Shown here: positions 1 through 64,000 of the stretch, piece after piece
Layout of the letters: each line of letters begins with the position of its first letter
How positions within the stretch are numbered: position 1 is the first letter of the stretch
NCBI RefSeq assembly: GCF_004570875.1
Contig: NZ_SPQK01000002.1
Location: 1 to 64,000 of the forward strand
Direction of reading: 5' to 3'
Length of the DNA: 64,000 nucleotides
DNA from: Blastococcus sp. CT_GayMR16
GTDB taxonomy: Bacteria > Actinomycetota > Actinomycetes > Mycobacteriales > Geodermatophilaceae
Notes under the pieces: generated by a model
Told to the model about the DNA's origin: nothing
Seen by the model: only the letters and a program-made list of their open reading frames with translations
The model's database searches: none
Translations under genes and position numbers: made by a program

Positions 1-235
1 GGCGCCGGCCGCTGCGCCCCAGCAGCCGGCGCAGCAGCAACCGGCGGCCCCGCAGCAGCAAGCACCGCAACAGCAGCCCGCGCCCGCCCCCAAACCCGCC
101 CCGGCACCCGCACCCGCACCCGCGCCGACGAAGGACGGGAACGGCTATCCCTGCCCGTGCCAGATCATCAACGGCGTCCTGACGAGCCTGACCGCGCCGG
201 TGACCGGATCGCTCCCCAAGCTGCCGGGACTCTGA
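1..235 (+). CDS. C-terminal end of a proline/alanine/glutamine-rich protein (partial)
   Basis: The reading frame is open from the first base and stops at TGA 233-235; the 5' part lies outside the window. The visible 77 residues are a low-complexity Gln/Pro/Ala tract followed by repeated Ala-Pro pairs. A short ordered tail with two close cysteines (CPCQ), a hydrophobic stretch and a Lys-Pro-Gly-Leu end follows. Such tails are common at the ends of secreted or cell-wall-spanning actinobacterial proteins, but nothing here fixes a function. It is codirectional with menB, 20 bases downstream. Confidence 0.6.
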   Translation, partial: APAAAPQQPAQQQPAAPQQQAPQQQPAPAPKPAPAPAPAPAPTKDGNGYPCPCQIINGVLTSLTAPVTGSLPKLPGL

Positions 236-255
236 CGGCCGCTAGGTTCGAGCGC

Positions 256-1143
256 ATGAGCGCCCGCGACGACGTCTCCGAGATCTTCGACAGCTCGGCA
301 TGGCAGCCGGTGGACGGCTTCGACTTCGCCGACATCACCTATCACCGCGCCGTCGACGCCGGGGTCGTCCGGATCGCGTTCGACCGGCCCGAGGTGCGCA
401 ACGCGTTCCGCCCGCAGTCGGTCGACGAGCTGATCACCGCGCTGGAGCACGCCCGGCTCGCCACCGACGTCGGCTGCGTGATCCTCACCGGCAACGGCCC
501 GAGCCCCAAGGACGGCGGCTGGGCCTTCTGCTCCGGCGGCGACCAGCGGGTGCGGGGGAAGTACGGCTACGAGCACGCGGCTGGCTCGAGCGGCCGGTTG
601 CACATCCTCGAGGCGCAGCGGCTGATCCGGTTCATGCCCAAGGTCGTCATCTGCGTCGTCCCCGGCTGGGCGGCCGGTGGCGGGCACAGCCTGCACGTCG
701 TCTCCGACCTGACGCTGGCCAGCGCCGAGCACGCCCGCTTCAAGCAGACCGACGCCGACGTCGGCAGCTTCGACGGCGGCTTCGGCTCGGCGTACCTGGC
801 GCGTCAGGTCGGGCAGAAGTTCGCCCGCGAGATCTTCTTCCTCGGCGAGGAGTACTCCGCCGAGGACGCCCACCGCATGGGCATGGTCAACCGGGTCGTG
901 CCGCACGCGGACCTCGAGGCCACGGCGCTGGACTGGGGGAAGCGGATCGTGGCCAAGAGCCCCACCGCCCAGCGCATGCTCAAGTACTCGTTCAACCTGA
1001 TCGACGACGGTCTGGTCGGCCAGCAGATGTTCGCCGGGGAGACCACGCGGCTGGCGTACATGGCCGAAGAGGCCGTCGAGGGCCGGGACGCCTTCCTGGA
1101 GAAGCGCGATCCCGACTTCAGCCGCTTCCCGTGGCATGTCTGA
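256..1143 (+). CDS. menB: 1,4-dihydroxy-2-naphthoyl-CoA synthase (MenB)
   Basis: This 295-residue crotonase-fold enzyme closes the second ring of the naphthoquinone by converting o-succinylbenzoyl-CoA to 1,4-dihydroxy-2-naphthoyl-CoA in menaquinone synthesis. MenB-specific signatures are visible: FCSGGDQRVRG near residue 95 (oxyanion hole and active loop), the QTDADVGSFDGGFGSAYLAR block near residue 160, and the C-terminal tail YMAEEAVEGRDAFLEKRDPDFSRFPWH typical of MenB rather than generic enoyl-CoA hydratases. An upstream in-frame ATG at 157 exists, but it overlaps the preceding gene. ATG 256 gives the normal family length. A palindrome follows the stop codon directly. Confidence 0.95.
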   Translation: MSARDDVSEIFDSSAWQPVDGFDFADITYHRAVDAGVVRIAFDRPEVRNAFRPQSVDELITALEHARLATDVGCVILTGNGPSPKDGGWAFCSGGDQRVRGKYGYEHAAGSSGRLHILEAQRLIRFMPKVVICVVPGWAAGGGHSLHVVSDLTLASAEHARFKQTDADVGSFDGGFGSAYLARQVGQKFAREIFFLGEEYSAEDAHRMGMVNRVVPHADLEATALDWGKRIVAKSPTAQRMLKYSFNLIDDGLVGQQMFAGETTRLAYMAEEAVEGRDAFLEKRDPDFSRFPWHV

Positions 1144-1167
1144 GGGCCGTTATGGCCATAAAGGCCC
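1144..1167. repeat. 24-bp near-perfect palindrome after menB
   Basis: Immediately after the menB stop is an inverted repeat centred on the perfect 12-bp palindrome TTATGGCCATAA (1150-1161). It is extended by GGGCC on the left and GGCCC on the right, with one G/A mismatch between core and flanks. The next gene starts only 22 bases later with a strong AGGAGG. It could act as a short terminator or processing hairpin, or as a protein-binding site; there is no T-run. Confidence 0.6.
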
Positions 1168-1188
1168 CATGAGCATGAGGAGGTCGCC

Positions 1189-1521
1189 GTGATCGTCGAG
1201 GTGGTAGGTGGCGCGGAGGAGCGTCCAGAGGCGCGGGTCGTCGACGTCGACAACCTCACGTCGCTGCACCTGGCCCTGGGCGAGGTCACCGACGAGGAGG
1301 CCGCCGAGGTGCTCGAACGGGCCGGGCTCGGCCGGCTCAAGGACGCGGACACCGCGTTCCTGGACACCGCCGCCCTGCGGGCCGCCGCCGAACCGCGCGC
1401 CACGGCCGCCGACTGGTCGGCCCGGTGGGACTCCATGATCGGTCACGCGCGCGGCAAGGGGTGGCTGTCCGACGACGGCGCCAGCGTGCAGGTCCAGATC
1501 GAGAGCGCCGCGGGGGCCTGA
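1189..1521 (+). CDS. Hypothetical acidic protein, 110 aa
   Basis: GTG start at 1189, preceded by a strong AGGAGG five bases upstream, which decides the start. The protein is soluble, acidic and Ala/Glu/Asp-rich with no signal peptide or membrane segment. It ends with a pattern (AADWSARWDSMIGHARGKGWLSDDGASVQVQIE) that suggests a compact mostly helical fold with a C-terminal beta strand. I do not recognise the family. It is codirectional with menB, separated by the palindrome, so cotranscription is possible. Confidence 0.75.
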   Translation: MIVEVVGGAEERPEARVVDVDNLTSLHLALGEVTDEEAAEVLERAGLGRLKDADTAFLDTAALRAAAEPRATAADWSARWDSMIGHARGKGWLSDDGASVQVQIESAAGA

Positions 1522-1659
1522 GCGACGCGTGAACGGCACCCCCACCGACCGTCACTGACTTGAGATTGTCAACGGTTCCTCGGCCGGAGTCATTGTGGTC
1601 GCTCCACCGACGCGCCAGGATGTCGCGGTGCGTATGACCACGCGTCACGGAATCCCGTC

Positions 1660-2271
1660 ATGACCGGGACACCCGGGCGGCCCCTCAGCAGCGAGCTGTC
1701 CGAGCAACTGATCTCGGTCGCCGTCGACATCCTCGCCGAGGAGGGGTGGGGTCGACTCAACAGCGACCGGATCGCTGCCCGTGCGCGAGCCGGGAAGGCG
1801 GGCATCTACCGCCGGTGGCCCACGATGGCGGCTCTTGCCCGGTCCGCGGTGAGCCGGTTCACGCTGGTCACGCCGCCGCCGGCCGGAGATTCGCTGCGCG
1901 AGGACCTCGTCGGTCTGGTGAGCCGGTGGACCGGGCCGCTGGACCGCGAGGAGCGAGCGGTGGCCAGCATCGTCGGCGCCGCCCGCCACGAGGAGGAGCT
2001 GCGCGCCGGCCTGGACGACGCACTGGTCCGGCCGCTCGCGTCGGCGGTCGCCGACATCGGTGCGCGCGCCGCCCAACGCGGGGAGTCGATCGACGTCAAC
2101 CGGCTGGCCCTGCTCGGCTCGGTGCTCGAGGCGTTCTGGTGGCAGCGCTACACGGCGGCCGGAGACGGCGCCATGACCTCCGACCAGGTCGAACGCGTTG
2201 TGGACGACGTCCTGCTGCCGATCGCCACCCCGACGGCGCACGCGATCCAGCCGGAGCCTGCCCCGGTCTGA
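1660..2271 (+). CDS. TetR/AcrR-family transcriptional regulator
   Basis: 203 residues. The N-terminal helix-turn-helix is clear: LISVAVDILAEEGWGRLNSDRIAARARAGKAGIYRRWPTMAALA, roughly residues 15-58, with the TetR pattern of recognition helix followed by IYRRWP. The C-terminal two thirds form the helical ligand/dimer domain and are not diagnostic. It is convergent with a second TetR gene whose stop lies only five bases away, so the two share a terminator region. A TTGA-N5-TCAA dyad around 1560-1573 lies about 90 bases upstream and might be an operator. The ligand is unknown. Confidence 0.9.
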   Translation: MTGTPGRPLSSELSEQLISVAVDILAEEGWGRLNSDRIAARARAGKAGIYRRWPTMAALARSAVSRFTLVTPPPAGDSLREDLVGLVSRWTGPLDREERAVASIVGAARHEEELRAGLDDALVRPLASAVADIGARAAQRGESIDVNRLALLGSVLEAFWWQRYTAAGDGAMTSDQVERVVDDVLLPIATPTAHAIQPEPAPV

Positions 2272-2276
2272 GCCCC

Positions 2277-2987
2277 TCAGCCCGCCCGGCGGACGGTTGC
2301 TTCGGGCCAGCCGGTGTCCGTCGGGAGCGCAGGTCCCGGGCCGTGGAGCACGTTCGCCGTGGTCTCCATCTCGCGGAGCAGCCGGTCGGCCAGGTCCATC
2401 ACGGCCGCGGCGGACAGGTCGGGGTCGGCACCCCCCGTCACCCGGGGGCGCTGACCCACCACGAGTGAGCGGCCCGCCGCGAGCCAGACGGCTGCGATGA
2501 GTCTCGAGGCGGCGTCCGGGTCGGACGGACTGATGGCGTCGTCGGCGGACCAGGCCTCCAGCAGGGCCTGGCGCAGCTGCTCCTCGGACCGGTGGACCAG
2601 CCCGCGCTCGTAGGCCCGCAGTGCCTCCGAGGCGTCCAGCGTGGCGATGTAGCGGCGCCGCTCCGGGCAGCGCAGGGAGCCGACGAGCTCGGCCACCAGG
2701 TCCACCAGCTGCGACCGCAGTGCCGTCAGCGGCGCGACCGAGGCCTCGCGCAGGCGCACCGCCTGGGCGGGGGCGTCGACCCAGGGCGTGCGTCCGTCGA
2801 AGAAGAGGTCTTCCTTCGTCGCGAAGTGGTTGAACACCGTCTGGACGGCGACGTCGGACGCGCGGGCGATGTCGGCGATCGTGACGGCCTCGAAGCCGTT
2901 CTCGTCGAACAGTCGACGGGCGACCGACCGGATCAGCTCTCGGGTCAGTGCCTTTTTCCGTGCTCGACGGTCCGTCAGTTCACCCAC
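2277..2987 (-). CDS. TetR/AcrR-family transcriptional regulator
   Basis: 236 residues from a GTG start at 2987. The DNA-binding domain is at residues 10-55: TRELIRSVARRLFDENGFEAVTIADIARASDVAVQTVFNHFATKEDLFF, a textbook TetR helix-turn-helix. The C-terminal region is Ala/Leu-rich helical ligand-binding sequence. Two identical ACGGTCCGT dyads flank the start codon, consistent with autorepression. No obvious target operon is adjacent, since the divergent side carries a gene in the same orientation. The start could be slightly downstream but no alternative has a better ribosome site. Confidence 0.88.
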   Translation of the reverse strand: MGELTDRRARKKALTRELIRSVARRLFDENGFEAVTIADIARASDVAVQTVFNHFATKEDLFFDGRTPWVDAPAQAVRLREASVAPLTALRSQLVDLVAELVGSLRCPERRRYIATLDASEALRAYERGLVHRSEEQLRQALLEAWSADDAISPSDPDAASRLIAAVWLAAGRSLVVGQRPRVTGGADPDLSAAAVMDLADRLLREMETTANVLHGPGPALPTDTGWPEATVRRAG

Positions 2988-3013
2988 CGTCGCAGCATAG
3001 CCACGGTCCGTGG
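2966..3013. promoter_or_regulatory. Two dyad sites sharing ACGGTCCGT, candidate TetR operator
   Basis: CCACGGTCCGTGG (3001-3013) is a perfect 13-bp dyad lying 14-26 bases upstream of the minus-strand TetR start. A second, shorter dyad GACGGTCCGTC (2966-2976) lies just inside the coding sequence. The centres are 36 bp apart. TetR proteins usually bind such odd-centred palindromes near their own promoter, so this is a plausible autoregulatory site; the assignment is inferred from position and symmetry. Confidence 0.45.
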
Positions 3014-3059
3014 TCGGCGCTGGATGACGGACGGACGAGTGCCGTTATTGCCCGTGTTG

Positions 3060-3581
3060 TCAGTGCCGGAGCGCGCCGACGGCCGTCCAGTCCTCGCTCA
3101 CCGAGCGGGCCCACGCCTCCACCAGCACCCGCAGGTCGATGACGTCGAGGTCAGCGGCGACATCGGCGATCGTCGTCCGCCAGGCACCGGGGGTGCGTCC
3201 CGTCGCCGGCGCCACCTCGAGCGCCTCGAGCGCCGTCCGCAGGCGGTCCGGGTCGGCCGGGTCAGGGTGTTGAGCGTCATAGGCGGCGTCGGCAAGTCGG
3301 ACCACCGTCGCGGCGCCCGCGTCCGGCCCCGCCTCCTCCCGCAGCCCGCGGAGGGTCACCTCGAACAGCCGCGTGCAGGACGTCGACGCACCGGGGTGGG
3401 ACGGCGTGGTGTCCTCGGTCAGCCGGACCAGGACGGCGCCGCAGCCGGGGCAGGCCTCGGTCGGTTGGGGCGGATCGACGGGAGGCACCTCCCGATGGTG
3501 CCGCACCCGGGCCAGGGGCGCGGGTCGAGGGGTGGCCGTCGGCGGGCGACCGGGCCCAGGCAGCATGGTCGACCGGCCCAC
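3060..3581 (-). CDS. DUF5946-like protein with N-terminal CPGCG motif
   Basis: Up to 173 residues from GTG 3581 (alternatives are ATG 3566 and a GTG near residue 26). The conserved part starts at TEACPGCGAVL, a single zinc-knuckle-like Cys pair. Then come GASTSCTRLFEVTLRGL and a helical body ending in WARSVSEDWTAVGALRH. This arrangement resembles the DUF5946 family seen in actinobacteria, whose function is not established. The proposed first codons fall in a 20-bp tandem duplication, so the longest start is doubtful. It is divergent from the alcohol dehydrogenase gene. Confidence 0.65.
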   Translation of the reverse strand: MGRSTMLPGPGRPPTATPRPAPLARVRHHREVPPVDPPQPTEACPGCGAVLVRLTEDTTPSHPGASTSCTRLFEVTLRGLREEAGPDAGAATVVRLADAAYDAQHPDPADPDRLRTALEALEVAPATGRTPGAWRTTIADVAADLDVIDLRVLVEAWARSVSEDWTAVGALRH

Positions 3582-3610
3582 GGCCGACGAGACCGGCCCA
3601 CGGCCGACGA
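3571..3610. repeat. Perfect 20-bp tandem duplication
   Basis: The unit GACCGGCCCACGGCCGACGA occurs twice head to tail (3571-3590 and 3591-3610), between the divergent DUF5946-like gene and the alcohol dehydrogenase gene. It covers the furthest upstream candidate start of the former and ends 21 bases before the GTG of the latter, so it lies within the shared promoter/leader region. It looks like a recent slippage or local duplication. Confidence 0.85.
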
Positions 3611-3631
3611 GCAGAGGAAGGGAGCCGCCCC

Positions 3632-4759
3632 GTGCGGACGAGAGCAGCGGTCCTGCGTCAGGCGGAGACCGAGTACGAGATCGTCGACCTCGAGGTGCTG
3701 GACCCGGGGCCGGGCGAGGTGCTGGTCGAGATGGCGTACGCCGGCCTCTGCCACTCCGACGAGCACCTCCGGCACTCCAACCCCGGGGGGCGGTACCCCA
3801 TCGTCGGCGGCCACGAGGGCTCCGCCGTCGTCCAGGCCGTCGGCCCCGGCGTGACCGGCGTCGCGCCCGGCGACCACGTCGTCACCAGCTTCCTGCCCGC
3901 CTGCGGGCACTGCCGGTTCTGTGCCGCCGGCCGGTCGAACCTCTGCGACAAGGGCGCCACCATCGCCAGCGGGCAGCTGCCGAGCGGCACGTTCCCCTTC
4001 CGGCTGGACGACGAGCCGCTGGGAGGGTTCTGCATGGTCGGCGCCTTCGCCGAGCACACCCTGCTCAGCGAGTTCTCCTGCGTGAAGATCGACCCCTGGA
4101 TCCCGCTCGACACGGCCGCGCTGGTCGCCTGCAGCGTCCCGACCGGATGGGGCTCGGCGGTCTACTCCGGGGGCGTGCGGCCCGGGGACACGGTGTTCGT
4201 CGTCGGTCTCGGCGGCGTGGGTGCGAACGCGGTGCAGGGCGCGGTGCACGCCGGGGCGATGCACGTCGTCGGCGTCGACCCGGTCGCCCTGAAGCGGGAG
4301 TTCGCCGAGTCGGTGGGCGCCACGCACACCGTCGCGAGCGCCGACGAGGCGGCGGGACTGGCTCGTCAGCTGTCGCGCGGTACCGGCGCGGACGTCGTCA
4401 TCGTCACGGTCGGGAAGATGTCGGCCGACGCGATGACCGGGGCGATGACGTGCCTGGGCAAGGGCGGCACGCTCGTGCTCACCGCCCTCGGGGATCGGGT
4501 CTCCGACGGCAACGTGACCCTGAGCGGGCAGCTGGCGACGGTCTTCGAGCAGCGCATCCAGGGCTCGCTGTTCGGCTCGTGCAACCCGTTCCGCGACATC
4601 CCGATGCTGCTGCGGCTGCACGAGGAGGGGCGGCTCGAGCTCGACCGGCTGATCACCCGGCGCTACTCGCTGGAGCAACTCAACGAGGGCTACCGCGACC
4701 AGGCGGCCGGCCTCACCGTGCGGGGCCTGCTCGAGCACGCCGCCGTCAGGAGCTCGTGA
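3632..4759 (+). CDS. NDMA-dependent-type zinc alcohol dehydrogenase
   Basis: 375 residues, GTG start after GGAAGGGAG. A medium-chain Zn dehydrogenase: catalytic zinc site GLCHSDEHL near residue 37, GGHEGSAVV near 58, and a structural zinc loop with four Cys (CGHCRFCAAGRSNLC) near 91-106. The Rossmann nucleotide loop GLGGVGANAVQ is near residue 190. The long insert with GTFPFRLDDEPLGGFCMVGAFAEHT and the block RIQGSLFGSCNPFRDIPMLL match actinobacterial NDMA-dependent alcohol dehydrogenases, which keep NAD tightly bound and pass electrons to mycofactocin-type acceptors. No mycofactocin genes are visible nearby. Its stop overlaps the convergent helR stop by 14 bases. Confidence 0.88.
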   Translation: MRTRAAVLRQAETEYEIVDLEVLDPGPGEVLVEMAYAGLCHSDEHLRHSNPGGRYPIVGGHEGSAVVQAVGPGVTGVAPGDHVVTSFLPACGHCRFCAAGRSNLCDKGATIASGQLPSGTFPFRLDDEPLGGFCMVGAFAEHTLLSEFSCVKIDPWIPLDTAALVACSVPTGWGSAVYSGGVRPGDTVFVVGLGGVGANAVQGAVHAGAMHVVGVDPVALKREFAESVGATHTVASADEAAGLARQLSRGTGADVVIVTVGKMSADAMTGAMTCLGKGGTLVLTALGDRVSDGNVTLSGQLATVFEQRIQGSLFGSCNPFRDIPMLLRLHEEGRLELDRLITRRYSLEQLNEGYRDQAAGLTVRGLLEHAAVRSS

Positions 4760-6911
4760 GGACGACGAGTCGCTGGGTCGCCCGGGTCATCGCGACGTAG
4801 CGGTCGACCGCGCCTTCGATGCCCGTGCCGAATTCGTCCGGGTCGACGAGGACGACCAGGTCGAACTCGAGACCCTTCGACAGCTCCGGGGTCAGCGACC
4901 GGACGCGGGCGGTCCCCCGGAAGGAGGGATCGCCGATGACGCAGGCGATCCCCTCGGCGTGCTCGGCGAGCCAGGTGTCGATGATCGTGCCCAGCTCCGA
5001 CGCAGCCCCGTGCAGGACGGGGATGCCGCTGCTGCGGATGGAGGTCGGCACGTTGGCGTCGGGGAGCACGGCCCGGATGACGGGCTCGGCCTCGGCCATG
5101 ACCTCTTCCGGCGTCCGGTAGTTGATGGTCAGCGACGCCAGGTGGATGTCACGTAGTCCGATCCGTTCCAGCCGTTCCCGCCACGACTCGGGAAACCCGT
5201 GCCGGGCCTGCGCGCGGTCGCCGACGACGGTGAAGCTGCCCGATGGACAGCGCAGCATCAGCATCTGCCACTCGGCGTCGGTCAACTCCTGGGCCTCGTC
5301 CACGACGATGTGCGCGAACGGGCCGGCGAGCACATCCGGGTCCGCGGTGGGCAGCGCGGCCTGGTCGACCAGGGCGTCCCTCAGGTCGCCGTGGCGGAGG
5401 CTCGTCATCAGCAGCAGCTCGGAGTCGTCGGCCGCGATCAGTTCGTCGATGACGCCGGCCATGCGGTCGCGTTCGAGGGCGGCCGCGGCCTCCGCCCGGC
5501 GCCTGCGCCGCGACGTCTCCGGGTCGCCGAGCCGCTGCCGTGCCGCGTCGAGCAGCGGCAGGTCGGGCACCGTCCAGGCCTGGGGGTCGGTGCGCTGCAG
5601 CGTCCGGACGTCGTCGGCGCTGAGCTCCGGAGCGCACATCCGCAGGTAGGCGGGCACCGACCAGAGGTCCCCGACGACGTCGGTCGCCTCGAGCAGCGGC
5701 CACGCCCGGTTGAAGACGGCGAGCAGCTCCCGGTTCTGCTGCAACGACTTCCGGAGCAGGTCGTCGTCCTCCTCGCCGTCGTAGGAGTCCACCAGGATCG
5801 TGAGGAGCTGCTCGAGGACCAGGTCGCGTGCCTCGTTGTGCGGGGTGCCCGGGTCGGGAGACGCGAACGCCTCGGCCCAGTCGGCGGCGCTCAGCCGGAG
5901 ATCACCCGCGTCGGTCTCGACCGTCATCCCCGTGGCGGGCGGCTCCTCGTAGAACCGGGCCGCCGCCTCGATCACGGAGCCGACGGCCATGGACGACTTC
6001 AGGCGAGCGACGTCGGGGTCGATCTCGATGCCTGCGTCGCGCCCCTGGGGGACGAGGTCGCGCAGGGTCGCAGTCTGCACGCCCTCCTCCCCGAGGCTGG
6101 GAAGGACGTCGGAGACGTAGGCCAGGTAGGGCTGGCTCGGGCCGACGAACAGGACCCCGCCCCGGTGGTGACCCAGGCGCGGGTCGGAGTAGAGGAGGTA
6201 GGCGGTGCGGTGCAGGGCGACGACGGTCTTGCCCGTGCCGGGACCGCCGTCGACGACGAGGGCGCCGGCCGATCCCGCCCGGATGATGGCGTCCTGGTCG
6301 GCCTGGATGGTGCCGAGGACGTCGCGCATCCGGGCCGAGCGGTTGCTCCCCAGGCTGGCGATGAACGCGGACTGGTCGTCGAGCGCTGCGTTGCTCTCCA
6401 ACGCCTCGATCCCCCCGAACTCATCACGGGCGAACACCTCGTCCCAGTAGTCGGTGACGCGGCCGCGGATCCAGCGGTACCTGCGGCGGCTCACCAAACC
6501 CATGGGGTTGGCGTGGGTCGCGCCGAAGAACGGCTCGGCCCCGGGCAGGCGCCAGTCGAGCAGCAGCTGGCGACCCGCCCTGTCGGTGAGCCCGAGGCGT
6601 CCGATGTACACCGGCTCGGGCTCGGCCGCGTGCACGATGCGGCCGAGGGACAGGTCGAGCCCGAAACGGCGCAGGATGCGCAGGCGGCCGGTCAGCCGGT
6701 GGATCTCCAGGTCCCGGTCCAGGGCTTCCTGGCCGATGCCGCCGGGCGTCCTGCGCTCGGCATCAAGCCGGTCGGTGAGGTCGGCGATCGACTGCGCGAG
6801 GCTCTCGGCGATGGCGGCGAAGTGCGCGTCGTCGGCGGCGATCAGGGTCGGATCCGCCTTGGTGGCGAGGCTGTCGGGAAGGTCGAACGCGCTGGTGGGA
6901 GGGGAAGTCAC
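4746..6911 (-). CDS. helR: HelR/HelD-like RNA polymerase recycling ATPase
   Basis: 721 residues from GTG 6911, which has GGAG nine bases upstream. ATG 6965 would add 18 poorly conserved residues and sits inside a palindrome. It is a superfamily 1 UvrD-like motor: N-terminal coiled coil (residues 20-85, AIAESLAQSIADLTDRLDAE), Walker A GGPGTGKT near 220, Walker B VVDEAQEL near 540, motif NYRTPEE near 600 and the C-terminal VAMTRATQRLVVL. The block PGGIGQEALDRDLEIHRLTGRLR is typical of actinobacterial HelR, which releases stalled or rifamycin-blocked RNA polymerase. Canonical rifamycin-associated element sequence was not found upstream, but several other palindromes are present. Confidence 0.88.
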   Translation of the reverse strand: MTSPPTSAFDLPDSLATKADPTLIAADDAHFAAIAESLAQSIADLTDRLDAERRTPGGIGQEALDRDLEIHRLTGRLRILRRFGLDLSLGRIVHAAEPEPVYIGRLGLTDRAGRQLLLDWRLPGAEPFFGATHANPMGLVSRRRYRWIRGRVTDYWDEVFARDEFGGIEALESNAALDDQSAFIASLGSNRSARMRDVLGTIQADQDAIIRAGSAGALVVDGGPGTGKTVVALHRTAYLLYSDPRLGHHRGGVLFVGPSQPYLAYVSDVLPSLGEEGVQTATLRDLVPQGRDAGIEIDPDVARLKSSMAVGSVIEAAARFYEEPPATGMTVETDAGDLRLSAADWAEAFASPDPGTPHNEARDLVLEQLLTILVDSYDGEEDDDLLRKSLQQNRELLAVFNRAWPLLEATDVVGDLWSVPAYLRMCAPELSADDVRTLQRTDPQAWTVPDLPLLDAARQRLGDPETSRRRRRAEAAAALERDRMAGVIDELIAADDSELLLMTSLRHGDLRDALVDQAALPTADPDVLAGPFAHIVVDEAQELTDAEWQMLMLRCPSGSFTVVGDRAQARHGFPESWRERLERIGLRDIHLASLTINYRTPEEVMAEAEPVIRAVLPDANVPTSIRSSGIPVLHGAASELGTIIDTWLAEHAEGIACVIGDPSFRGTARVRSLTPELSKGLEFDLVVLVDPDEFGTGIEGAVDRYVAMTRATQRLVVLTSS

Positions 6912-6946
6912 GGCATCAGCTCCGATCTGAGATGGGCGACCATAGA

Positions 6947-7048
6947 CCGAAATTTTCGGGCTCATGAGCGACGCCGATTTCTGCTACACATGAGGTGGCG
7001 GAGAGGCGCGCAACCATTGCGCGGGCCCCGCCCCCCCGGACTCATGTG
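6947..7048. promoter_or_regulatory. Palindrome-rich divergent region between helR and the HAD gene
   Basis: Within 102 bases are four dyads: CCGAAATTTTCGG (6947-6959), GCTCATGAGC (6960-6969), a perfect CGCGCAA-CCA-TTGCGCG stem (7007-7023), and CACATGAG (6987-6994) matched by CTCATGTG (7041-7048), which encloses the third. The region must hold the promoters of two divergent genes. The known rifamycin-associated element is a different GGGGCTTGC-type repeat and is not present as such. One or more of these dyads may be operators. Confidence 0.5.
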
Positions 7049-7080
7049 CACAAACCGCGCGAGCTGGGCAGCCTCCGCCC

Positions 7081-7746
7081 ATGACTGAGCAGCGCATCGC
7101 CGTCCTCGATGTCGACGGCACCCTCGTCGACACCAACTACCAGCACGCGCTGGCCTGGTACCGGGCGTTCCGGTCGCTGGGGGAGACGTTCCCGATCTGG
7201 CGCATCCACCGGCTCATCGGCATGGGCGGCGACCAGCTCGTGGCCGCCCTCGGTGGGGACGTCGTCGAGGCCCGCATCGGCGACGAGGTGCGCGAACGCT
7301 GGGTCAAGGAGGCAGACCCGCTGATGGGCGAGGTCGCCCTGCTGCCCGGCGCCCGCGAGCTGATCCTGGCGCTCAAGGAGCGGGGGCACCGGGTGGTGCT
7401 GGCCAGCTCGGGCAAGCCGCACCACGTCGACCACGCGCTGGACATGCTCGACGTCCGGGACGTCGTCGACGGCTGGACGACGAGTGAGGACGTCGAGGAG
7501 ACCAAGCCCGCGCCGGATCTCCTGCACGTGGCCCTGGAGAAGATCGGCGAGCCCACCGACGCCCCGAGCGTCGTCATCGGCGACTCGGTCTACGACGTGG
7601 AGGCGGCCAAGAACGCCGGGATGCCGGCGATCGTCGTCCGCTCCGGGGGATTCGGGGACGACGAACTGCGCGATGCCGGCGCGGTCGCCATCTACGACAC
7701 CCCCGCCGACCTCACCGCGGCGCTGGACGACACCGATCTCGCCTGA
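7081..7746 (+). CDS. HAD-family hydrolase (phosphatase)
   Basis: 221 residues. Motif I DVDGTLVDT (residues 9-17) carries the nucleophile and acid/base Asp pair. Motif II is VLASSG near 104, motif III Lys is in EETKPAPD near 140, and motif IV is GDSVYDVEAA near 166. The helical cap lies between motifs I and II (subclass IA), as in phosphoglycolate phosphatases and beta-phosphoglucomutases. The exact substrate cannot be read from sequence. It is divergent from helR and convergent with the GDPD gene, whose stop is 15 bases away. Confidence 0.9.
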   Translation: MTEQRIAVLDVDGTLVDTNYQHALAWYRAFRSLGETFPIWRIHRLIGMGGDQLVAALGGDVVEARIGDEVRERWVKEADPLMGEVALLPGARELILALKERGHRVVLASSGKPHHVDHALDMLDVRDVVDGWTTSEDVEETKPAPDLLHVALEKIGEPTDAPSVVIGDSVYDVEAAKNAGMPAIVVRSGGFGDDELRDAGAVAIYDTPADLTAALDDTDLA

Positions 7747-7761
7747 GCGGAGGAGGCCGGG

Positions 7762-8601
7762 TCAGCTCGTCGGGGCGTCGCGACCCAGTCGGCGCAGCAT
7801 CGCGTGCGGATTGTCGGTGACGGCGGCGTCGACGCCGAGCTCGCGGACGAGGTCCATGTCGGCGGCGGTGTTCACCGTCCACACGTGCACCTCCTTGCCG
7901 GCGGCGTGGGCGGCCGCGACGTAGTCCGGGTCCGAGCGGATCAGCGAGATGCCCGGCCCGACGGCCGTCGCGCTGCCCAGCAGGAGCTCCCGCCGGACGG
8001 GCCGCAGCCGCTTGCCGATGAGCTGCACGGTCGGCATCCCGGGGGCCAGGTCCGCCATCCGGCGCACCGCCAGCTGGGAGAAGCTCATCATCCGGACGGC
8101 GGGCTTCCCGGCCCACTCGACCGGCGTGCCGTTGCGGATCATGCCGAACCGCTCGAGGCAGGCGACGAGCGCCTCCTCCACCTTCCGGGCGTGCCGGGTC
8201 GGGTGCTTGGTCTCGATCGCCAGGCGCACTGTGCCGGGGCTGGCGCTGATGTACTCGAGCAGCCGCTCCAGGGTGAGCACCAGACCGCTCTCCACGTCGG
8301 GCTCGTCGTTGACGGCGGTGATCTCGTCACCGCCCCAGCGGCTGCGGGGAGACGACCGGCGGGCACCGAAGTGGAACTGCTCGAGCTCGTCGAGGTGCAG
8401 CGCGGACACGACGCCGCGGCCGTTCGACGTGGTGGCGATCCGCCGGTCGTGCACGCACACCAGGACACCGTCGCGGGTCATGCGCACGTCGCACTCGACG
8501 GCGTCGGCGCCGATCTCGGCGGCTCGGCGGTAGGCGGCGAGGGTGTGTTCGGGTGCCTCCGCGGTCGCGCCGCGGTGGGCGACGACCTCCGGACCGGTCA
8601 C
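7762..8601 (-). CDS. Glycerophosphodiester phosphodiesterase family protein
   Basis: 279 residues from GTG 8601, chosen because homologous sequence begins at EVVAHRGA. GDPD signatures: HRGATAEAPEHTLAAY (catalytic His near residue 9; the usual PENT is PEHT here), then ECDVRMTRDGVLVCVHD (metal ligands and second His near 35-50), LAIETKHP near 150 and VWTVN near 240. It hydrolyses glycerophosphodiesters to glycerol-3-phosphate and an alcohol. No signal peptide, so probably cytoplasmic. It lies downstream of gpgS on the same strand (gap about 110 bases), so cotranscription is likely. The frame is open further upstream, so a longer N-terminus is possible. Confidence 0.88.
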   Translation of the reverse strand: MTGPEVVAHRGATAEAPEHTLAAYRRAAEIGADAVECDVRMTRDGVLVCVHDRRIATTSNGRGVVSALHLDELEQFHFGARRSSPRSRWGGDEITAVNDEPDVESGLVLTLERLLEYISASPGTVRLAIETKHPTRHARKVEEALVACLERFGMIRNGTPVEWAGKPAVRMMSFSQLAVRRMADLAPGMPTVQLIGKRLRPVRRELLLGSATAVGPGISLIRSDPDYVAAAHAAGKEVHVWTVNTAADMDLVRELGVDAAVTDNPHAMLRRLGRDAPTS

Positions 8602-8713
8602 CGGAGCGGAACGGGAGCGACCGGCACGACGCGATCTTCCCCTGCCGGTCCGCGCCTCCGCGAGCGGGCCCGCCCCATCCGTCCCAGCGGCCACCCGCAC
8701 CACCGTTCGACCG

Positions 8714-9685
8714 TCAGCCGACCATTCCCGCCCAGAGCGAGCGGTACTCGGGGACGGTCTCCATCGGGGGGCGCTCGTCCACGGCGACGGCGGTGCTGCG
8801 CGGGACGAAGCCCACCCCGTCGTGCCGGAACTGGGTGAGCAGGCCGCTCGCATCCGGCCCCCCGGCGCGGGTGAGGACGGCGGAGACCACCTGGGCGGCC
8901 ATCGCCCCCAATGCCTCCTCGCCCTGCGACGTGTGCCGGCGGACGCCGAGGTCCACCTGTGCGAGCGAGCCGAGCCCGCCGAGCTCCAGCAGGTCGATGA
9001 GCAGCCCGATCTCCACCCCGTATCCGGAGACGAACGGCACCTGCTCCAGGGCGGAGCGGCGGCCGGCGTACTCACCGCCGAGGGGCTGGACGAAGCCGGC
9101 GAGCTCGGGCCACAGCGCGTTGAGCAGGGGCCGGGCGGTCAGCTCGGTGACCCGCCCGCCACCGGCAGGCTGCACCACGCCGTCGACCTCGAGCGGCCGC
9201 GTGTAGCAGCCCTTCACGTAGGCGACCTGGGGATCGGCCAGCAGCGGGCCGAGCAGGCCGGGCACGAAGTGGGCGACGTCGCCGAGCAGGTCGGCGTCGA
9301 GGAAGACGACCAGGTCGCCGGTGGTGGCGGCGAGTGACTTCCACAGCGCCTCGCCCTTGCCGGGGCGGGTGCCGTGCGCGGAGAGGACGTCGGTGGTCGC
9401 GACGACGTCGGCGCCGGCCGCCCGGGCGACGGCCGCGGTGTCGTCTGTGGAGTCGGAGTCCATGACCAGCAGCTCGTCGACCAGGGGCACCCGGCGCACC
9501 CACCGCTCGTGCAGGTCGGCCACCAGATCGCCGACCGTGGCGGCCTCGTTCCGCGCCGGGAGGACGACGCTGACCCGATGGCCACCGCGCCGCTTGGCCC
9601 GCAGCAGGGCATCGAGATCCAGCTCCGCCAGGGCAGCGGCGGACGTCGTCCGGTGCTCGAACCAGGCGCGGGCGTCGGGTCTCAT
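8714..9685 (-). CDS. gpgS: Glucosyl-3-phosphoglycerate synthase
   Basis: 323 residues, GT81/GT2-like fold. It transfers glucose from an NDP-glucose donor to 3-phosphoglycerate, the first step towards glucosylglycerate and methylglucose lipopolysaccharide precursors. Visible features: VSVVLPARNEAATVG near residue 38 (nucleotide site), VMDSDSTDDT near 72, the metal motif FLDADLLGD near 125, GCYTRPLEVDG near 160, and FVSGYGVEIGLLIDLLELGG near 230. These match actinobacterial GpgS over the full length. The ATG at 9685 follows AGTGAGGTG. Its promoter must lie in the 237-base gap to the divergent small gene. Confidence 0.92.
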   Translation of the reverse strand: MRPDARAWFEHRTTSAAALAELDLDALLRAKRRGGHRVSVVLPARNEAATVGDLVADLHERWVRRVPLVDELLVMDSDSTDDTAAVARAAGADVVATTDVLSAHGTRPGKGEALWKSLAATTGDLVVFLDADLLGDVAHFVPGLLGPLLADPQVAYVKGCYTRPLEVDGVVQPAGGGRVTELTARPLLNALWPELAGFVQPLGGEYAGRRSALEQVPFVSGYGVEIGLLIDLLELGGLGSLAQVDLGVRRHTSQGEEALGAMAAQVVSAVLTRAGGPDASGLLTQFRHDGVGFVPRSTAVAVDERPPMETVPEYRSLWAGMVG

Positions 9686-9745
9686 CACCTCACTGTCGAC
9701 CAGGATTGCCGAAACAGCCAGAACGGCCCGCGGAAATGCAATGCA

Positions 9746-9763
9746 GTTCACCTGTTCGTCACC
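9746..9763. promoter_or_regulatory. Possible PHO-box-like direct repeat upstream of gpgS
   Basis: In the divergent 9686-9922 gap, GTTCACCTGTT is followed directly by CGTCACCGCC, an approximate 11-base direct repeat of the GTTCACC type that PhoP binds in actinomycetes. The second half matches less well. The rest of the gap shows a TTGACC hexamer near 9856 but no convincing -10. This is a weak, position-based suggestion. Confidence 0.2.
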
Positions 9764-9922
9764 GCCGTGCCGGCGACATACCCGCCGCAGGAAGCTTTCC
9801 GCCGGGCGCCCGCATCTTGCGCATTCCTTGCGGTTTCCCGGCGGTCGCCCTGCGGTTGACCCGTCAGAGTCGTCTCTGCAAGGCCAAGGGGGAAGTAGCC
9901 CGCCCAGGACCGAGGAGACCAC

Positions 9923-10117
9923 GTGACGATCCGCACCGACGCCGCTCTCAGCCGCAGCGTCACCGGCGCGCGACTCGCCACCACGCTCGCGGTCCTGGGC
10001 GGCACCCTCGCCCTTGCCGGACTCGGCGCCTTCGGGAACCTGACGACCGGCCCCACCGACGGGAGCGTCCCCGGCATCGTGACCGTGGAGCTGTCGCAGG
10101 CGGTCACGACCCGGTAG
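9923..10117 (+). CDS. Small secreted or membrane protein, 64 aa
   Basis: GTG start at 9923 with GAGGAG seven bases upstream; stop is TAG. Residues 1-16 are polar with two Arg, followed by a hydrophobic Ala/Leu/Gly segment at about 17-38 (ARLATTLAVLGGTLALAGLG), which could be an uncleaved anchor or signal peptide. The remaining residues are Thr/Gly/Pro-rich and extracellular in character. No family recognised. The next gene starts ten bases after its stop, so the two are probably cotranscribed. Confidence 0.6.
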   Translation: MTIRTDAALSRSVTGARLATTLAVLGGTLALAGLGAFGNLTTGPTDGSVPGIVTVELSQAVTTR

Positions 10118-10126
10118 GAACGGCGC

Positions 10127-10486
10127 ATGGCCACCACGTTCGCCGACGTCGACGAGTACATCGCGGCACTGCCGGAGGACGTCCGGCCCCTGCTGGAGGG
10201 CATCCGGCGGTCGGTCCGCACGGTCGTGCCCGACGTCGGCGAGACGATCAGCTACGCGATGCCGACGTTTCTCCTCGACGGTCAGCCGCTGCTGCACGTC
10301 GCGGCCTGGAAGAAGCACATCGGCGTCTATCCGCTCCCGGCGATGGACGACGACCTCGCGCGCGACGTCGAGCCCTTCCGCGGTGCCAAGGACACCATGC
10401 GGCTGCCGCTGGACGCCGTTCCGTACGAACTCTTCGAGCGGGTGCTCGCGGCGATGCTGCAGCAGCGCCGGGCCGGCGTCGGCTGA
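10127..10486 (+). CDS. DUF1801 (YdhG-type) protein
   Basis: 119 residues. The pattern VDEYIAALPEDVRPLLEGIRRSVRTVVPDVGETISYAMPTFLLDGQPLLHVAAWKKHIGVYP is characteristic of DUF1801, a small alpha/beta fold related to frataxin-like iron-binding proteins. Conserved positions include the Glu-Thr-Ile-Ser-Tyr-x-Met-Pro-x-Phe motif near residue 42 and the Lys-Lys-His near 65. The C-terminus (KDTMRLPLDAVPYELFERVLAAML) is also typical. The physiological role is unsettled. It is convergent with the phosphodiesterase gene across a repeat-rich spacer. Confidence 0.88.
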   Translation: MATTFADVDEYIAALPEDVRPLLEGIRRSVRTVVPDVGETISYAMPTFLLDGQPLLHVAAWKKHIGVYPLPAMDDDLARDVEPFRGAKDTMRLPLDAVPYELFERVLAAMLQQRRAGVG

Positions 10487-10496
10487 GCTGCGCACG

Positions 10497-10575
10497 GCTC
10501 TCGCGCCGTTGCAGCCGCTCTCGCGGCGGGGCAACAGCGTGAATGCGGGGGAAGCACCGCAAGAGCGCGGGGACC
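10497..10575. repeat. Repeat-rich spacer between convergent genes
   Basis: The spacer contains GCTCTCGCG twice (10497-10525), the string GCGCCGTTGCA between them, and ACCGCAAGAGCGCGG near 10556. The same words (CTCTTGCGCCGTTGCA and CCGCAAGAGC) recur as a perfect hairpin at 19441-19482, also between convergent genes. It probably represents a degenerate member of a dispersed palindromic family serving as a bidirectional terminator. Confidence 0.5.
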
Positions 10576-10587
10576 GGACGGCGTCGG

Positions 10588-12738
10588 CTAACGGACCACG
10601 GGCGTCGCGAGCCCCAGCGGGCTCTCCTCGCCGATCGCGGCACCCTCGCCGGTGGGCTCCGGGTGGCCGAGGTCGGTGAGCCAGCCGCGCAGCACGCGGT
10701 GCAGGTGCTCCGCACCCACGATCTCGCCGGGCGGTGTCCATGCCCGCGGATGGGTCAGGAAGCCGAACTGCTGCGGCCCGCCCAGCCCGCCGTGGGAGCC
10801 GACGTGCGGCTCGAACGGCGAGGCCTCGTCGGTGTCGGGGTCGTACCGGCTGTTGATGACGACGTCGGCGCAGTGCGGGAAGGACGAGACGCGGGCGACC
10901 AGGTCGCGGGCGTGCTCGCCGTAGGGCAGCAGCGGGTCCTTCCCGATGACGACGCCGGACGCCAGCCGGTGCAGCCCCGAGCGGCCGAGCACGACCGGGC
11001 CGAATTCGTCGGAGTGCACCAGCAGGAAGCCGACGCCGTCATGGTCGACCAGCCCGGGCAGCAGGTCGGGCCAGTGCCGCTCGATCTCCTCGATCGACAC
11101 CCGGCCCGGCAGATCGGCGAAGGACACCATCGCGGTGTGGCCGGACACCACGCAGACGACGCCGGGTGCCACCCGCGGCACCTCGCCGGCCTCCCCGGGG
11201 ACGAGCTCGTGGTCGTGCCGGGAGTCCTGGGCGCGCTCGGCGCGCTGGCGCAGCCGCCGCGCGATGGGTCCGGCGCTCTCGCCGAGTGCGGCGGTCACCT
11301 GCCAGCCCTCCGTCGTCCGGCGGCTGTCCTTGGGCCCGGTCAGGTGTCGCTTGCGCGGCTCCACCGTCGAGCCGCACAACCGGCCGACCAGCTCCTCGAT
11401 CGATTCCCCGAACCGGTCGGTGAACGCCCAGCCCTGGGTCTGGCCGTGGTCGGAGAGGACGACGAGGTGGTAGCGGCGCGGCGCCAGCGCGCTGGCGCGG
11501 TAGAGGCGGCCGAGCTGCTGGTCGATGCTGTGCAGCACCGCCAGGCTGTCGGCGCGCTCCAGCCCACCGTGGTGGGCGGCCTCGTCGTAGCCGAGGAAGT
11601 CGGCGTAGGCGACCGAGTGACCGGCCAGCATGTCCTCGAGCAGGGCGTAGACGACGACGTCGCGGGAGATCACCGTGACCCCGGGCCGGGCCAGCGGGTA
11701 GATGCCGCCGCGGGACACCCGGGGGCGGACGTCGTCGCGGCGCTCGCGGGCGGCCGCGGACAGTTCGCGGAGGATGTCGACGGCCGAGACGCCGATGGTG
11801 CGGATGGCGTTCACCGGGCTGGCGAAGTACGCGTAGTAGCCCGAGCCGACCCGGTCGCGGGTGCGCCGCGTCCGCCGGGAGCCCGCGGGGACGACGTGGG
11901 ACAGGGAGCTCATCGTGAGGCTGATGTGCGCGGCGTCGCCGGTGAACAGGTTGCCGCGGCTGGCGCCGTCACCGGCGAGCAGGCCGCGGCCGTCGGAGTG
12001 CCGGCGCTCGACCTCCGCGGCGTCGACGGGGTGGGAGACGCGGGTGATGTGGTCGCGGTCCTTCTCGTACCAGCGGAACCCGAGGATGTCGTGGTTGGAG
12101 CCGTGCAGGATGCCGCTGACGGCGGCGCCGGTCTGCGAGCTCCAGTCGGTGTGCCAGGAGGTCATCGTGTGGCTGCCGGCGCGCAGCCAGGCGGCGAGGT
12201 TCGGCATCGAGCCGTCGCGGACGGCGCGACGGGCGGTGTCGTAGGAGAGCGCGTCGATCTGCAGGAACAGCACGCCGGGGGGCCGCTCGCCGTCGCCGTC
12301 CGTCGCGCGGGCCTTGCGCCGGGCCCGGCGGAAGAAGAGCTCGTCGGAGTCGACGGCGAGCAGGCTGCTGACCACTCCCGACACCGCGGAGAGCACGACG
12401 GCGACCACCACCGCGACGCCGAGGTCGGCGACGTAGACGCCGGGGACGGCGAAGGACAGCGCGAGCACAGCGGCGCCGAAGAGCAGGAAGCTGCTCAGGC
12501 CGAGGGTGAAGAGCGCGACCGGCAGCGCCACCCGCATGACCAGCGGCCACGCCACGGCGCTGAGCAGGCCGAGGAGCAGGGCCATGACCGGGGCCTGCCA
12601 CCACGAGGGGACGGCGAACCCGTCGAGCCAGTTGCTGAGCGCGACCAGCGCACCGGTGACGGCGGCCCAGGTGATGACCACGCGGGCGACGGTGCGACCG
12701 GTCCGCAGGAGCCGGCCGTGCGTGGCGGGACCGGTCAC
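10588..12738 (-). CDS. Holin-like membrane domain fused to type I phosphodiesterase/alkaline phosphatase
   Basis: 716 residues from GTG 12738, which overlaps the DedA stop as GTGA and is the basis for the start. Residues about 12-135 hold four membrane segments of the phage-holin-4-2 family type (VVITWAAVTGALVALSNWL, ALLLGLLSAVAWPL and following). The rest is an alkaline-phosphatase-superfamily domain: VLFLQIDALSYDT near 165 with metal Asp, SSQTGAAVSGILHG near 210 (nucleophile Ser/Thr region), DFLGYDEAAHHGG near 385 and LSDHGQTQG near 420. Such fusions occur in actinobacteria, probably acting on phospho-substrates at the membrane. It is the last gene of a coupled trio; the stop is TAG. Confidence 0.85.
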   Translation of the reverse strand: MTGPATHGRLLRTGRTVARVVITWAAVTGALVALSNWLDGFAVPSWWQAPVMALLLGLLSAVAWPLVMRVALPVALFTLGLSSFLLFGAAVLALSFAVPGVYVADLGVAVVVAVVLSAVSGVVSSLLAVDSDELFFRRARRKARATDGDGERPPGVLFLQIDALSYDTARRAVRDGSMPNLAAWLRAGSHTMTSWHTDWSSQTGAAVSGILHGSNHDILGFRWYEKDRDHITRVSHPVDAAEVERRHSDGRGLLAGDGASRGNLFTGDAAHISLTMSSLSHVVPAGSRRTRRTRDRVGSGYYAYFASPVNAIRTIGVSAVDILRELSAAARERRDDVRPRVSRGGIYPLARPGVTVISRDVVVYALLEDMLAGHSVAYADFLGYDEAAHHGGLERADSLAVLHSIDQQLGRLYRASALAPRRYHLVVLSDHGQTQGWAFTDRFGESIEELVGRLCGSTVEPRKRHLTGPKDSRRTTEGWQVTAALGESAGPIARRLRQRAERAQDSRHDHELVPGEAGEVPRVAPGVVCVVSGHTAMVSFADLPGRVSIEEIERHWPDLLPGLVDHDGVGFLLVHSDEFGPVVLGRSGLHRLASGVVIGKDPLLPYGEHARDLVARVSSFPHCADVVINSRYDPDTDEASPFEPHVGSHGGLGGPQQFGFLTHPRAWTPPGEIVGAEHLHRVLRGWLTDLGHPEPTGEGAAIGEESPLGLATPVVR

Positions 12739-13370
12739 GTCGACTCGCAGCGTTCCGGGGTCGTCTGCTCGACGGGGGTGGCGTGCCGCCGGCGCCGGGC
12801 GCTCACCAGGTTCAGCACCGCGCCGATCACGAGGATCAGCAGCGTCGCCAGGAGGGTGGCCAGCAGCGGGGAGTCGAAGATGCCGCCGCTGAGGACGCCG
12901 AGCAGCGCGTAGGCGATGGCCCAGAGCAGCGCCGCGAGGGTCGCGGCAGGAACCAGCCGCCGCCACGGGTAGGCGAGCGCGCCCGCGGCCAGCAGCACGG
13001 GGATGCGGCCGGCGGGCAGCAGCCGGCCGACGACGATGATCTGCCAGCCGTGCCGCCGGAACTGGTCGCGCACCTCGTCGATGCGCTCGGTGTGCTGCCC
13101 GCGGGCGATCCAGCGCACCGCTGACGGCCCGCCGAACCGGCAGATGGCGAAGGTGACGAGGTCGCCGGCCAGCGCGGCGGCGGTGGCGACGAGCACCACC
13201 GCCGGGAGCGACAGGTGGTCGGTGGTCGTCGCGACGGCGGCCCCGGCGCCCACCACGGCGCCGGTCGGCACCACCGGCAGGATCGAGCCGAGGAGCACCA
13301 GCCCGAAGAGCAGCGGGTAGCCGATGTCGGACCCGTCGGTCCAGGCCGACGCCAGCAGGTCGGTGCTCAT
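12735..13370 (-). CDS. DedA-family membrane protein
   Basis: 211 residues with five to six hydrophobic segments. Typical DedA features are GSILPVVPTGAVVGAGAA near residue 28, a SNARE-associated segment, FAICRFGGPSAVRWIARGQ near 75 and VGRLLPAGRIPVLLAAGALAYPWRRLV near 110-136, the conserved G-R-x-x-P-x-x-R motif with proline-rich loop. DedA proteins are linked to lipid-carrier recycling and membrane homeostasis, and some act as undecaprenyl-phosphate flippases. It overlaps the upstream gene stop (ATGA) and the downstream GTGA, indicating translational coupling. The C-terminal tail is basic and cytosolic. Confidence 0.88.
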   Translation of the reverse strand: MSTDLLASAWTDGSDIGYPLLFGLVLLGSILPVVPTGAVVGAGAAVATTTDHLSLPAVVLVATAAALAGDLVTFAICRFGGPSAVRWIARGQHTERIDEVRDQFRRHGWQIIVVGRLLPAGRIPVLLAAGALAYPWRRLVPAATLAALLWAIAYALLGVLSGGIFDSPLLATLLATLLILVIGAVLNLVSARRRRHATPVEQTTPERCEST

Positions 13371-14179
13371 GCCGCGGCCGCCGGGGCGGTGAGGACGACG
13401 GGCTGCCCGGGGTCGGTGACGACGACGCGGGCGTCGAGCCCGCGGGCGGTGACCTCGGCGGCGAAGGAGCGTGGTGGGTCGACCAGCAGCCGGCGCATCC
13501 GGCCGCGCAGCGGAGTGGGCAGCGAGGTCAGTCCGGCGACGGCGAGGGTGCCCCAGTGGACCGGGACGACGATCCTCGGGCGGATCAGCGCGGTGGCGTC
13601 GGCCGCGGTGACCGGATCGAGGTGGCCGGGCCCGAGATTGGGGCCCCAGCCCCAGACGGGCAGCAGCGCGACGTCGACGGCCCGCTTCGCCAGCACGGCC
13701 ATCCCCTCGAACAGCCCGGTGTCTCCGCTGAAGTAGACGGAACTGCCGGCACCCTCCAGCAGGTAGCCCAGCGACTCGGTGGCCGGGCCGTGGGTGAGCC
13801 GCGGGCCGAGCCGGTGCCCGCTGTGCTCGGCGCGGACGCCGGTGATGTGCAGGCCGCCGTCGGTCAGGGTCTCGCCCGCGGAGAGCTCACTCACGTTCGG
13901 GAAGCCGCGGCCGCGCAGCCACGCACCGGCGCCGCGCGGCACGACGATCCGCGTGCTCGGGCCGACGGTGCGCAGCGAGGGCAGGTGCAGGTGGTCGCCG
14001 TGCAGATGGCTGATCACGACGACGTCGACCCCGGCCCAGGTGGCGGGATCGGGGAGCGGCACGACGCGGCGCAGCAGCCCGACCGTGTCGGCGAGCAGGG
14101 GGTCGGTGAGCACGGTGCGCCCGGCCAGCTCGACGCGGACCGTCGAGTGGCCCAGGAAGTGCAGGTCGGGGCGCGCCAC
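13367..14179 (-). CDS. Metallo-beta-lactamase-fold hydrolase (UlaG-like)
   Basis: 270 residues from GTG 14179, where homologous sequence LHFLGHSTVRVEL starts. Metal motif ISHLHGDHLHLP near residue 55 (HxHxDH) is intact. Other ligands are in ITGVRAEHSGHRLG near 115, VYFSGDTGLFEG near 148 and VVPVHWGTL near 205. The overall pattern (LGHSTVRV..., SGDTG, PVHWG) is that of the UlaG/RomA-like lactonase and phosphodiesterase branch. The exact substrate is unknown. It is the first gene of the trio with DedA and the phosphodiesterase; a 13-bp inverted repeat lies upstream. Confidence 0.88.
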   Translation of the reverse strand: MARPDLHFLGHSTVRVELAGRTVLTDPLLADTVGLLRRVVPLPDPATWAGVDVVVISHLHGDHLHLPSLRTVGPSTRIVVPRGAGAWLRGRGFPNVSELSAGETLTDGGLHITGVRAEHSGHRLGPRLTHGPATESLGYLLEGAGSSVYFSGDTGLFEGMAVLAKRAVDVALLPVWGWGPNLGPGHLDPVTAADATALIRPRIVVPVHWGTLAVAGLTSLPTPLRGRMRRLLVDPPRSFAAEVTARGLDARVVVTDPGQPVVLTAPAAAA

Positions 14180-14279
14180 GCCGCCAGTATCGGCGTGCCC
14201 GCGGACAGTTCCTACGGATGGCCGTCCCTCTGGGGGTCTGCGGCGCAGAAATGGGGGAGAACCCCGACCGCTCACCCCG

Positions 14280-14365
14280 GAGTTGATCATCGGATGTGTG
14301 TTCGCGGCAGGGCGCGCCACGTGCCGACGCGCCGCGCGAGGGGGCACGCGGGCGATGATCAACTC
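14280..14365. repeat. 13-bp inverted repeat with GAGTTGATCATCG ends and inner stem
   Basis: GAGTTGATCATCG (14280-14292) is perfectly matched by CGATGATCAACTC (14353-14365), with 60 bases between. Inside, CGTGCC and GGCACG can pair as a second, inner stem. The element lies between the 3' end of the minus-strand diguanylate cyclase gene and the promoter region of the metallo-beta-lactamase trio. Its TGATCATC/GATGATCA ends resemble those of the element at 54293-54372, so both may belong to one dispersed family. Confidence 0.6.
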
Positions 14366-14378
14366 GGAAAGGACGGCG

Positions 14379-16970
14379 TCACGCCGCGGGGACCGGGTCG
14401 CCGCCGGAGACGAGCTCGGCCAGTTCCTCGACGGTGAGGTCGTGCGGCTCGCTGCGGCCGTGCATCAGGTCCATGCCCGAGGCGATGACGCCCTCGCGCA
14501 GTTCGGGCGTGCCGACACCGCCGGCGATGCTGACCAGGTCGAGGCTCGCGGCCGTCCGCGCGATCATGCCGAGCACGAGCAGCGCCCGGGAGGTGTCGTC
14601 GCGGGGGGCCAGCGCGGACAGGTCGACGCGGACGACGTCGAGGGAGATGCGGGCCAGCAGCGCGAAGATGCTGTGGCCCATGCCGTAGTTGTCCAGGCAC
14701 AGGCGGACGCCGGTGCGGCGCGCGGCCTCGAGCTCCGGCACCAGGGCGGCCGACGACGTCAGCAGGGTCTCCTCGGTGAAGGAGAGCGCGAGGCGGGAGG
14801 GGGCGAGGCCGGCGCCCTCGAGCGCGGCCGCGACCTCTGCGGCCAGGCCGTCGGGGTGCACGTGGCCGGCGGGGAGGCTGACGGCCACGGTGATGCGGTC
14901 GTCGTCCAGGCTCGCGACCTCCAGGCATGCCTGGCGGAGCAGCCAGCGCTGCAGGGCTGCCGAGCGACCCTGCCGTTCGGCGGCCGACCACAGCTCCATG
15001 CCGCGGACCGTGCCGTGGACGGCGTGCTGCCACACGGGGACGGCGTGCACCATCCCGATACGTCCCGTCGCGTCGCAGGCGGCGTCGAGCCGGAGCTGGA
15101 GCACGCCCTCGTCGACGACGGCGGCGAGGTCGGCGTCCGGGATGACGATGTGGGTGGACTCCTCGTGGTGGGCCAGCCGCACGCAGCCCTTGCCGGCCTG
15201 CTTGGCCGCACGCAGCGCCTCGTCGGCCTCGCGGAAGGCGAGCTGGCCGCCGGCGACGCCGAGTTCGGCGACACCCACGCTGGCGCCGACGGCGAAGGCC
15301 CACTCGTTGGTGCGGTGCGGCATGCCGAGGACGTCGACGACGCGCTGGGCGACGTCCTCGGCCTCGATGATCGAACCGGTGACGAGGACGGCGAACTCGT
15401 CGCCGCCGAGGCGGGCGACCAGGTCGTCCTCGCGGACGACGGTGTTGAGCCGGCGGGCGACCTCGACCAGGAGCTGGTCGCCGGCCTCGTGCCCGGCCTC
15501 GTCGTTGACGGCCTTGAAGCCGTCGAGGTCGAGCACCAGCAGGCAGCGCTCCTCGAGCGAGGGCGAGGCCATCTCCTGGAACAGCATCGCGCGGTTGGGC
15601 AGCGCGGTGAGGTGGTCGGTGTAGGCCATCCGCTCGAGCTCGCGCTCGCGGCGGCGGCGCTTGGTGACGTCGCGCAGGTAGAGCACGCGGCGGCCACTGC
15701 CCGGGCGCTCGGTCGAGGTGGCCTCGACCTCGCGGGGGGCACCGTCGCCCTGGCGGACGCGGAAGTGCAGCGGCGGTCCGTCCCCGGCGGGGTGGTCCAG
15801 GGTCGTCGTCCGCACGGCGTCGCAGTCGTCGGGGTCGACGAGGTCGAGCAGGCTGACCTCGGTGTCGTCCGTGGCGCCGTCGAGACCCAGCAGGCTCCGG
15901 GCGGCGGGCGAGGTGAACAAGAGCCGGAAGTCGCGGTCCATGATCGCGATGCCGTCGGAGCTGGACTCGATGAGCCCGCGGAAGTCCTCCTCGCTGCGGA
16001 CGAGGTCCTCGGTGACCCGGCCGTCCTCGCGGATCCGCAGCACCAGGCGCAGACCCATGAGGCCGAAGACGATCGCGCAGCCGATCTCGGCGCCGGCGGA
16101 GAGCGGCTCGCCCCACCACAGGCTCAGGCCAATGGTGAGCGGGAGGCTCAGGGTGGCGGCCAGGACGAGCAGGATGCCCAGCGGGGTCACCTGAGGAGCC
16201 CCGGCGCGGGCGCTGTGGTCGGAGAAGCGGTTCGGCGCGAAGCCGGCCGCGATCACCACGGTCACGAGGCCCAGCGCGACGGACACGTCGGAGCCGGCGG
16301 TCCACACCCAGGACGGCGAGATGATCGCCATCGCCTCGAAGCAGGCGGCCGCGGCCTGCCACGCGACGGCGCCGATCATGATGCTGACCGAGCGGCGGAG
16401 CGCGGCGGTGGAGACGGTGCACAGGGCGCCGGCGCCACCGAGCATCACGGCCGCGTAGCCGCCGTAGGCGAGCACGAGGGAGCGCAGGTCGTCCGGGGCG
16501 CCGACGGGGTTGATCAGCGGCGTGCGGAGAACCTCGGTGACCACCAGGAGCGCGGTGGCGATGACCGCGCCGTCGACGACCAGGGCCGGCCAGCGGGTGC
16601 GGCTGACCCGGCGGGCGAGGAGCGCGCAGGTGACCAGGGGCGTGGAGGCGCCGAGGAAGACGAGGACGTCGTCCACACCGAAGCCGTCGAACTCGGGACC
16701 CGGGAAGAACCCGGCCAGCCACTGGGCGAGCGTGAACATCGACGCGCCCACACCCATGGCGCGCCAGGGCCGCGCTGCCTGCGGCGTCATGTGGCGGGTC
16801 AGCCGGAAGAGCGTCCAGGCCGAGCTGGCGGCCACGGCGCCCAGGACGAGTTCGTCCCACTGCATGCCGGTGCCGTCGGGCGCGCTGAACGGGACGGCGA
16901 GGGCCAGTCCGATCAGGGCCAGAGGCACGGTCCAGCGGACCTCGGGGGGAATGCGGCTCAGGAAGGTCAT
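14379..16970 (-). CDS. Membrane PAS-GGDEF protein with degenerate EAL domain (probable diguanylate cyclase)
   Basis: 863 residues from ATG 16970, overlapping the upstream stop as ATGA. Residues 1-320 hold about eight to nine membrane helices. A PAS domain (about 330-445) follows, then GGDEF: RLGGDEFAVL near 540 with the REDD inhibitory I-site exactly five residues before, so cyclase activity and feedback control look intact. The C-terminal EAL domain has lost its key residues: EAL is HAV, the DDFG motif is LDNYG, EGVE is GGVG and the QGY motif is MHG. It should therefore make cyclic-di-GMP, with the EAL part serving a non-catalytic role. It pairs with the preceding gene, which shows the opposite pattern. 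Confidence 0.9.
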   Translation of the reverse strand: MTFLSRIPPEVRWTVPLALIGLALAVPFSAPDGTGMQWDELVLGAVAASSAWTLFRLTRHMTPQAARPWRAMGVGASMFTLAQWLAGFFPGPEFDGFGVDDVLVFLGASTPLVTCALLARRVSRTRWPALVVDGAVIATALLVVTEVLRTPLINPVGAPDDLRSLVLAYGGYAAVMLGGAGALCTVSTAALRRSVSIMIGAVAWQAAAACFEAMAIISPSWVWTAGSDVSVALGLVTVVIAAGFAPNRFSDHSARAGAPQVTPLGILLVLAATLSLPLTIGLSLWWGEPLSAGAEIGCAIVFGLMGLRLVLRIREDGRVTEDLVRSEEDFRGLIESSSDGIAIMDRDFRLLFTSPAARSLLGLDGATDDTEVSLLDLVDPDDCDAVRTTTLDHPAGDGPPLHFRVRQGDGAPREVEATSTERPGSGRRVLYLRDVTKRRRRERELERMAYTDHLTALPNRAMLFQEMASPSLEERCLLVLDLDGFKAVNDEAGHEAGDQLLVEVARRLNTVVREDDLVARLGGDEFAVLVTGSIIEAEDVAQRVVDVLGMPHRTNEWAFAVGASVGVAELGVAGGQLAFREADEALRAAKQAGKGCVRLAHHEESTHIVIPDADLAAVVDEGVLQLRLDAACDATGRIGMVHAVPVWQHAVHGTVRGMELWSAAERQGRSAALQRWLLRQACLEVASLDDDRITVAVSLPAGHVHPDGLAAEVAAALEGAGLAPSRLALSFTEETLLTSSAALVPELEAARRTGVRLCLDNYGMGHSIFALLARISLDVVRVDLSALAPRDDTSRALLVLGMIARTAASLDLVSIAGGVGTPELREGVIASGMDLMHGRSEPHDLTVEELAELVSGGDPVPAA

Positions 16971-18973
16971 GACGGCATCGCCGCCGATTGTGCAGGGGCC
17001 TCGGCCGCTGTGGTCGGAACCGGGGCGGGCAGTTCGACCCAGGCCTCCCAGGCGCCGTCGGCGAGCTGCTCGGCCTCGAGCGGCCGGGAGAAGACGTAGC
17101 CCTGAAGAAAGCGGTGGCCCATGTCCCGTAGCAGGTTCAGGACGGCGGGGTTGGTGACGCCCTCGACGATGACCGGAAGGCCGAGGCTGGAGCCCAGGTG
17201 GAGCACCGCCCGGCACATGGCGCGGCGGGCCGGGTCGTGCTCGACGTTGGACAGGAAGTACTGGTCCATCTTGAGCACGTCGACGGGCATGCCGACGAGG
17301 TAGGCCAGCGACGACCAGCCGGTACCGAAGTCGTCGATGGCGATGCGGACGCCGAGCTGGCGCAGGACGGTGAGGTCCTCCAGCACGTGGGAGTCGTCGA
17401 GCAGGACCGATTCGGTGATCTCGACGATCAGCCGGGACGACGGCAGGCCGCTGGTCTCCAGGGCGCTGATCACGTCGGGGACGAGCTCGCCGCTGCGCAC
17501 CTGGCGCGCGGAGACGTTGACCGCAACCCCGAGGTCGGTGTCGCCGAGCGCGGCGATGGTGGCGCAGGCCTCGCGGAGCACCCAGCGGCCGAGCTCGGTG
17601 ATCAGCGGGGATTCCTCGGCGAGCGGCACGAACTCGGTGGGGGAGACCTCGCCGAACACCGGATGCCGCCAGCGCAGCAGCGCCTCGACGGAGACGGTGC
17701 GGTGCATGACGACGTCGACGACGGGCTGGAAGACCAGGCGCAGCTCGCCGCGGCTCAGCGCGCCGTCGAGGTCGGTGCGCAGGGCGTCGCGGCGGTCCTG
17801 CTCGATGCGCAGGGCGTCGAGGTAGCGGTGGACGGCGCCGGGGCCGGCGTTACGGGCGCTGCGGAGGGCGAGGTCGCCGCGGCGCAGCGCCTCACCGGTG
17901 TCGACGTCGGCCAGCAGCGCGGTGACGCCGGCGACGGCGGTGAGATGGAGGGTGCCGCCGGGGATCGGCAGCGGTCCGACGGCGGCGACCAGGCGGGCGG
18001 CCACGGTCTCGGCGTCGGCGATCGTCCCGTCGACCAGGACGACGAAATCGCCGTCCTTGCCGCGGGCCAGCCAGTCCTCGCCGCGCAGGGCACGGGTGAG
18101 CCGGCCGGTGAGGGAGCGCAGGACGGCGGCCTCGGCGTCCGGGGTGAGCACCTCGGAGGCGAGGCCTTCGACGCCGACGAGGGCGAGGGCGAAGGGGCGG
18201 CCGGCCTCGCGCTGCACGGCGCCGAGCCGGCGGACGAGCGCGGCGCGGTTGGGCAGCCCGGTGACCGGGTCGGTGAGGGAGAGCTCGGCCAGCTCGGGGT
18301 CGAAGCCCGGCGCGGGGACGCGGGCGGTGACGTCGCGGCAGTACAGGACGAGCGCACCGACGTCGGGGTCGGTGCGCAGGTCGCGGACGGTGGCCTGGAT
18401 CAGTCGCCAGCGGCCGTCGGCGTGCTGGACGCGGGCGGTGCGGACGGCGAAGTCGGTGCCGTCGGTCAGCGGCGAGTTCAGCGCCCCGACGAGGGAGGCC
18501 CGGTCGTCGGGGTGGACGCGGCCGGTGACCGGCTCGCCGATCATGCGGGCGGCGTCGAGGCCGAGGAGTTCGGCGGCGGACTCGGAGGCGAAGGTGACGC
18601 GGAGCGTGTCGTCGAGGATGACGACGGGATCGACGCTGCTCTTCACCAGCGTGCGGAACGAGGACTGGCTGCGGTGCAGGTCGCCGGCCAGGGAGCGCTG
18701 GCGGACGTAGAGGGCGGCCTGGAAGGTGACGGGGACAGCGATCCCGGCCAGTGCGAACAGCAGGCGGAGGGCGGTGCTGCCCGCCAGGACGACGCCCAGG
18801 ACGGCGCAGACGGAGATGACCAGTACGGGGACGGCGAGGAGCCCGGCGCGCCCAGTTCGGGGCGCGGCGGGGTACGCAGCCGCGGGCTGCCCCAGTACGG
18901 GGGCGGTGGTCACGTGATCTAGATCGGGATTCGGGGCCTTTACCTGCAGCATCGTTATCGTTCCGTCACCCAT
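16967..18973 (-). CDS. PAS-degenerate GGDEF-EAL protein (probable c-di-GMP phosphodiesterase)
   Basis: 668 residues from ATG 18973 (ATG 18952 is a good alternative; the divergent gene starts only four bases beyond 18973). Two membrane helices at about 43-92 are followed by PAS (100-220). The GGDEF-like domain signature is KDGDF instead of GGDEF, so it is not a cyclase, although the RGED I-site is kept. The EAL domain is complete: VEALLRW near 425, NVSARQ, EITES, DDFGTGWS, LKMD, VEGV and QGYVFSRPL. It is therefore predicted to hydrolyse cyclic-di-GMP, perhaps regulated by ligand binding to the dead GGDEF. It is translationally coupled to the cyclase gene downstream. Confidence 0.9.
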   Translation of the reverse strand: MGDGTITMLQVKAPNPDLDHVTTAPVLGQPAAAYPAAPRTGRAGLLAVPVLVISVCAVLGVVLAGSTALRLLFALAGIAVPVTFQAALYVRQRSLAGDLHRSQSSFRTLVKSSVDPVVILDDTLRVTFASESAAELLGLDAARMIGEPVTGRVHPDDRASLVGALNSPLTDGTDFAVRTARVQHADGRWRLIQATVRDLRTDPDVGALVLYCRDVTARVPAPGFDPELAELSLTDPVTGLPNRAALVRRLGAVQREAGRPFALALVGVEGLASEVLTPDAEAAVLRSLTGRLTRALRGEDWLARGKDGDFVVLVDGTIADAETVAARLVAAVGPLPIPGGTLHLTAVAGVTALLADVDTGEALRRGDLALRSARNAGPGAVHRYLDALRIEQDRRDALRTDLDGALSRGELRLVFQPVVDVVMHRTVSVEALLRWRHPVFGEVSPTEFVPLAEESPLITELGRWVLREACATIAALGDTDLGVAVNVSARQVRSGELVPDVISALETSGLPSSRLIVEITESVLLDDSHVLEDLTVLRQLGVRIAIDDFGTGWSSLAYLVGMPVDVLKMDQYFLSNVEHDPARRAMCRAVLHLGSSLGLPVIVEGVTNPAVLNLLRDMGHRFLQGYVFSRPLEAEQLADGAWEAWVELPAPVPTTAAEAPAQSAAMPS

Positions 18974-18977
18974 CGGG

Positions 18978-19322
18978 GTGAACGGCCGCCGGATGTGTGA
19001 TTACGCGGACCGTCCCGCGAACCGTTTCCGTCTCGACGTGGCGCGGCTGGGTCAGGATGCGCCCGTGGTGGCCGCGATCGTGCTCGTCGGGCTCGTGCTG
19101 GCGGCCGGCCTGAGCGGAATGTTCAGGATGGTCGGTGTCGCGGTGCTGGCCGCCGTGTCACTCCTCTGGCTGGTGGTCAACGGCCCGATGGAGGGACCGG
19201 TGCTGGTCACGGTCACCGCGGCCCACGGCGTCACCGGTGCCGACCTCGCCGGCTTCGCGGGTCTGGCGCTCGCGACCTATCGGGCCCTCGCCGTCCGGCG
19301 GATCCGCATCGGAGGTAGCTAG
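18978..19322 (+). CDS. Small membrane protein, up to 114 aa
   Basis: The long form starts at 18978, but GTG codons at 19041 and 19065 are more likely because the divergent gene start is only four bases away and a promoter must fit. The core has two hydrophobic helices (VVAAIVLVGLVLAAGLSG and MVGVAVLAAVSLLWLVV), then a Gly/Thr-rich loop and a third weak segment ending in basic residues RRIRI. No family recognised. The stop is TAG. Two hairpins follow in the convergent spacer. Confidence 0.55.
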   Translation: MNGRRMCDYADRPANRFRLDVARLGQDAPVVAAIVLVGLVLAAGLSGMFRMVGVAVLAAVSLLWLVVNGPMEGPVLVTVTAAHGVTGADLAGFAGLALATYRALAVRRIRIGGS

Positions 19323-19369
19323 TGCCGCCACCGCCAACCTTTGCCCCCTTCGGGTCAGCCCTGGCCATA

Positions 19370-19399
19370 CGAGGTGCCGACAGCATGTGCGGCACCTCG
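19370..19399. terminator. 10-bp perfect hairpin in convergent spacer
   Basis: CGAGGTGCCG (19370-19379) pairs perfectly with CGGCACCTCG (19390-19399) across a ten-base loop. It lies between a plus-strand gene ending at 19322 and a minus-strand gene ending at 19546. There is no T-run, as is usual for high-GC actinobacterial terminators. It probably acts in both directions. Confidence 0.55.
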
Positions 19400-19440
19400 A
19401 GGCTGCGATCGGTGTCTCGCCGCCCCGCTCTTGCGGCATC

Positions 19441-19482
19441 GCCCTTGCTCTTGCGCCGTTGCACCGCCGCAAGAGCAAGGGC
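19441..19482. terminator. 15-bp perfect hairpin, member of a repeat family
   Basis: GCCCTTGCTCTTGCG (19441-19455) pairs perfectly with CGCAAGAGCAAGGGC (19468-19482) across a 12-base loop. It is the second hairpin of this convergent spacer. Its sequence words are shared with the spacer at 10497-10575. Either a bidirectional terminator or a REP-like dispersed element, or both. Confidence 0.6.
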
Positions 19483-19545
19483 AAGACCGCAAAAGCCACG
19501 GGGTATCAGCCTCATGCGGAAAACGGCCCACGAGTGGAGGGGCGC

Positions 19546-19905
19546 TCAACGGCCGAGCCCGAGAAAGTCCTGGAGCCACCGATCGACCTCGCGCATGGTC
19601 TCGCTCTCGGCCGTGCCCGAGCGCCGGGTGATCCTTGTCGTCGACACCGTCCGCGGCTGCTCGGTCATCGCGAAGCTCGGCTTCGGCAGGCCGCTTCGCT
19701 CGCCGACGACGGGAACGTGGTGCGGCCAGGCGCGATCGACGGACGTGATCGGGAGGACGACGACGAGGTCACGGACGCTGGTGAGGTAATCCGCGCTGCA
19801 CACGACGAGCGCAGGACGGGTGCCACGCTGCTCACGCCCCGCAGTCGGATCCAAGTCGACCCAGACGACTGCGCCTCGCTCGAGGGGCGTGGGTCCAGCG
19901 GTCAC
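19546..19905 (-). CDS. MazF/PemK-type toxin (endoribonuclease)
   Basis: 119 residues. The SH3-like MazF fold is indicated by LERGAVVWVDLDPTAGREQRGTRPALVVCSADY near residues 8-40 (conserved basic substrate-binding Arg and the GTRPALVV strand), VVVLPITSVDRAW near 50, GLPKPSFAMTEQPRTVSTTRI near 72 (Gln/Arg catalytic region) and the C-terminal EVDRWLQDFLGL helix. MazF toxins cleave mRNA at specific short sequences. It overlaps the antitoxin by four bases and depends on it for translation order. It is the distal gene of the pair, the standard arrangement. Confidence 0.88.
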   Translation of the reverse strand: MTAGPTPLERGAVVWVDLDPTAGREQRGTRPALVVCSADYLTSVRDLVVVLPITSVDRAWPHHVPVVGERSGLPKPSFAMTEQPRTVSTTRITRRSGTAESETMREVDRWLQDFLGLGR

Positions 19906-20135
19906 GGATGAAGACCGTCGTCAGCCAACGAGTCCCACGCCTCGGTCTCCTCCCGGTAGGACGCGTCCGCCTGGTCGTACGCCGCGCGGACCGCGTCGAA
20001 CCGGGCGCGCCGGTCGGCGTCGTCGAGCAGTCCGGCGATCACCTCCGCAGCAGTCATCCGCTGCTCCCCGGCGCGTATCGCGATGCGCTCGCGAAGGCTC
20101 TTGGGCACCTTGATCGTGGTGAGGAGGTCAGGCAT
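19902..20135 (-). CDS. Antitoxin of the MazF-type pair (ribbon-helix-helix-like)
   Basis: 77 residues. The N-terminal strand-helix-helix LLTTIKVPKSLRERIAIRAGEQRMTAAEVIAGLLDDA (residues 4-40) fits a ribbon-helix-helix DNA-binding domain. The acidic Trp-containing C-terminus (YREETEAWDSLADDGLHP) is the likely toxin-neutralising tail. The complex probably represses its own promoter. A TATCCT hexamer lies seven bases before ATG 20135 with TGTACT 17 bases further upstream, which would give an essentially leaderless mRNA; this promoter call is weak. Confidence 0.82.
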   Translation of the reverse strand: MPDLLTTIKVPKSLRERIAIRAGEQRMTAAEVIAGLLDDADRRARFDAVRAAYDQADASYREETEAWDSLADDGLHP

Positions 20136-20260
20136 ACCAACGAGGATACTCTTAGGGCTACCTTCAGTACACTCTCCTGTGCGCGTGACCGTGTGGTTTC
20201 GCCTCTACGTCGACGGCTTCCGTTCACGGCGATGTCACTCGCCCGGGTATCGCCCCGGTC

Positions 20261-20398
20261 ATGATCGGACTCGTGGTACTCGCCGTCCTCGGATCCTGGT
20301 TCGTCCTCTCCGCCCTCACCGCCGTGGGATGTGCCGCGGTGGTGCGTGGTGGCGTCGCGGAGGACCGTGCCCGCGGCTACCTCAGCTATCGGTCCTGA
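20261..20398 (+). CDS. Candidate 45-aa single-pass membrane protein upstream of formate dehydrogenase
   Basis: ATG 20261 to TGA 20396-20398. The peptide begins MIGLVVLAVLGSWFVLSALTAVGCAAVV, one strong membrane helix, followed by a charged tail (RGGVAEDRARGYLSYRS). No convincing ribosome-binding site precedes it. It ends 55 bases before the GTG of the catalytic subunit, on the same strand, so it could be the first cistron of that operon. The rest of the 20136-20453 gap is upstream region with no other clear element. Evidence is composition and position only. Confidence 0.35.
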   Translation: MIGLVVLAVLGSWFVLSALTAVGCAAVVRGGVAEDRARGYLSYRS

Positions 20399-20453
20399 CG
20401 AGCCGATCACCGTCGCCGTGCCAGACCCGGTTCCGGGTGGCAGAGTTCCGTAG

Positions 20454-23400
20454 GTGAAGACCTGGCTCGACGCGTGGCCGGTGTACCGGCAGTTCACAGG
20501 CTCTGACCCCCTGGGCCGCGGCAAGGCCGCGCGCAGCAAGGCGACCGAGGCCACGGTGTCGCGAACAGCGACCGCCGATCGGGTCGTGCAGAGCGTCTGC
20601 CCCTACTGCGCCGTCGGCTGCGGGCAGAAGGTGTTCGTCAAGGACGAGAAGGTCGTCCAGATCGAGGGCGATCCCGACTCGCCGATCAGCCGCGGCCGGC
20701 TGTGTCCCAAGGGCAGCGCGAGCAAGCAGCTGGTCACCAGCTCGACCCGGGTGACCACCGTGAAGTACCGCCGTCCGTACGGGACCGAGTGGGAAGACCT
20801 CGACCTGGACACGGCGATGGAGATGATCGCCGACCGCGTGCTCGACGCCCGCCGCAAGGGCTGGCAGGACGAGTTCGAGGGCAAGCGCGTCAACCGGACG
20901 ATGGGGATAGCGAGCCTCGGAGGGGCGACCCTCGACAACGAGGAGAACTACCTCATGAAGAAGCTCTACAGCGCCATGGGCGCGATCCAGATCGAGAACC
21001 AGGCCCGGATATAGCACTCCGCGACGGTGCCCGGTCTGGGTGCCTCGTTCGGCCGTGGTGGCGCAACCAACTTCCTGGAAGACCTCGCGAACTCCGACTG
21101 CATCGTCATCGAGGGTTCGAACATGGCCGAGTGCCACCCGGTGGGGTTCCAGTGGGTGACCGAGGCCAAGGCGCGGGGCGCCAAGATCGTGCACATCGAC
21201 CCGCGGTTCACCCGCACCAGCGCGATCGCCGACCTGCACGTGCCGCTGCGCATCGGAACCGACATCGCGTTCCTCGGCGGGCTGATCAAATACGTGCTCG
21301 ACAACGACCTGTACTTCAAGGACTACGTGGTCGCCTACACGAACGCGGCCGCGCTGGTCGGTGAGGAGTTCGTCGACGCCGAGGACCTCGACGGCCTCTT
21401 CTCCGGGTTCGACGCCGAGAGCGGCCACTACGACGAGGCCAGCTGGCAGTACGAGCCGGAGGAGGCACCGCACTCTTCCTCCGAGGACCCGACCGGGGCC
21501 GCGGAGCAGGACCGCACCGAGCAGCACCCCGACGTGAAGGACGCCGACCGCGCCCAGGCCGCCGGCAGCGGCGGGCCGCCGATCCCGGCCAAGCCCAAGC
21601 GGGACGAGACGCTGCAGCACCCGCGCTCGGTCTTCCAGATCCTCAAGCGGCACTTCGACCGCTACACGCCGGAGATGGTGTCCGAGGTGTGCGGCATCGA
21701 GCCCGACGTGTTCGAGCAGGTCGCCCAGTGGGTGACGTCGAACAGCAACCGCGACCGGACGACGGCCTGGGTGTACTCGGTGGGCTGGACGCAGCACAGC
21801 GTCGGCGCGCAGTACATCCGCACGTGCTCGATCCTCCAGACGCTGCTCGGCAACATCGGCCGCCCCGGCGGCGGGATCATGGCGCTGCGCGGGCACGCCA
21901 GCATCCAGGGCTCGACCGACGTCCCGACGCTGTTCAACCTGCTGCCCGGCTACCTGCCCATGCCGCACTCCCTGCAGCACCACACGCTCGACGACTACTG
22001 CGCCGACGCGGAAGGCAAGGCCGGCTTCTGGGGCAACAAGCGCAGCTACATGACCAGCCTGCTCAAGAGCTACTGGGGCGACGCCGCCCAGCCCGGGAAC
22101 GACTTCGCCTTCGACTACCTGCCCAAGATCAGCGGCGACCACAGCTCGTACCAGACGATCGCCGAGATGATCGAGGGCAAGGTCTACGGCTACTTCCTGG
22201 TGGGCGAGAACCCGTCGGTCGGGCACCCGAACGGCCGGATGAACCGGTTCGGTCTGGCCAACCTCGAGTGGCTCGTCGTCCGCGATCTGCAGATGATCGA
22301 GTCGGCGACCTTCTGGAAGGAGTCCCCCGAGATCGAGACGGGGGAGCTGGCCCCGGAGACGATCGGCACCGAGGTCTTCTTCATGCCGGCCGCCAGCCAC
22401 GTGGAGAAGGAAGGCACCTTCACCCAGACGCAGCGCGTGCTGCAGTGGCGGCACAAGGCGGTCGATCCGCCGGGCGACGCCAAGAGCGACCTGTGGTTCT
22501 ACTTCCACCTGGGCCGGATGCTGCGGGAGCGGCTGAAGGACTCGACCGACCCGCGGGACCGTCCGCTGCTCGACCTCACGTGGGACTACCCGACCCAGGG
22601 CACCGACGCCGAGCCGAGCGCCGAGGACGTGCTGCGCGAGATCAACGGCGTCGGCCCGGACGGACGGGCGCTGTCGTCCTACATGCAGATGAAGGACGAC
22701 GGCTCGACCAGCGGCGGCTGCTGGATCTACTGCGGCGTCTACGCCGACGAGGTGAACCAGGCCGCACGTCGCAAGCCGGGTCGCGAGCAGGGGGCGGTCG
22801 CCTCCGAGTGGGGCTGGGCCTGGCCGCTGAACCGCCGGATGCTCTACAACCGCGCCTCGGCCGACCCCGCCGGCAAGCCCTGGAGCGAGCGCAAGAAGTA
22901 CGTCTTCTGGGACGAGGAAGCCGGCGAGTGGACCGGGCCCGACGTGCCCGACTTCGAGAAGAACAAGCGGCCCGACTACGTGCCGCCGGACGGCGCGAAG
23001 GCGCAGGACGCCATCGGCGGCGCCGACCCGTTCGTCATGCAGGGCGACGGGAAGGCGTGGCTGTTCGCGCCGTCCGGGCTGGTCGACGGCCCGATGCCGA
23101 CCCACTACGAGCCCGCGGAGTCCGTCGTCGAGAACGCCTTCTACAAGCAGCAGGCGAACCCGACGCTGGAGAGGATCGGCGGCCCGTGGAACCGCGCGAA
23201 CCCGACGCGCAGCGAGGTCTTCCCGTTCCAGGTGACCACCTACCGGCTGACCGAGCACCACACGGCCGGCGGGATGAGTCGCACGCTGCCCTACCTGGCG
23301 GAGCTGCAGCCGGAGTTCTTCGTCGAGGTGAGCCCCGAGCTCGCCGACCTGCGCGGGCTGACCCACGGCGACTTCGCCACGCTGGTCAGCACGCGGACGG

Positions 23401-23747
23401 CGCTGGAAGCCAAGGTGCTGGTGACCGAGCGGGTGCGGCCGATCAAACTGCGCGACGGCACGGTCGTGCACCAGATCGGGATGCCCTATCACTGGTCCTA
23501 CGCCGGCATCTCGACCGGAGACTCGGCCAACGACCTGCTCGGGATCGTCCTGGACGCGAACACCCACATCCAGGAGTCCAAGGTCAGCACCTGCGACATC
23601 GTGCCGGGACGGCGGCCGCGCGGGCCCGCGCTGCTCGAGTTCGTGGAGTCCTACCGACGGCGGGCCGGCGTGGACTCGGGCCGGGTGGGCCTCAACGGGC
23701 GCGCGCCCGACGACGCGCCGATGGTGAAGGGACAGTCCGGCTCATGA
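20454..23747 (+). CDS. Formate dehydrogenase catalytic subunit, selenocysteine encoded by in-frame UAG
   Basis: Molybdenum/tungsten bis-MGD formate dehydrogenase, 1097 residues when TAG 21012-21014 is read through. N-terminal [4Fe-4S] Cys at 49, 52, 56 and 84 (CPYCAVGCG...LCPKG). The interruption is at residue 187, in QARI-x-HSATVPGLGASFGRG, exactly where FdhF/FdnG-type enzymes have selenocysteine followed by His. No other stop interrupts the frame. A SECIS-like hairpin starts after it. Further domains: GSNMAECHPVGFQW (MGD site), an acidic linker at about 320-375, GNIGRPGGGIMALRGHASIQGSTD, and a C-terminal molybdopterin-guanine-dinucleotide binding barrel (FQVTTYRLTEHHTAGGMSR). No twin-arginine signal is visible, so the active site is probably cytoplasmic. 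It forms an operon with the two following genes. Confidence 0.93.
21012..21014 (+). other. UAG codon at the selenocysteine position
   Basis: The codon TAG lies in frame between ...ENQARI and HSATVPGLG of the formate dehydrogenase. In related enzymes this residue is selenocysteine (usually UGA) or cysteine. Upstream and downstream frames are identical (both starts are multiples of three apart) and sequence conservation continues without a missing residue. Recoding of UAG as selenocysteine needs a tRNA-Sec with a CUA anticodon, which is not in this window. From memory, UAG-directed selenocysteine insertion has been reported in Geodermatophilus and Blastococcus. Confidence 0.9.
21021..21048 (+). 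promoter_or_regulatory. Bacterial SECIS-like hairpin with GGUCU loop
   Basis: GGTGCCC (21026-21032) pairs with GGGTGCC (21038-21044), including two G-U pairs, around the loop GGTCT (21033-21037). A lower stem GCGA/TCGT (21021-21024 and 21045-21048) is separated from the upper stem by bulged C 21025. The loop starts 18 bases after the TAG, the same spacing and the same GGUCU loop as the Escherichia coli fdhF SECIS, where SelB binds. The element lies within the coding sequence, as required in bacteria. Confidence 0.85.
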
Positions 23748-23772
23748 CGGCACACGGCGAGAGGAGGCGGGC

Positions 23773-24834
23773 ATGACCTCGATCAGTTCGGCGAGCCCGG
23801 CACTGACCGGCAACGATCCGAAGAACCGGCTGTTCGGCCCGTTGCCCGACGTCTCGGCGGAGGCCGGCTACGTCGAGGAGCACCCGAAGCGGGTCGGGTT
23901 CTTCACCGACACCTCGGTCTGCATCGGCTGCAAGGCCTGCGAGGTCGCGTGCAAGGAGTGGAACACCCTGCCGATGGACGACTCGCACGGCACGCGCGAC
24001 GTCATCGGGCTGTCGGGGATGTCCTACGACAACACCGGCCAGCTCGGCGCGAACTCCTGGCGGCACGTCGCGTTTATCGAGCAGACGCGCGTCGTCGACC
24101 TGCCGATGCCGGCGGTCGGCCTTCCCGGGGCGCTGAACCGGCCGGAGATGCCCGCGCCCGACAGCGGCGACCTGGATAGCACCGCGAAGGCCCAGGCCAG
24201 TGTGCTCAACGCCGAGGCCCTGTCGGAGTTCGATCCGCAGACGGCGCAGACCGGGGCGGATAAGCAGATCCGCTGGCTGATGAGCTCCGACGTCTGCAAG
24301 CACTGCACGCACGCCGGCTGCCTGGACGCCTGCCCGACCGGGGCGTTGTTCCGCACCGAGTTCGGCACCGTCGTCGTGCAGCAGGACATCTGCAACGGCT
24401 GCGGCTACTGCGTGCCGTCGTGCCCGTACGGCGTCATCGACCAGCGCAAGGACGACGGCCGGGTCTTCAAGTGCACGATGTGCTACGACCGGCTGACCGA
24501 CGGGCTGATGCCGGCCTGCGCGACGGCCTGCCCGACCCAGTCGATCCAGTTCGGCGACCTCGACGAGCTGCAGGAACGGGCCGACGCCCGGCTCGCGACG
24601 CTCCAGTCGCAGGGCGTGGAGACCGCCCGCCTGTACGGGCGGGACGAGAACGACGGCGTCGGCGGCAACGGGGCGTTCTTCCTGCTCCTGGACGAGCCGG
24701 AGGTCTACGGCCTCCCGCCGGACCCGATCGTGCCGGCACGCGACCTGCCCGCGATGTGGAAGGCCGCCGCCACGGGGGCAGCGATGATCGTCGGGGTGGC
24801 TGTCTCCGCCGTCCTGGGTTCGCGGAGGCGGTGA
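23773..24834 (+). CDS. Formate dehydrogenase iron-sulfur (beta) subunit
   Basis: 353 residues. Four ferredoxin-type [4Fe-4S] clusters are indicated by CIGCKACEVACKEW near residue 50, CKHCTHAGCLDACPTG near 176, CNGCGYCVPSCPYG near 207 and CTMCYDRL...PACATACPT near 236-258. A single membrane helix near the C-terminus (AAATGAAMIVGVAVSAVLG) anchors it, as in FdnH-type subunits. It relays electrons from the selenocysteine subunit to the membrane subunit. A GAGGAGG precedes ATG 23773. It lies 25 bases after the catalytic gene and four before the next one. Confidence 0.93.
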   Translation: MTSISSASPALTGNDPKNRLFGPLPDVSAEAGYVEEHPKRVGFFTDTSVCIGCKACEVACKEWNTLPMDDSHGTRDVIGLSGMSYDNTGQLGANSWRHVAFIEQTRVVDLPMPAVGLPGALNRPEMPAPDSGDLDSTAKAQASVLNAEALSEFDPQTAQTGADKQIRWLMSSDVCKHCTHAGCLDACPTGALFRTEFGTVVVQQDICNGCGYCVPSCPYGVIDQRKDDGRVFKCTMCYDRLTDGLMPACATACPTQSIQFGDLDELQERADARLATLQSQGVETARLYGRDENDGVGGNGAFFLLLDEPEVYGLPPDPIVPARDLPAMWKAAATGAAMIVGVAVSAVLGSRRR

Positions 24835-24838
24835 CGGC

Positions 24839-25882
24839 ATGACGAGCGGGATCGCGACACCGGGCGCCGGCTGGCGCAAGGCCGACGGCGCGGCAGCGCA
24901 GAAGAACCAGAAGCGGCGCCGGCGGGGCAACGGCCGCCGGGGGCGCAACGCCGAGATGGCGATGGTCGACGAGGCCGAGTTCACCTCGTACTACGGCCGC
25001 CCGATCATCAAGGCGCCGGTGTGGAAGACGCCCGACGTGCCGCTCTACCTGTTCCTCGGCGGTGCTGCGGGCACGTCCTCGATCCTCGCTGCGCTGGCCG
25101 ACGCGAGCGCTCGGCCGTCACTGAGCCGCGTGGGTCGGTTCGTGGCCGGGGGTGGGGCGATCGCCTCGGTCGGGTTCCTGGTGCACGACCTCGGCCGGCC
25201 CGAGCGGTTCCTGCACATGCTGCGGGTCATGAAGCCGACGTCGGCGCTGTCGGTGGGGACCTACATCCTGTCGCCGTTCAGCGCGGCGGCCGGCGCGACG
25301 GCAGCGGTCGAGCTGCTCGGCTGGTTCCCGCGACTCAAGCGCTTCGGCGGAGCGGTGTCGGCCTTGTTCGGTGGTCCGATGGCGACCTACACGGCGGTGC
25401 TGCTGGCCAACACAGCCGTGCCGTCGTGGAACCACTTCCACACGAAGCTGCCGTTCGTCTTCGCCGGGTCCGCCATGGCCGCCGGCGGGGGACTCTGCAT
25501 GATCTTCACGCCGGTCGACGAGGCCGGGCCGGCCCGCAAGATGGCGGTCGCCGGTGCGGCGGTCGAACTGGGTGTCGTGCACCAGATCGAGAGCGACGAG
25601 AGCATCGTCTCCGAGCCGTACCACCTGGGCCGGGCGGGCAGGTTCATGCAAGCGGCGAAGACCTGCACCGCTGCGGGCGCCGGGCTCACCGTCGTGGCCG
25701 GACGCACCCGCCTCGGGGCGGTTGCGTCAGGAACGCTATTGGCCGCGGGCTCGCTGCTGACCCGGTTCGGGGTCTTCGACGCGGGGATGGCCAGCGCCCG
25801 GGACCCGAAGTACACCGTGATCCCGCAGCGCGAGCGCATGGCTGCTCGAGATCGCGAGCACGCCTCCACCATCACGCGCTGA
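24839..25882 (+). CDS. NrfD/PsrC-type membrane subunit of formate dehydrogenase
   Basis: 347 residues. A basic cytoplasmic N-terminus (KNQKRRRRGNGRRGR) and the segment SYYGRPIIKAPVWKTPDVPLYLFLGGAAG are followed by about eight membrane helices. The VHDLGRPERFLHMLRVMKPTSALSVGTYIL block near 120 is typical of NrfD/polysulfide-reductase membrane subunits, which bind quinone without haem. It therefore probably passes formate electrons to menaquinone, instead of the cytochrome b subunit used by FdnI. This fits menB elsewhere in the window. It is the last gene of the operon. Confidence 0.9.
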   Translation: MTSGIATPGAGWRKADGAAAQKNQKRRRRGNGRRGRNAEMAMVDEAEFTSYYGRPIIKAPVWKTPDVPLYLFLGGAAGTSSILAALADASARPSLSRVGRFVAGGGAIASVGFLVHDLGRPERFLHMLRVMKPTSALSVGTYILSPFSAAAGATAAVELLGWFPRLKRFGGAVSALFGGPMATYTAVLLANTAVPSWNHFHTKLPFVFAGSAMAAGGGLCMIFTPVDEAGPARKMAVAGAAVELGVVHQIESDESIVSEPYHLGRAGRFMQAAKTCTAAGAGLTVVAGRTRLGAVASGTLLAAGSLLTRFGVFDAGMASARDPKYTVIPQRERMAARDREHASTITR

Positions 25883-26036
25883 CGCGAGGCAGCATCCATC
25901 GGCGCGCGAAAACCTGTGCCTACGGTGGGATTGAGCGCCCTTGCGGAGGATTGTCGATTTAACTGGTCTAGTTCGGTGACCGCTCGCTGGATGGGTGCCG
26001 CGCGTAGCAACGGGACTACCCCGCTAGGGCGGTGGC

Positions 26037-26699
26037 TTATGAGCCGGCCAAGCGTGGCCTGCTAACGACGCCCATGCCGTACTCGACGACTGGCGGGAGC
26101 CCATACTCCTCGACGAACTGGAGGTAGCCCTCCCGCGCCTTCCAGTGGTAGCCCTCGGGACAGTCGTCAACGAGCAGGACTCCCCCCGGCTGCAGGCGGG
26201 CATACAGGCGCTTCAGCGCCACGTACACCGGCTCGGATAGGTCGACATCAACCAGGCCGGCGCAAATCGCAGGCGGAAGCGCGTCCTCAGCAACTGTGAC
26301 GATGTCTCCCTGCACGAGCTCGACCTGGGGTGCCCCGAGCGCGTCGAGATTCCGACGGACCAGGCTCACCGAATTGGCGTCGAACATCGTCCGAGTCGCC
26401 TTGCGGGTTCCCCGCTCAAGGTCATCGCTGAACTGGCCCTCGACAAAGCCCCCGAAGGTGTCGACGCATACATAGCGTTTCTCAACACCAAGGCGCTTCA
26501 GCATCCGACCACTGAATGCAGCGGTACCCCCAACGGAACAGCCCACCTCGACGACGGACCCAGTCAGGTCCTGCGTGTCCTTCAAGACCCCTAGCCACAT
26601 GTGCAGCCGCTCCGGTTGCAAACCGATAGGAGCGTGCCGAAACAGCAGGGGCCGCAAAGCTGACTTGGCCATGTACTTGAGCCGCACGGATGCACCCAC
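26037..26699 (-). CDS. TylF/MycF-type O-methyltransferase
   Basis: 220 residues from GTG 26699, preceded by GAGGAGAAAT. The SAM-binding loop is VVEVGCSVGGTAAFSG near residue 55, followed by VCVDTFGGFVEGQFSDD (TylF-family acidic loop near 83), VQGDIVTV, then LVDVDLSEPVYVALKRLYARLQPGGVLLVDDC near 160, with metal-type Asp residues. Family members methylate sugar hydroxyls in macrolides and surface glycans, so it may methylate a sugar of the polymer encoded downstream. It is divergent from the flippase across a 413-base spacer. The stop is TAA, the only one in this annotation. Confidence 0.85.
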   Translation of the reverse strand: MGASVRLKYMAKSALRPLLFRHAPIGLQPERLHMWLGVLKDTQDLTGSVVEVGCSVGGTAAFSGRMLKRLGVEKRYVCVDTFGGFVEGQFSDDLERGTRKATRTMFDANSVSLVRRNLDALGAPQVELVQGDIVTVAEDALPPAICAGLVDVDLSEPVYVALKRLYARLQPGGVLLVDDCPEGYHWKAREGYLQFVEEYGLPPVVEYGMGVVSRPRLAGS

Positions 26700-27112
26700 G
26701 ATTTCTCCTCGCCTGCTGCGCGTGCGACACCCTCGGCCGCTGGCATCCACGGTAGATGACCTGGTCGGCGCCGCCATCCGGCGCCGCCAGCGTCGGCCAC
26801 CAGGCAGCCGCCAGACGACAGGCATCATCCGAGGAGGGGTTTGCCGCCCGACGACGACCTCGATGGGCAGGACCACGCGCTGTGCGCCGACGTCGGCTGG
26901 GGGTCAGGAGACGAGTAGGCCGCACCGGCCTCGCCCAAGTCAAGTGCGTCGTCGGCCCACGTGACCTCGCTGACAGTCCATCTCCCCCGCCCGTGCGTGC
27001 GGCATACTTTGGCGGTCTCGCCCCGCTGCCGCGTAGGTTGCGCTTGTTCTCCCGGGGTAGATAGCAGGAATGGGTAAGGCCTTGGCTACCGCGAGCAAAG
27101 GATTGGCGGCTG
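26700..27112. other. Intergenic divergent region, no gene recognised
   Basis: This 413-base spacer separates the methyltransferase and the flippase and must contain two promoters. Open frames here overlap the methyltransferase or have no homologous features. GC falls toward the right end, where the flippase leader has AAAGGATT before ATG 27113. GGCGCCGCCATCCGGCGCCGCC-like direct repeats occur near 26770. I see no convincing hairpin, tRNA or riboswitch. Confidence 0.5.
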
Positions 27113-28411
27113 ATGAGCGGACGAGCGGTTCCCGCCCAGGCTCGGCTGCCATTTCGCCGAGTCGCTAATTTTTACGTGTTGACAGCCATATCAGCTTTGG
27201 CGCCACTGATCGCTCTGCCTGCCATCACCTCTGTCGGCGGGGCTTCGGGATTCGGCGCTATCGTGCTGGGCCAATCTCTAGGTTCGGCGACAGCCATGGT
27301 CGTCCTCATGGGCTGGGGGCTGGTAGGTCCGCATGAGGTAGCCGGCCGATCCAGCAGACAAGATGCACTCCGCGACCTCTACTGGGTGAGCATGCTCTCT
27401 CGGTCATTCGCTGCCGCTGCACTAATCCCTCCATTGGCCGTCGCGGCCTTTTTGCTCGCCCCGGCCGAGCCACTGACCGTTGCCGCCCAGGCCATCACAA
27501 GTTCACTCGTCGGATTGTCGAGTTCCTGGTTCTTCACCGGCTTGGGACGCAGCGGTCTGGTGGCCCTCTATGAGACTTTGCCCCTTGCAGGTGGGGCGGT
27601 GGCCGCTTCGATCGCGCTGTGGATGGGTATGCCGCTGCTGGGATATCCGATAGTGACGGGGGGCCTCTTCCTCATCTCTATCGGAATGTCCGCGCGCAAG
27701 CTGGGTGGCGGCGCCCCGCGCCGCGGCCGAGGCTACCGAAGAGCCGTGAAGCGAAGTCTGCGAGATCAGAGCCAAATGGTGGTTGGTTCACTAGCGTCAT
27801 ATGCCTATACGGGTTCCTCGGTGCCGATTGTGGCAGCTGTCGCGCCCCAGTCGCTTCCGGTCTTCGCCGCAGTCTATCGGGTATATCTGCTGGGTAGATC
27901 TCTTCTGTTTCCATTCAAAAACGCTCTCCAGAGTTGGGTTTCCGCAGAGAGCCGCCCTGATCAGGAGTCGCGCAGTCGGACAGCGGTGGTAGTCACAAGC
28001 GGGGCGAGTGTCCTTGCGGCTGTTGGGATGGCAGTCCTGCTGCCACTCCTCGACGAACTCATCTTTTCCGGATCAATTCGTGTCGACCTGCGTACAGCCG
28101 CGACGATGTCCATCTCACTAATCATCATCGGTACGGCCATGGGTTTATCGGCTTACTGCCTTATCCCACGGGGACTGGTAGCCGTCGTCGTAAGGGCCTC
28201 CGTTGTCGGCGCGGTGGTCGGGGTTCCGCTTCTGATCGCTCTCGCGAAGTCTTACGGCGCCATAGGAGCGGCATTGGCAGTCTCGCTAGCCGAGGGAGCG
28301 GTTCTCGTGTACCTCGCAGTTGGCCTTACGCGGAGGCGGGCTGAAAGTCCGAAAGGCCAGACAAATGTAGTCGGCCGGCTCCAGGAAGTCGCTGAGGTGG
28401 ACCGCACATGA
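27113..28411 (+). CDS. Polysaccharide flippase (Wzx/MATE-like)
   Basis: 432 residues with roughly twelve membrane helices in the Wzx/polysaccharide-transporter pattern: VANFYVLTAISALAPLIALPAIT at the N-terminus, then repeated pairs of helices and a basic loop (RKLGGGAPRRGRGYRRAVKRSLRDQSQMV) near 200. It is expected to flip lipid-linked repeat units across the plasma membrane. Its DNA has visibly lower GC than the flanking core genes. The last four bases overlap the start of the next glycosyltransferase. Confidence 0.87.
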   Translation: MSGRAVPAQARLPFRRVANFYVLTAISALAPLIALPAITSVGGASGFGAIVLGQSLGSATAMVVLMGWGLVGPHEVAGRSSRQDALRDLYWVSMLSRSFAAAALIPPLAVAAFLLAPAEPLTVAAQAITSSLVGLSSSWFFTGLGRSGLVALYETLPLAGGAVAASIALWMGMPLLGYPIVTGGLFLISIGMSARKLGGGAPRRGRGYRRAVKRSLRDQSQMVVGSLASYAYTGSSVPIVAAVAPQSLPVFAAVYRVYLLGRSLLFPFKNALQSWVSAESRPDQESRSRTAVVVTSGASVLAAVGMAVLLPLLDELIFSGSIRVDLRTAATMSISLIIIGTAMGLSAYCLIPRGLVAVVVRASVVGAVVGVPLLIALAKSYGAIGAALAVSLAEGAVLVYLAVGLTRRRAESPKGQTNVVGRLQEVAEVDRT

Positions 28412-29199
28412 CCCGAGATGCCGTGTCAATCATCATTCCCCATTACGGGTCTTCCTTACTTCTTCGGCGATGCCTCAATTCATTGGTGGATCTCCAGGAG
28501 TCCGATGAAGTGATTGTCGTTGATAATGGCACTGGGGTCGAGCTCTCGGGGTCGCGGGTGACGCTCATCAAAAATCCCGAGAACCGCGGCTTCGCCATCG
28601 CTTGCAATCAGGGGGCTTATGCGGCGAGTAACAATCTGCTATTGTTCCTAAACAACGATACGAGGCCGCGCGATGGTTGGCTTGCGTTTTTGTCCGAAAG
28701 CATTTCGAGCGATTCGGATGTTGCCGTCGTGGGATGCAAGTTAGTGTTCCCAGGTGGCGAGATTCAGCACTCGGGTTCAGTCGTCTCCCTCGATGAGCGC
28801 GGAATGCTGCGGGGGTACAACTTGACGGCCGACCTGCCGAAGCGCTATGTTTCCGCCGTGACGGCCGCCGCAATGCTAGTCAGGCGGGATGCATTTCTTG
28901 ATATCGGCGGCTTCGACGAAGCTTATTGGAACAGTCATGAGGATGTGGACTTGTGTCTTCGACTCGGTGAGGTCGGCTGGAAGATTCTGTACGATCCCCG
29001 TGCCATAGTTCAGCACATTGAGAGCGCAGGCGGCGAACAGCGACACGTGGGAATTGATGCTGCGAGGGTCCGCTTTAATGAGCGTTGGGTCGGGAAGGTG
29101 ACTCCCGAGCCCAGGCCAGTCGCGCATCCCCTGAGCCTCAGACGGAAAGTTCGGAATCTTGCGCGTCGCCGCTTGAGGCGCCTAGTCGGGCGCCTGTAG
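28408..29199 (+). CDS. Family 2 glycosyltransferase
   Basis: 263 residues. GT-A fold: VSIIIPHYGSSLLLRRCLNSL (residues 6-26), EVIVVDNGTG near 34, ENRGFAIACNQGAYAASNNLLLFLNNDTRP (metal motif NND near 78), then GGFDEAYWNSHEDVDLCLRLGEVGW near 167 with the catalytic ED. It resembles rhamnosyltransferase-type enzymes. It probably extends the lipid-linked repeat unit in the cytoplasm. The line 28441-28500 has only 30 G/C of 60 bases, strikingly low for this genome. The stop is TAG. Confidence 0.9.
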   Translation: MTRDAVSIIIPHYGSSLLLRRCLNSLVDLQESDEVIVVDNGTGVELSGSRVTLIKNPENRGFAIACNQGAYAASNNLLLFLNNDTRPRDGWLAFLSESISSDSDVAVVGCKLVFPGGEIQHSGSVVSLDERGMLRGYNLTADLPKRYVSAVTAAAMLVRRDAFLDIGGFDEAYWNSHEDVDLCLRLGEVGWKILYDPRAIVQHIESAGGEQRHVGIDAARVRFNERWVGKVTPEPRPVAHPLSLRRKVRNLARRRLRRLVGRL

Positions 29200-29245
29200 G
29201 TGCCCGCTGCCTACGCGCAGTTCCTAAGCCAAGAAGCAATGGTCT

Positions 29246-30385
29246 CTAGCCCAGGCGCCGTTGGGTGACGTCTGCCCTGGCCGCTGAAACGGCAGCGGTA
29301 AGACTGGGCACGAGCGCGGTGGGTGTGAATCGGTCGAGTGCCCGGGTGCGAGCGGCGTGACCGTGTGCCGTCCGTATCGCGGGGTCGCCGTACAGGCGAA
29401 GCGCGCAAACTAGAGACTCCAAGCTGCCCGCCGGAACCGCCTGACCGGCATCGCCCAAGGCCCAAGTGAGCGGCTCCAGTGAGCTCACGACTACAGCACG
29501 CCCGGCGAGCATGCCGTCGATCAGCTTCATCGGTAGCTGTCCTCGACCCCACCCCTCATCGAGGGAGGGTAGCGCCACGATGTCGCTTTCTGAGAGCAGG
29601 TGGTATGCCTGCTCTTCCGTGACTTCTCCGGTCCAGGTCTCCCATGGAGCTGCCGACCCGTCTTGCGGGGCATCCGCGGTGATCACCAGTCGATAGCCCG
29701 AGACGGCGAGTTCAGCGGTAGCGCGCCGCAACAAGTGGATGCCCTTGTGAGCCTTTGGCGTGCCGACGAACGCGATTGTTGGGGCGCGGGACATGTGGGG
29801 ACGACCTGGGCCACGGTCTGGGCGAGCGTGCGGAAGGAGCGTCCCGCCGTGCCGGCGTTGGAGAACAGGGTTCGAGGTGAGAACCGGGAGCCCTCGAACG
29901 GCCCGCGCCAAGATTCCATACCGCGCTGCACGGACTGCGAACCGCGGGAGATTCAACATCGAGGGGCGACCGAAGACGCTTTGTCTAAGGACGTCCAGGT
30001 CCGGGTCGTCGATGTCTACCAGAAGTGGTGTCCTTACCGGCCCGAAAGCCCGTAGAACAGATCCGAGGCTGTCCCACCGTGGCTTGAGAGCGATGACGGC
30101 GTGTAGGCGCCCCGCCAAGCGCTCACGAAGCTGCCCCACCGTCACCCGCTGTAGCGCTGAGTCGACGTCTGCCCCTCGAACGGGTTCCCAGATCCCGGGA
30201 GCTGATGATGCCGTCACGAGGGTCACGGCATATCCCGCAGCCTGAGCAACGCGGTAGACGGCCTGTGTGCGCCCCATCTGGTTGTTGGTGGGGTCACCGG
30301 TAACGAGCAGCAGGTCACGCCGTCCCGCGCAACTAGTGCGAGCGGAGGCGGCGTGATCTACCGATGTCGGGGGACCCGGCTTCAT
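29246..30385 (-). CDS. Family 4-like glycosyltransferase
   Basis: 379 residues from ATG 30385, overlapping the polymerase stop (ATGA). N-terminal Rossmann: RRDLLLVTGDPTNNQMGRTQAVYRVAQAAGY near residue 20. C-terminal GT-B domain: PTIAFVGTPKAHKGIHLLRRATAEL near 205, then LLSESDIVALPSLDEGWGRGQLPMKLIDGMLAGRAVVVSSLEPL near 275, with the E-x7-E type donor motif region. It probably adds a sugar to the repeat unit. It is the most distal gene of a long minus-strand operon beginning at 36018. It is convergent with the GT2 gene; the stop is TAG. Confidence 0.82.
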   Translation of the reverse strand: MKPGPPTSVDHAASARTSCAGRRDLLLVTGDPTNNQMGRTQAVYRVAQAAGYAVTLVTASSAPGIWEPVRGADVDSALQRVTVGQLRERLAGRLHAVIALKPRWDSLGSVLRAFGPVRTPLLVDIDDPDLDVLRQSVFGRPSMLNLPRFAVRAARYGILARAVRGLPVLTSNPVLQRRHGGTLLPHARPDRGPGRPHMSRAPTIAFVGTPKAHKGIHLLRRATAELAVSGYRLVITADAPQDGSAAPWETWTGEVTEEQAYHLLSESDIVALPSLDEGWGRGQLPMKLIDGMLAGRAVVVSSLEPLTWALGDAGQAVPAGSLESLVCALRLYGDPAIRTAHGHAARTRALDRFTPTALVPSLTAAVSAARADVTQRRLG

Positions 30386-31755
30386 CGAGTGCGCCGAACT
30401 TCCGGCTGTAAGAGCTTGCGGGCTGGCTGTACCGGCCGTCTCAATCGGAGGCCGTGGGCAAGCACCAGACAAGCGAGCCACACAGGGGTGGACCGGCCCT
30501 CTGCCCAGTAGATGATCCTAGGCAGCTCGAGAACGGGCACGAGACACACCGACGTGACCAGGAGGCCGACCAAACTTCCGAGCCGCATCGCGCGGTAGGC
30601 CCGCCCTATAGCGAGGCCGAGGAGGATCCAGAAGACAAGCATGCCCACCAGTCCAAGTTCAGCATAGGTGACCAGGAAAGACCCGGGGCTGTTGTATTCA
30701 GGATTCGCCTGATTCTTGAGAAAGTCCTGCCACCATGGCGCACCCTTGTCGCCGACTATGAACTCCATGAACTGCGCCGTGGCGGGAAAGCTCCACAGGA
30801 ATTTCAGCGAGTAGGAGGTTGGGTACCCGTAGACGTCGGACGCGTCGACAAAGAGTGCACTGTTGTTGACCGCGGTGATGTAGTAACCAGACACTCGGGA
30901 CGTCACATACTGGAAGAAGGAGTCCCCCGAGGTCGCCCCGACCGTGAGCCAACTACGTGAATACTCGAAAATTGCAAAAAATGTCCAGAGCGCGGGCAGC
31001 GCCAGGAGCGGCGCAAGCTTGATCGCTCCCTCGATCCAAACGGGGCGCCGTCCCCCCTTAGGGCGACAGACTGCGGCCACTACGACAACAGGACCCAGCA
31101 CCTCGATGAGGGCCAGGCGCTCGGCATACAGGAATGACCGAAGGGCCGCGAGCGCCAATACGATATAGAGGTAGGTCTTCTCCGATCTAGCGTCGGGAAC
31201 CAGGCGCATCCTTATCATGCACAGTGCTGCGACCACTGGACCGAACTGGGTGATGGTGGTTATTCCCCCGATGGGGGTGGCGTTCTTCTTTAGGGCGCTG
31301 ACCGCGCCTGGTTCAAACTGCAAGATGGCTAGCAGTTGCGAGAGGGTGGCGCCCCGCAGCGCCGCGGAGGTGGCCCAAATCACGTAGCCCGCGACTGTCA
31401 AAATGAAAAGCGTTCGCGTCGCGCGACCCAAGTACTCAACCTGCCGCGGGGACAGGGTTATTGTCGCGGATCGACTGCTGGTCGGCCTCCACGACGCAAC
31501 GGCAATGGCAAGCGCAAAGGCACACGCGCCCACGATCAACAGGACGGCACTGTTTCCGCTTAGGACCTTCGGTACCCCCCAATCAGCGAAGGCCGACGAT
31601 GGGAGGCTCAAGCAGTAGAGCGTCAGCCCGGTCGGGATGGCGAAGGCAAGTAGCGCTGGATGCAACCACCAGGGCCAGGTCAGGCGTAGCCCAACAGAGG
31701 CCTCAGTAGCCACTTGACCGGCGTCGTTCTCCCGCGCCTCGAGCTCGCGCATCAT
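30382..31755 (-). CDS. O-antigen/exopolysaccharide polymerase-like membrane protein (Wzy-type)
   Basis: 457 residues with about eleven to twelve hydrophobic helices. Between late helices lies a large extracytoplasmic loop near 270-340 (FEYSRSWLTVGATSGDSFFQYVTSRVSGYYITAVNNSALF and YGYPTSYSLKFLW), a topology typical of Wzy polymerases. Sequence conservation in this family is poor, so the assignment rests on topology and context between glycosyltransferases and a flippase. It overlaps the next gene by four bases and begins three bases after the preceding gene's stop. Confidence 0.72.
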   Translation of the reverse strand: MMRELEARENDAGQVATEASVGLRLTWPWWLHPALLAFAIPTGLTLYCLSLPSSAFADWGVPKVLSGNSAVLLIVGACAFALAIAVASWRPTSSRSATITLSPRQVEYLGRATRTLFILTVAGYVIWATSAALRGATLSQLLAILQFEPGAVSALKKNATPIGGITTITQFGPVVAALCMIRMRLVPDARSEKTYLYIVLALAALRSFLYAERLALIEVLGPVVVVAAVCRPKGGRRPVWIEGAIKLAPLLALPALWTFFAIFEYSRSWLTVGATSGDSFFQYVTSRVSGYYITAVNNSALFVDASDVYGYPTSYSLKFLWSFPATAQFMEFIVGDKGAPWWQDFLKNQANPEYNSPGSFLVTYAELGLVGMLVFWILLGLAIGRAYRAMRLGSLVGLLVTSVCLVPVLELPRIIYWAEGRSTPVWLACLVLAHGLRLRRPVQPARKLLQPEVRRTR

Positions 31756-31758
31756 TCT

Positions 31759-32865
31759 CTACGGTCTTTCAAACTTCGCCGGCTGGAGTCTCGATGTCAG
31801 GAAATCCTCGAGGAGGGCAGCTCGGGCAGCCCAATCGTATTGCTTGGCAAATCGCTGACCCTCGTGGTTAAAGCCGGGCGCCGCAAGTGCGGTGGCCATA
31901 GCCACTGCCTCCTCGGGAGTTGCGAAGAGCGAGACCCCGGGGGCCTGGCGCGCGGTGAGGGCAGGCGAACTCGTGGCGAGCACAAAAAGCCCCGAAGCCA
32001 AGTACTCGTAGAACTTCATGGGACTGCGTCCGTCGTTGATGCGCATATCTGTGAGTGGGAGTATGCCCACGCTGCCACCGGCCAGGAACTCGGGCACCCC
32101 TTCGTAGGGAATAGGTCCTTCGTAGTATAGGTTCGGCGGCGGGTCTCCCACCGCCGTCGTCACCGGTCCGGCCAATCGAAATTCCGCCGCCGGTAGCGCC
32201 GAGGCGAGACGATATACCGTTCGCCAATCGAATCTGTCGTCTATCGCTCCGACGTAGCGGAAGCCCTGGCCGGCACGCGACGGCGCGGCGAACCTGTCGT
32301 ACTCGACGCCGTTTTCGAGAGTCATGCTTGGCTTTGATCCGGCGCCGGGGAGGCGGTTGAGAACCGTGTCGGACGTCGCGATAACCGCGTCGGACGCGGC
32401 GACCAACAGTGCTTCGTGTTGCGCTGACACTCCGTGGAAGTGGGAATCGGTCGGTCGGTAGACGAGCGCTCGTGAGGGCAGCGACAGAGCGAGTCCGGCC
32501 ATGGTGGGCTGGTCAACCAGGACGACGTCAGGGGCGCTGAATCCGTGGGCGGCTAGAAGCCTGCGAGCATGGCGGTGTCGGCCGGCGCCAGTGATCCAAG
32601 CCCGTCCTATCACCGCCTCCGGTAGGAACTGCCAGGGGACGCCATGGAGATCACCGGCATCTCCTCGCCGGGGGCGTCGAAGAAGACTGAACCGCTGCAG
32701 GGTCACGGCATCGCCCTTGGCCACGCGCCCTATGTGGGCTGCCGTCAGGGGCGTTGACAGGTGGAAGACCGCATGCCCGCGGCGGGCAAACTCTCTTGCG
32801 AGGTGGTGACTTCCGACGCGGACGGTGCCCGTGTCGGGTGAGTGCGACAGAAAGACAACCTTCAC
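31759..32865 (-). CDS. Glycosyltransferase (GT4-like, UDP-sugar GT-B fold)
   Basis: 368 residues. N-terminal GT-B half: KVVFLSHSPDTGTVRVGSHHLAREFARRGHAVFHLSTP. A middle segment (LVYRPTDSHFHGV, LVAASDAVIATSDTVLNRLPG, TLENGVEYDRF near 180) is typical of GlcA/Man-type transferases. The donor half is EFLAGGSVGILPLTDMRINDGRSPMKFYEYLASGLFVLAT near 265. It overlaps the start of the preceding pyruvyl transferase gene by four bases (translational coupling). The stop is TAG. Confidence 0.85.
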   Translation of the reverse strand: MKVVFLSHSPDTGTVRVGSHHLAREFARRGHAVFHLSTPLTAAHIGRVAKGDAVTLQRFSLLRRPRRGDAGDLHGVPWQFLPEAVIGRAWITGAGRHRHARRLLAAHGFSAPDVVLVDQPTMAGLALSLPSRALVYRPTDSHFHGVSAQHEALLVAASDAVIATSDTVLNRLPGAGSKPSMTLENGVEYDRFAAPSRAGQGFRYVGAIDDRFDWRTVYRLASALPAAEFRLAGPVTTAVGDPPPNLYYEGPIPYEGVPEFLAGGSVGILPLTDMRINDGRSPMKFYEYLASGLFVLATSSPALTARQAPGVSLFATPEEAVAMATALAAPGFNHEGQRFAKQYDWAARAALLEDFLTSRLQPAKFERP

Positions 32866-33926
32866 AGGCGCTCGTCCTTGTTGTTCCCGCGTACGGCCTC
32901 ACGCAGCCGCTCAAGAATCACGGACCGCTGCGCAGCAGCCTTCACCCTGCCGGCGGCTACTCGCCGTCGGTACTCCGCGCGCAACTCGGGCGACGCTCGC
33001 AGCTGCTCAAGCTGGCCGAAGACCATCGCTGGTTCAAAGGCTTTGGAGTTGTGGACGAAGTCATCAAGCCCGAGGTCGGCAAATGCGCCCCAGCCCTTTC
33101 GCTCATAGGCCAGGTGCACCACGTAGTGCCCGGCACTGAGGGCAATGAGGGCCGCGTGTAAGCGAACCGCCGCTATGACTCGTGGGCTCATGCCCCCCAG
33201 AGTTCCACGGGGAATGACCTCGACTGGGCAGACTGACGCCATCGCAGCCCGGTCGTCATTCGTGCCCGTCGCGCTCTGCACGTAGCCGTCGAACTGGTTC
33301 AGGAGACGGGCCAGCTCAACCACCGGCCGAGGCACCTCCCCATCGACCGCGCGAACGCTGAGCACGTAACGCCCAGACGGTTGCGTCGATTCGACCTCGC
33401 CCGGACCTAGACCTACCGCCAGATCCGACATACGTAGGGCGTTGCGAGTCCGAAGTTCTTCGCGCGACCGGTCATCCCGTACGTAGACCGTGGAGACCCG
33501 CCCGAGGAGCTGACGCATCACCGGCCACACGGCGCCATGAAACGGCCCAACGGACTGCGGAAGGTAGACGGCTGGGGCACGAGTCAGGGCGGCGAACAGG
33601 AGTTGCGGCCCGTGCACCACGAATGTGCGGGCGGTCTCGACCAGGCTCTTCCCGCGCAGATAGCCGCCCCCTACGCCGACAACCAAGTCGTATCGCGGGT
33701 GGCGCAAGAGCTGCCGATACAAACTGTTCGACCGGAGAAGGTGGCGAGGGTTGGACGAGAAAACGGTCGCATCACGATCGTTGAAGCTGGCCGGCCGGGA
33801 TGCTGCGAGATCCACTTCGCAGTCCCTTCCGAGGGCGTCGCGAACCAGTTCGATGGCTTCGTCCATGAGCAGGCCGTCACCCAAATTGTCGGCGCTGTAG
33901 CCGTGAAGGATTAGCGCCCGCATCAC
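32862..33926 (-). CDS. Polysaccharide pyruvyl transferase family protein
   Basis: 354 residues. The N-terminus ALILHGYSADNLGDGLLMDEAIELVRDALG and the signature DLVVGVGGGYLRGKSLVE near residue 80 identify the family (CsaB/WcaK type). Others are VYLPQSVGPFHGAVW near 118 and YVRDDRSREEL near 148. The C-terminal AAVRLHAALIALSAGHYVVHLAYERKGWGAFADLGL near 255 is also conserved. These enzymes transfer pyruvate from phosphoenolpyruvate to a sugar, giving an acidic ketal in the polymer. It is coupled at both ends with neighbouring genes by ATGA overlaps. Confidence 0.87.
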   Translation of the reverse strand: MMRALILHGYSADNLGDGLLMDEAIELVRDALGRDCEVDLAASRPASFNDRDATVFSSNPRHLLRSNSLYRQLLRHPRYDLVVGVGGGYLRGKSLVETARTFVVHGPQLLFAALTRAPAVYLPQSVGPFHGAVWPVMRQLLGRVSTVYVRDDRSREELRTRNALRMSDLAVGLGPGEVESTQPSGRYVLSVRAVDGEVPRPVVELARLLNQFDGYVQSATGTNDDRAAMASVCPVEVIPRGTLGGMSPRVIAAVRLHAALIALSAGHYVVHLAYERKGWGAFADLGLDDFVHNSKAFEPAMVFGQLEQLRASPELRAEYRRRVAAGRVKAAAQRSVILERLREAVRGNNKDERL

Positions 33927-34966
33927 TGCACTTCCTTGTAAAGGGCGATGTGCTCATCAACGGATCTGTCCCAGGTGAAACGAGAGGCCCAGGCGGGCCC
34001 CTCGCCTCGGAAGCGATCGGCCGCGTCCGCGTCGCCAAGGACCTCGACGATTCCGTCGGCCACTGCATCAGCGTGGATGTCGCGAAAGCGGATCGACGGG
34101 CCGGCAACCTCTGCGAGCGAGCCGCGGTCGGAGCAGACGACCGGAGTGCCGCAGGCAAGAGCCTCCAGGACAGGGAAGCCAAAGCCCTCGTACTGGCTGG
34201 GAAAGAGAAAGGCGACGGCGTGCTGCAGGAGCCAGAGCTTCTCCTCCTCCTCCGTCCACCCCAGATAGCGGACGCCAGGTGCGGCGGCGATCGCCTTCAT
34301 GGATGAGTCGGAATTCCACGCGGGCTTCCCCGCAATCACGAGATCAGGGGCGCCAGAGGTCCGTTGAGCGATGGCGTGTCCGTCAATGAGCGCAGCAAGG
34401 TTCTTGCGCGGTTCGATGTTGCCGACGTACAGCAGGAACTGGCCGCCGGTCTCCTCGACGACGGCGGCCAATCTGCGACTGGGCGGTGTCTCGTCGGTCT
34501 GGGCGAAGTAGCGGGGGTCGATGCCGTGGTAGATCACGCGGATGTGACTTTGATCGATCTCAAAAACGGTGGCGATGTCTCGCGCGCTGCTCTGCGACAC
34601 CGTGATGACCGCGTCAGAGGCTGCGATCGCACGTCGGACGCGGGCCCGCCATGTCGCCTCCTGCCGCTGAGAGCGGATTCCCGACACGTGACGGCTCGCG
34701 ATGCCGTGAACGGTGACAACCGTTGGGGCCCTTGTCGGCACCAGGGGTCCCGTATCGGCCGTGTAATGCAGAAGTGTGCCCGGGGCGCGCCGAAGCCCCG
34801 TGAGGGTCTCCAGCCCGGCAGTGACCACCGGGTTCGAGTGGTGCGGCATCGACTCGACAACCCACCCCCTGGAACGCAGCCCAGCCGCGATGGCTCGCGT
34901 GTAGGTCGAGTTGCCGCCGACGTGTCGGTCGAGGACCCGACCGGGCATGAGGATCTTCATCCTCAT
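33923..34966 (-). CDS. Family 4 glycosyltransferase
   Basis: 347 residues from ATG 34966, overlapping the preceding stop; ATG 34960 is the next option. GT-B fold: MRMKILMPGRVLDRHVGGNSTYTRAIAAGL with the glycine-rich acceptor loop, VVTVHGIASR near 95, ITVSQSSARDIATVFEID near 125, VIYHGIDPRYF near 150, FLLYVGNIEPRKNLAALIDG near 180, and the donor motif FLFPSQYEGFGFPVLEALACGTPVVCSDRGSLAEVAG near 265. This matches mannosyl/rhamnosyltransferases of the WbdA type. It is a member of the coupled minus-strand operon. Confidence 0.9.
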   Translation of the reverse strand: MRMKILMPGRVLDRHVGGNSTYTRAIAAGLRSRGWVVESMPHHSNPVVTAGLETLTGLRRAPGTLLHYTADTGPLVPTRAPTVVTVHGIASRHVSGIRSQRQEATWRARVRRAIAASDAVITVSQSSARDIATVFEIDQSHIRVIYHGIDPRYFAQTDETPPSRRLAAVVEETGGQFLLYVGNIEPRKNLAALIDGHAIAQRTSGAPDLVIAGKPAWNSDSSMKAIAAAPGVRYLGWTEEEEKLWLLQHAVAFLFPSQYEGFGFPVLEALACGTPVVCSDRGSLAEVAGPSIRFRDIHADAVADGIVEVLGDADAADRFRGEGPAWASRFTWDRSVDEHIALYKEVQ

Positions 34967-36018
34967 CCGCGTCCGGAGCGGTAGAGAGCCTCGAGAGCCT
35001 GCGTGGCGACGGAGCGGTTCATGTGATCGAGGATCCTGGCCGAGCTTCGCCGTTCCTCCTCGTATCGCCTCTCGGTCTCGTGAAGGTCCACTACGTGTGC
35101 CGCCAGCTCCTTGGGGGTCTGGAATACCGCCACGGGTAGTCCTTCGAAGGCGCCGATGCTCCGGGCAGCGATGGGAAGGCCGAGTCGCGCGGCGTCGAGC
35201 ACGCTCACAGGAAATCCCTCGTAACGGGCGGTGTGGCAATACGCCGAGCATCCGGCAAGTTCTTTCGCTACCGCCGGACCGTCGAGCCATCCCGTGACCT
35301 TGACGCCGGCTTCCTCCAATGCGCGCCGGGCGCGCTGGTCGCCGTCGCCCACCCAAATGAAGTCGAGAGAATCGTCAAGGCCGCGGGCGGCGATTGCCGT
35401 CTCGCGGAAGAAGTCAGGGTCCTTCTGTGGGGCAATGCGCCCCGCCATGGCAACGCGCCGGGCCAAGCGGTCAGGTGGAACGGTGGCTTCTCGGAGGGGC
35501 GTCCAATTGGGCACCTCGACCACAGCTAGTCGCCCCGGCGCGAGGGAGCGCCCGAGTGCTGCTTCGTGGGGGCTGACAGCCGCGACAGTGCTGGTACGCC
35601 TGGCGAGCACGGCCTCCGCTGCCCTGAGCAACGCGCGGATTGTCTTGGGACGCGCCGGGTCGCTGAAGGCAAAGCAGTGGGGCTGGTAGATGACCGGGAC
35701 GTGGTGAGGCAGCACGCGAGCCAGTACTCCGGCATGGCTCGAGTGGGCGTGCACCAGGTCGGGCTTCCAGTCGCGCAGGGCCGTGGCCAAGTTGCGAGCG
35801 GCGCCTCGCCATCCCACGCCCAGGTGGCGCGCTGCCAGGAAGGTGCCGGGCACGTCGTAGGGGCCGTCGTACAGCAGGTAGTGATCGATGGCCGGAGTGA
35901 GATCCGGGATCGTGTCGATCACGGTTCGAACGCCACTCTCATAGCGGGCGGTGACGTGGAGTACGCGAACGGGCCTGCACGACCCGAGCAGGTTGGAGGT
36001 AGGGCGGTCTGCGGTCAT
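34963..36018 (-). CDS. Family 4 glycosyltransferase, first gene of the minus-strand operon
   Basis: 351 residues from ATG 36018. N-terminus VRVLHVTARYESGVRTVIDTIPDL near residue 17 with the acceptor loop, LVHAHSSHAGVLARV near 90, AAVSPHEAALGRSL near 145, RVAMAGRIAPQKDPDFFRETA near 190, and the donor region CSAYCHTARYEGFPVSVLDAARLGLPIAARSIGA near 255-290. It starts a six-gene coupled run ending at 29246. The 296-base divergent spacer (36019-36314) to the kinase gene holds the shared promoters; I see no strong hairpin there. Confidence 0.88.
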   Translation of the reverse strand: MTADRPTSNLLGSCRPVRVLHVTARYESGVRTVIDTIPDLTPAIDHYLLYDGPYDVPGTFLAARHLGVGWRGAARNLATALRDWKPDLVHAHSSHAGVLARVLPHHVPVIYQPHCFAFSDPARPKTIRALLRAAEAVLARRTSTVAAVSPHEAALGRSLAPGRLAVVEVPNWTPLREATVPPDRLARRVAMAGRIAPQKDPDFFRETAIAARGLDDSLDFIWVGDGDQRARRALEEAGVKVTGWLDGPAVAKELAGCSAYCHTARYEGFPVSVLDAARLGLPIAARSIGAFEGLPVAVFQTPKELAAHVVDLHETERRYEEERRSSARILDHMNRSVATQALEALYRSGRG

Positions 36019-36314
36019 GCGACGCTCGCCCGCCCTTCTGATGTGACAGTTGCGCCCGCGCTCTCGTGGAACACCACCTCTATCCGTTGACCGGCGGTGG
36101 CAGCATCGTCCGTGACCGTGAGCGACAGTCGCAAGTTCTGTGTGCCGACACACAGCGCCACAGTGCCCTCCGGTGACGCGGGCCGCTGACCCCTGCGTCA
36201 CCCGGTAGAAGGGGAGGCGGCCAAGCGTTACGCAGAGTGAGTCCCGGTGCCGTACCTTTTCGCTGACGTGGGCGGTGAGCTGCCGCTGCGTGGTGAAACG
36301 GGACGGGGCGCGGT

Positions 36315-37712
36315 GTGGACCTGAGTAGCATCTTGGCGGCGTTGCGCGCGTCCTGGTGGATGCCGGTCGCCACAATGCTCGCGGGCGGTCTGCTCGGTTT
36401 GTTGCTAAGTCTCGCCACTACACCGACGTACACCTCCTCGACCCGGCTCTTCATCTCGGTGAGCGGGGACAATTCGACGGCAGCACTCTCACAGGGAAGT
36501 ACGTTCTCTCAGGACCGCGTGGCCTCTTACGCGCAGTTGCTGCAGAGCGAAGGGCTCGCTGCTCGGGTGGTCGACGACCTCGACCTGCGACTTACCCCGC
36601 GGTCGTTGGCGGAACAACTCTCGGCCTCAGTGGTGAGCAACACCGTGCTGCTCGATGTCGCGGTCACAGACACCTCGCCGGACCGGGCGCGTGATATCGC
36701 TCGTTCGGTGGGAACCGAGTTCGCGGAGATGGTTCAGGAGCTGGAGACGCCGGACGGGCAGGCGAACTCCCCGGTAAAGGTCACCGTAGTAGCCCCTCCA
36801 GACCTGCCGACCGGTCGGAGCGCACCGCGAACTGCTCGGAACGTTGCGGCGGGCGCTCTCCTGGGCCTCGTAGCTGGCCTAGGGCTCGCTGTGGCGAGGG
36901 TTCACCTTGACCGGACCGTCAAGGATCCGACCGAGGCTGCAGAACGCGCAGGTGTGCCGGTGATTGGAACAGTCATTCGGGACGACGGGGTCGGCTCGCG
37001 CCATGTGTTCGATCGGCAGACTCCCACGCGCGTGGCGGAGGACTACCGTCAGCTACGGACGAATCTTCAGTTCCTTAACGTGGACGACCCGCCCAAGGTC
37101 ATCATGGTGGCCAGCGCCATGCCTGCCGAGGGCAAGACAACGGCTGCCATCAACCTCGGCCTAGCGCTCGCCGAGGCAGGCCGGCAAGTAACGATTCTCG
37201 ACGCAGACCTTCGTCGGCCGCGCGTTACCAGCTACCTCGGGATGGTAGGCGGGGTGGGGCTGACCAACATCCTGGCCGGCACGGCAGTCATGACGGACGT
37301 GATGCAGCCGTACGCCGACACGGGGGTTTCCGTGATCGGAGCAGGGCCGACGCCGCCTAATCCAAGCGAGCTCCTCGCCTCCAAGCACATGCTCGCGCTC
37401 ATTGACGAATTGCGCGGGAAGAGCGAGTACGTACTCATCGACGCTCCGCCCCTGCTGCCGGTCGCCGATTCAACGGGGTTGGCAGTCATGGTCGACGGGA
37501 TCCTGCTCTCTGTTCGCTACGGCAAGAGCCGTAAAGATCAACTTGAGCAGGCTGCCGCAACTTTGGAGCGGGTGGGGGCCCGCACTCTGGGGGTGATTCT
37601 CAACATCGTCCCGCCTAAGGCGGGTATCACTGCCGCCTACGGCTACGGCTACAGCTACGCGGAGACAGCTCCCGAGTCGAAGCAGCGGCGTGGCAGGCGC
37701 CGGGCGTCATGA
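36315..37712 (+). CDS. Wzz/BY-kinase fusion with tyrosine-rich tail
   Basis: 465 residues, GTG start. The N-terminal Wzz domain has a first membrane helix (WWMPVATMLAGGLLGLLLSL) and a second near 178 (AAGALLGLVAGLGLAVA). The cytoplasmic kinase carries Walker A ASAMPAEGKTTAAINL near 260, Walker A' ILDADLRRPRV near 292 and Walker B VLIDAPPLLPV near 370. The tail AAYGYGYSYAETAPE holds four tyrosines, the autophosphorylation cluster of CpsD/CapB-type BY-kinases. It should control polymer length and export, opposed by the LMW phosphatase at 39507. Confidence 0.92.
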   Translation: MDLSSILAALRASWWMPVATMLAGGLLGLLLSLATTPTYTSSTRLFISVSGDNSTAALSQGSTFSQDRVASYAQLLQSEGLAARVVDDLDLRLTPRSLAEQLSASVVSNTVLLDVAVTDTSPDRARDIARSVGTEFAEMVQELETPDGQANSPVKVTVVAPPDLPTGRSAPRTARNVAAGALLGLVAGLGLAVARVHLDRTVKDPTEAAERAGVPVIGTVIRDDGVGSRHVFDRQTPTRVAEDYRQLRTNLQFLNVDDPPKVIMVASAMPAEGKTTAAINLGLALAEAGRQVTILDADLRRPRVTSYLGMVGGVGLTNILAGTAVMTDVMQPYADTGVSVIGAGPTPPNPSELLASKHMLALIDELRGKSEYVLIDAPPLLPVADSTGLAVMVDGILLSVRYGKSRKDQLEQAAATLERVGARTLGVILNIVPPKAGITAAYGYGYSYAETAPESKQRRGRRRAS

Positions 37713-37864
37713 CGCAAGTCACGTTTACGCCCTAATGGGTGCGCGGGCAGCGGGCGGGGCAGCAGATTCAGCGTGCCGCGACGTTTAGTAGTTATGTATG
37801 ACCGTGAGTGACGGAACTCTTGTCCCGGTCACCCATCGGCCTTTTCCTAGCTCAAGATGTAACG

Positions 37865-37903
37865 GAACCGACCTACTCAGGATGCAAAACCGTAGGTAGG
37901 TTC
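37865..37903. promoter_or_regulatory. 12-bp inverted repeat upstream of the sugar transferase
   Basis: GAACCGACCTAC (37865-37876) matches GTAGGTAGGTTC (37892-37903) at 11 of 12 positions, with a 15-base loop. It lies in the 290-base spacer between the BY-kinase and the initiating transferase, about 100 bases before the start. The spacer is comparatively AT-rich around 37785-37800. It could be an operator or an attenuating hairpin for the transferase operon. Confidence 0.45.
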
Positions 37904-38002
37904 GCCTAGCCGGTTGAACAGTGAAGTTCCTGGCGCACACGGGGGTCAGTCGCCTGGGTCACACATGCCCTGGCAGAGCGCACGGGGGTTCGCGGCTTGT
38001 CC

Positions 38003-39517
38003 ATGCTCGATGTTCGTCGTGACGAAACGGTTCGTCACATTCCGCAGCAGCGCGGTCGCCGCGCGTCATGGTCTGCGGCGCTCCTGCGCGGGGAGGGCAC
38101 GGAAGCCCGCCGCGCATGGCGGGCCAATTATGTCCGTCGCCTCGTCGCCCTCGATGTCCTCGCTGCCTTGGTGGCGGCCTTCGTCGCCCAGGCCTTCGAG
38201 GTCGGTGCGGCCACCGGCTCTCTTGTCAGCGCGGGAAGCCCGCTCTGGTCGGTTCTCGTTCTCCCCGTCCTCTGGGCTGGCTCCATGATGGCCGCCCGGG
38301 CGTACGAGGAGCGGTTCCTATGGGTCGGCGCGGAGGAGTTCCGCCGCGTCTTCTTCGCCGCCGCGCTGCTGCTCGCCATGCTGGGCACTCTCTCCTGGGC
38401 CTTCCGCCTCGAGGTGGCCCGCGGCTTCGTGATCGTCGCCGTCCCTCTCGCCACGGCGCTGACGCTCAGCTTCCGGCTCGCGCAGCGTGCGCTCCTGCAT
38501 CGACAGCGGGCCGAGGGCAAGTTCCTGCAGACCGCCATCGTGGTCGGCCACCGCAGTGGCGTCGCGGCGCTGCACGAGCAGTTCGAGCGCCAGTCCAAGC
38601 ACGGCTACCGCGTGATCGGCTGCTGTGTCCCCGCGCGGCGTGACGGACAGGCCATCACGTTCGACGGACTCCCTGTGCTCGGCTCCCTGGATGACGTCGT
38701 CGACGTCGTCCGCAAGTACGAGGTCGACACCGTCGCCGTCCTGCCGTCGCCGGAGCTCGAGGGTGCTGCCCTGCGCCGCCTGGGCTGGGACCTCGAACAG
38801 ACTGAGGCGGAGCTGCTGCTCGCTCCCGCCGTCACCGAGGTGGCCGGCCCCCGGGTCCGGATCCGCCCCGTCGCCGGTCTGCCCCTGATGCACATGGAGC
38901 GCCCGTCGTTCACGGGACATCGGCGCGTCATCAAGGACTCCTTCGACAAGACCGCCGCCGTTGTCGGCATCCTGCTGGTCGCGCCAGTCCTGATCTCCCT
39001 GGCGCTCGCAGTCAAGCTCACCAGCCGCGGGCCGGTCTTCTTCAAGCACGAGCGGGTTGGCCGTGACGGCCAGCCCTTCCACGTCTGGAAGTTCCGCACG
39101 ATGGTGCCGAACGCCGACAAGATCGAGATGGACCTCTTCGATCAGAACGAGGGCAACGCTGTCCAGTTCAAGATGAAGCGGGACCCGCGGATCACGTCGG
39201 TCGGCGCGGTCATGCGCCGCTACTCCCTCGACGAGCTGCCGCAGTTCTTCAACGTGCTCGGCGGCAGCATGAGCCTCGTCGGGCCTCGCCCGCATGTCAC
39301 CCGCGAGGTCGAGCAGTACGGCTTCGACATGGCCCGCCGGCTGCTTGTCAAGCCGGGCATCACCGGCCTGTGGCAGGTCAGCGGCCGCTCCGATCTCTCC
39401 TGGGACGACTCGGTACGCATTGATGTCCGCTACGTCGAAAACTGGACGCTCACCTTCGACCTGATGATCCTGTGGAAGACGGTGGGGGCCGTCGTGCGCG
39501 GTTCCGGTGCGTACTGA
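38003..39517 (+). CDS. Undecaprenyl-phosphate sugar phosphotransferase (initiating transferase)
   Basis: 504 residues from ATG 38003 (a TTG lies two codons earlier). Four to five N-terminal membrane helices (about 50-170) precede a central nucleotide-binding-like domain. The C-terminal bacterial sugar transferase domain begins with the helix [50 protein letters not shown] near 330, then [22 protein letters not shown] and [20 protein letters not shown]. It transfers a sugar phosphate onto undecaprenyl phosphate to start the repeat unit. It is strongly similar to the gene at 49954-51450. It overlaps the tyrosine phosphatase gene by 11 bases. Confidence 0.92.
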
Positions 39518-40169
39518 CCTGCACACTGTGCGGGTGCCCGGCCCACTCGCGGAGTCGGGCTTCACCCTCCTGCTCGTGTGCACCGGCAACATCTGTCGGT
39601 CCGCCCTGGCCGAGCGGCTGGGCCGCGCCTACCTCGACGAGGTGCTCGGCGCACAGGCCGGTGCCGTTCGGCTGGTGAGCGCCGGAACCCAGGGGGTCGT
39701 CGGGTCGGCGATGCATCCGCACAGTGACCTGGTTCTACGCGGCTACGGTGCCGCGGGCGGCGACTTCAGGGCCCAGCAGCTCACCGAGTCGATCGCCGCG
39801 CAGGCCGACCTCGTGCTGAGCATGACTCGCACCCACCGACGCGAGGTCCTGCGGCTGAACCCGCGCGGACTGGCGCGCACGTTCACCCTCCGCGAGGCGG
39901 CGGACCTCCTGGGCCTGCTCGGAGAGCACGCGCCCGACGGCCGTGGGTTCGACGAGCGTGCCCGAGGTCTGGTGCAGGCGATGGCCGAGGTCCGCTCGCG
40001 GCGCACGGCCGACGACAACGATGACGTGCCCGACCCGATCAGCGGACCAGTCGAGGCGCACGAGGAGGCCGGCGAGCTGATCGTCGGCACTCTTCTCCCG
40101 ATCCTTGGCCGCCTCGCAGCGATGGTGCGGGAGCCTGAGGACGTGGCCCGTGCGGCCCCGCGACGCTGA
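39507..40169 (+). CDS. Low-molecular-weight protein tyrosine phosphatase
   Basis: 220 residues, GTG start overlapping the transferase stop. The P-loop LLVCTGNICRSALAE (residues 21-35) carries the C-x5-R-S catalytic motif, and VPDPISGPVEAHEEAGE near 173 supplies the general-acid Asp in the DP position. It is longer than the usual 150 residues because of an extended central part. Such phosphatases reset BY-kinases and transferases in capsule loci. It is placed between two BY-kinase-like genes and an initiating transferase, so those are the probable targets. Confidence 0.9.
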   Translation: MRTDLHTVRVPGPLAESGFTLLLVCTGNICRSALAERLGRAYLDEVLGAQAGAVRLVSAGTQGVVGSAMHPHSDLVLRGYGAAGGDFRAQQLTESIAAQADLVLSMTRTHRREVLRLNPRGLARTFTLREAADLLGLLGEHAPDGRGFDERARGLVQAMAEVRSRRTADDNDDVPDPISGPVEAHEEAGELIVGTLLPILGRLAAMVREPEDVARAAPRR

Positions 40170-40324
40170 ATTCGCACCCTGGGTAGTCAACTCGTGGCGC
40201 AGGGATCCGGGACTGGCCGTTCCGTCCGAGTTCGTTCAGCTGGCAGGACCAAAGCCCTCTCGATCGTCCCTCACCGGCTGTAGTTTCTGCCCACCGTGAG
40301 CCGTTCGGGGGGCAGGGGACAAAC

Positions 40325-42031
40325 GTGGCCGGCGTGACGACATTCGAGGATCCACCCGCGTCAGCGCGCTCGACCGCGCTGACCCGGACGCGGCTGCGCT
40401 GGTTCATCGCCTGTGGTCTCCTGTTCGGACTGCTGGGCGGCGGCCTGGCTTACGGGCTGACGCCGCTGCTGCCGACGACGTACACCGCCCAGTCGCAGAT
40501 TGTCGTACGGGACCCAGGCGACATCGACCTGTTCGGCGGCCGCGGCAGCTCCAACATCACGCCGATCTCGCTAGCCGCTGCGCAGATCCTCCGTTCGCCA
40601 GAGGTGTCGATAGAGGCCAGCGACGTCCTCCGCGGTGAGTTGACTTCCGGTGAGGTCGGCGATCGGCTCACCATCACGACGGAGCCCAACTCCCCGGTCG
40701 TGACGGTCGACGCCACCGCACCGACGGCGGAGGAGGCGAAGGACCTCGCCAACGCCGTCACCACGGCCTATCTCCGCGTCGAGGAGGACAGCTACGCGAG
40801 CGGCGCCGACCGGGCCGCTCAGGTATTGGGTGAGCTTCTTGACAGCCAGCGGGCGCGCCTCGACGAGGTGCAGGCGGCGCTGGCGGCCAAGGTCAATGCC
40901 GTTCGAGCCGTGGTCCCGCTGTTCATCAATCCGGTCGACAGTGCCAACTACCTGCAAGCCACGCTCGAGACCGACGTCGAGTACCTGCGACTGAGCAACG
41001 AGGCGACCGCGCTGGCCGAGAGCGTCAACGGCACCGAGGACACGATCCGGCAGAGCGACGTCAACTACCGGCTCCTGCAGTCGGGCGTGGACCGGATCAT
41101 CCGGGCGGAGCTACCGACAACCACGACCAGTCCGTCTTTGGAGAAGAACGTCGCCGGCGGCGTGCTCGCAGGGGTGCTGCTCGGTGTCGCGTTCGCCTGG
41201 TGGGCCACGGAACGACGCCGGGCGATCGACCCCGCGGCCGCGGCCGGTGCCCTCGGCGCCCCCCTCCTGGGCAGTTTCGGTCCGGACCGCAGGCTGCGCC
41301 GCTTCCCGCGGCTCGCCGACTTCGCCGCCGACTCGGCGACGGGCAACGAACTGAAGGTGCTGACCTCCTCGCTCCTGTTGAGCGCCCGACGCCGCGAGAG
41401 CGGTGCCGTCGTCATCACCAGCGCCCACCGGGGTGAGGGTAAGAGCGCCCTGGCCTGCAACATCGCCGCTGCCGGCGAGTACACCGGCCATGCTGTCGCC
41501 CTCGTCGACGCCGCCACCGGCGCCTCGACCGTCACCGAGGTGGTGGGTCTGTCGTCGTCGCCCGGGCTCTCCGAGGTGCTCGACGGCGGACCGCTCGCCA
41601 ACTCGATCCAGGTCCTCTCCTACGGCGAGGGCCGCACGCTCTCGGTGATGCCGGTTGGCCGCGACGGCTGGCGGCAGGAACCCGGGCGCCGGCTGAACGC
41701 CGATCGCCGCGCCGCGTGGTTGTCGGCCTTCGACGGGCATGGCGCACTCACCGCGATCGTCGACGCGCCACCCGTCAATGACCATCCGCTGGCTCTGCAA
41801 CTGGCCCAGGGCGGGATCCTCGTGGTCGTCATCTCGCCGCTGACGAATCTGACCGACCTCGAGATGATCCGGAACCGTGCCGAGGTCGCTGACGTCCGGA
41901 TCGTCGGGTTCATCGTCAACGAGTTCCGCCCTGGACGCCGTCTGCCGTTGCGCCGGCTGACCCGGCACGGGGCGTACCACGGCGAGCTGACCCAGCTACC
42001 CGAGTCGGAGAAGCAGACCCTGGCCGGCTGA
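40325..42031 (+). CDS. Second Wzz/BY-kinase-like chain-length protein, without tyrosine tail
   Basis: 568 residues, GTG start. Membrane helices at about 26-50 and 275-300 flank an extracytoplasmic part with a helical stretch near 160-250 (LGELLDSQRARLDEVQAALAAKVNAV). The cytoplasmic P-loop domain keeps Walker A SAHRGEGKSALACN near 365 and Walker B AIVDAPPVND near 478. Its A' motif is LVDAATGAS instead of LIDADLRRP, and no C-terminal tyrosine cluster exists. It is probably a polysaccharide co-polymerase whose kinase activity is reduced or absent. It is convergent with the LCP gene. Confidence 0.82.
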   Translation: MAGVTTFEDPPASARSTALTRTRLRWFIACGLLFGLLGGGLAYGLTPLLPTTYTAQSQIVVRDPGDIDLFGGRGSSNITPISLAAAQILRSPEVSIEASDVLRGELTSGEVGDRLTITTEPNSPVVTVDATAPTAEEAKDLANAVTTAYLRVEEDSYASGADRAAQVLGELLDSQRARLDEVQAALAAKVNAVRAVVPLFINPVDSANYLQATLETDVEYLRLSNEATALAESVNGTEDTIRQSDVNYRLLQSGVDRIIRAELPTTTTSPSLEKNVAGGVLAGVLLGVAFAWWATERRRAIDPAAAAGALGAPLLGSFGPDRRLRRFPRLADFAADSATGNELKVLTSSLLLSARRRESGAVVITSAHRGEGKSALACNIAAAGEYTGHAVALVDAATGASTVTEVVGLSSSPGLSEVLDGGPLANSIQVLSYGEGRTLSVMPVGRDGWRQEPGRRLNADRRAAWLSAFDGHGALTAIVDAPPVNDHPLALQLAQGGILVVVISPLTNLTDLEMIRNRAEVADVRIVGFIVNEFRPGRRLPLRRLTRHGAYHGELTQLPESEKQTLAG

Positions 42032-42041
42032 CCCCTTTCGG

Positions 42042-43166
42042 TCAGCGGGGGACGTCGGGCAGCGCCTGGTTCTCGAACTCTGCGGCGTTCGCGGCCAGGG
42101 AGTCGCTGCGCAGGTAGGTCCACATCCGCTCGCCGGAGACCATGTCCAGGTAGACGACGCTGGCCGGGCCCTCCATGCCGGTGCCCAGCACGGGCGCGGT
42201 GAAGAAGTCGACGTTCTCCGGCGAGACGTTCCGCATCGAGTAGGCCAGGGCCAGCAGGTCGCCGTTCCCCAGGGTGTCGTCGACGGTCACCGCACTGGTG
42301 ACGGCAAGCATCGCGGAGTCCAGCTTCGCCGGGTCCGTGAAGGTGTTCGAACTGAACAGCTTGCCGAACATCGCCCGCAGGTACTGCTGCTGCCGCTTGA
42401 CGCGGTCGAAGTCGCCGCCGAGCAGGCCGTGCCGCTGGCCGAGGTACCACCGGGCCTGGTCGCCGTCGAGGTGGTTCATGCCGGCCGGGAAGGTGTACGG
42501 GCCGTTCGTCGTCGTCTCCGCCACGACGACGTCCACGCCGCCCAGGTCGTCGGTGACCTGGATGAGTCCCTCGAAGTCGATCGCCACGTAGTGGTCGACC
42601 CGCACGCTCGTCAGCTGCTCCACAGTCTGGATCAGCAGGGATGGGCCGCCCCACGAGTAGCTGGCGTTGATCTTGCTGCGACCGTGACCGGGGATGTCGA
42701 CCCACGAGTCGCGCGGGATCGAGATCAGCTGTGCGTGCGCCCGGTCCGCCGAGAACCGCGCGAGCATGATCGCGTCGGACCGACCGTCGGGGTCTTCTCC
42801 CTCGAGGGTCTCGCCACGGGTGTCGGAGCCCACCAGCAGGAACGTGACCGGCTCGTCGGAGGCAGACTCGACCGGCGTCGCCGGGGCCGGGCGGGAGTCC
42901 TCGTCGAGGCCGGCGAAGACGTCGGAGACGCGGTCGATGTTGCCGCCCCAGCGGTTGGTCAGGAACCACAGACCGCCGCCGACGACGAGGGCGAGTACGA
43001 GGCCGAGGACGCCGAGGCTGATCAGGATGCGGCGAAGTACGCGGCGGCGGCCGGGACGCTCGCCGGTCTCGTCGTCGCCGGCTGCCGCGGCGTCCTGCGT
43101 AGCGGCGCCGTCGACAGCCATGCGCGCGGCGCTCTGCGCGCGTGCGTCCGAATCGTCGGTGCTCAT
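42042..43166 (-). CDS. LytR-CpsA-Psr family glycopolymer ligase
   Basis: 374 residues. A cytoplasmic tail of about 45 residues and a membrane helix (ILISLGVLGLVLALVVGGGLWFL) precede the extracellular LCP domain. Signatures: VTFLLVGSDTRG near 107, RSDAIMLARFSADRAHAQLISIPRDSWVDIPGHGRSKINASYSWGG near 128-172 (conserved Arg and Asp residues that bind the polyprenyl pyrophosphate), and AIDFEGLIQVTDDLGGVDV near 195. LCP enzymes attach lipid-linked polymers to the cell wall. It is likely the terminal ligase for the polymer of this locus. Confidence 0.92.
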   Translation of the reverse strand: MSTDDSDARAQSAARMAVDGAATQDAAAAGDDETGERPGRRRVLRRILISLGVLGLVLALVVGGGLWFLTNRWGGNIDRVSDVFAGLDEDSRPAPATPVESASDEPVTFLLVGSDTRGETLEGEDPDGRSDAIMLARFSADRAHAQLISIPRDSWVDIPGHGRSKINASYSWGGPSLLIQTVEQLTSVRVDHYVAIDFEGLIQVTDDLGGVDVVVAETTTNGPYTFPAGMNHLDGDQARWYLGQRHGLLGGDFDRVKRQQQYLRAMFGKLFSSNTFTDPAKLDSAMLAVTSAVTVDDTLGNGDLLALAYSMRNVSPENVDFFTAPVLGTGMEGPASVVYLDMVSGERMWTYLRSDSLAANAAEFENQALPDVPR

Positions 43167-43274
43167 GCCCAGACCCCCGTGTGGCAGATGACCGCCCGAG
43201 GTTACGGGGCTTAACAGCGAGGCAGGGTCGGCTTCCTACCCTGTCGGGTGAGGTTCAGCACGGGGGTGGAGCGC

Positions 43275-43610
43275 TCAGAACGACCCGGACTCGCGCGGCT
43301 TACGCATCTGCTGCTCCGAGGCTCTTGCCGGAGCCCGACCGGCGGGCGGACGCGCGGTGGGGATCAGCGGGGTCATGTGATCCGGTGTCGCGGGATCGCG
43401 GACGGCGTCCGCTGTGTCGGTCGTGAACGGCTGAGCGGGACCCGCGACGACGGGCGATGGCACGTCGACCACGAAGTTGGGCGACGCGGCCTCGGCCGCG
43501 GCGGAATCCTCTTCCTTGCGGTCGGCCAGCCGGATGCCCCTGCCGATGAGTACTCCGAGGAGCGCGGCGACGGCAAGCCACACCGCCCCGATCAGCAGCA
43601 CCCAGGTCAT
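43275..43610 (-). CDS. Small membrane protein sharing an N-terminal module with the gene at 47335
   Basis: 111 residues. One membrane helix (WVLLIGAVWLAVAALLGVLIGRGIRLADRK) is followed by an acidic, then Pro/Thr-rich cytoplasmic tail without recognisable domain. The helix and its border VLIGRGIRLADR closely match ALLIGRGIRMADR in the protein at 47335-48243, four genes away. It is codirectional with LCP and lies about 110 bases upstream of it. Function is unknown; it may be an anchor or scaffold in the polymer machinery. Confidence 0.65.
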   Translation of the reverse strand: MTWVLLIGAVWLAVAALLGVLIGRGIRLADRKEEDSAAAEAASPNFVVDVPSPVVAGPAQPFTTDTADAVRDPATPDHMTPLIPTARPPAGRAPARASEQQMRKPRESGSF

Positions 43611-43976
43611 GTGTCCTTCTTAGGTGACCGCCGGTGCCCCTCCCGAGTTCCGGCGTGGGCGAAAGATGCCAACATCCGTACAACGCTCTGGCGCCTAGGG
43701 TGAGTGCCCCCGGACGCGCCCAGATACGCGTGACGCGCGGGATCAATGTGCACCGAGGGACTCTCGGTGCGACGTCGTGATCCAGTTCGTCCGATGGCGC
43801 GCCGGCCGGTCGAACGACCCGTCATGTCCCTCGCACGGAGGACGCCGGGTCCTGCAGCGCATGAGGGTGGTCTCACCGGATGGCTTCCACCACTGCATTC
43901 GATCTAGCGTCGGCAGTGACACGTGCGGGAGCGCGTCGTTGGACAACCGTCCAGTTCCCGCTGAACGGAGCGATAC
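43611..43976. other. Intergenic region upstream of UDP-glucose dehydrogenase, with hairpin
   Basis: The 366-base divergent spacer holds no supported gene. At 43750-43770 an eight-base perfect stem GCACCGAG/CTCGGTGC encloses a five-base loop. A shorter TGGAC-AACC-GTCCA dyad lies at 43940-43953, about 25 bases before the dehydrogenase start, and may be an operator or leader hairpin. The remainder contains no recognised element. Confidence 0.5.
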
Positions 43977-47277
<3,301 letters not shown>

Positions 47278-47334
47278 CGGGGCGCCTGGGACCCGAGCGC
47301 CCGGTGGGGCCGACACGGCGACGTTCGTGACGGG

Positions 47335-48243
47335 GTGGTCACGTTCTCCGGCCGGGCTGCCGATGATCAGCTCGTGTGGTGGGTCTGGGTTCTCGGTGTG
47401 CTCGCCGTCTGGGTTGTCGTCGGGCTGGTGTTCGCGCTCCTGATCGGCCGTGGCATCCGGATGGCCGACCGCCGATCCCCGGGCACGGGGGTGTCGCTGT
47501 CCACCGCGGACCTGCCGGCGTCCTTCGTTCCCGCACCCGCCCCGGTCCGTCGGCGGGCGATCCCGCTGCCCCCGATCGGCATCACGCTCGCCGCCGTCGC
47601 GGTGGCGCTGGAGACCTCCGGTTACCTGCTCCGGCTGAGCGGCGCGACCGGCCGCTCCGCGCAGCTGCTCTCCATGGACGCACCGTTCGCGCTGCCGCGG
47701 ATGTTCGTGGCCCTGCTCTTCGCCGCCGGCGCGATCGCGGCCGTCGCCGCAGCCGGCAGCATCCCCGGCCGCCGCACCTGGTGGCTGGCCGTCGCCCTGG
47801 TGGGCGGTGGCATTGCCGCGGTCAAGGCCGGTGGCACCGTGCACGCCGACGGCATGGGGGCCCTCACCGATGCGCTGGGCGCCCGCACGGCCGTGCTGGT
47901 GAGCGCGCTGGCCGCTGTCGCCGTCGTCGCCGCACTCTGGTTCCTCAGCCGGACCGAGCGACGCGACCGTCGCCGCGTCCTCGGCACCCTGGCCGGCTAC
48001 GGCGCGGCGTCGGTCGGGCTGTCCGCCCTGTCGGCGTCCGTGCCGGCGTCCTGGTATGTGACCGCGACGTTCATCGAGGAGTCGGGCGAGGCGCTGGCCG
48101 GCGTCGCGTTCCTGATCGCCGTCCTGGTCGGCGTCGCACCGCGCCTGGTCCTGCCCGCCACCTGGCCGCTGCGCCGTACCGCGGACGCCCACACCCTCGA
48201 GGTGCCCGCGACCCTCCCCGGCCGCACGGTCGAGGGACGCTGA
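47335..48243 (+). CDS. Multi-pass membrane protein, 302 aa
   Basis: GTG start at 47335; a GTG in the next 15 codons cannot be excluded. The first helix VWWVWVLGVLAVWVVVGLVFALLIGRGIRMADR matches the small protein at 43275-43610. After a Pro-rich linker come about six further helices separated by short loops, with conserved-looking RTWWLAVALVGGG and EESGEALAGVAFLIAVLVG. The family is not recognised. It lies 57 bases after rmlD, codirectional, so it may be part of the polymer operon. It is convergent with the PHP gene, with stops only one base apart. Confidence 0.7.
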   Translation: MVTFSGRAADDQLVWWVWVLGVLAVWVVVGLVFALLIGRGIRMADRRSPGTGVSLSTADLPASFVPAPAPVRRRAIPLPPIGITLAAVAVALETSGYLLRLSGATGRSAQLLSMDAPFALPRMFVALLFAAGAIAAVAAAGSIPGRRTWWLAVALVGGGIAAVKAGGTVHADGMGALTDALGARTAVLVSALAAVAVVAALWFLSRTERRDRRRVLGTLAGYGAASVGLSALSASVPASWYVTATFIEESGEALAGVAFLIAVLVGVAPRLVLPATWPLRRTADAHTLEVPATLPGRTVEGR

Positions 48244-48244
48244 C

Positions 48245-49291
48245 CTAGTCGGTCCAGGCGAGCAGGTCCTCGGCCGTCCAGGTGTTGACGACCCGCTCGA
48301 CCGGCACCCCGGTCTCGAGGGCGCGCTCACAGCCGTTGCCCTGCCAGTCCAGCTGACCGGGCGCGTGCGCATCGGTGTCGATGGCGAACTCGCAGCCCAG
48401 CTCGACGGCGAGCGACAGCAGCCGCTTCGGTGGGTCGAGCCTCTCGGGCCGGGAGTTGATCTCGACGGCGGTGCCGTGCTCGACGCACGCGCTGAAGACC
48501 GCCTCGGCGTCGAACTGGCTCTCCGGCCGCGGCTTCTGGGTTCCGTTGCGCTGACGCCGGCCGATGACGAGCCGGCCCGTGCAGTGCCCGAGGACGTCGG
48601 CGTGCGGGTTGGCGACCGCCGCCAGCATCCGGGCGGTCATCGCCTTGGAGTCGGCCCGCAGGTCGGAGTGCACGCTCGCGACGACGACGTCGAGGCGGCC
48701 GAGCAACTCGTCGGTCTGGTCGAGGCTGCCGTCGACGTTGATGTCGCACTCGATGCCGGTCAGGATCCGGAACGGCGCCAGCTCCTCGTTGAGCGCGGCG
48801 ACGACGTCGAGCTGCTTCTCCAGCCGTTCGGGGCTCAACCCGTTGGCGACGGTCAGCCGGGGCGAGTGGTCTGTGAGCGCCATGTACTCGTGCCCGATCG
48901 CCATCGCCGCCTCGGCCATCTCCCGGATCGGGCTGCCGCCGTCCGACCAGTCCGAGTGCGTATGGAGGTCACCCCGCAGGGCGGCACGGAACTCGGCGAC
49001 GTCGTCGGCCATCGGGACGAGCTCGGCGTGGGCCTCCTCGAGCTTCGCCAGGTACTCGGGGACCTGCCCCTTGTGCGCCTCGACGATCGCCGTCGCCGTC
49101 TTCGGGCCGACGCCCTTGAGGTCCTTCAGCGTGTTCGTGCGGATCTTGAGGTCGAGCTGCTCGTCGGTGAGCCCGTCGACCACGGCCGCGGCGGTGCGGA
49201 AGGCGCCGACGCGGTAACTGGGCTCGCGGGCGCGCTCCAGGAGGAAGGCGATCCTCCGGAGCGCGGCCGCGGGCGGGAGCGGGGAGCTCAG
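48245..49291 (-). CDS. PHP-domain phosphoesterase with N-terminal helix-hairpin-helix, probable CTG start
   Basis: 348 residues if started at CTG 49291; the first ATG/GTG is GTG 49183, which would lose about 36 residues. The sequence upstream of 49183 (LRRIAFLLERAREPSYRVGAFRTAA) matches the N-terminal helical region of PolX-like proteins, so it appears translated. A GAGGGG lies eight bases before CTG 49291. Helix-hairpin-helix LKDLKGVGPKTATAIVEA is followed by PHP: RGDLHTHSDWSDGGSP, LTDHSPRL, ILTGIECDINVDGS, VASVHSDLR, and IDTDAHAP. Metal ligands appear intact. No polymerase domain is present. The stop is TAG. Confidence 0.82.
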   Translation of the reverse strand: MSSPLPPAAALRRIAFLLERAREPSYRVGAFRTAAAVVDGLTDEQLDLKIRTNTLKDLKGVGPKTATAIVEAHKGQVPEYLAKLEEAHAELVPMADDVAEFRAALRGDLHTHSDWSDGGSPIREMAEAAMAIGHEYMALTDHSPRLTVANGLSPERLEKQLDVVAALNEELAPFRILTGIECDINVDGSLDQTDELLGRLDVVVASVHSDLRADSKAMTARMLAAVANPHADVLGHCTGRLVIGRRQRNGTQKPRPESQFDAEAVFSACVEHGTAVEINSRPERLDPPKRLLSLAVELGCEFAIDTDAHAPGQLDWQGNGCERALETGVPVERVVNTWTAEDLLAWTD

Positions 49292-49301
49292 GGCCAGCCC
49301 C

Positions 49302-49841
49302 TCAGGACTTGGCCTTCTTCGCTGCCTTCTTCTGGGCCTTCGCGGCGCGCTTCTGCGCCTTCGCGAAGGTCTTCTCCGTCGACTCGGCGGCGTTGTGCGC
49401 GGCCCGGCGGGCCCGGTAGCCGACCGACGGCTTGCCCTCGGTGTCGACGGCGGCGAGCAGTAGGCCGCCGAGCAGGCCCAGGTTCTTCACGAAGTGGGCG
49501 ATCTTCTCGAAGGAGACCTTCGGGTCGCTCTCCTCCCAGAACCGGTGGCCGGCCAGCGTCGTCGGCACGGTGGAGCCGGCGAGCAGCAGCGCGGTCAGGC
49601 GCGGGAGCCGGCCGAGCGCGAACAGGGCGCCGGCACCGACCTGCAGTGCGGCGTTGGCCTTCACGTACTGCTCGACGTCCTTGGGCACCTGCACCGGCAG
49701 CTGCTTGTCGGCCGTCTCCGTGATCTTCTCCACCACCGGACGGGCACCCGGGACGCGGTCCTGCGGCTTGCGCAGGGTGCTGATCCCGCCGTAGACGAAG
49801 GGGGCGGCGAGCAACGGCCGGGCGATCCGGCGGACCAACAT
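49302..49841 (-). CDS. DoxX-family membrane protein with basic C-terminal tail
   Basis: 179 residues from ATG 49841, with AGAGGT upstream. VRRIARPLLAAPFVYGGISTLRKP at the N-terminus and VGAGALFALGRLPRLTALLLAGSTVPTTLAGHRFWEESDP near 75-115 are typical of DoxX. The segment FEKIAHFVKNLGLLGGLLLAAVDTEGKPSV near 118 is also conserved in the actinobacterial branch. The last 35 residues are Lys/Ala repeats (KAQKRAAKAQKKAAKKAKS), probably cytosolic and perhaps nucleic-acid-binding. It lies 10 bases upstream of the PHP gene's start region, same strand. Confidence 0.87.
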   Translation of the reverse strand: MLVRRIARPLLAAPFVYGGISTLRKPQDRVPGARPVVEKITETADKQLPVQVPKDVEQYVKANAALQVGAGALFALGRLPRLTALLLAGSTVPTTLAGHRFWEESDPKVSFEKIAHFVKNLGLLGGLLLAAVDTEGKPSVGYRARRAAHNAAESTEKTFAKAQKRAAKAQKKAAKKAKS

Positions 49842-49953
49842 GTGCAGACCTCTTTCCTCAGTACCGCGACTACGTCGGGGTGTGCACTGCCCGGAAGATC
49901 GTCCGGGCAATCTCTGCTGCCGACCGTAGCGACCTGCGCCGATCCCGGCAGGG

Positions 49954-51450
49954 TCAGTAGGCGCCGTCCCCCCGAAGCACGGCGCCGACCGTCCGCCACA
50001 GGATCATCAGGTCCAGCAGCAGCGACCAGTTCTCCACGTAGTGGATGTCCATGCGCATTGAGTCGTCCCAGGACAGGTTCGAGCGGCCGCTGACCTGCCA
50101 CAGGCCGGTCAGGCCCGGCTTGACGACGAACCGGCGGTGCATGTCGGCTTCGAAGCGCCCGACCTCCGACGGAAGCGGCGGGCGCGGACCGACCAGGGAC
50201 ATGTCGCCCTTCAGGACGTTGAACAGCTGCGGCAGCTCGTCCAGGGAGTAGCGGCGCAGCGTCCGGCCGACGCGGGTCACTCGCGGGTCGTGCCGGAGCT
50301 TGAAGAGCACGCCGTTCCCCTCGTTGGCCGCGGTCAGCCTCTCGAGCAGCAGCTCGGCGTCGGCCTCCATGCTGCGGAACTTGATCATCGCGAAGATGCG
50401 GCCGTCGCGGCCCACCCGTTCCTGACGGAAGAGGATCGGTCCCCGGCTGGTCACCTTCACCATCAGCGCCACCGTGAGGAGGACCGGCACCAGCAGGAGG
50501 AGGCCCACCCCGGCCCCGATGCGGTCGAACGCCGTCTTGGCCACCCGGCGCACGCCACGGAGCTCGGGGCGTTCCATCTGCAGCAGCGACAGTCCGCAGA
50601 CCGGCCGGATCCGGACCCGCGGTCCGGCGATCTCGGTGGCCGCGGGCGCGAGCAGCAGGTCGGCGCGGGTCGTCTCCAGGTCCCAGCCGAGCCGCCGCAG
50701 CGCATCGCCGTCCAGTTCTGGCGAGGGGAGCACGGCGACGGTGTCCACCTCGTACCTGCGGACGACGTCGACGACGTCACGCGGTCCGCCGAGCACCGGG
50801 ACCCCGTCGAAGGTGTCCGTGCCGGCCGTCGGCAGGCAGCAGCCGACCACCCGGTAGCCGTACTGGGCCTCGCGCAGCAGCTGCTGGTGCAGCGCAGCGA
50901 CGCCCTGGGGGCGGCCCACCAACAGCGTCGTCTGCAGGAACCGTCCCTTCGCCCGCTGACGGCGCAGCCACTCGCGCTGCACCAGCCGCGAGGCCAGGGT
51001 CAGGGCGGTCGCCAGCAGCAGGGCGACGACGACGAAGCCGCGGTCGATCGGGAGCTCCAGGCCCCAGGACGCGATGGCGACCCCGGCGAGCACCAGGGCA
51101 CCGGCGAAGAGGACGCGGCGGAACTCCTCGAGGCCCTCCCAGAGGAACTGCTGCTCGTAGCTGCGCATGGCGTGCATGGCGAGCACCCACACCAGCGGCA
51201 GTGCCACGAACAGCCCGAGCGGAAGCGCCGCCGTCCAGGGATGGACCGGTCCGAGACCGGCCAGGCGCCCTACGGCGCCGGCCACGAGGGCGCAACCGGC
51301 ATCGACGACGACCAGGCGGCGCACGTAGGCGTCGCGCCACGCGCGCCGGGCGACGGTGCCCGAGCCACGCAATCGGTGGCCGAACGACGGCGGATGGCTC
51401 GGCGCCCCACGAACGGGGAGCACGTGCTCCGAATACTTGGCTTGACTCAT
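49954..51450 (-). CDS. Second undecaprenyl-phosphate sugar phosphotransferase
   Basis: 498 residues from ATG 51450. Layout is the same as the transferase at 38003: N-terminal helices (about 50-160), a middle domain ([58 protein letters not shown]) that is almost identical in pattern, and a C-terminal sugar transferase domain with [55 protein letters not shown] and [20 protein letters not shown]. The catalytic Asp/Glu and DPR-type residues are kept. It implies two initiating enzymes for this locus. It is codirectional with DoxX and PHP genes. Confidence 0.92.
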   Translation of the reverse strand: MSQAKYSEHVLPVRGAPSHPPSFGHRLRGSGTVARRAWRDAYVRRLVVVDAGCALVAGAVGRLAGLGPVHPWTAALPLGLFVALPLVWVLAMHAMRSYEQQFLWEGLEEFRRVLFAGALVLAGVAIASWGLELPIDRGFVVVALLLATALTLASRLVQREWLRRQRAKGRFLQTTLLVGRPQGVAALHQQLLREAQYGYRVVGCCLPTAGTDTFDGVPVLGGPRDVVDVVRRYEVDTVAVLPSPELDGDALRRLGWDLETTRADLLLAPAATEIAGPRVRIRPVCGLSLLQMERPELRGVRRVAKTAFDRIGAGVGLLLLVPVLLTVALMVKVTSRGPILFRQERVGRDGRIFAMIKFRSMEADAELLLERLTAANEGNGVLFKLRHDPRVTRVGRTLRRYSLDELPQLFNVLKGDMSLVGPRPPLPSEVGRFEADMHRRFVVKPGLTGLWQVSGRSNLSWDDSMRMDIHYVENWSLLLDLMILWRTVGAVLRGDGAY

Positions 51451-51596
51451 CTGAGTGTTTCCTTGACGTGCGTGCGCTGGAGCCCCGCGACGGCGCGCAG
51501 GTGCGAGGGGGGAGTGCGGGCGAACGGCCGGGTCCGGGGCCGTGGCCGAGCGAGATGCGAATCGAACGCAGCGGAACTCGGTGCCGCCGCGCGGAC

Positions 51597-52643
51597 TCAG
51601 CCGGGGCGCACTCCGGGGTCGTCGGCGCCACCGACGATGGCTCCGGCGAAGCCGGAGGAGGAACGGACCGCGCCGTCGGTGAGCATGGCCGCGAAGCGGG
51701 TGTCGAGGACGGCGTAGCTGCTGTCGGCGTGCGTCTCGTGGCCGTTCCCGGAGGTGGATGCGCCGGCGGCGGCCGCGGCAGAGGGGCAGGCGGGGGCGGA
51801 GGGCTGCGGGAGCGGCAGGTCGAGCGGCGCGAGCGGCCGGAGCGGGCTCCACGGACTGGTGGTGGTGCGCCCGGCGGGGGCGATCGTCGTCCCGCCGTCG
51901 GCGCTCGTCGCCTCGACCACCGCGAACGGGCGGCCGTCGGCGGAGGCGCTGAGCTGTGGTCCGGTGAACGCCGGCTCGGCGGTCCCGAACCCGCAGATCT
52001 CCGGGACGTCGCAGACGACCTCGACGAGGATCGGGACCTCGGCGGACGCCGTCGTCGTTCCGGGTCCCGGCTCCACCGCCACGATGGTCGCGGCCACGTC
52101 CTCCGCGGCGTCGACCTTCTCCGGCCCCGCTGGGTCAGCCGTTTCCTGCTCGGCCGCCTCCGCGGCGGGGCTCGGCGGCTCCGCTGCCGTGGTCGTAACG
52201 GCCGGGCCGGGATGGGGTGCCGGTTCCGGAGCGGGGACCTGCTCGGGGACGACGGGCGGTACCTCGACGGGGACGTCCACGGGCGCAGGGACAGGAGGTT
52301 CCGGGAGGGTGGCCGGCGTCGTGGGCAGCGGGAGGGCTGGGGGCCCGTCGGTAGGCGGGACGTCGCACTGCGGCGGACCGACCGACGCGGGTGGCCCGCT
52401 GCCGAGTTCGCCGGGCGGCGCAACGGTCACCGGGACACCGCAGGACGCGGTGACGACGGGCTGGCCCTCGTCGGCCTGCGCCACGTCGACCACGGCTCCG
52501 ACCAGCACCCAGGCGCCGATGGTGAACGTGACGATCGTCAGCATCCGCCGCCACCTCGGCGGGGAACGGCGCAGGGGGGAGACCGGCGTCCCTGGCCACT
52601 CTCTTGGACCAGGCGCCTGGATCGTGCTGGTGCCGATCGACAC
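51597..52643 (-). CDS. Secreted proline-rich protein
   Basis: 348 residues from GTG 52643; TTG 52700 and ATG 52544 are alternatives. A basic region (LRRSPPRWRRM) precedes the hydrophobic segment LTIVTFTIGAWVLVGAVVDVAQA, which looks like a signal peptide or anchor ending near Ala-Asp-Glu. The mature part is Pro/Val/Ala-rich with a long PVPAPVDVPVEVPPVVP type tract and two Cys pairs (ASCGVP and CDVPP; VVCDVPEICGF). A C-terminal Ser/Ala-rich region follows. It could be a cell-wall spanning protein. The function is unknown. Confidence 0.65.
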   Translation of the reverse strand: MSIGTSTIQAPGPREWPGTPVSPLRRSPPRWRRMLTIVTFTIGAWVLVGAVVDVAQADEGQPVVTASCGVPVTVAPPGELGSGPPASVGPPQCDVPPTDGPPALPLPTTPATLPEPPVPAPVDVPVEVPPVVPEQVPAPEPAPHPGPAVTTTAAEPPSPAAEAAEQETADPAGPEKVDAAEDVAATIVAVEPGPGTTTASAEVPILVEVVCDVPEICGFGTAEPAFTGPQLSASADGRPFAVVEATSADGGTTIAPAGRTTTSPWSPLRPLAPLDLPLPQPSAPACPSAAAAAGASTSGNGHETHADSSYAVLDTRFAAMLTDGAVRSSSGFAGAIVGGADDPGVRPG

Positions 52644-52818
52644 GCGCTCCCCCGCTTTGCTCGGACGGGGACCATGCGCCCGCGCCTGTTCCGGCGACAA
52701 GTCCTCTCGCTACGGCGGGGTGCGCAGCGTGACCGGCCCCGGCCAGGCTTCACCCTCCGTGTCCAGGAATGGACGGAGATGTGTCGGTCGTCGCCGTCCT
52801 GACGTGGGCTTTCGGACG

Positions 52819-54255
52819 TCAGCCGGTGCGGCAGCAGTAGACGGTCAACTCGGCCCGCTTGCGGAACCGGAACTCGGTCGCCTTCTCACCCATCTCGCCG
52901 TCGAAGGCGACCTGCTTGAGCCCGGACCGGGAGACCACCGTGACCTCCTCGGCCTCGAAGTGCCCGTAGCTGCGCGCGTGCTCGCTGATCCCGAGGAGCG
53001 TGGCCAGCACTGCGCGCGTGCGTCCGAACGTCAGGTCGGCCCGCAGGTACTGGACGTCGAGCAGTCCGTCCTCCAGCCGCGGGCGCCAGGCGGGGGAGAG
53101 GCCGCGCGGCGTGTAGAGGCAGTTGCCGATGAAGACGATCCAGACCGACAGCGGCCGGCCGTTCACGACCAGCTGCACCGGGGCCTGCCGGCGCAGCACC
53201 TGGGCGGCGGCGACAGTGAGGGCCAGCCACTTGCCCATCCGGCCCGACAGGCGGTCGCGGCGGCGGACCATCTCCAGGTAGGCGCCGATGCTCGCGGTGT
53301 TGAGGAACGGCGTCCCGTTGACCTCGGCGACGTCGACCCGCACGGCCTGCCCCGCGACGACGGCGTTCGCGGTGTCCTGCGGGGTCTCCAGGCCGACGTC
53401 ACGGGCGAAGTGGTTGAGCGTGCCCGCCGCGATGACGGCCAGCGGGAGCCCGTGCTCGAGCGCGACGGCGGCCGCGGCAGCGACGCTGCCGTCCCCGCCG
53501 GCCACGCCCAGCGCCTTGGCCCGGCCCGAGCGGGCGGCCTCGCCGAGGAGCTCGTCGACGCCGGACTCGGGGGTCAGCTCGAGGACCTCGGCACGGGGGA
53601 GGAGGCGCCTGATGTCCTCGGCGGGGTCGTAGTCGTCGGGGCCGGAGCGCGGGTTGACGGCGACGACGAGGCCCTCGCCCTCCGGGAGCGCGGGCGCGTC
53701 GAGCGCCGTCCGGACACGGGCGGCCTGCTTGGGTCGCACGCGCCACCAGTGCTGGGTGGCGACGGCGACGGCTCCGCCCACGGCGAGCCCCGCGACCACG
53801 TCCCCCGGGTAGTGGACTCCCACGTGCACCCGCGAGTAGCCCACCCCGAACGCCACCGGCGCCAGCGCGGCGCCGGCGAGGGGGCTCTCCATGGCCACGC
53901 CGGTAACGAATGCAGCCGCGGAGGAGGAATGGCCGCTGGGGAACGACAGGCTGCCGGGCTCGCGGCGGAGCCGGCGGTGCGTCTGGAGGTTCTCCAGGTC
54001 CGGCCGGACCCGGCCGAAGATCCGCTTGAGGACGACGTTGACGAGAGCGCTGGACACCGCCATCGACCCGAGGCCGCGGATCACGCCGCGGCGCAGCGGG
54101 CCCTTGCGGATGCCGAGCAGGACGCCGATCACCAGCCAGAGCCGGCCGTGGTTGGCGTAGGTGGAGAGCCGGCGCAGCCAGCGGTCGGCGGGCGTCGTGG
54201 GCAGGCGGCCGATGAACGCGTGGAGGCGCGCATCCCAGAGGCGGGGAGAGGACAC
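52819..54255 (-). CDS. PAP2 phosphatase fused to diacylglycerol kinase-like domain
   Basis: 478 residues. The PAP2 half carries KRIFGRVRPDL near residue 76, SFPSGHSSSAAAFVTG near 103 and SRVHVGVHYPGDVVAG near 140, the three phosphatase motifs. The second half is a lipid-kinase fold with VVAVNPRSG near 195, LGVAGGDGSVAAAAAVALEHGLPLAVIAAGTLNHFARDVGL near 248-290, and the C-terminal VAFDGEMGEKATEFRFRKRAELTVYC. It may act on phosphatidate/diacylglycerol or undecaprenyl lipids. This two-domain fusion is known in actinobacteria. It is codirectional with the secreted protein gene. Confidence 0.92.
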   Translation of the reverse strand: MSSPRLWDARLHAFIGRLPTTPADRWLRRLSTYANHGRLWLVIGVLLGIRKGPLRRGVIRGLGSMAVSSALVNVVLKRIFGRVRPDLENLQTHRRLRREPGSLSFPSGHSSSAAAFVTGVAMESPLAGAALAPVAFGVGYSRVHVGVHYPGDVVAGLAVGGAVAVATQHWWRVRPKQAARVRTALDAPALPEGEGLVVAVNPRSGPDDYDPAEDIRRLLPRAEVLELTPESGVDELLGEAARSGRAKALGVAGGDGSVAAAAAVALEHGLPLAVIAAGTLNHFARDVGLETPQDTANAVVAGQAVRVDVAEVNGTPFLNTASIGAYLEMVRRRDRLSGRMGKWLALTVAAAQVLRRQAPVQLVVNGRPLSVWIVFIGNCLYTPRGLSPAWRPRLEDGLLDVQYLRADLTFGRTRAVLATLLGISEHARSYGHFEAEEVTVVSRSGLKQVAFDGEMGEKATEFRFRKRAELTVYCCRTG

Positions 54256-54292
54256 GACCGGACGTTAGTTGGCTCCGGCGGTGGGTGCTGAT

Positions 54293-54372
54293 GATCAGGT
54301 CACCTGATCGTGGGGGGTCCTGGCTCAGTGTCGACGGTGAGCCAGGACCCTTGATGATCAGGTCACCTGATC
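54293..54372. repeat. Palindrome-hairpin-palindrome element
   Basis: Two identical 17-bp dyads GATCAGGTCACCTGATC (54293-54309 and 54356-54372), each preceded by TGAT, flank a perfect 13-bp hairpin: GGGTCCTGGCTCA (54315-54327) with TGAGCCAGGACCC (54338-54350), ten-base loop. The whole 80-base unit is nearly symmetrical. It lies between two minus-strand genes (CGNR regulator end and PAP2 start), where it could terminate one and regulate the other. It is more ordered than a plain terminator. Confidence 0.85.
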
Positions 54373-54386
54373 AACAGGGCCCCGGA

Positions 54387-54917
54387 CTACGTCTTCTGGC
54401 GGGCGCGGTAAGCCGCGACGGTCGACCGGCTGGCGCACGTGTTGGAGCAGTACCTACGGCTCGCGTTGCGCGAGGTGTCGATGTAGACGTTGTCGCAGCC
54501 CTCCGCCGAGCAGACGCCCAGCCGCTGCCAGCCGTGCTGGATCACCACCTGCGACAGGCCCATCGCGACCGTCGTCGTGAGCTGTTCGAGCACCGGGGCG
54601 TCCTCGCGGGCGTAGTGCAGGTGCAGCTCGCCGTCGTGGTCGGTGGCGTAGGGACGCGGGCGGGCCAGGGCCAGCAATTCGTTCAGCCGGAGGACGACGT
54701 CGTCCTGGGTCTCGGCGAGCGCGACGTCCCGGACCAGCGCGGCGGTGGTGCCGGCCCTGTGCGTCTCGCCGGGGGAGAGCTCGTAGGACGTGCCGGGGGT
54801 GAACCACTCCGAGTGGGAGGACAGGAAGGCGCGCGCCCACTCCGGATCGGCGCGCTCGACGTTGGCCAGTTCGATGGCCAGCTCGATGGCGCTCGACCCG
54901 TAGGTGTCGTAATCCAT
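54387..54917 (-). CDS. CGNR zinc-finger protein, probable transcriptional regulator
   Basis: 176 residues. The C-terminal CGNR domain shows CSAEGCDNVYIDTSRNASRRYCSNTCASRSTVAAYRARQ, with four Cys and the conserved RRYCS-x2-CASR helix, which is considered DNA-binding. The N-terminal helical stress-sensor domain (ABATE type) includes LAIELANV, LRLNELLALARPR and an acidic central strand. It is divergent from an MFS transporter across a perfect GTAGGGGGT/ACCCCCTAC repeat, so it probably controls that gene and itself. The stop is TAG. Confidence 0.88.
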   Translation of the reverse strand: MDYDTYGSSAIELAIELANVERADPEWARAFLSSHSEWFTPGTSYELSPGETHRAGTTAALVRDVALAETQDDVVLRLNELLALARPRPYATDHDGELHLHYAREDAPVLEQLTTTVAMGLSQVVIQHGWQRLGVCSAEGCDNVYIDTSRNASRRYCSNTCASRSTVAAYRARQKT

Positions 54918-54954
54918 CTCACTCCCTACCCATGGGTGATAGCCTCGGAACTAC

Positions 54955-54984
54955 GTAGGGGGTTAACTGTGTTTGACCCCCTAC
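54955..54984. promoter_or_regulatory. Perfect 9-bp inverted repeat, candidate operator of the CGNR/MFS pair
   Basis: GTAGGGGGT (54955-54963) and ACCCCCTAC (54976-54984) are perfect inverted copies, 12 bases apart. A partial third copy, TCCCTAC, lies at 54933-54939 just before the regulator start. The repeat sits midway in the 102-base divergent spacer. It argues that the MFS start is GTG 55020 rather than the in-frame GTG 54969, which would lie inside the repeat. Confidence 0.6.
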
Positions 54985-55019
54985 AGATTCCTTCCCTTGC
55001 AAGTGAAACGAGTTCTGTC

Positions 55020-56225
55020 GTGCGTGCGTACCTCACCGTCTGGCGGCTTCCCTCCGCCCCGGTGCTCCTGCTCTCCGGCTTCGCCGGCCGTCTTCCGTCG
55101 GCCATGGTGCCGTTGGCGCTGCTGCTCATGGTGCAGCAGCAGACCGGTTCCTACGCGATCGCCGGGCTGGCCTCAGCCGTCCTGGGGATCGCATCGGCGG
55201 CGATGGCGCCCGTCCTGGGCCGGCTCGCCGACCGTCGCGGGCCGCGCCCTGTGCTCTTCACCCAGGCGGCGGTGTACCCGGTCCTGCTCGGCGTGCTGAT
55301 CGCCGTCGTCCTCGGCGGCGCTTCTTCCCCCGCCGTCGTCGCGGCATCCGCCCTCGCCGGCACCGCGACCCCGCTGGTGTCGGGCACCGTGCGGGCGCTG
55401 TGGTCGCGGGTCGACGTCCGCGTGCGGCCTACCGCCTACGCCCTCGACGCGACCGCCACCGAGCTCGTCTTCGTCGTCGGGCCGACGCTGGTCGCCGTGC
55501 TCGCCGTCCTCGTCGACCCCGCACTGGCGATGGCGCTGGCGGGCGTCCTCGCGGTGGCCGGTGCTCTCGGGATCGCCACGGCTGCCCCGACCAGGGCGTA
55601 CGTCCCGGTCGTGGGGAGTCGGTCGGGGCTGTTCTCCACGGTGCTGGCCCCTGGCATGCCCCGGCTGCTGGTCACCGGCTCCGCGCTGATGCTCGGTTTC
55701 GGTGCGCTCGAGGTGGCCATCCCGGCGTTCGCCGACGAGCTCGGTTCGCCCGGCCTGTCCGGGCTGCTGCTCGCGCTGTGGGCGCTGGGCTCGACGGCGG
55801 GCGGCCTCTGGTTCGGTGCCCGCGTCATCAGCATCTCGCTGCCGCGGCAGTACCGGCTGCTGCTCCTCGGCGTGACCATCGGCCTCGCGCCGCTGGCCTG
55901 GATCTCCAGCCCGTGGGCGCTCGGCGTGCTGCTGTTCCTGGGCGGGACGGCGATCGCGCCGACGCTCACCGTGCAGAACACGCTGGTCGGCTCGCTCGCT
56001 CCGGCGCACGCCACCACCGAGGCGTTCACCTGGCTCTCAACGACCACCGTCGGCGCCTCCGCGGTGGGCGCGGCCGTCGGCGGCGCGCTGATCGAGGGCC
56101 CGCTGGGGGTCAGCGGCAGCCTCATGCTCGCCGCCCTGGGCGCCGCCGGCGCCGTCGTCCTGACGCTGGTGCCGGGCCGCCGCCCGGCGTCCGCGCCGTT
56201 GGCGAGGGAGCCGGTCGCGGCCTGA
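55020..56225 (+). CDS. MFS transporter
   Basis: 401 residues from GTG 55020. About twelve membrane helices. The first cytoplasmic loop has the MFS signature GRLADRRGPRPVL near residue 70, and helix pairs include YLTVWRLPSAPVLLLSGFAGRLPSAM and IPAFADELGSPGLSGLLLALWALGSTAGGLWFG. It resembles the small-molecule exporter branch with unknown substrate. The divergent CGNR gene is the probable regulator. A tRNA-Ser follows about 100 bases downstream. Confidence 0.88.
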   Translation: MRAYLTVWRLPSAPVLLLSGFAGRLPSAMVPLALLLMVQQQTGSYAIAGLASAVLGIASAAMAPVLGRLADRRGPRPVLFTQAAVYPVLLGVLIAVVLGGASSPAVVAASALAGTATPLVSGTVRALWSRVDVRVRPTAYALDATATELVFVVGPTLVAVLAVLVDPALAMALAGVLAVAGALGIATAAPTRAYVPVVGSRSGLFSTVLAPGMPRLLVTGSALMLGFGALEVAIPAFADELGSPGLSGLLLALWALGSTAGGLWFGARVISISLPRQYRLLLLGVTIGLAPLAWISSPWALGVLLFLGGTAIAPTLTVQNTLVGSLAPAHATTEAFTWLSTTTVGASAVGAAVGGALIEGPLGVSGSLMLAALGAAGAVVLTLVPGRRPASAPLAREPVAA

Positions 56226-56322
56226 GCTGCGGCTCCCGGCCCCGCTCGCCCCCGGGCTGGGAGGGCGCTCCAGGCCGCTGGTAGTCTCTCTCTTCGGTGG
56301 TTCCGGGGTAACTCGGGACCCG

Positions 56323-56411
56323 GGAGGCTTCGCCTAGTCCGGTCTATGGCGCCGCACTGCTAATGCGGTTTGGGTTAATCCCCATCCCGGGTTCAAATCC
56401 CGGAGCCTCCG
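56323..56411 (+). tRNA. tRNA-Ser (GCU anticodon)
   Basis: 89 bases. Acceptor stem GGAGGCT (56323-56329) pairs with AGCCTCC (56404-56410), with G 56411 as discriminator. The anticodon stem CCGCA/TGCGG encloses loop CTGCTAA, giving anticodon GCT at 56359-56361. A long variable arm with GGGTTAATCCCC-type pairing and a T-arm CCGGGTTCAAATCCCGG are present. The CTA overlapping the loop is out of register, so this is not a UAG-reading tRNA-Sec. No CCA is encoded. Confidence 0.95.
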
Positions 56412-56431
56412 CGCACGACAACTGAACACAG

Positions 56432-56472
56432 GCACCCGTAGCTCAACGGATAGAGCATCTGACTACGGATCA
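56432..56472 (+). pseudogene. 5' portion of tRNA-Arg (ACG anticodon), broken at the prophage boundary
   Basis: GCACCCGTAGCTCAACGG (from 56432) continues through a normal D-arm and TCTGA-CTACGGA anticodon region, and matches actinobacterial tRNA-Arg(ACG) up to GGATCA at 56472. After that the 3' anticodon stem, T-arm and acceptor strand are not restored; only a partly similar TCGAAC-CTGCCGG remnant follows. The CGGGTGC needed to pair with the GCACCCG acceptor strand is missing. It stands 20 bases after tRNA-Ser, the usual neighbour order, and marks the left prophage junction. Confidence 0.8.
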
Positions 56473-56582
56473 CAGATCGAACGCTGCCGGCCCCCCTTCC
56501 GTGGTCCGAAGCGTCGGACGACTGACCGGCCAGGCCGCCATCTCGCACTGGTCCCGGCGATCTACGCCGAGCGTCTGATCGC

Positions 56583-57548
56583 ATGACGACCGAGCTTTTT
56601 GTAACGGATCGGTCACGGACAGGAAACGTCACCCGTGTAGTTCCGGTACGCCTTGTTCGCATGATCGCTACAGGGGGAACAGACAGCGTTACGGGGAGCG
56701 AATCGCTCCTCGCTTGGGCACAGCAGATGAGAGCCGAAGGCCTCTCGAAGCGGACGATCACCGAGTGGCCGCGGGTCGTCCTCCGCGCTGCCCGATGGGT
56801 CGACGCCGGCCCCGACCGGCTCAGCACCATCGAGCTGATCGACTACCTCGCCGGCCTCCCGTCCGCCTCCACCCGGCAGACCTACTACTCGGCGCTGCAG
56901 GCATGGCACCGCTGGTTGCTGGCGACCGGCCGCCGCACCGACAACCCGCTCGACGGACTGCGCCGCCCGCGGGCACCTCGCCGCGAACCGCATCCCGTGG
57001 CCACTGGCCACGTCGAGGTGCTCCTGGCGTCCGGCATCCGCCGGCGTACCCGCACAGCGGTCCTCCTCTGTGCCTACGAAGGCCTCCGCGTCCACGAAGC
57101 GGCGAAGGTTCGTGGCGAGGACGTCGACTTCGTCGGCCAGCGACTGCGCGTCGTCGGCAAGGGCGGCGTGGAGAAGTGGCTGCCCCTGCACCCCGTGATC
57201 GCCACCGAGGCACGGCGGTACCCGCGACGCGGCTACTGGTTCCCGTCGCCGAAGCGTCCCGGCCGGCCGATCCGCCGCGACTCCCTTTCGGCGGTCATCT
57301 CCCGGGCAATGCGGCGCTGCGATATCCCGGGCACGGCGCACAGCTTGCGGCACTGGTTCGGCACGGAGCTGATGCGCTCGGGCGCGAACGCCCGGGAGAC
57401 GCAGGAGCTGCTGCGCCACGCCTCCCTGAACACCGTCGCGATCTACACGCTCGTCGCCGCCGAAGCCCAGCACGCCGCCATCAACCGGCTCCCCATGGTC
57501 GGCCCTGCCCCCGCCGGCCCATCCACCCCCGAGAGGACCGCGTCATGA
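56583..57548 (+). CDS. Tyrosine recombinase (phage integrase)
   Basis: 321 residues; ATG 56661 would remove 26 poorly conserved residues. An N-terminal SAM-like DNA-binding domain (LAWAQQMRAEGLSKRTITEW...LIDYLAGLPSASTRQTYYSALQAWHRWLLATGR) is followed by the catalytic domain. Arg is in AYEGLRVHEAAKV near 175, HxxR in HSLRHWFGTELM near 262, then HASLNTVAIYT near 288 with the second His and the nucleophile Tyr. It should catalyse integration at the adjacent tRNA-Arg. The next gene overlaps its stop (ATGA). Confidence 0.92.
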   Translation: MTTELFVTDRSRTGNVTRVVPVRLVRMIATGGTDSVTGSESLLAWAQQMRAEGLSKRTITEWPRVVLRAARWVDAGPDRLSTIELIDYLAGLPSASTRQTYYSALQAWHRWLLATGRRTDNPLDGLRRPRAPRREPHPVATGHVEVLLASGIRRRTRTAVLLCAYEGLRVHEAAKVRGEDVDFVGQRLRVVGKGGVEKWLPLHPVIATEARRYPRRGYWFPSPKRPGRPIRRDSLSAVISRAMRRCDIPGTAHSLRHWFGTELMRSGANARETQELLRHASLNTVAIYTLVAAEAQHAAINRLPMVGPAPAGPSTPERTAS

Positions 57549-57922
57549 CCGCCGTCATCGAATCACCCAAGAGGCAGATCGCGGGGACGACCGCGATCCG
57601 TCTCATCGCCGCCGAGGTGCTGGCGGACCTTGATCGTCTGGGAGTCACACCTCGCACGCTGACATTCGAACTCTGGCGCGACGAGATACCGGCCGGCATT
57701 CAGGCGTGGTTTGGCTGCTACGACGACGCCCAGGCCTACGCCGACCATCTGGGGGTCGGAGACCGGACGAACTTCAACGGCGACAGCGACTCAACTCTCT
57801 TGCACATGGGCCGCGCCACGTGGGAGGCCGGTTGCCCGACGATCGCCGGCCTGTGCCTCGGGGTCCGGCTGGTCTGTGACCGCCCTGCATCGCGAGAGGA
57901 GATCTCGCAGCCGCCCGTGTGA
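57545..57922 (+). CDS. Hypothetical phage protein, 125 aa
   Basis: ATG 57545 overlaps the integrase stop, indicating coupling. The protein is soluble, with an N-terminal basic stretch, a helix (IRLIAAEVLADLDRLGV) and a beta-rich middle (TLTFELWRDEIPAGIQAWFGCYDDAQAYADHLGV). Such patterns occur in phage proteins of unknown role. It is not a typical excisionase, as no winged-helix pattern is visible. No further inference is justified. Confidence 0.7.
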   Translation: MTAVIESPKRQIAGTTAIRLIAAEVLADLDRLGVTPRTLTFELWRDEIPAGIQAWFGCYDDAQAYADHLGVGDRTNFNGDSDSTLLHMGRATWEAGCPTIAGLCLGVRLVCDRPASREEISQPPV

Positions 57923-57964
57923 TCCGGTACCGTCCCGTCCCACCAACGACGGGGCGGGAAGAAG

Positions 57965-58312
57965 ATGCGCAGCACAGCCATCGGTTCGGCGGTCGTTCTG
58001 CTCCTGTCTGCTTGCGGTGGAGCCAGCGCCGACGACCTGACCTCCTACCTGTCAGACCACTACGAAGGCGTCGGCGAATACCGAGCCCTCCGCAACGGCG
58101 AGATCAGTATCGAAGGCGGGAACGTCGAGGTGCGGCTCGGTGAGGACGGCACTGAGACCGCGGCGATGGACTACTGCGGCTGGATCGGCGAGTGGCTGTA
58201 CGACGAGGGCAACGGCGAGCCGAGCTCTGACATCGTGATCGTCGACGAGACCGGCCGTGTCCTCTCGCAGCGTGGGAGTGACCGGGCAGCTTGCTCATTC
58301 GGTGCCGGCTGA
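57965..58312 (+). CDS. Phage-encoded lipoprotein, 115 aa
   Basis: MRSTAIGSAVVLLLSACGG is a lipoprotein signal with lipobox LLSAC, so Cys 17 becomes the lipidated N-terminus. The mature part is acidic (SYLSDHYEGVGEYRALRNGEISIEGGNVEVRLGEDG) with two later Cys (DYCGW and RAACSF) that may form a disulfide. Lysogenic conversion or superinfection exclusion would be consistent with position and topology, but no family was recognised. A strong terminator follows. Confidence 0.8.
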   Translation: MRSTAIGSAVVLLLSACGGASADDLTSYLSDHYEGVGEYRALRNGEISIEGGNVEVRLGEDGTETAAMDYCGWIGEWLYDEGNGEPSSDIVIVDETGRVLSQRGSDRAACSFGAG

Positions 58313-58332
58313 CCGCTTCGCCTGCTCACGAC

Positions 58333-58383
58333 GAAGAGGCCCCCGACCGCCACCCGTGAAGGGCAGCAGCCGGGGGCCTCTTC
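58333..58383. terminator. Strong bidirectional terminator
   Basis: GAAGAGGCCCCCG (58333-58345) pairs perfectly with CGGGGGCCTCTTC (58371-58383), a 13-bp stem, with a 25-base loop. The stem ends in TTC/GAAG on each side. It lies between the plus-strand lipoprotein gene and the minus-strand late lysis genes, which converge here. Confidence 0.87.
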
Positions 58384-58392
58384 TGTGACGGG

Positions 58393-58794
58393 CTAGCCGG
58401 AGCGCCGCTCCGCCTGCAGCCGCGCCACAATCGCGTCGACGGAGTGCCGGCCGGGGTCGTCGGCGCCGAGACCGCCCGGCACGGCCGTCGCGATCGCCCC
58501 CTGCGACCCGGTCATCTTCAGTGGCTTCAGCAGCCCGTAGTGCGCTGCCACCGCGACGATGAACGCCATCAGCCAGTTCGCGGCCGCGGTCCCGAAGTCG
58601 AACGGCAGCGCCGTCACCAGGGCGTCGAGCAGCTCGGACAGCAAGCCGGTGAGCGCCGCCAGGAACAGCAGCGTCACCGCCTTCAGGGCGGGGGCGGCCA
58701 TCCTCTTCGTGATGAGCGCGACGAGTGCCGGCAGGACGGCGGACACCGCGAAGGTCAGCAGCTGGACCCACGTGAATCCGGTGTAGGTGATCAC
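58393..58794 (-). CDS. Putative holin
   Basis: 133 residues. Two to three hydrophobic helices (LLTFAVSAVLPALVALITKRM, LKAVTLLFLAALTGLLSELLDAL, WLMAFIVAVAAHYGLL) are followed by a charged C-terminal tail. Helix number, size and position at the end of the lysis block fit a holin, but sequence family assignment is not certain. The gene at 58791 overlaps its start by four bases. The stop is TAG. Confidence 0.65.
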   Translation of the reverse strand: MITYTGFTWVQLLTFAVSAVLPALVALITKRMAAPALKAVTLLFLAALTGLLSELLDALVTALPFDFGTAAANWLMAFIVAVAAHYGLLKPLKMTGSQGAIATAVPGGLGADDPGRHSVDAIVARLQAERRSG

Positions 58795-59132
58795 GGAAGC
58801 TCCCTCTCGTTCGATGCGCGGGTGCGTCGGAGCATCCAGATCTGCTCGTCCTTCGCACGGTTACTGGTCCTGCACTCGTCGAGCTGTTGCTCCAGGCTCT
58901 CGGCCTTCTGCTGCACGCGGTCGAGCTGCTCCTCGAGTTCCTTGATGCGCTTGCCGAGGGGCTCGACGAGTGCCAGTGCGGTCTTCGACAGGATGTCGGC
59001 GGTGTCGGCGTCGGTCTTCTCCGTCTCGGCGCCGAGCTTGCGGCGCTGAGAGAAGTTCTGGACGGCGACGGTGACGACGGAGAACACGGCGCCGGAGGTC
59101 AGCATCGGGCCGATGTAGTCACCCAGCGGCAT
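58791..59132 (-). CDS. Small membrane-anchored coiled-coil phage protein
   Basis: 113 residues from ATG 59132. One N-terminal hydrophobic segment (LTSGAVFSVVTVAVQNF) is followed by a long heptad-type helix (LVEPLGKRIKELEEQLDRVQQKAESLEQQLDECR), about residues 50-95. This resembles spanin-like or holin-partner proteins of actinophages in topology. It overlaps the neighbouring genes at both ends (four and 14 bases), so it belongs to one lysis operon. The function is uncertain. Confidence 0.72.
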   Translation of the reverse strand: MPLGDYIGPMLTSGAVFSVVTVAVQNFSQRRKLGAETEKTDADTADILSKTALALVEPLGKRIKELEEQLDRVQQKAESLEQQLDECRTSNRAKDEQIWMLRRTRASNERELP

Positions 59133-59595
59133 GAAGGACCGCCTTCGCCCAGCGGCGGATCCGGCGGGCCCTCCACAGCGATGCCAGCCCCAGGCTGGCG
59201 ACGAGCCCCGCCGGAACGTAGCGGCCACTGTCGCCGCCGGCCGCGATGACGCCGATGGCGTAGATGACCGTGCCGAAGCCGACGGCGATGAGCCCGAGCT
59301 GCTCGATCAGCAGCCCCGTGGATGCGACCGGCTTGATGCGCGGCCACCAGCGGCCGCACCAGCACCACCATGTCCACCAGGCGCCGGTCAGGGCGATGAG
59401 GCAGCCGCCGACGAGCAGCCACGCCCACACGCGTCCCCAGAAGACTCCGAGCAGCTCGGCGGTCGACCCGGGGGTCGGCGCCCCGAACAGCAGCGGTGCG
59501 CCGACGAGCAGGCCGAGGTAGAGGACGAACAGCTCGAAGGGGTTGTCGCGAGCGGAGTCGAGCGGCCGGGCTGCTTCGGTCAGCGTCGACGGCAT
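59119..59595 (-). CDS. Phage membrane protein, 158 aa
   Basis: ATG 59595 start. Four hydrophobic segments: ELFVLYLGLLVGAPLLFG, LLVGGCLIALTGAWWTWWCWC, LIEQLGLIAVGFGTVIYAIGVIAAG and a shorter YVPAGLVASLGLASLW. The C-terminus is basic (RARRIRRWAKAVLHAAG). It is one of several membrane proteins in the lysis block and could be a second holin-type or minor structural protein. It overlaps the previous gene by 14 bases. Confidence 0.7.
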   Translation of the reverse strand: MPSTLTEAARPLDSARDNPFELFVLYLGLLVGAPLLFGAPTPGSTAELLGVFWGRVWAWLLVGGCLIALTGAWWTWWCWCGRWWPRIKPVASTGLLIEQLGLIAVGFGTVIYAIGVIAAGGDSGRYVPAGLVASLGLASLWRARRIRRWAKAVLHAAG

Positions 59596-59603
59596 GGACT
59601 GGG

Positions 59604-60521
59604 TCAGGACGCCGCGGCGCGGGCGGCTTCGTCGGCGGACAGCTTCGACAGCACGGCGGCCATCTCCGTGTCGTTGATCTCCGACAGCTGGTAGAGCACC
59701 CGGTAGTAGTCGAAGACGTTCGGGGCGACGTTCCGGTACGGGGTGCACACCTCGTCGGAGATCAGCAGGTTGTAGTAGTCGGGGTTGGGCACGAGGTACC
59801 AGATGCCGAACGCGGCCAGGGCGATCGCGCCGGTGCCGCCGTTCTTGGGGTCGGAGCGGAAGGCCTTGAACTTCATGCTGTCGTCCTCCTCGGACTGGGT
59901 GGGCTTCTTGCCGCGGACAGCGGCGATGCGGGCGCGACCGGACTTCGCGGTGTAGCCGATGCGGTCGATCTTTCGGCCGGGCGCCCATGGGTCCTTGTGC
60001 TCGCCGAAGCACTCCAGCGGGGCGGGCTCGCGGCCGTTCAGCCAGCCGAGCCATTCGAGGGTGCCGGCACCGCAGCGGGCCATGAAGTCGTGCATCTCGT
60101 CGGTGTATTCGAGGTAGCCGCCCTCGAACTCCCAGCCGAGGATGTACGGGCGGCCGTTGTCGAGCGGCACAGTTCCCCAGCCGGGCACGGACCATGGGCC
60201 GCCGGCGCCGGGGTGGTTGGCCCAGCCGAGCGTGATGATGCGGGCGGTGAGGTCGAATCCGCCGTAGCAGTTCGCCAGCGGCCCCTGCAGTGGGCTGGCG
60301 CCTTTCCGTCCGCCCTTGACGACGCCGAGCCCGGGCGTGGCTCCCTGGGTGGGGTAGGAGGCGATGTGGTGGCCGAGGCCGCGGACGAACGGCGCAACCC
60401 CCCACGGGTCGGCTTTCGGGCCGACGCCGGGCTGCAGCTCGATCGACACCCGCTGCACGCCGTTGTCGAGCAGCGCGGTGCGCAGCTGCTGTGCGGCGGC
60501 CTGTGCGGCGGCTGCGGTCAC
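59604..60521 (-). CDS. Endolysin, N-acetylmuramoyl-L-alanine amidase-like, with extra C-terminal segment
   Basis: 305 residues, GTG start overlapping the previous stop (GTGA). The pattern GLGHHIASYPTQGATPGLGVVKGGRKGASPLQGPLANCYGGFDLTARIITLGWANHPGAGG (from about residue 48) is that of amidase_2/PGRP-type phage lysins, with His pair and conserved Gly-Pro-Leu. A later HKDPWAPGRKIDRIGYT near 176 supplies the second zinc His. The C-terminal 90 residues (from Met 216) contain a membrane-like helix TGAIALAAFGIWYLV and the region VCTPYRNVAPNVF, and an internal ATG with a strong GGAGGA exists at 59876. Confidence 0.82.
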   Translation of the reverse strand: MTAAAAQAAAQQLRTALLDNGVQRVSIELQPGVGPKADPWGVAPFVRGLGHHIASYPTQGATPGLGVVKGGRKGASPLQGPLANCYGGFDLTARIITLGWANHPGAGGPWSVPGWGTVPLDNGRPYILGWEFEGGYLEYTDEMHDFMARCGAGTLEWLGWLNGREPAPLECFGEHKDPWAPGRKIDRIGYTAKSGRARIAAVRGKKPTQSEEDDSMKFKAFRSDPKNGGTGAIALAAFGIWYLVPNPDYYNLLISDEVCTPYRNVAPNVFDYYRVLYQLSEINDTEMAAVLSKLSADEAARAAAS

Positions 60522-60691
60522 AGGAGGCCCCCGTCCCGGTCGTCGTCGTCGTCGACGTCGATGGCCTCGCCGAGCGCATTGCCGAGCTCGACGTCGTCGT
60601 CGGTGAGCGGCTCGTCGTCGTGGTCGACGAACACGCCGGACGCCGGTGGCTGGTCGAGGACCGGCAGCTCTTCGTCGTGATCGGTTTCCAC
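60518..60691 (-). CDS. Small acidic phage protein, 57 aa
   Basis: GTG 60691 is preceded by AGGAGGT four bases upstream, which decides the start over the ATG at 60706. The peptide is strongly acidic (DHDEELPV, DHDDEPLTDDDVELG, DVDDDDD), without hydrophobic segments. It may be a DNA-mimic or binding partner, as small phage acidic proteins often are, but this is speculation from charge. It overlaps the lysin gene start by four bases. Confidence 0.65.
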   Translation of the reverse strand: METDHDEELPVLDQPPASGVFVDHDDEPLTDDDVELGNALGEAIDVDDDDDRDGGLL

Positions 60692-60777
60692 GGCACCTCC
60701 TGGCATGGGTCAGGCCCCGCTGCCCGGGAGGGGCGCGGGGTGGAGCGGGCGGGGCGGGCGGGGCGGTCGAGCAGGGG

Positions 60778-61065
60778 TCAGGCGGTCGGAGGTTCCTCGT
60801 CGCCGCCGGCGGACTTCGCCTCGAGCCCGGCGATGCGGGCCCGCAGCTCGTCGGCGACCTGGTGGGCGCGGGCGAGCTCAGCGTCCTTGTCGGTCAGCGC
60901 CTGGTCCCTGTCGGCCAGTGCCGCGGCTTGGCCCTCCATCGTCTCCTGCGCCAGGGCGAGCTGGCAGGCGAGGTCTGCGTTGCCACGACTGGCGTTGTCG
61001 GCGGAGCGCTGCGCGATGCGGGTGACGATGCGCTCGAAGTCGGCCTGCGGGTTCGGACTGGTCAT
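60778..61065 (-). CDS. Small coiled-coil phage protein, 95 aa
   Basis: ATG 61065 overlaps the preceding stop (ATGA). Almost the entire chain is predicted helical with heptad spacing: IVTRIAQRSADNASRGNADLACQLALAQETMEGQAAALADRDQALTDKDAELARAHQVADELRARIAGLEAKSAG. The charge and length fit a structural or assembly factor in the tail region. No enzyme motif. The following gap of 86 bases to the acidic gene is GC-rich with GGGCG repeats. Confidence 0.72.
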   Translation of the reverse strand: MTSPNPQADFERIVTRIAQRSADNASRGNADLACQLALAQETMEGQAAALADRDQALTDKDAELARAHQVADELRARIAGLEAKSAGGDEEPPTA

Positions 61066-61298
61066 GTCTGGGGGGTCCTCGTCTCGGTGTAGTTCGCCAA
61101 GGTCGCGGGGCCGAAGGTTTGCCCCTCGCAGCCGTACGGGGCGCCCTCGCGGGGCTCGCGGCACAGGTGGTAGACGACCGGGCGGACCGGGTCGTCGCGC
61201 TGCACGGTGGAGATGACGGCGCCCGACTGCACGCCGCCGTTGCCGACATCGACCCCGCACTTATCGCACCGGTATTGGCCGTCGGATCGCAGGCTCAC
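61062..61298 (-). CDS. Small zinc-ribbon-like phage protein, 78 aa
   Basis: GTG 61298 overlaps the tail-protein stop (GTGA). CDKCGVDVGNGG near residue 11 and CREPREGAPYGCEGQ near 45 give four cysteines in two pairs, consistent with a zinc ribbon. The rest is polar. It lies between the tail protein and the coiled-coil gene and is translationally linked with both. The function is unknown. Confidence 0.7.
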   Translation of the reverse strand: MSLRSDGQYRCDKCGVDVGNGGVQSGAVISTVQRDDPVRPVVYHLCREPREGAPYGCEGQTFGPATLANYTETRTPQT

Positions 61299-64000
61299 AG
61301 CACCGCCCCCTTCGCCCTCTTGGGCGCCGCGGGACCGCCGCGCACCTCGGTCACGAACTGCTGCAGCGCTGCGTGCAGCAGAGCCGTGTACTGGTACAGG
61401 TCGACGGCGCCCATGTCGTCGATCGTCTTGACGACGATCTGTGGCGGCGCCTCGCCCGCGTCCAGTCCGATCTCCACCGGCATGTTGCGGCCCTCGGCGT
61501 CCGGCTTGCGCCGGTACCGCTTGACCCGCGTGGTCATGACGTCTGAGAGGAAGTCGCCGGTGGCGTCCGTCATCTCCTCCTTCAGGCGGGCGTCGGAGGA
61601 GACCGTGAATGCGCTCGCGAAGAAGGCCTGCCAGCCGGTGTCGGTGCCGTTGCGGCTGTGCAGGCCGATCGCCCCCGTGCCGTCGTAGTACAGCTTCAGG
61701 TAGCCGCCGAAGCTGTTGCCGTTGACGAATTGCATGCGCGCCGAGTTGAACGGCGCGAAGTCCGGCGGGTTTACCGTGATCTTGGAGATGGAGCCGGGCC
61801 ACAGAAAGGTGACGTCGTTGTCGTCGACGAAGAATCGGTTGTGGAGGCTGCCGTCGGTGTTCCGCTGCACGATGCTGGTGGCTTGCCCCTGCGCGTGGTA
61901 GACGAAGTTCCCGCCGCCAGCGTCCATCCACAGGCGGGTCATGGTCTGCTCGTTGATGAAGAAGTCCCCGCCGTTGGGGATGACGAACGTGTGGGACAGC
62001 GGCGTGGCCTGGTAGAGGGTCTGGATGCCGGTGGATGTGTTCGCCTTGTCGGGCGCGTAGAAGATCGTGAACGTCCGGGTGCCCGTGGCGGCGCCGCCGA
62101 TGTAGGCGACGACGTTCTTGCCGACCAGCGTCACCTGTTCGACGCTGTTCACGATGACCGAGTTCCAGTCCGCGCCTGCGCCGGCGATGGGGATCTGCAT
62201 CTGCATGGCCTCGACGCCCGAGGTCGCCGTGAACCCTCGGACGTAGCCCTCGGTGCCGTCCGGTGCGAAAAACTGGACCTTGCCGGTGGTGCCGGCGGCG
62301 CCGATCTCGATGCGGCGGCCGCTCAGCGCGGTCTTGAAGATGCCGGTCAGCAGGTTGTTGACGCCGTCGATGTTCACGGTCAGCGCGTTCAGGGCGTCGA
62401 ACGCCTGCCAACCGATCGCGTTCATCTCCCGCCGCTGACCGGTGAGCGCCGTGGTGAACCGGCCGGCCATGACGACGTCGGCGGCCATCGTGCCGGCGGT
62501 GAGCTTCCCGACCGACAGGCTTCCGATCTCGCCGTCGTTGACCTGCGGGATCACCGCCGACACCGTCGCCGAGTACGCGGACCCGTTCCCGTTGTGGTCG
62601 TAGGCCCGCAGCCGCACCCACCGCGTCTGACCGGGGGTGCCACCGACACGGTGGATGCCCTCCACGAACGGGTTGAGTGAGGACTCGACGACGAACGGGC
62701 CGCCGGATCCCGCCGCCGCGACCTCGACGTCGACACGGTTCGCGTCGGCCGGCATCGCCCCGCCGACGCTCGTGGTCCCGGGGTAGCGGACACGGATCTG
62801 GCCGAGGGACTGCGTGAGCACCGGGTCCGCCGGCGCGGCCGGTCCGGTGGAGTCCGCCGCCGAGGTGATCGACGACGTCGACGTCCAGGCGCTCGCGACG
62901 CCGCCGGTGGACACGGCGCGGACCTGCACGTCGTAGCCCAGGGCGGCGACCACGGCGAGGTCGACGGTGGTGGCGTCGGTCAGCGCGTTGCCGAGCCACT
63001 GCGGGGCGCGGTATGTCGGCCGGAACTGCACCTCGTAGTGGTGCAGCGCCACGGTCGTGTTGTCGGTGTACTGGGTGACCGCTGACCAGGACGCGGTGAT
63101 CGTGGCCGAGTCGGTGCCCTTCGGGTTGATCGCCGACGACGTCGACAGCGTCAGCCCGGTCGGCGCCTTCGGGACCTTCGTCGACGGCTTCCCGCGCGCG
63201 GCGTCGACCCGGTCAGCGATCGGGTCCGACGGACGGGACAGGGTCTTCGGCAGGTCCCCGACGGTGATCTCCCGGGAGCCGGCCGACTCCCAGACGACCC
63301 ACCGGGTCAGGTCCAGCCAGACGCCGGTGTCCGTGCGCCAGGCGATCGTCATGCCCTCGACGATCGGGGAGCTGATGGAGGAGACCCGGACGATCGCCGG
63401 GTGGATCGGCTGCCCGCGGAAGAGCCGCTCGACTGCGGTGTCGAGGATCCCGGAGTCGGGGTCGTAGACGTAGCTCGCGTCGCCGACACCGAACCCGCCG
63501 CTGATCTCGTAGTCGGCCGCGGTCACCTTGATCGCGGCCGTCTCCCGGCTGAACCGGTTGAGCTGCAGCTGCGCCCTGGCGGCCACCGTCCCCGAGGTCT
63601 CACCGGACTCGGAGATGAGGCGTACGAACTTCACCGTGCTGCCCTGCGGGTCCTTCCACGGCACCGAGGGGGCGCTGGCCGAGCCGACGGCGAAGACGGT
63701 GTCCGGCTCGTCACCGACGCCGATGGTCTGCCCGAGCAGCGTCGCCTTCGTCGTGTAGTCGTAGACGGCGCCCTCGGTCTCCACCTTCCCGCCGACCGCG
63801 ACCAGGTCGAGGTCCGAGCCCGCGCCGCGGCGCACGATCATCGGGGACGGCTTCGTCGTCAGCGGCAGCGCGGTGTCGTACAGCTGCCCTGGCGTGCCGA
63901 CGTCGACGGTGAAGTTGGGGTTCACGCGGAGCTCGGCGCCGAACGGGGCCAGAGCGATGCGCAGCGCATCCCGCCGAGACTGGAAGACGTGCGTCCCGGT
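61295..64000 (-). CDS. Phage tail protein with fibronectin type III and S74 auto-chaperone domains (5' end beyond window)
   Basis: The frame is open to the window end (901 visible residues). The N-terminal visible part (FQSRRDALRIALAPFGAELRVNPNFTVDV...) resembles baseplate/tail-hub proteins. Fibronectin-like repeats occur near PKAPTGLTLSTSSAINPKGTDSATITASWSAVTQY and FEVQFRP-type strands. The C-terminus has the S74 endosialidase-type chaperone signature SSDARLKEEM followed by TTRVKRYRRKPDAEGRNMPVEIGLDAGEAP. This domain folds the trimeric fibre and cuts itself off before the Ser, leaving about 100 residues. A host-receptor-binding role is inferred. Confidence 0.87.
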   Translation of the reverse strand, partial: TGTHVFQSRRDALRIALAPFGAELRVNPNFTVDVGTPGQLYDTALPLTTKPSPMIVRRGAGSDLDLVAVGGKVETEGAVYDYTTKATLLGQTIGVGDEPDTVFAVGSASAPSVPWKDPQGSTVKFVRLISESGETSGTVAARAQLQLNRFSRETAAIKVTAADYEISGGFGVGDASYVYDPDSGILDTAVERLFRGQPIHPAIVRVSSISSPIVEGMTIAWRTDTGVWLDLTRWVVWESAGSREITVGDLPKTLSRPSDPIADRVDAARGKPSTKVPKAPTGLTLSTSSAINPKGTDSATITASWSAVTQYTDNTTVALHHYEVQFRPTYRAPQWLGNALTDATTVDLAVVAALGYDVQVRAVSTGGVASAWTSTSSITSAADSTGPAAPADPVLTQSLGQIRVRYPGTTSVGGAMPADANRVDVEVAAAGSGGPFVVESSLNPFVEGIHRVGGTPGQTRWVRLRAYDHNGNGSAYSATVSAVIPQVNDGEIGSLSVGKLTAGTMAADVVMAGRFTTALTGQRREMNAIGWQAFDALNALTVNIDGVNNLLTGIFKTALSGRRIEIGAAGTTGKVQFFAPDGTEGYVRGFTATSGVEAMQMQIPIAGAGADWNSVIVNSVEQVTLVGKNVVAYIGGAATGTRTFTIFYAPDKANTSTGIQTLYQATPLSHTFVIPNGGDFFINEQTMTRLWMDAGGGNFVYHAQGQATSIVQRNTDGSLHNRFFVDDNDVTFLWPGSISKITVNPPDFAPFNSARMQFVNGNSFGGYLKLYYDGTGAIGLHSRNGTDTGWQAFFASAFTVSSDARLKEEMTDATGDFLSDVMTTRVKRYRRKPDAEGRNMPVEIGLDAGEAPPQIVVKTIDDMGAVDLYQYTALLHAALQQFVTEVRGGPAAPKRAKGAVL

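What the first reader, a model, noticed from the sequence alone, without database searches (positions are those of the whole stretch)
20454..23747. Formate dehydrogenase whose selenocysteine is encoded by UAG instead of UGA
The catalytic gene is intact except for TAG at 21012-21014, precisely at the residue that is selenocysteine in related enzymes (context QARI-x-HSATVPGLG). The frame before and after is the same, nothing is deleted, and codon use is normal on both sides. An 18-base spacer then leads to a hairpin with a GGUCU loop, the same loop and spacing as the E. coli fdhF SECIS. Established knowledge: UAG-reading tRNA-Sec and UAG-directed selenocysteine insertion have, to my recollection, been reported in Geodermatophilus and Blastococcus (Mukai and colleagues, 2016). 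Here the complete structural operon and its SECIS can be read directly. An automatic annotation would split this gene in two or call it a pseudogene.
Basis: partly seen in the sequence, partly recalled or inferred. Interest (0 to 1): 0.97.

Follow-up and report, generated by a model that had tools for sequence, protein, structure and literature searches.

The report
Selenocysteine read from UAG stop codon
This bacterium very probably inserts the selenium amino acid selenocysteine into its formate dehydrogenase at a UAG stop codon instead of the usual UGA, a code change already reported for its bacterial family.

Summary
An in-frame TAG at 21012-21014 is residue 187 of an otherwise open 1097-residue formate dehydrogenase, followed by a hairpin with a GGUCU loop. 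The same genome holds selA, selB, selD and a tRNA-Sec with anticodon CUA, so UAG-directed selenocysteine is strongly supported, though not proven biochemically here. It is not new: tRNA-Sec(CUA) with such formate dehydrogenases is in print for Geodermatophilaceae (PMC5330540, citing Mukai 2016).

New detail from the survey. (1) All 118 family rows that cover residue 187 hold TAG; the 70 rows listed elsewhere in the order hold TGA and no TAG. (2) In a tree of 33 chosen enzymes the TAG ones are not one clade (p-AU 6e-12; at least three changes forced), so separately placed lineages carry TAG. Every fetched one with readable context has the rare codon AUA before it (38 of 38 different sequences). 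(3) One Geodermatophilus-group genome carries tRNA-Sec(CUA) and also tRNA-Sec(UCA) beside a UGA-containing AhpD-like gene at a transposase-bearing contig end: a candidate organism with two selenocysteine codons. (4) This genome has a second UAG gene, of the WAxxUGC family.

The parts
20454..23747 (+). Formate dehydrogenase catalytic subunit (NF041513), 1097 residues, GTG start overlapping the end of ORF 20083-20457, U at residue 187
21012..21014 (+). In-frame TAG, very probably read as selenocysteine
21009..21011 (+). Rare isoleucine codon ATA just before the TAG (2 of 39 Ile codons of this gene are ATA); the same in 38 of 38 different TAG sequences
21026..21044 (+). SECIS-type hairpin: 7-pair stem GGUGCCC/GGGUGCC, loop GGUCU at 21033-21037
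23773..24834 (+). Iron-sulfur subunit (4Fe-4S dicluster; FDH-beta-like, 182.4 bits, below that model's cut-off of 334.7)
24839..25882 (+). NrfD-type membrane anchor subunit
   Evidence: PF03916, 38.6 bits; no NCBIfam match

Best explanation
The window encodes a formate dehydrogenase with iron-sulfur and membrane-anchor subunits whose selenocysteine codon is UAG. Shown by sequence: the TAG at the Sec position, the conserved hairpin behind it, and in the same genome tRNA-Sec(CUA), SelA, SelB and SelD. Inferred: SelA loads selenium from SelD onto Ser-tRNA-Sec(CUA), SelB binds it together with the GGUCU hairpin, and the ribosome inserts Sec at this UAG in competition with release factor 1, while UAG still ends some ordinary genes. 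Also inferred: the tRNA anticodon changed from UCA to CUA in an ancestor of most of this family, and selenoprotein genes, including separately placed formate dehydrogenase lineages, were converted to UAG.
For: Own genome: tRNA-Sec C11:255577-255668 at 66.4 bits, anticodon CTA; a second hit over cut-off (48.2 bits) is a serine tRNA by ARAGORN. selB 286.6 bits, selA 414.6, selD 392, all over cut-off, in one cluster in L007. Family of 112 genomes: 108 have a tRNA-Sec hit over 60 bits; 101 of these carry CTA (one of them TCA as well) and 7 only TCA. 118 of the 127 formate dehydrogenase rows cover residue 187 and all 118 hold TAG, from 98 of the 100 genomes with a match; the place of the TAG was checked in sequence for 46 of these genes. 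Stem covariation. Two further protein families hold TAG: WAxxUGC 4 of 4 matches, TAG at the U; UGSC 72 of 95 rows with a TAG inside, 23 with no stop, none with TGA (place of the TAG checked in 4). UAG remains a normal stop: in a crude gene pick, 3 of 28 window genes other than the split formate dehydrogenase end in TAG.
Against: No protein or selenium measurement here. Single hairpins are not more stable than shuffles. G097 and G098 have TAG enzymes but no tRNA-Sec over 60 bits (72% and 80% complete assemblies). G079 has two formate dehydrogenase copies lacking the Sec segment. This genome's own UGSC protein has no stop inside.
Confidence: 0.95

Rival explanations
1. The TAG is a plain nonsense mutation and the gene is a pseudogene, or a sequencing error for TGA.
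For: Reading with table 11 splits the frame into ORFs of 186 and 906 residues.
Against: 118 of 118 covering rows in the family hold TAG, both sides of the TAG keep high GC3 (0.94 before, 0.97 over the 507 codons read after), and tRNA-Sec(CUA) is present.
Confidence: 0.01
2. UAG is read as pyrrolysine or by an ordinary amber suppressor, not as selenocysteine.
For: ARAGORN labels the tRNA 'tRNA-Pyl' because of its CTA anticodon.
Against: The tRNA matches Rfam tRNA-Sec over cut-off, sits by selA, selB and selD, and closely resembles the TCA tRNA-Secs of genera g5-g7 apart from the anticodon and some stem places (sequences). The position is TGA or Cys in relatives. Genes for pyrrolysine synthesis were not searched for.
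Confidence: 0.02
3. Two polypeptides are made, the second restarting after the UAG, without selenocysteine.
For: An ORF with GTG start runs from 21027.
Against: The restart would lie inside the hairpin stem and split the molybdopterin domain match (148-614), losing the residue at the Sec place. No ribosome binding site was assessed.
Confidence: 0.02

Closest known systems
UAG-selenocysteine with tRNA-Sec(CUA) in Geodermatophilaceae (Mukai et al. 2016, cited as ref 56 in PMC5330540)
   Same: Same bacterial family, same anticodon, formate dehydrogenase and UGSC proteins (passage of PMC5330540)
   Different: Nothing in the window differs in kind; this is another genome. Mukai 2016 itself was not held; that it showed the insertion by 75Se labelling or mass spectrometry is recalled.
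UAG-Sec AhpC of Blastococcus saxobsidens DD2 (PMC5330540, passage)
   Same: A UAG-Sec protein of the AhpC-TSA fold in the same family; this genome has a WAxxUGC protein with an AhpC-TSA domain and TAG
   Different: Whether it is the same gene was not tested
UGA-selenocysteine formate dehydrogenases of other Actinomycetota
   Same: Same enzyme, same hairpin place, loop GGUCU in 11 of 15 and AGUCU in 4
   Different: TGA instead of TAG, and AUU (13 of 15) rather than AUA just before it
Plasmid-borne selB-selA-selC-selD-fdh clusters (Arthrobacter pYA7-1a, Tsukamurella plasmid 17)
   Same: tRNA-Sec with anticodon TCA by ARAGORN, lying between selA and selD on plasmids of Actinomycetota
   Different: In the G058 stretch only the tRNA and one selenoprotein-like gene were seen; no SelB there in the listed rows

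Membership tests
UAG-directed selenocysteine system (Geodermatophilaceae type) | tRNA-Sec with CUA anticodon in the genome | tested here: met
UAG-directed selenocysteine system (Geodermatophilaceae type) | TAG at the position that is TGA or Cys in relatives | tested here: met
UAG-directed selenocysteine system (Geodermatophilaceae type) | SelA, SelB, SelD in the genome | tested here: met
   all over curated cut-offs
UAG-directed selenocysteine system (Geodermatophilaceae type) | Selenium found at the UAG-encoded residue | not testable with these tools
   needs 75Se labelling or mass spectrometry
Bacterial SECIS | Stem-loop just behind the Sec codon, kept by paired changes, absent from Cys homologues | tested here: met
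   TAG 264 of 266 cells paired, TGA 98 of 105, Cys 121 of 189; the fourth pair occurs as GT, CG, GC and TA. Folding energy alone gives no support
Actinobacterial formate dehydrogenase NF041513 | Score over curated cut-off of 1400 bits | tested here: met
   1907.6 bits
ResA-like WAxxUGC protein NF041054 (L275, own genome) | Score over curated cut-off of 300 bits with U in WAxxUGC | tested here: met
   452 bits, TAG at U115
Organism with two selenocysteine codons (G058) | Both tRNA-Sec species and a candidate gene for each codon in one assembly | tested here: met
   contamination or misassembly of the contig end not excluded
Organism with two selenocysteine codons (G058) | Both codons yield Sec in the cell | not testable with these tools
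   needs protein data

The most novel reading that the evidence does not exclude
After the lineage had moved its selenocysteine codon from UGA to UAG, one member (G058, in the genus group of Geodermatophilus nigrescens) regained UGA as a second selenocysteine codon by taking up a mobile pair: tRNA-Sec(UCA) and an adjacent UGA-selenocysteine AhpD-like gene, both served by its native SelB. In the other direction, formate dehydrogenase genes of several lineages were each rewritten to AUA-UAG. So the selenocysteine codon behaves as a local convention set by whichever tRNA-Sec is present, and the AUA before UAG is a selected part of the signal.
Probability: 0.5. Interest if true: 0.7.

Novelty: already known. 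Interest (0 to 1): 0.42.

Why it matters
It confirms a natural genetic-code change across most of a bacterial family and offers a test bed: a boundary between UCA and CUA tRNA-Sec inside one family, several separately placed enzyme lineages that all carry UAG, and one genome that may use two stop codons for the same amino acid. That makes it possible to ask how a codon is captured, what context it needs and whether a lost codon can return by gene transfer. Plain table-11 reading splits the gene, and ARAGORN names the tRNA pyrrolysine.

Tried and rejected
Own-genome scan for TAG-N18-GGTCT gave 11 hits, and the pattern read backwards gave 22, so the scan has no power by itself. Only the window gene has GC3 over 0.9 on both sides of the TAG; two others (L135, L137) have long frames but GC3 of 0.57-0.78. 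The scan misses the WAxxUGC gene, whose loop differs.

Rows with an extra TGA were checked: in L150 and L151 the TGA is at the end of the gene, and in L152 (a row not covering residue 187) it is at the edge of the matched stretch. Not evidence for UGA-Sec.

A first tree was invalid because some rows were translated in a wrong frame; it was rebuilt with the frame chosen by likeness to the window protein, and only one search is used. One search holds 33 chosen rows (16 TAG, 12 TGA, 5 Cys) out of the 135 loci plus the window; L266, which was, was left out as a long branch, and L262 and L267 were not put in. The first anticodon script missed or misread rows; one search replaces it. One search translated a misplaced stretch; one search replaces it.

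A scan of G058 for TGA-N18-GGTCTG gave 4 hits (control 3), not followed up. Three stop-plus-GGTCT hits in contig C17 were judged non-coding by eye only. The AhpD-like gene has a different loop and was seen by reading the sequence. No relative of it was found in viral contigs; all 327 plasmid records with a match are under 60% identity, and plasmid neighbourhoods of those were not read.

Single-hairpin folding energies gave no support.

Full report
Observation. The frame 20454-23747 reads through one TAG at 21012-21014 to give a 1097-residue formate dehydrogenase (NCBIfam NF041513, 1907.6 bits against a cut-off of 1400). Iron-sulfur and NrfD-type subunits follow at 23773-24834 and 24839-25882. 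The TAG is residue 187. Eleven bases later a seven-pair stem with loop GGUCU begins; the loop starts 18 bases after the TAG.

Machinery. The same genome (4.52 Mb, 47 contigs; the window is C22:1-64000) has one clear tRNA-Sec at C11:255577-255668 (66.4 bits). ARAGORN reads its anticodon as CTA and calls it tRNA-Pyl; the next two Rfam hits (48.2 and 37.8 bits) are serine tRNAs. In L007 lie selB (4492-6237, minus), selA (6228-7544, minus) and selD (8355-9362, plus), at 286.6, 414.6 and 392 bits, all over NCBI's cut-offs.

Family census. In the 112 genomes held for the family, 108 have a tRNA-Sec match over 60 bits. I read the anticodon in all 110 such genes: 102 CTA (101 in the scanned loci, one in L149) and 8 TCA. 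By genome this is 101 with CTA and 7 with TCA only (genera g5, g6, g7); one of the 101, G058, has both. Four genomes (G067, G071, G097, G098) have none over 60 bits. The formate dehydrogenase search lists 127 rows in 100 genomes; 118 rows cover residue 187 and all 118 hold a TAG, nine do not cover it. G033 and G079 have no covering row. Genera g5 to g7 have no match at 1e-100. Where sequence was fetched the TAG is at residue 187: one search examined 138 loci, found the position in 135 and counted 93 TAG, 15 TGA and 27 Cys. Of the 93, 47 are G-handle loci (46 genes) and 46 are named loci; the two sets overlap, so they are not 93 independent genomes. In the order, 270 of 397 genomes had a match; of the rows listed, 70 are outside the family and all hold TGA and no TAG (further rows were not listed). 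In a draw of 396 genomes from the phylum, no listed row outside the family that covers residue 187 has TAG without TGA. Several rows there hold TGA together with TAG or TAA, and the places of those stops were not checked; some covering rows have no stop.

The hairpin. Among 38 different TAG sequences 264 of 266 stem cells are standard pairs and 36 of 38 sequences pair at all seven places; in 15 TGA sequences 98 of 105 cells and 8 of 15; in 27 Cys sequences 121 of 189 cells and none. Sliding one arm by one to three bases drops the TAG figure from 0.99 to 0.29-0.64. The fourth stem pair alone occurs as GT, CG, GC and TA. Folding energy of a single hairpin is not special.

Separate lineages. A tree of 33 chosen formate dehydrogenases does not put the 16 TAG rows together; holding them together costs 176 log-likelihood units (p-AU 6.1e-12), and well supported branches force at least three changes of label. 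L151 (G097) falls with TGA enzymes of another family of the order (f16), and L174 (G104) and L175 (G038) fall by the Cys enzymes. So formate dehydrogenases of several ancestries, all inside this one bacterial family, carry TAG. My reading is that genes gained or kept from UGA users were rewritten once the tRNA read only UAG; some placements could also reflect old paralogues. In the fetched TAG genes with readable context the codon before the TAG is ATA (38 of 38 different sequences, L151, L174 and L175 among them), while TGA genes have ATT (13) or ATA (2) and Cys genes have GTN (27 of 27). In the window gene only 2 of 39 isoleucine codons are ATA. For UGSC genes the four TAG sequences I looked at have GAT before the TAG and the eight Cys ones have GAC. 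WAxxUGC genes do not follow the rule (TAC three times, TGG once). A context that weakens termination is my inference.

Other UAG genes. The genome's AhpC-TSA search gave nine matches, one with a TAG inside. It is a ResA-like WAxxUGC protein (452 bits, cut-off 300) with TAG at the U; 4 of 112 family genomes have a match at 1e-40, all with TAG. The UGSC family search gave 95 rows in 54 genomes: 72 with a TAG inside, 23 without a stop, none with TGA; this genome's own copy has no stop.

A genome with both. G058 shares genus group g3 with G045, whose contig C2 of 1,526,345 bases has the same length as a Geodermatophilus nigrescens contig. It also has a tRNA-Sec(UCA) of 81.8 bits, the best score in the family, 1.2 kb from the end of contig C17. 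About 300 bases away on the other strand is a TIGR01926 peroxidase-related gene (112.6 bits, cut-off 81.8) with a TGA at the second Cys of its CxxC motif; 29 of 29 family homologues compared have Cys there. A hairpin ACGCAGA-GUU-UCUGCGU follows the TGA but is no more stable than shuffles (z 0.22). The first 5 kb of this contig have a G+C of 0.64, against about 0.77 in its middle and 0.772 on the C11 stretch, and transposase-type genes lie within the first 15 kb. The closest plasmid matches to the tRNA lie in sel-fdh clusters on Arthrobacter and Tsukamurella plasmids, with TCA anticodons. My reading is a mobile UGA-Sec pair taken into a UAG-Sec cell. Contamination, misassembly or decay are not excluded, and it is one genome of 112.

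What is in print. PMC5330540 (passages) states that three Geodermatophilaceae genomes have tRNA-Sec with anticodon CUA, as reported by Mukai 2016 with formate dehydrogenase and UGSC selenoproteins, and adds a UAG AhpC in Blastococcus saxobsidens DD2. PMC10778597 (passages) repeats the general point that other stop and sense codons are recoded to Sec. A 2026 review, PMC13188914 (passages), has no occurrence of Geodermatophil, Blastococcus or CUA. Mukai 2016 was not held. Searches on these terms and on tRNASec with transfer terms showed, in titles and starts of abstracts, nothing on a two-anticodon genome or on the AUA context; this covers open-licence papers only, mostly by listing. I therefore file the finding itself as already known, and the two-codon genome and the separate lineages as the novel case.

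Noticed in passing
L148:1173-1263 (tRNA, minus) and L148:1579-2157 (plus): In G058, tRNA-Sec(UCA) next to an AhpD-like gene with in-frame TGA at the second Cys of CxxC, at a low-GC contig end with transposase-type genes, in a genome whose other tRNA-Sec is CUA.
   Followed up: partly
L275:955-2082 (minus), own genome C34: Second UAG gene of the window's genome: WAxxUGC protein, WAPY-U-GC, with hairpin CCUGCC-CGGGU-GGCAGG behind the TAG.
   Followed up: yes
window 21009-21011 and the same codon in 38 different TAG sequences: Rare codon ATA before TAG in all 38; ATT or ATA before TGA; GTN before Cys. UGSC: GAT before TAG 4 of 4, GAC before TGC 8 of 8.
   Followed up: partly
L282, L283 (G079): Both formate dehydrogenase copies lack the Sec codon and hairpin segment, with different left edges and the same right edge, leaving the frame broken; deletion or assembly artefact.
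   Followed up: partly
L009-L014, L017 (genera g5-g7): Same-family genomes with tRNA-Sec(UCA) but no formate dehydrogenase match at 1e-100; which selenoproteins they use was not found.
   Followed up: no
L295, L296: selB-selA-selD-fdh clusters on an Arthrobacter and a Tsukamurella plasmid, with tRNA-Sec (tca) between selA and selD.
   Followed up: partly
L036 and L160 (G036): Two tRNA-Sec(CUA) genes in one 88% complete genome, on different contigs; may be a strain mixture.
   Followed up: no
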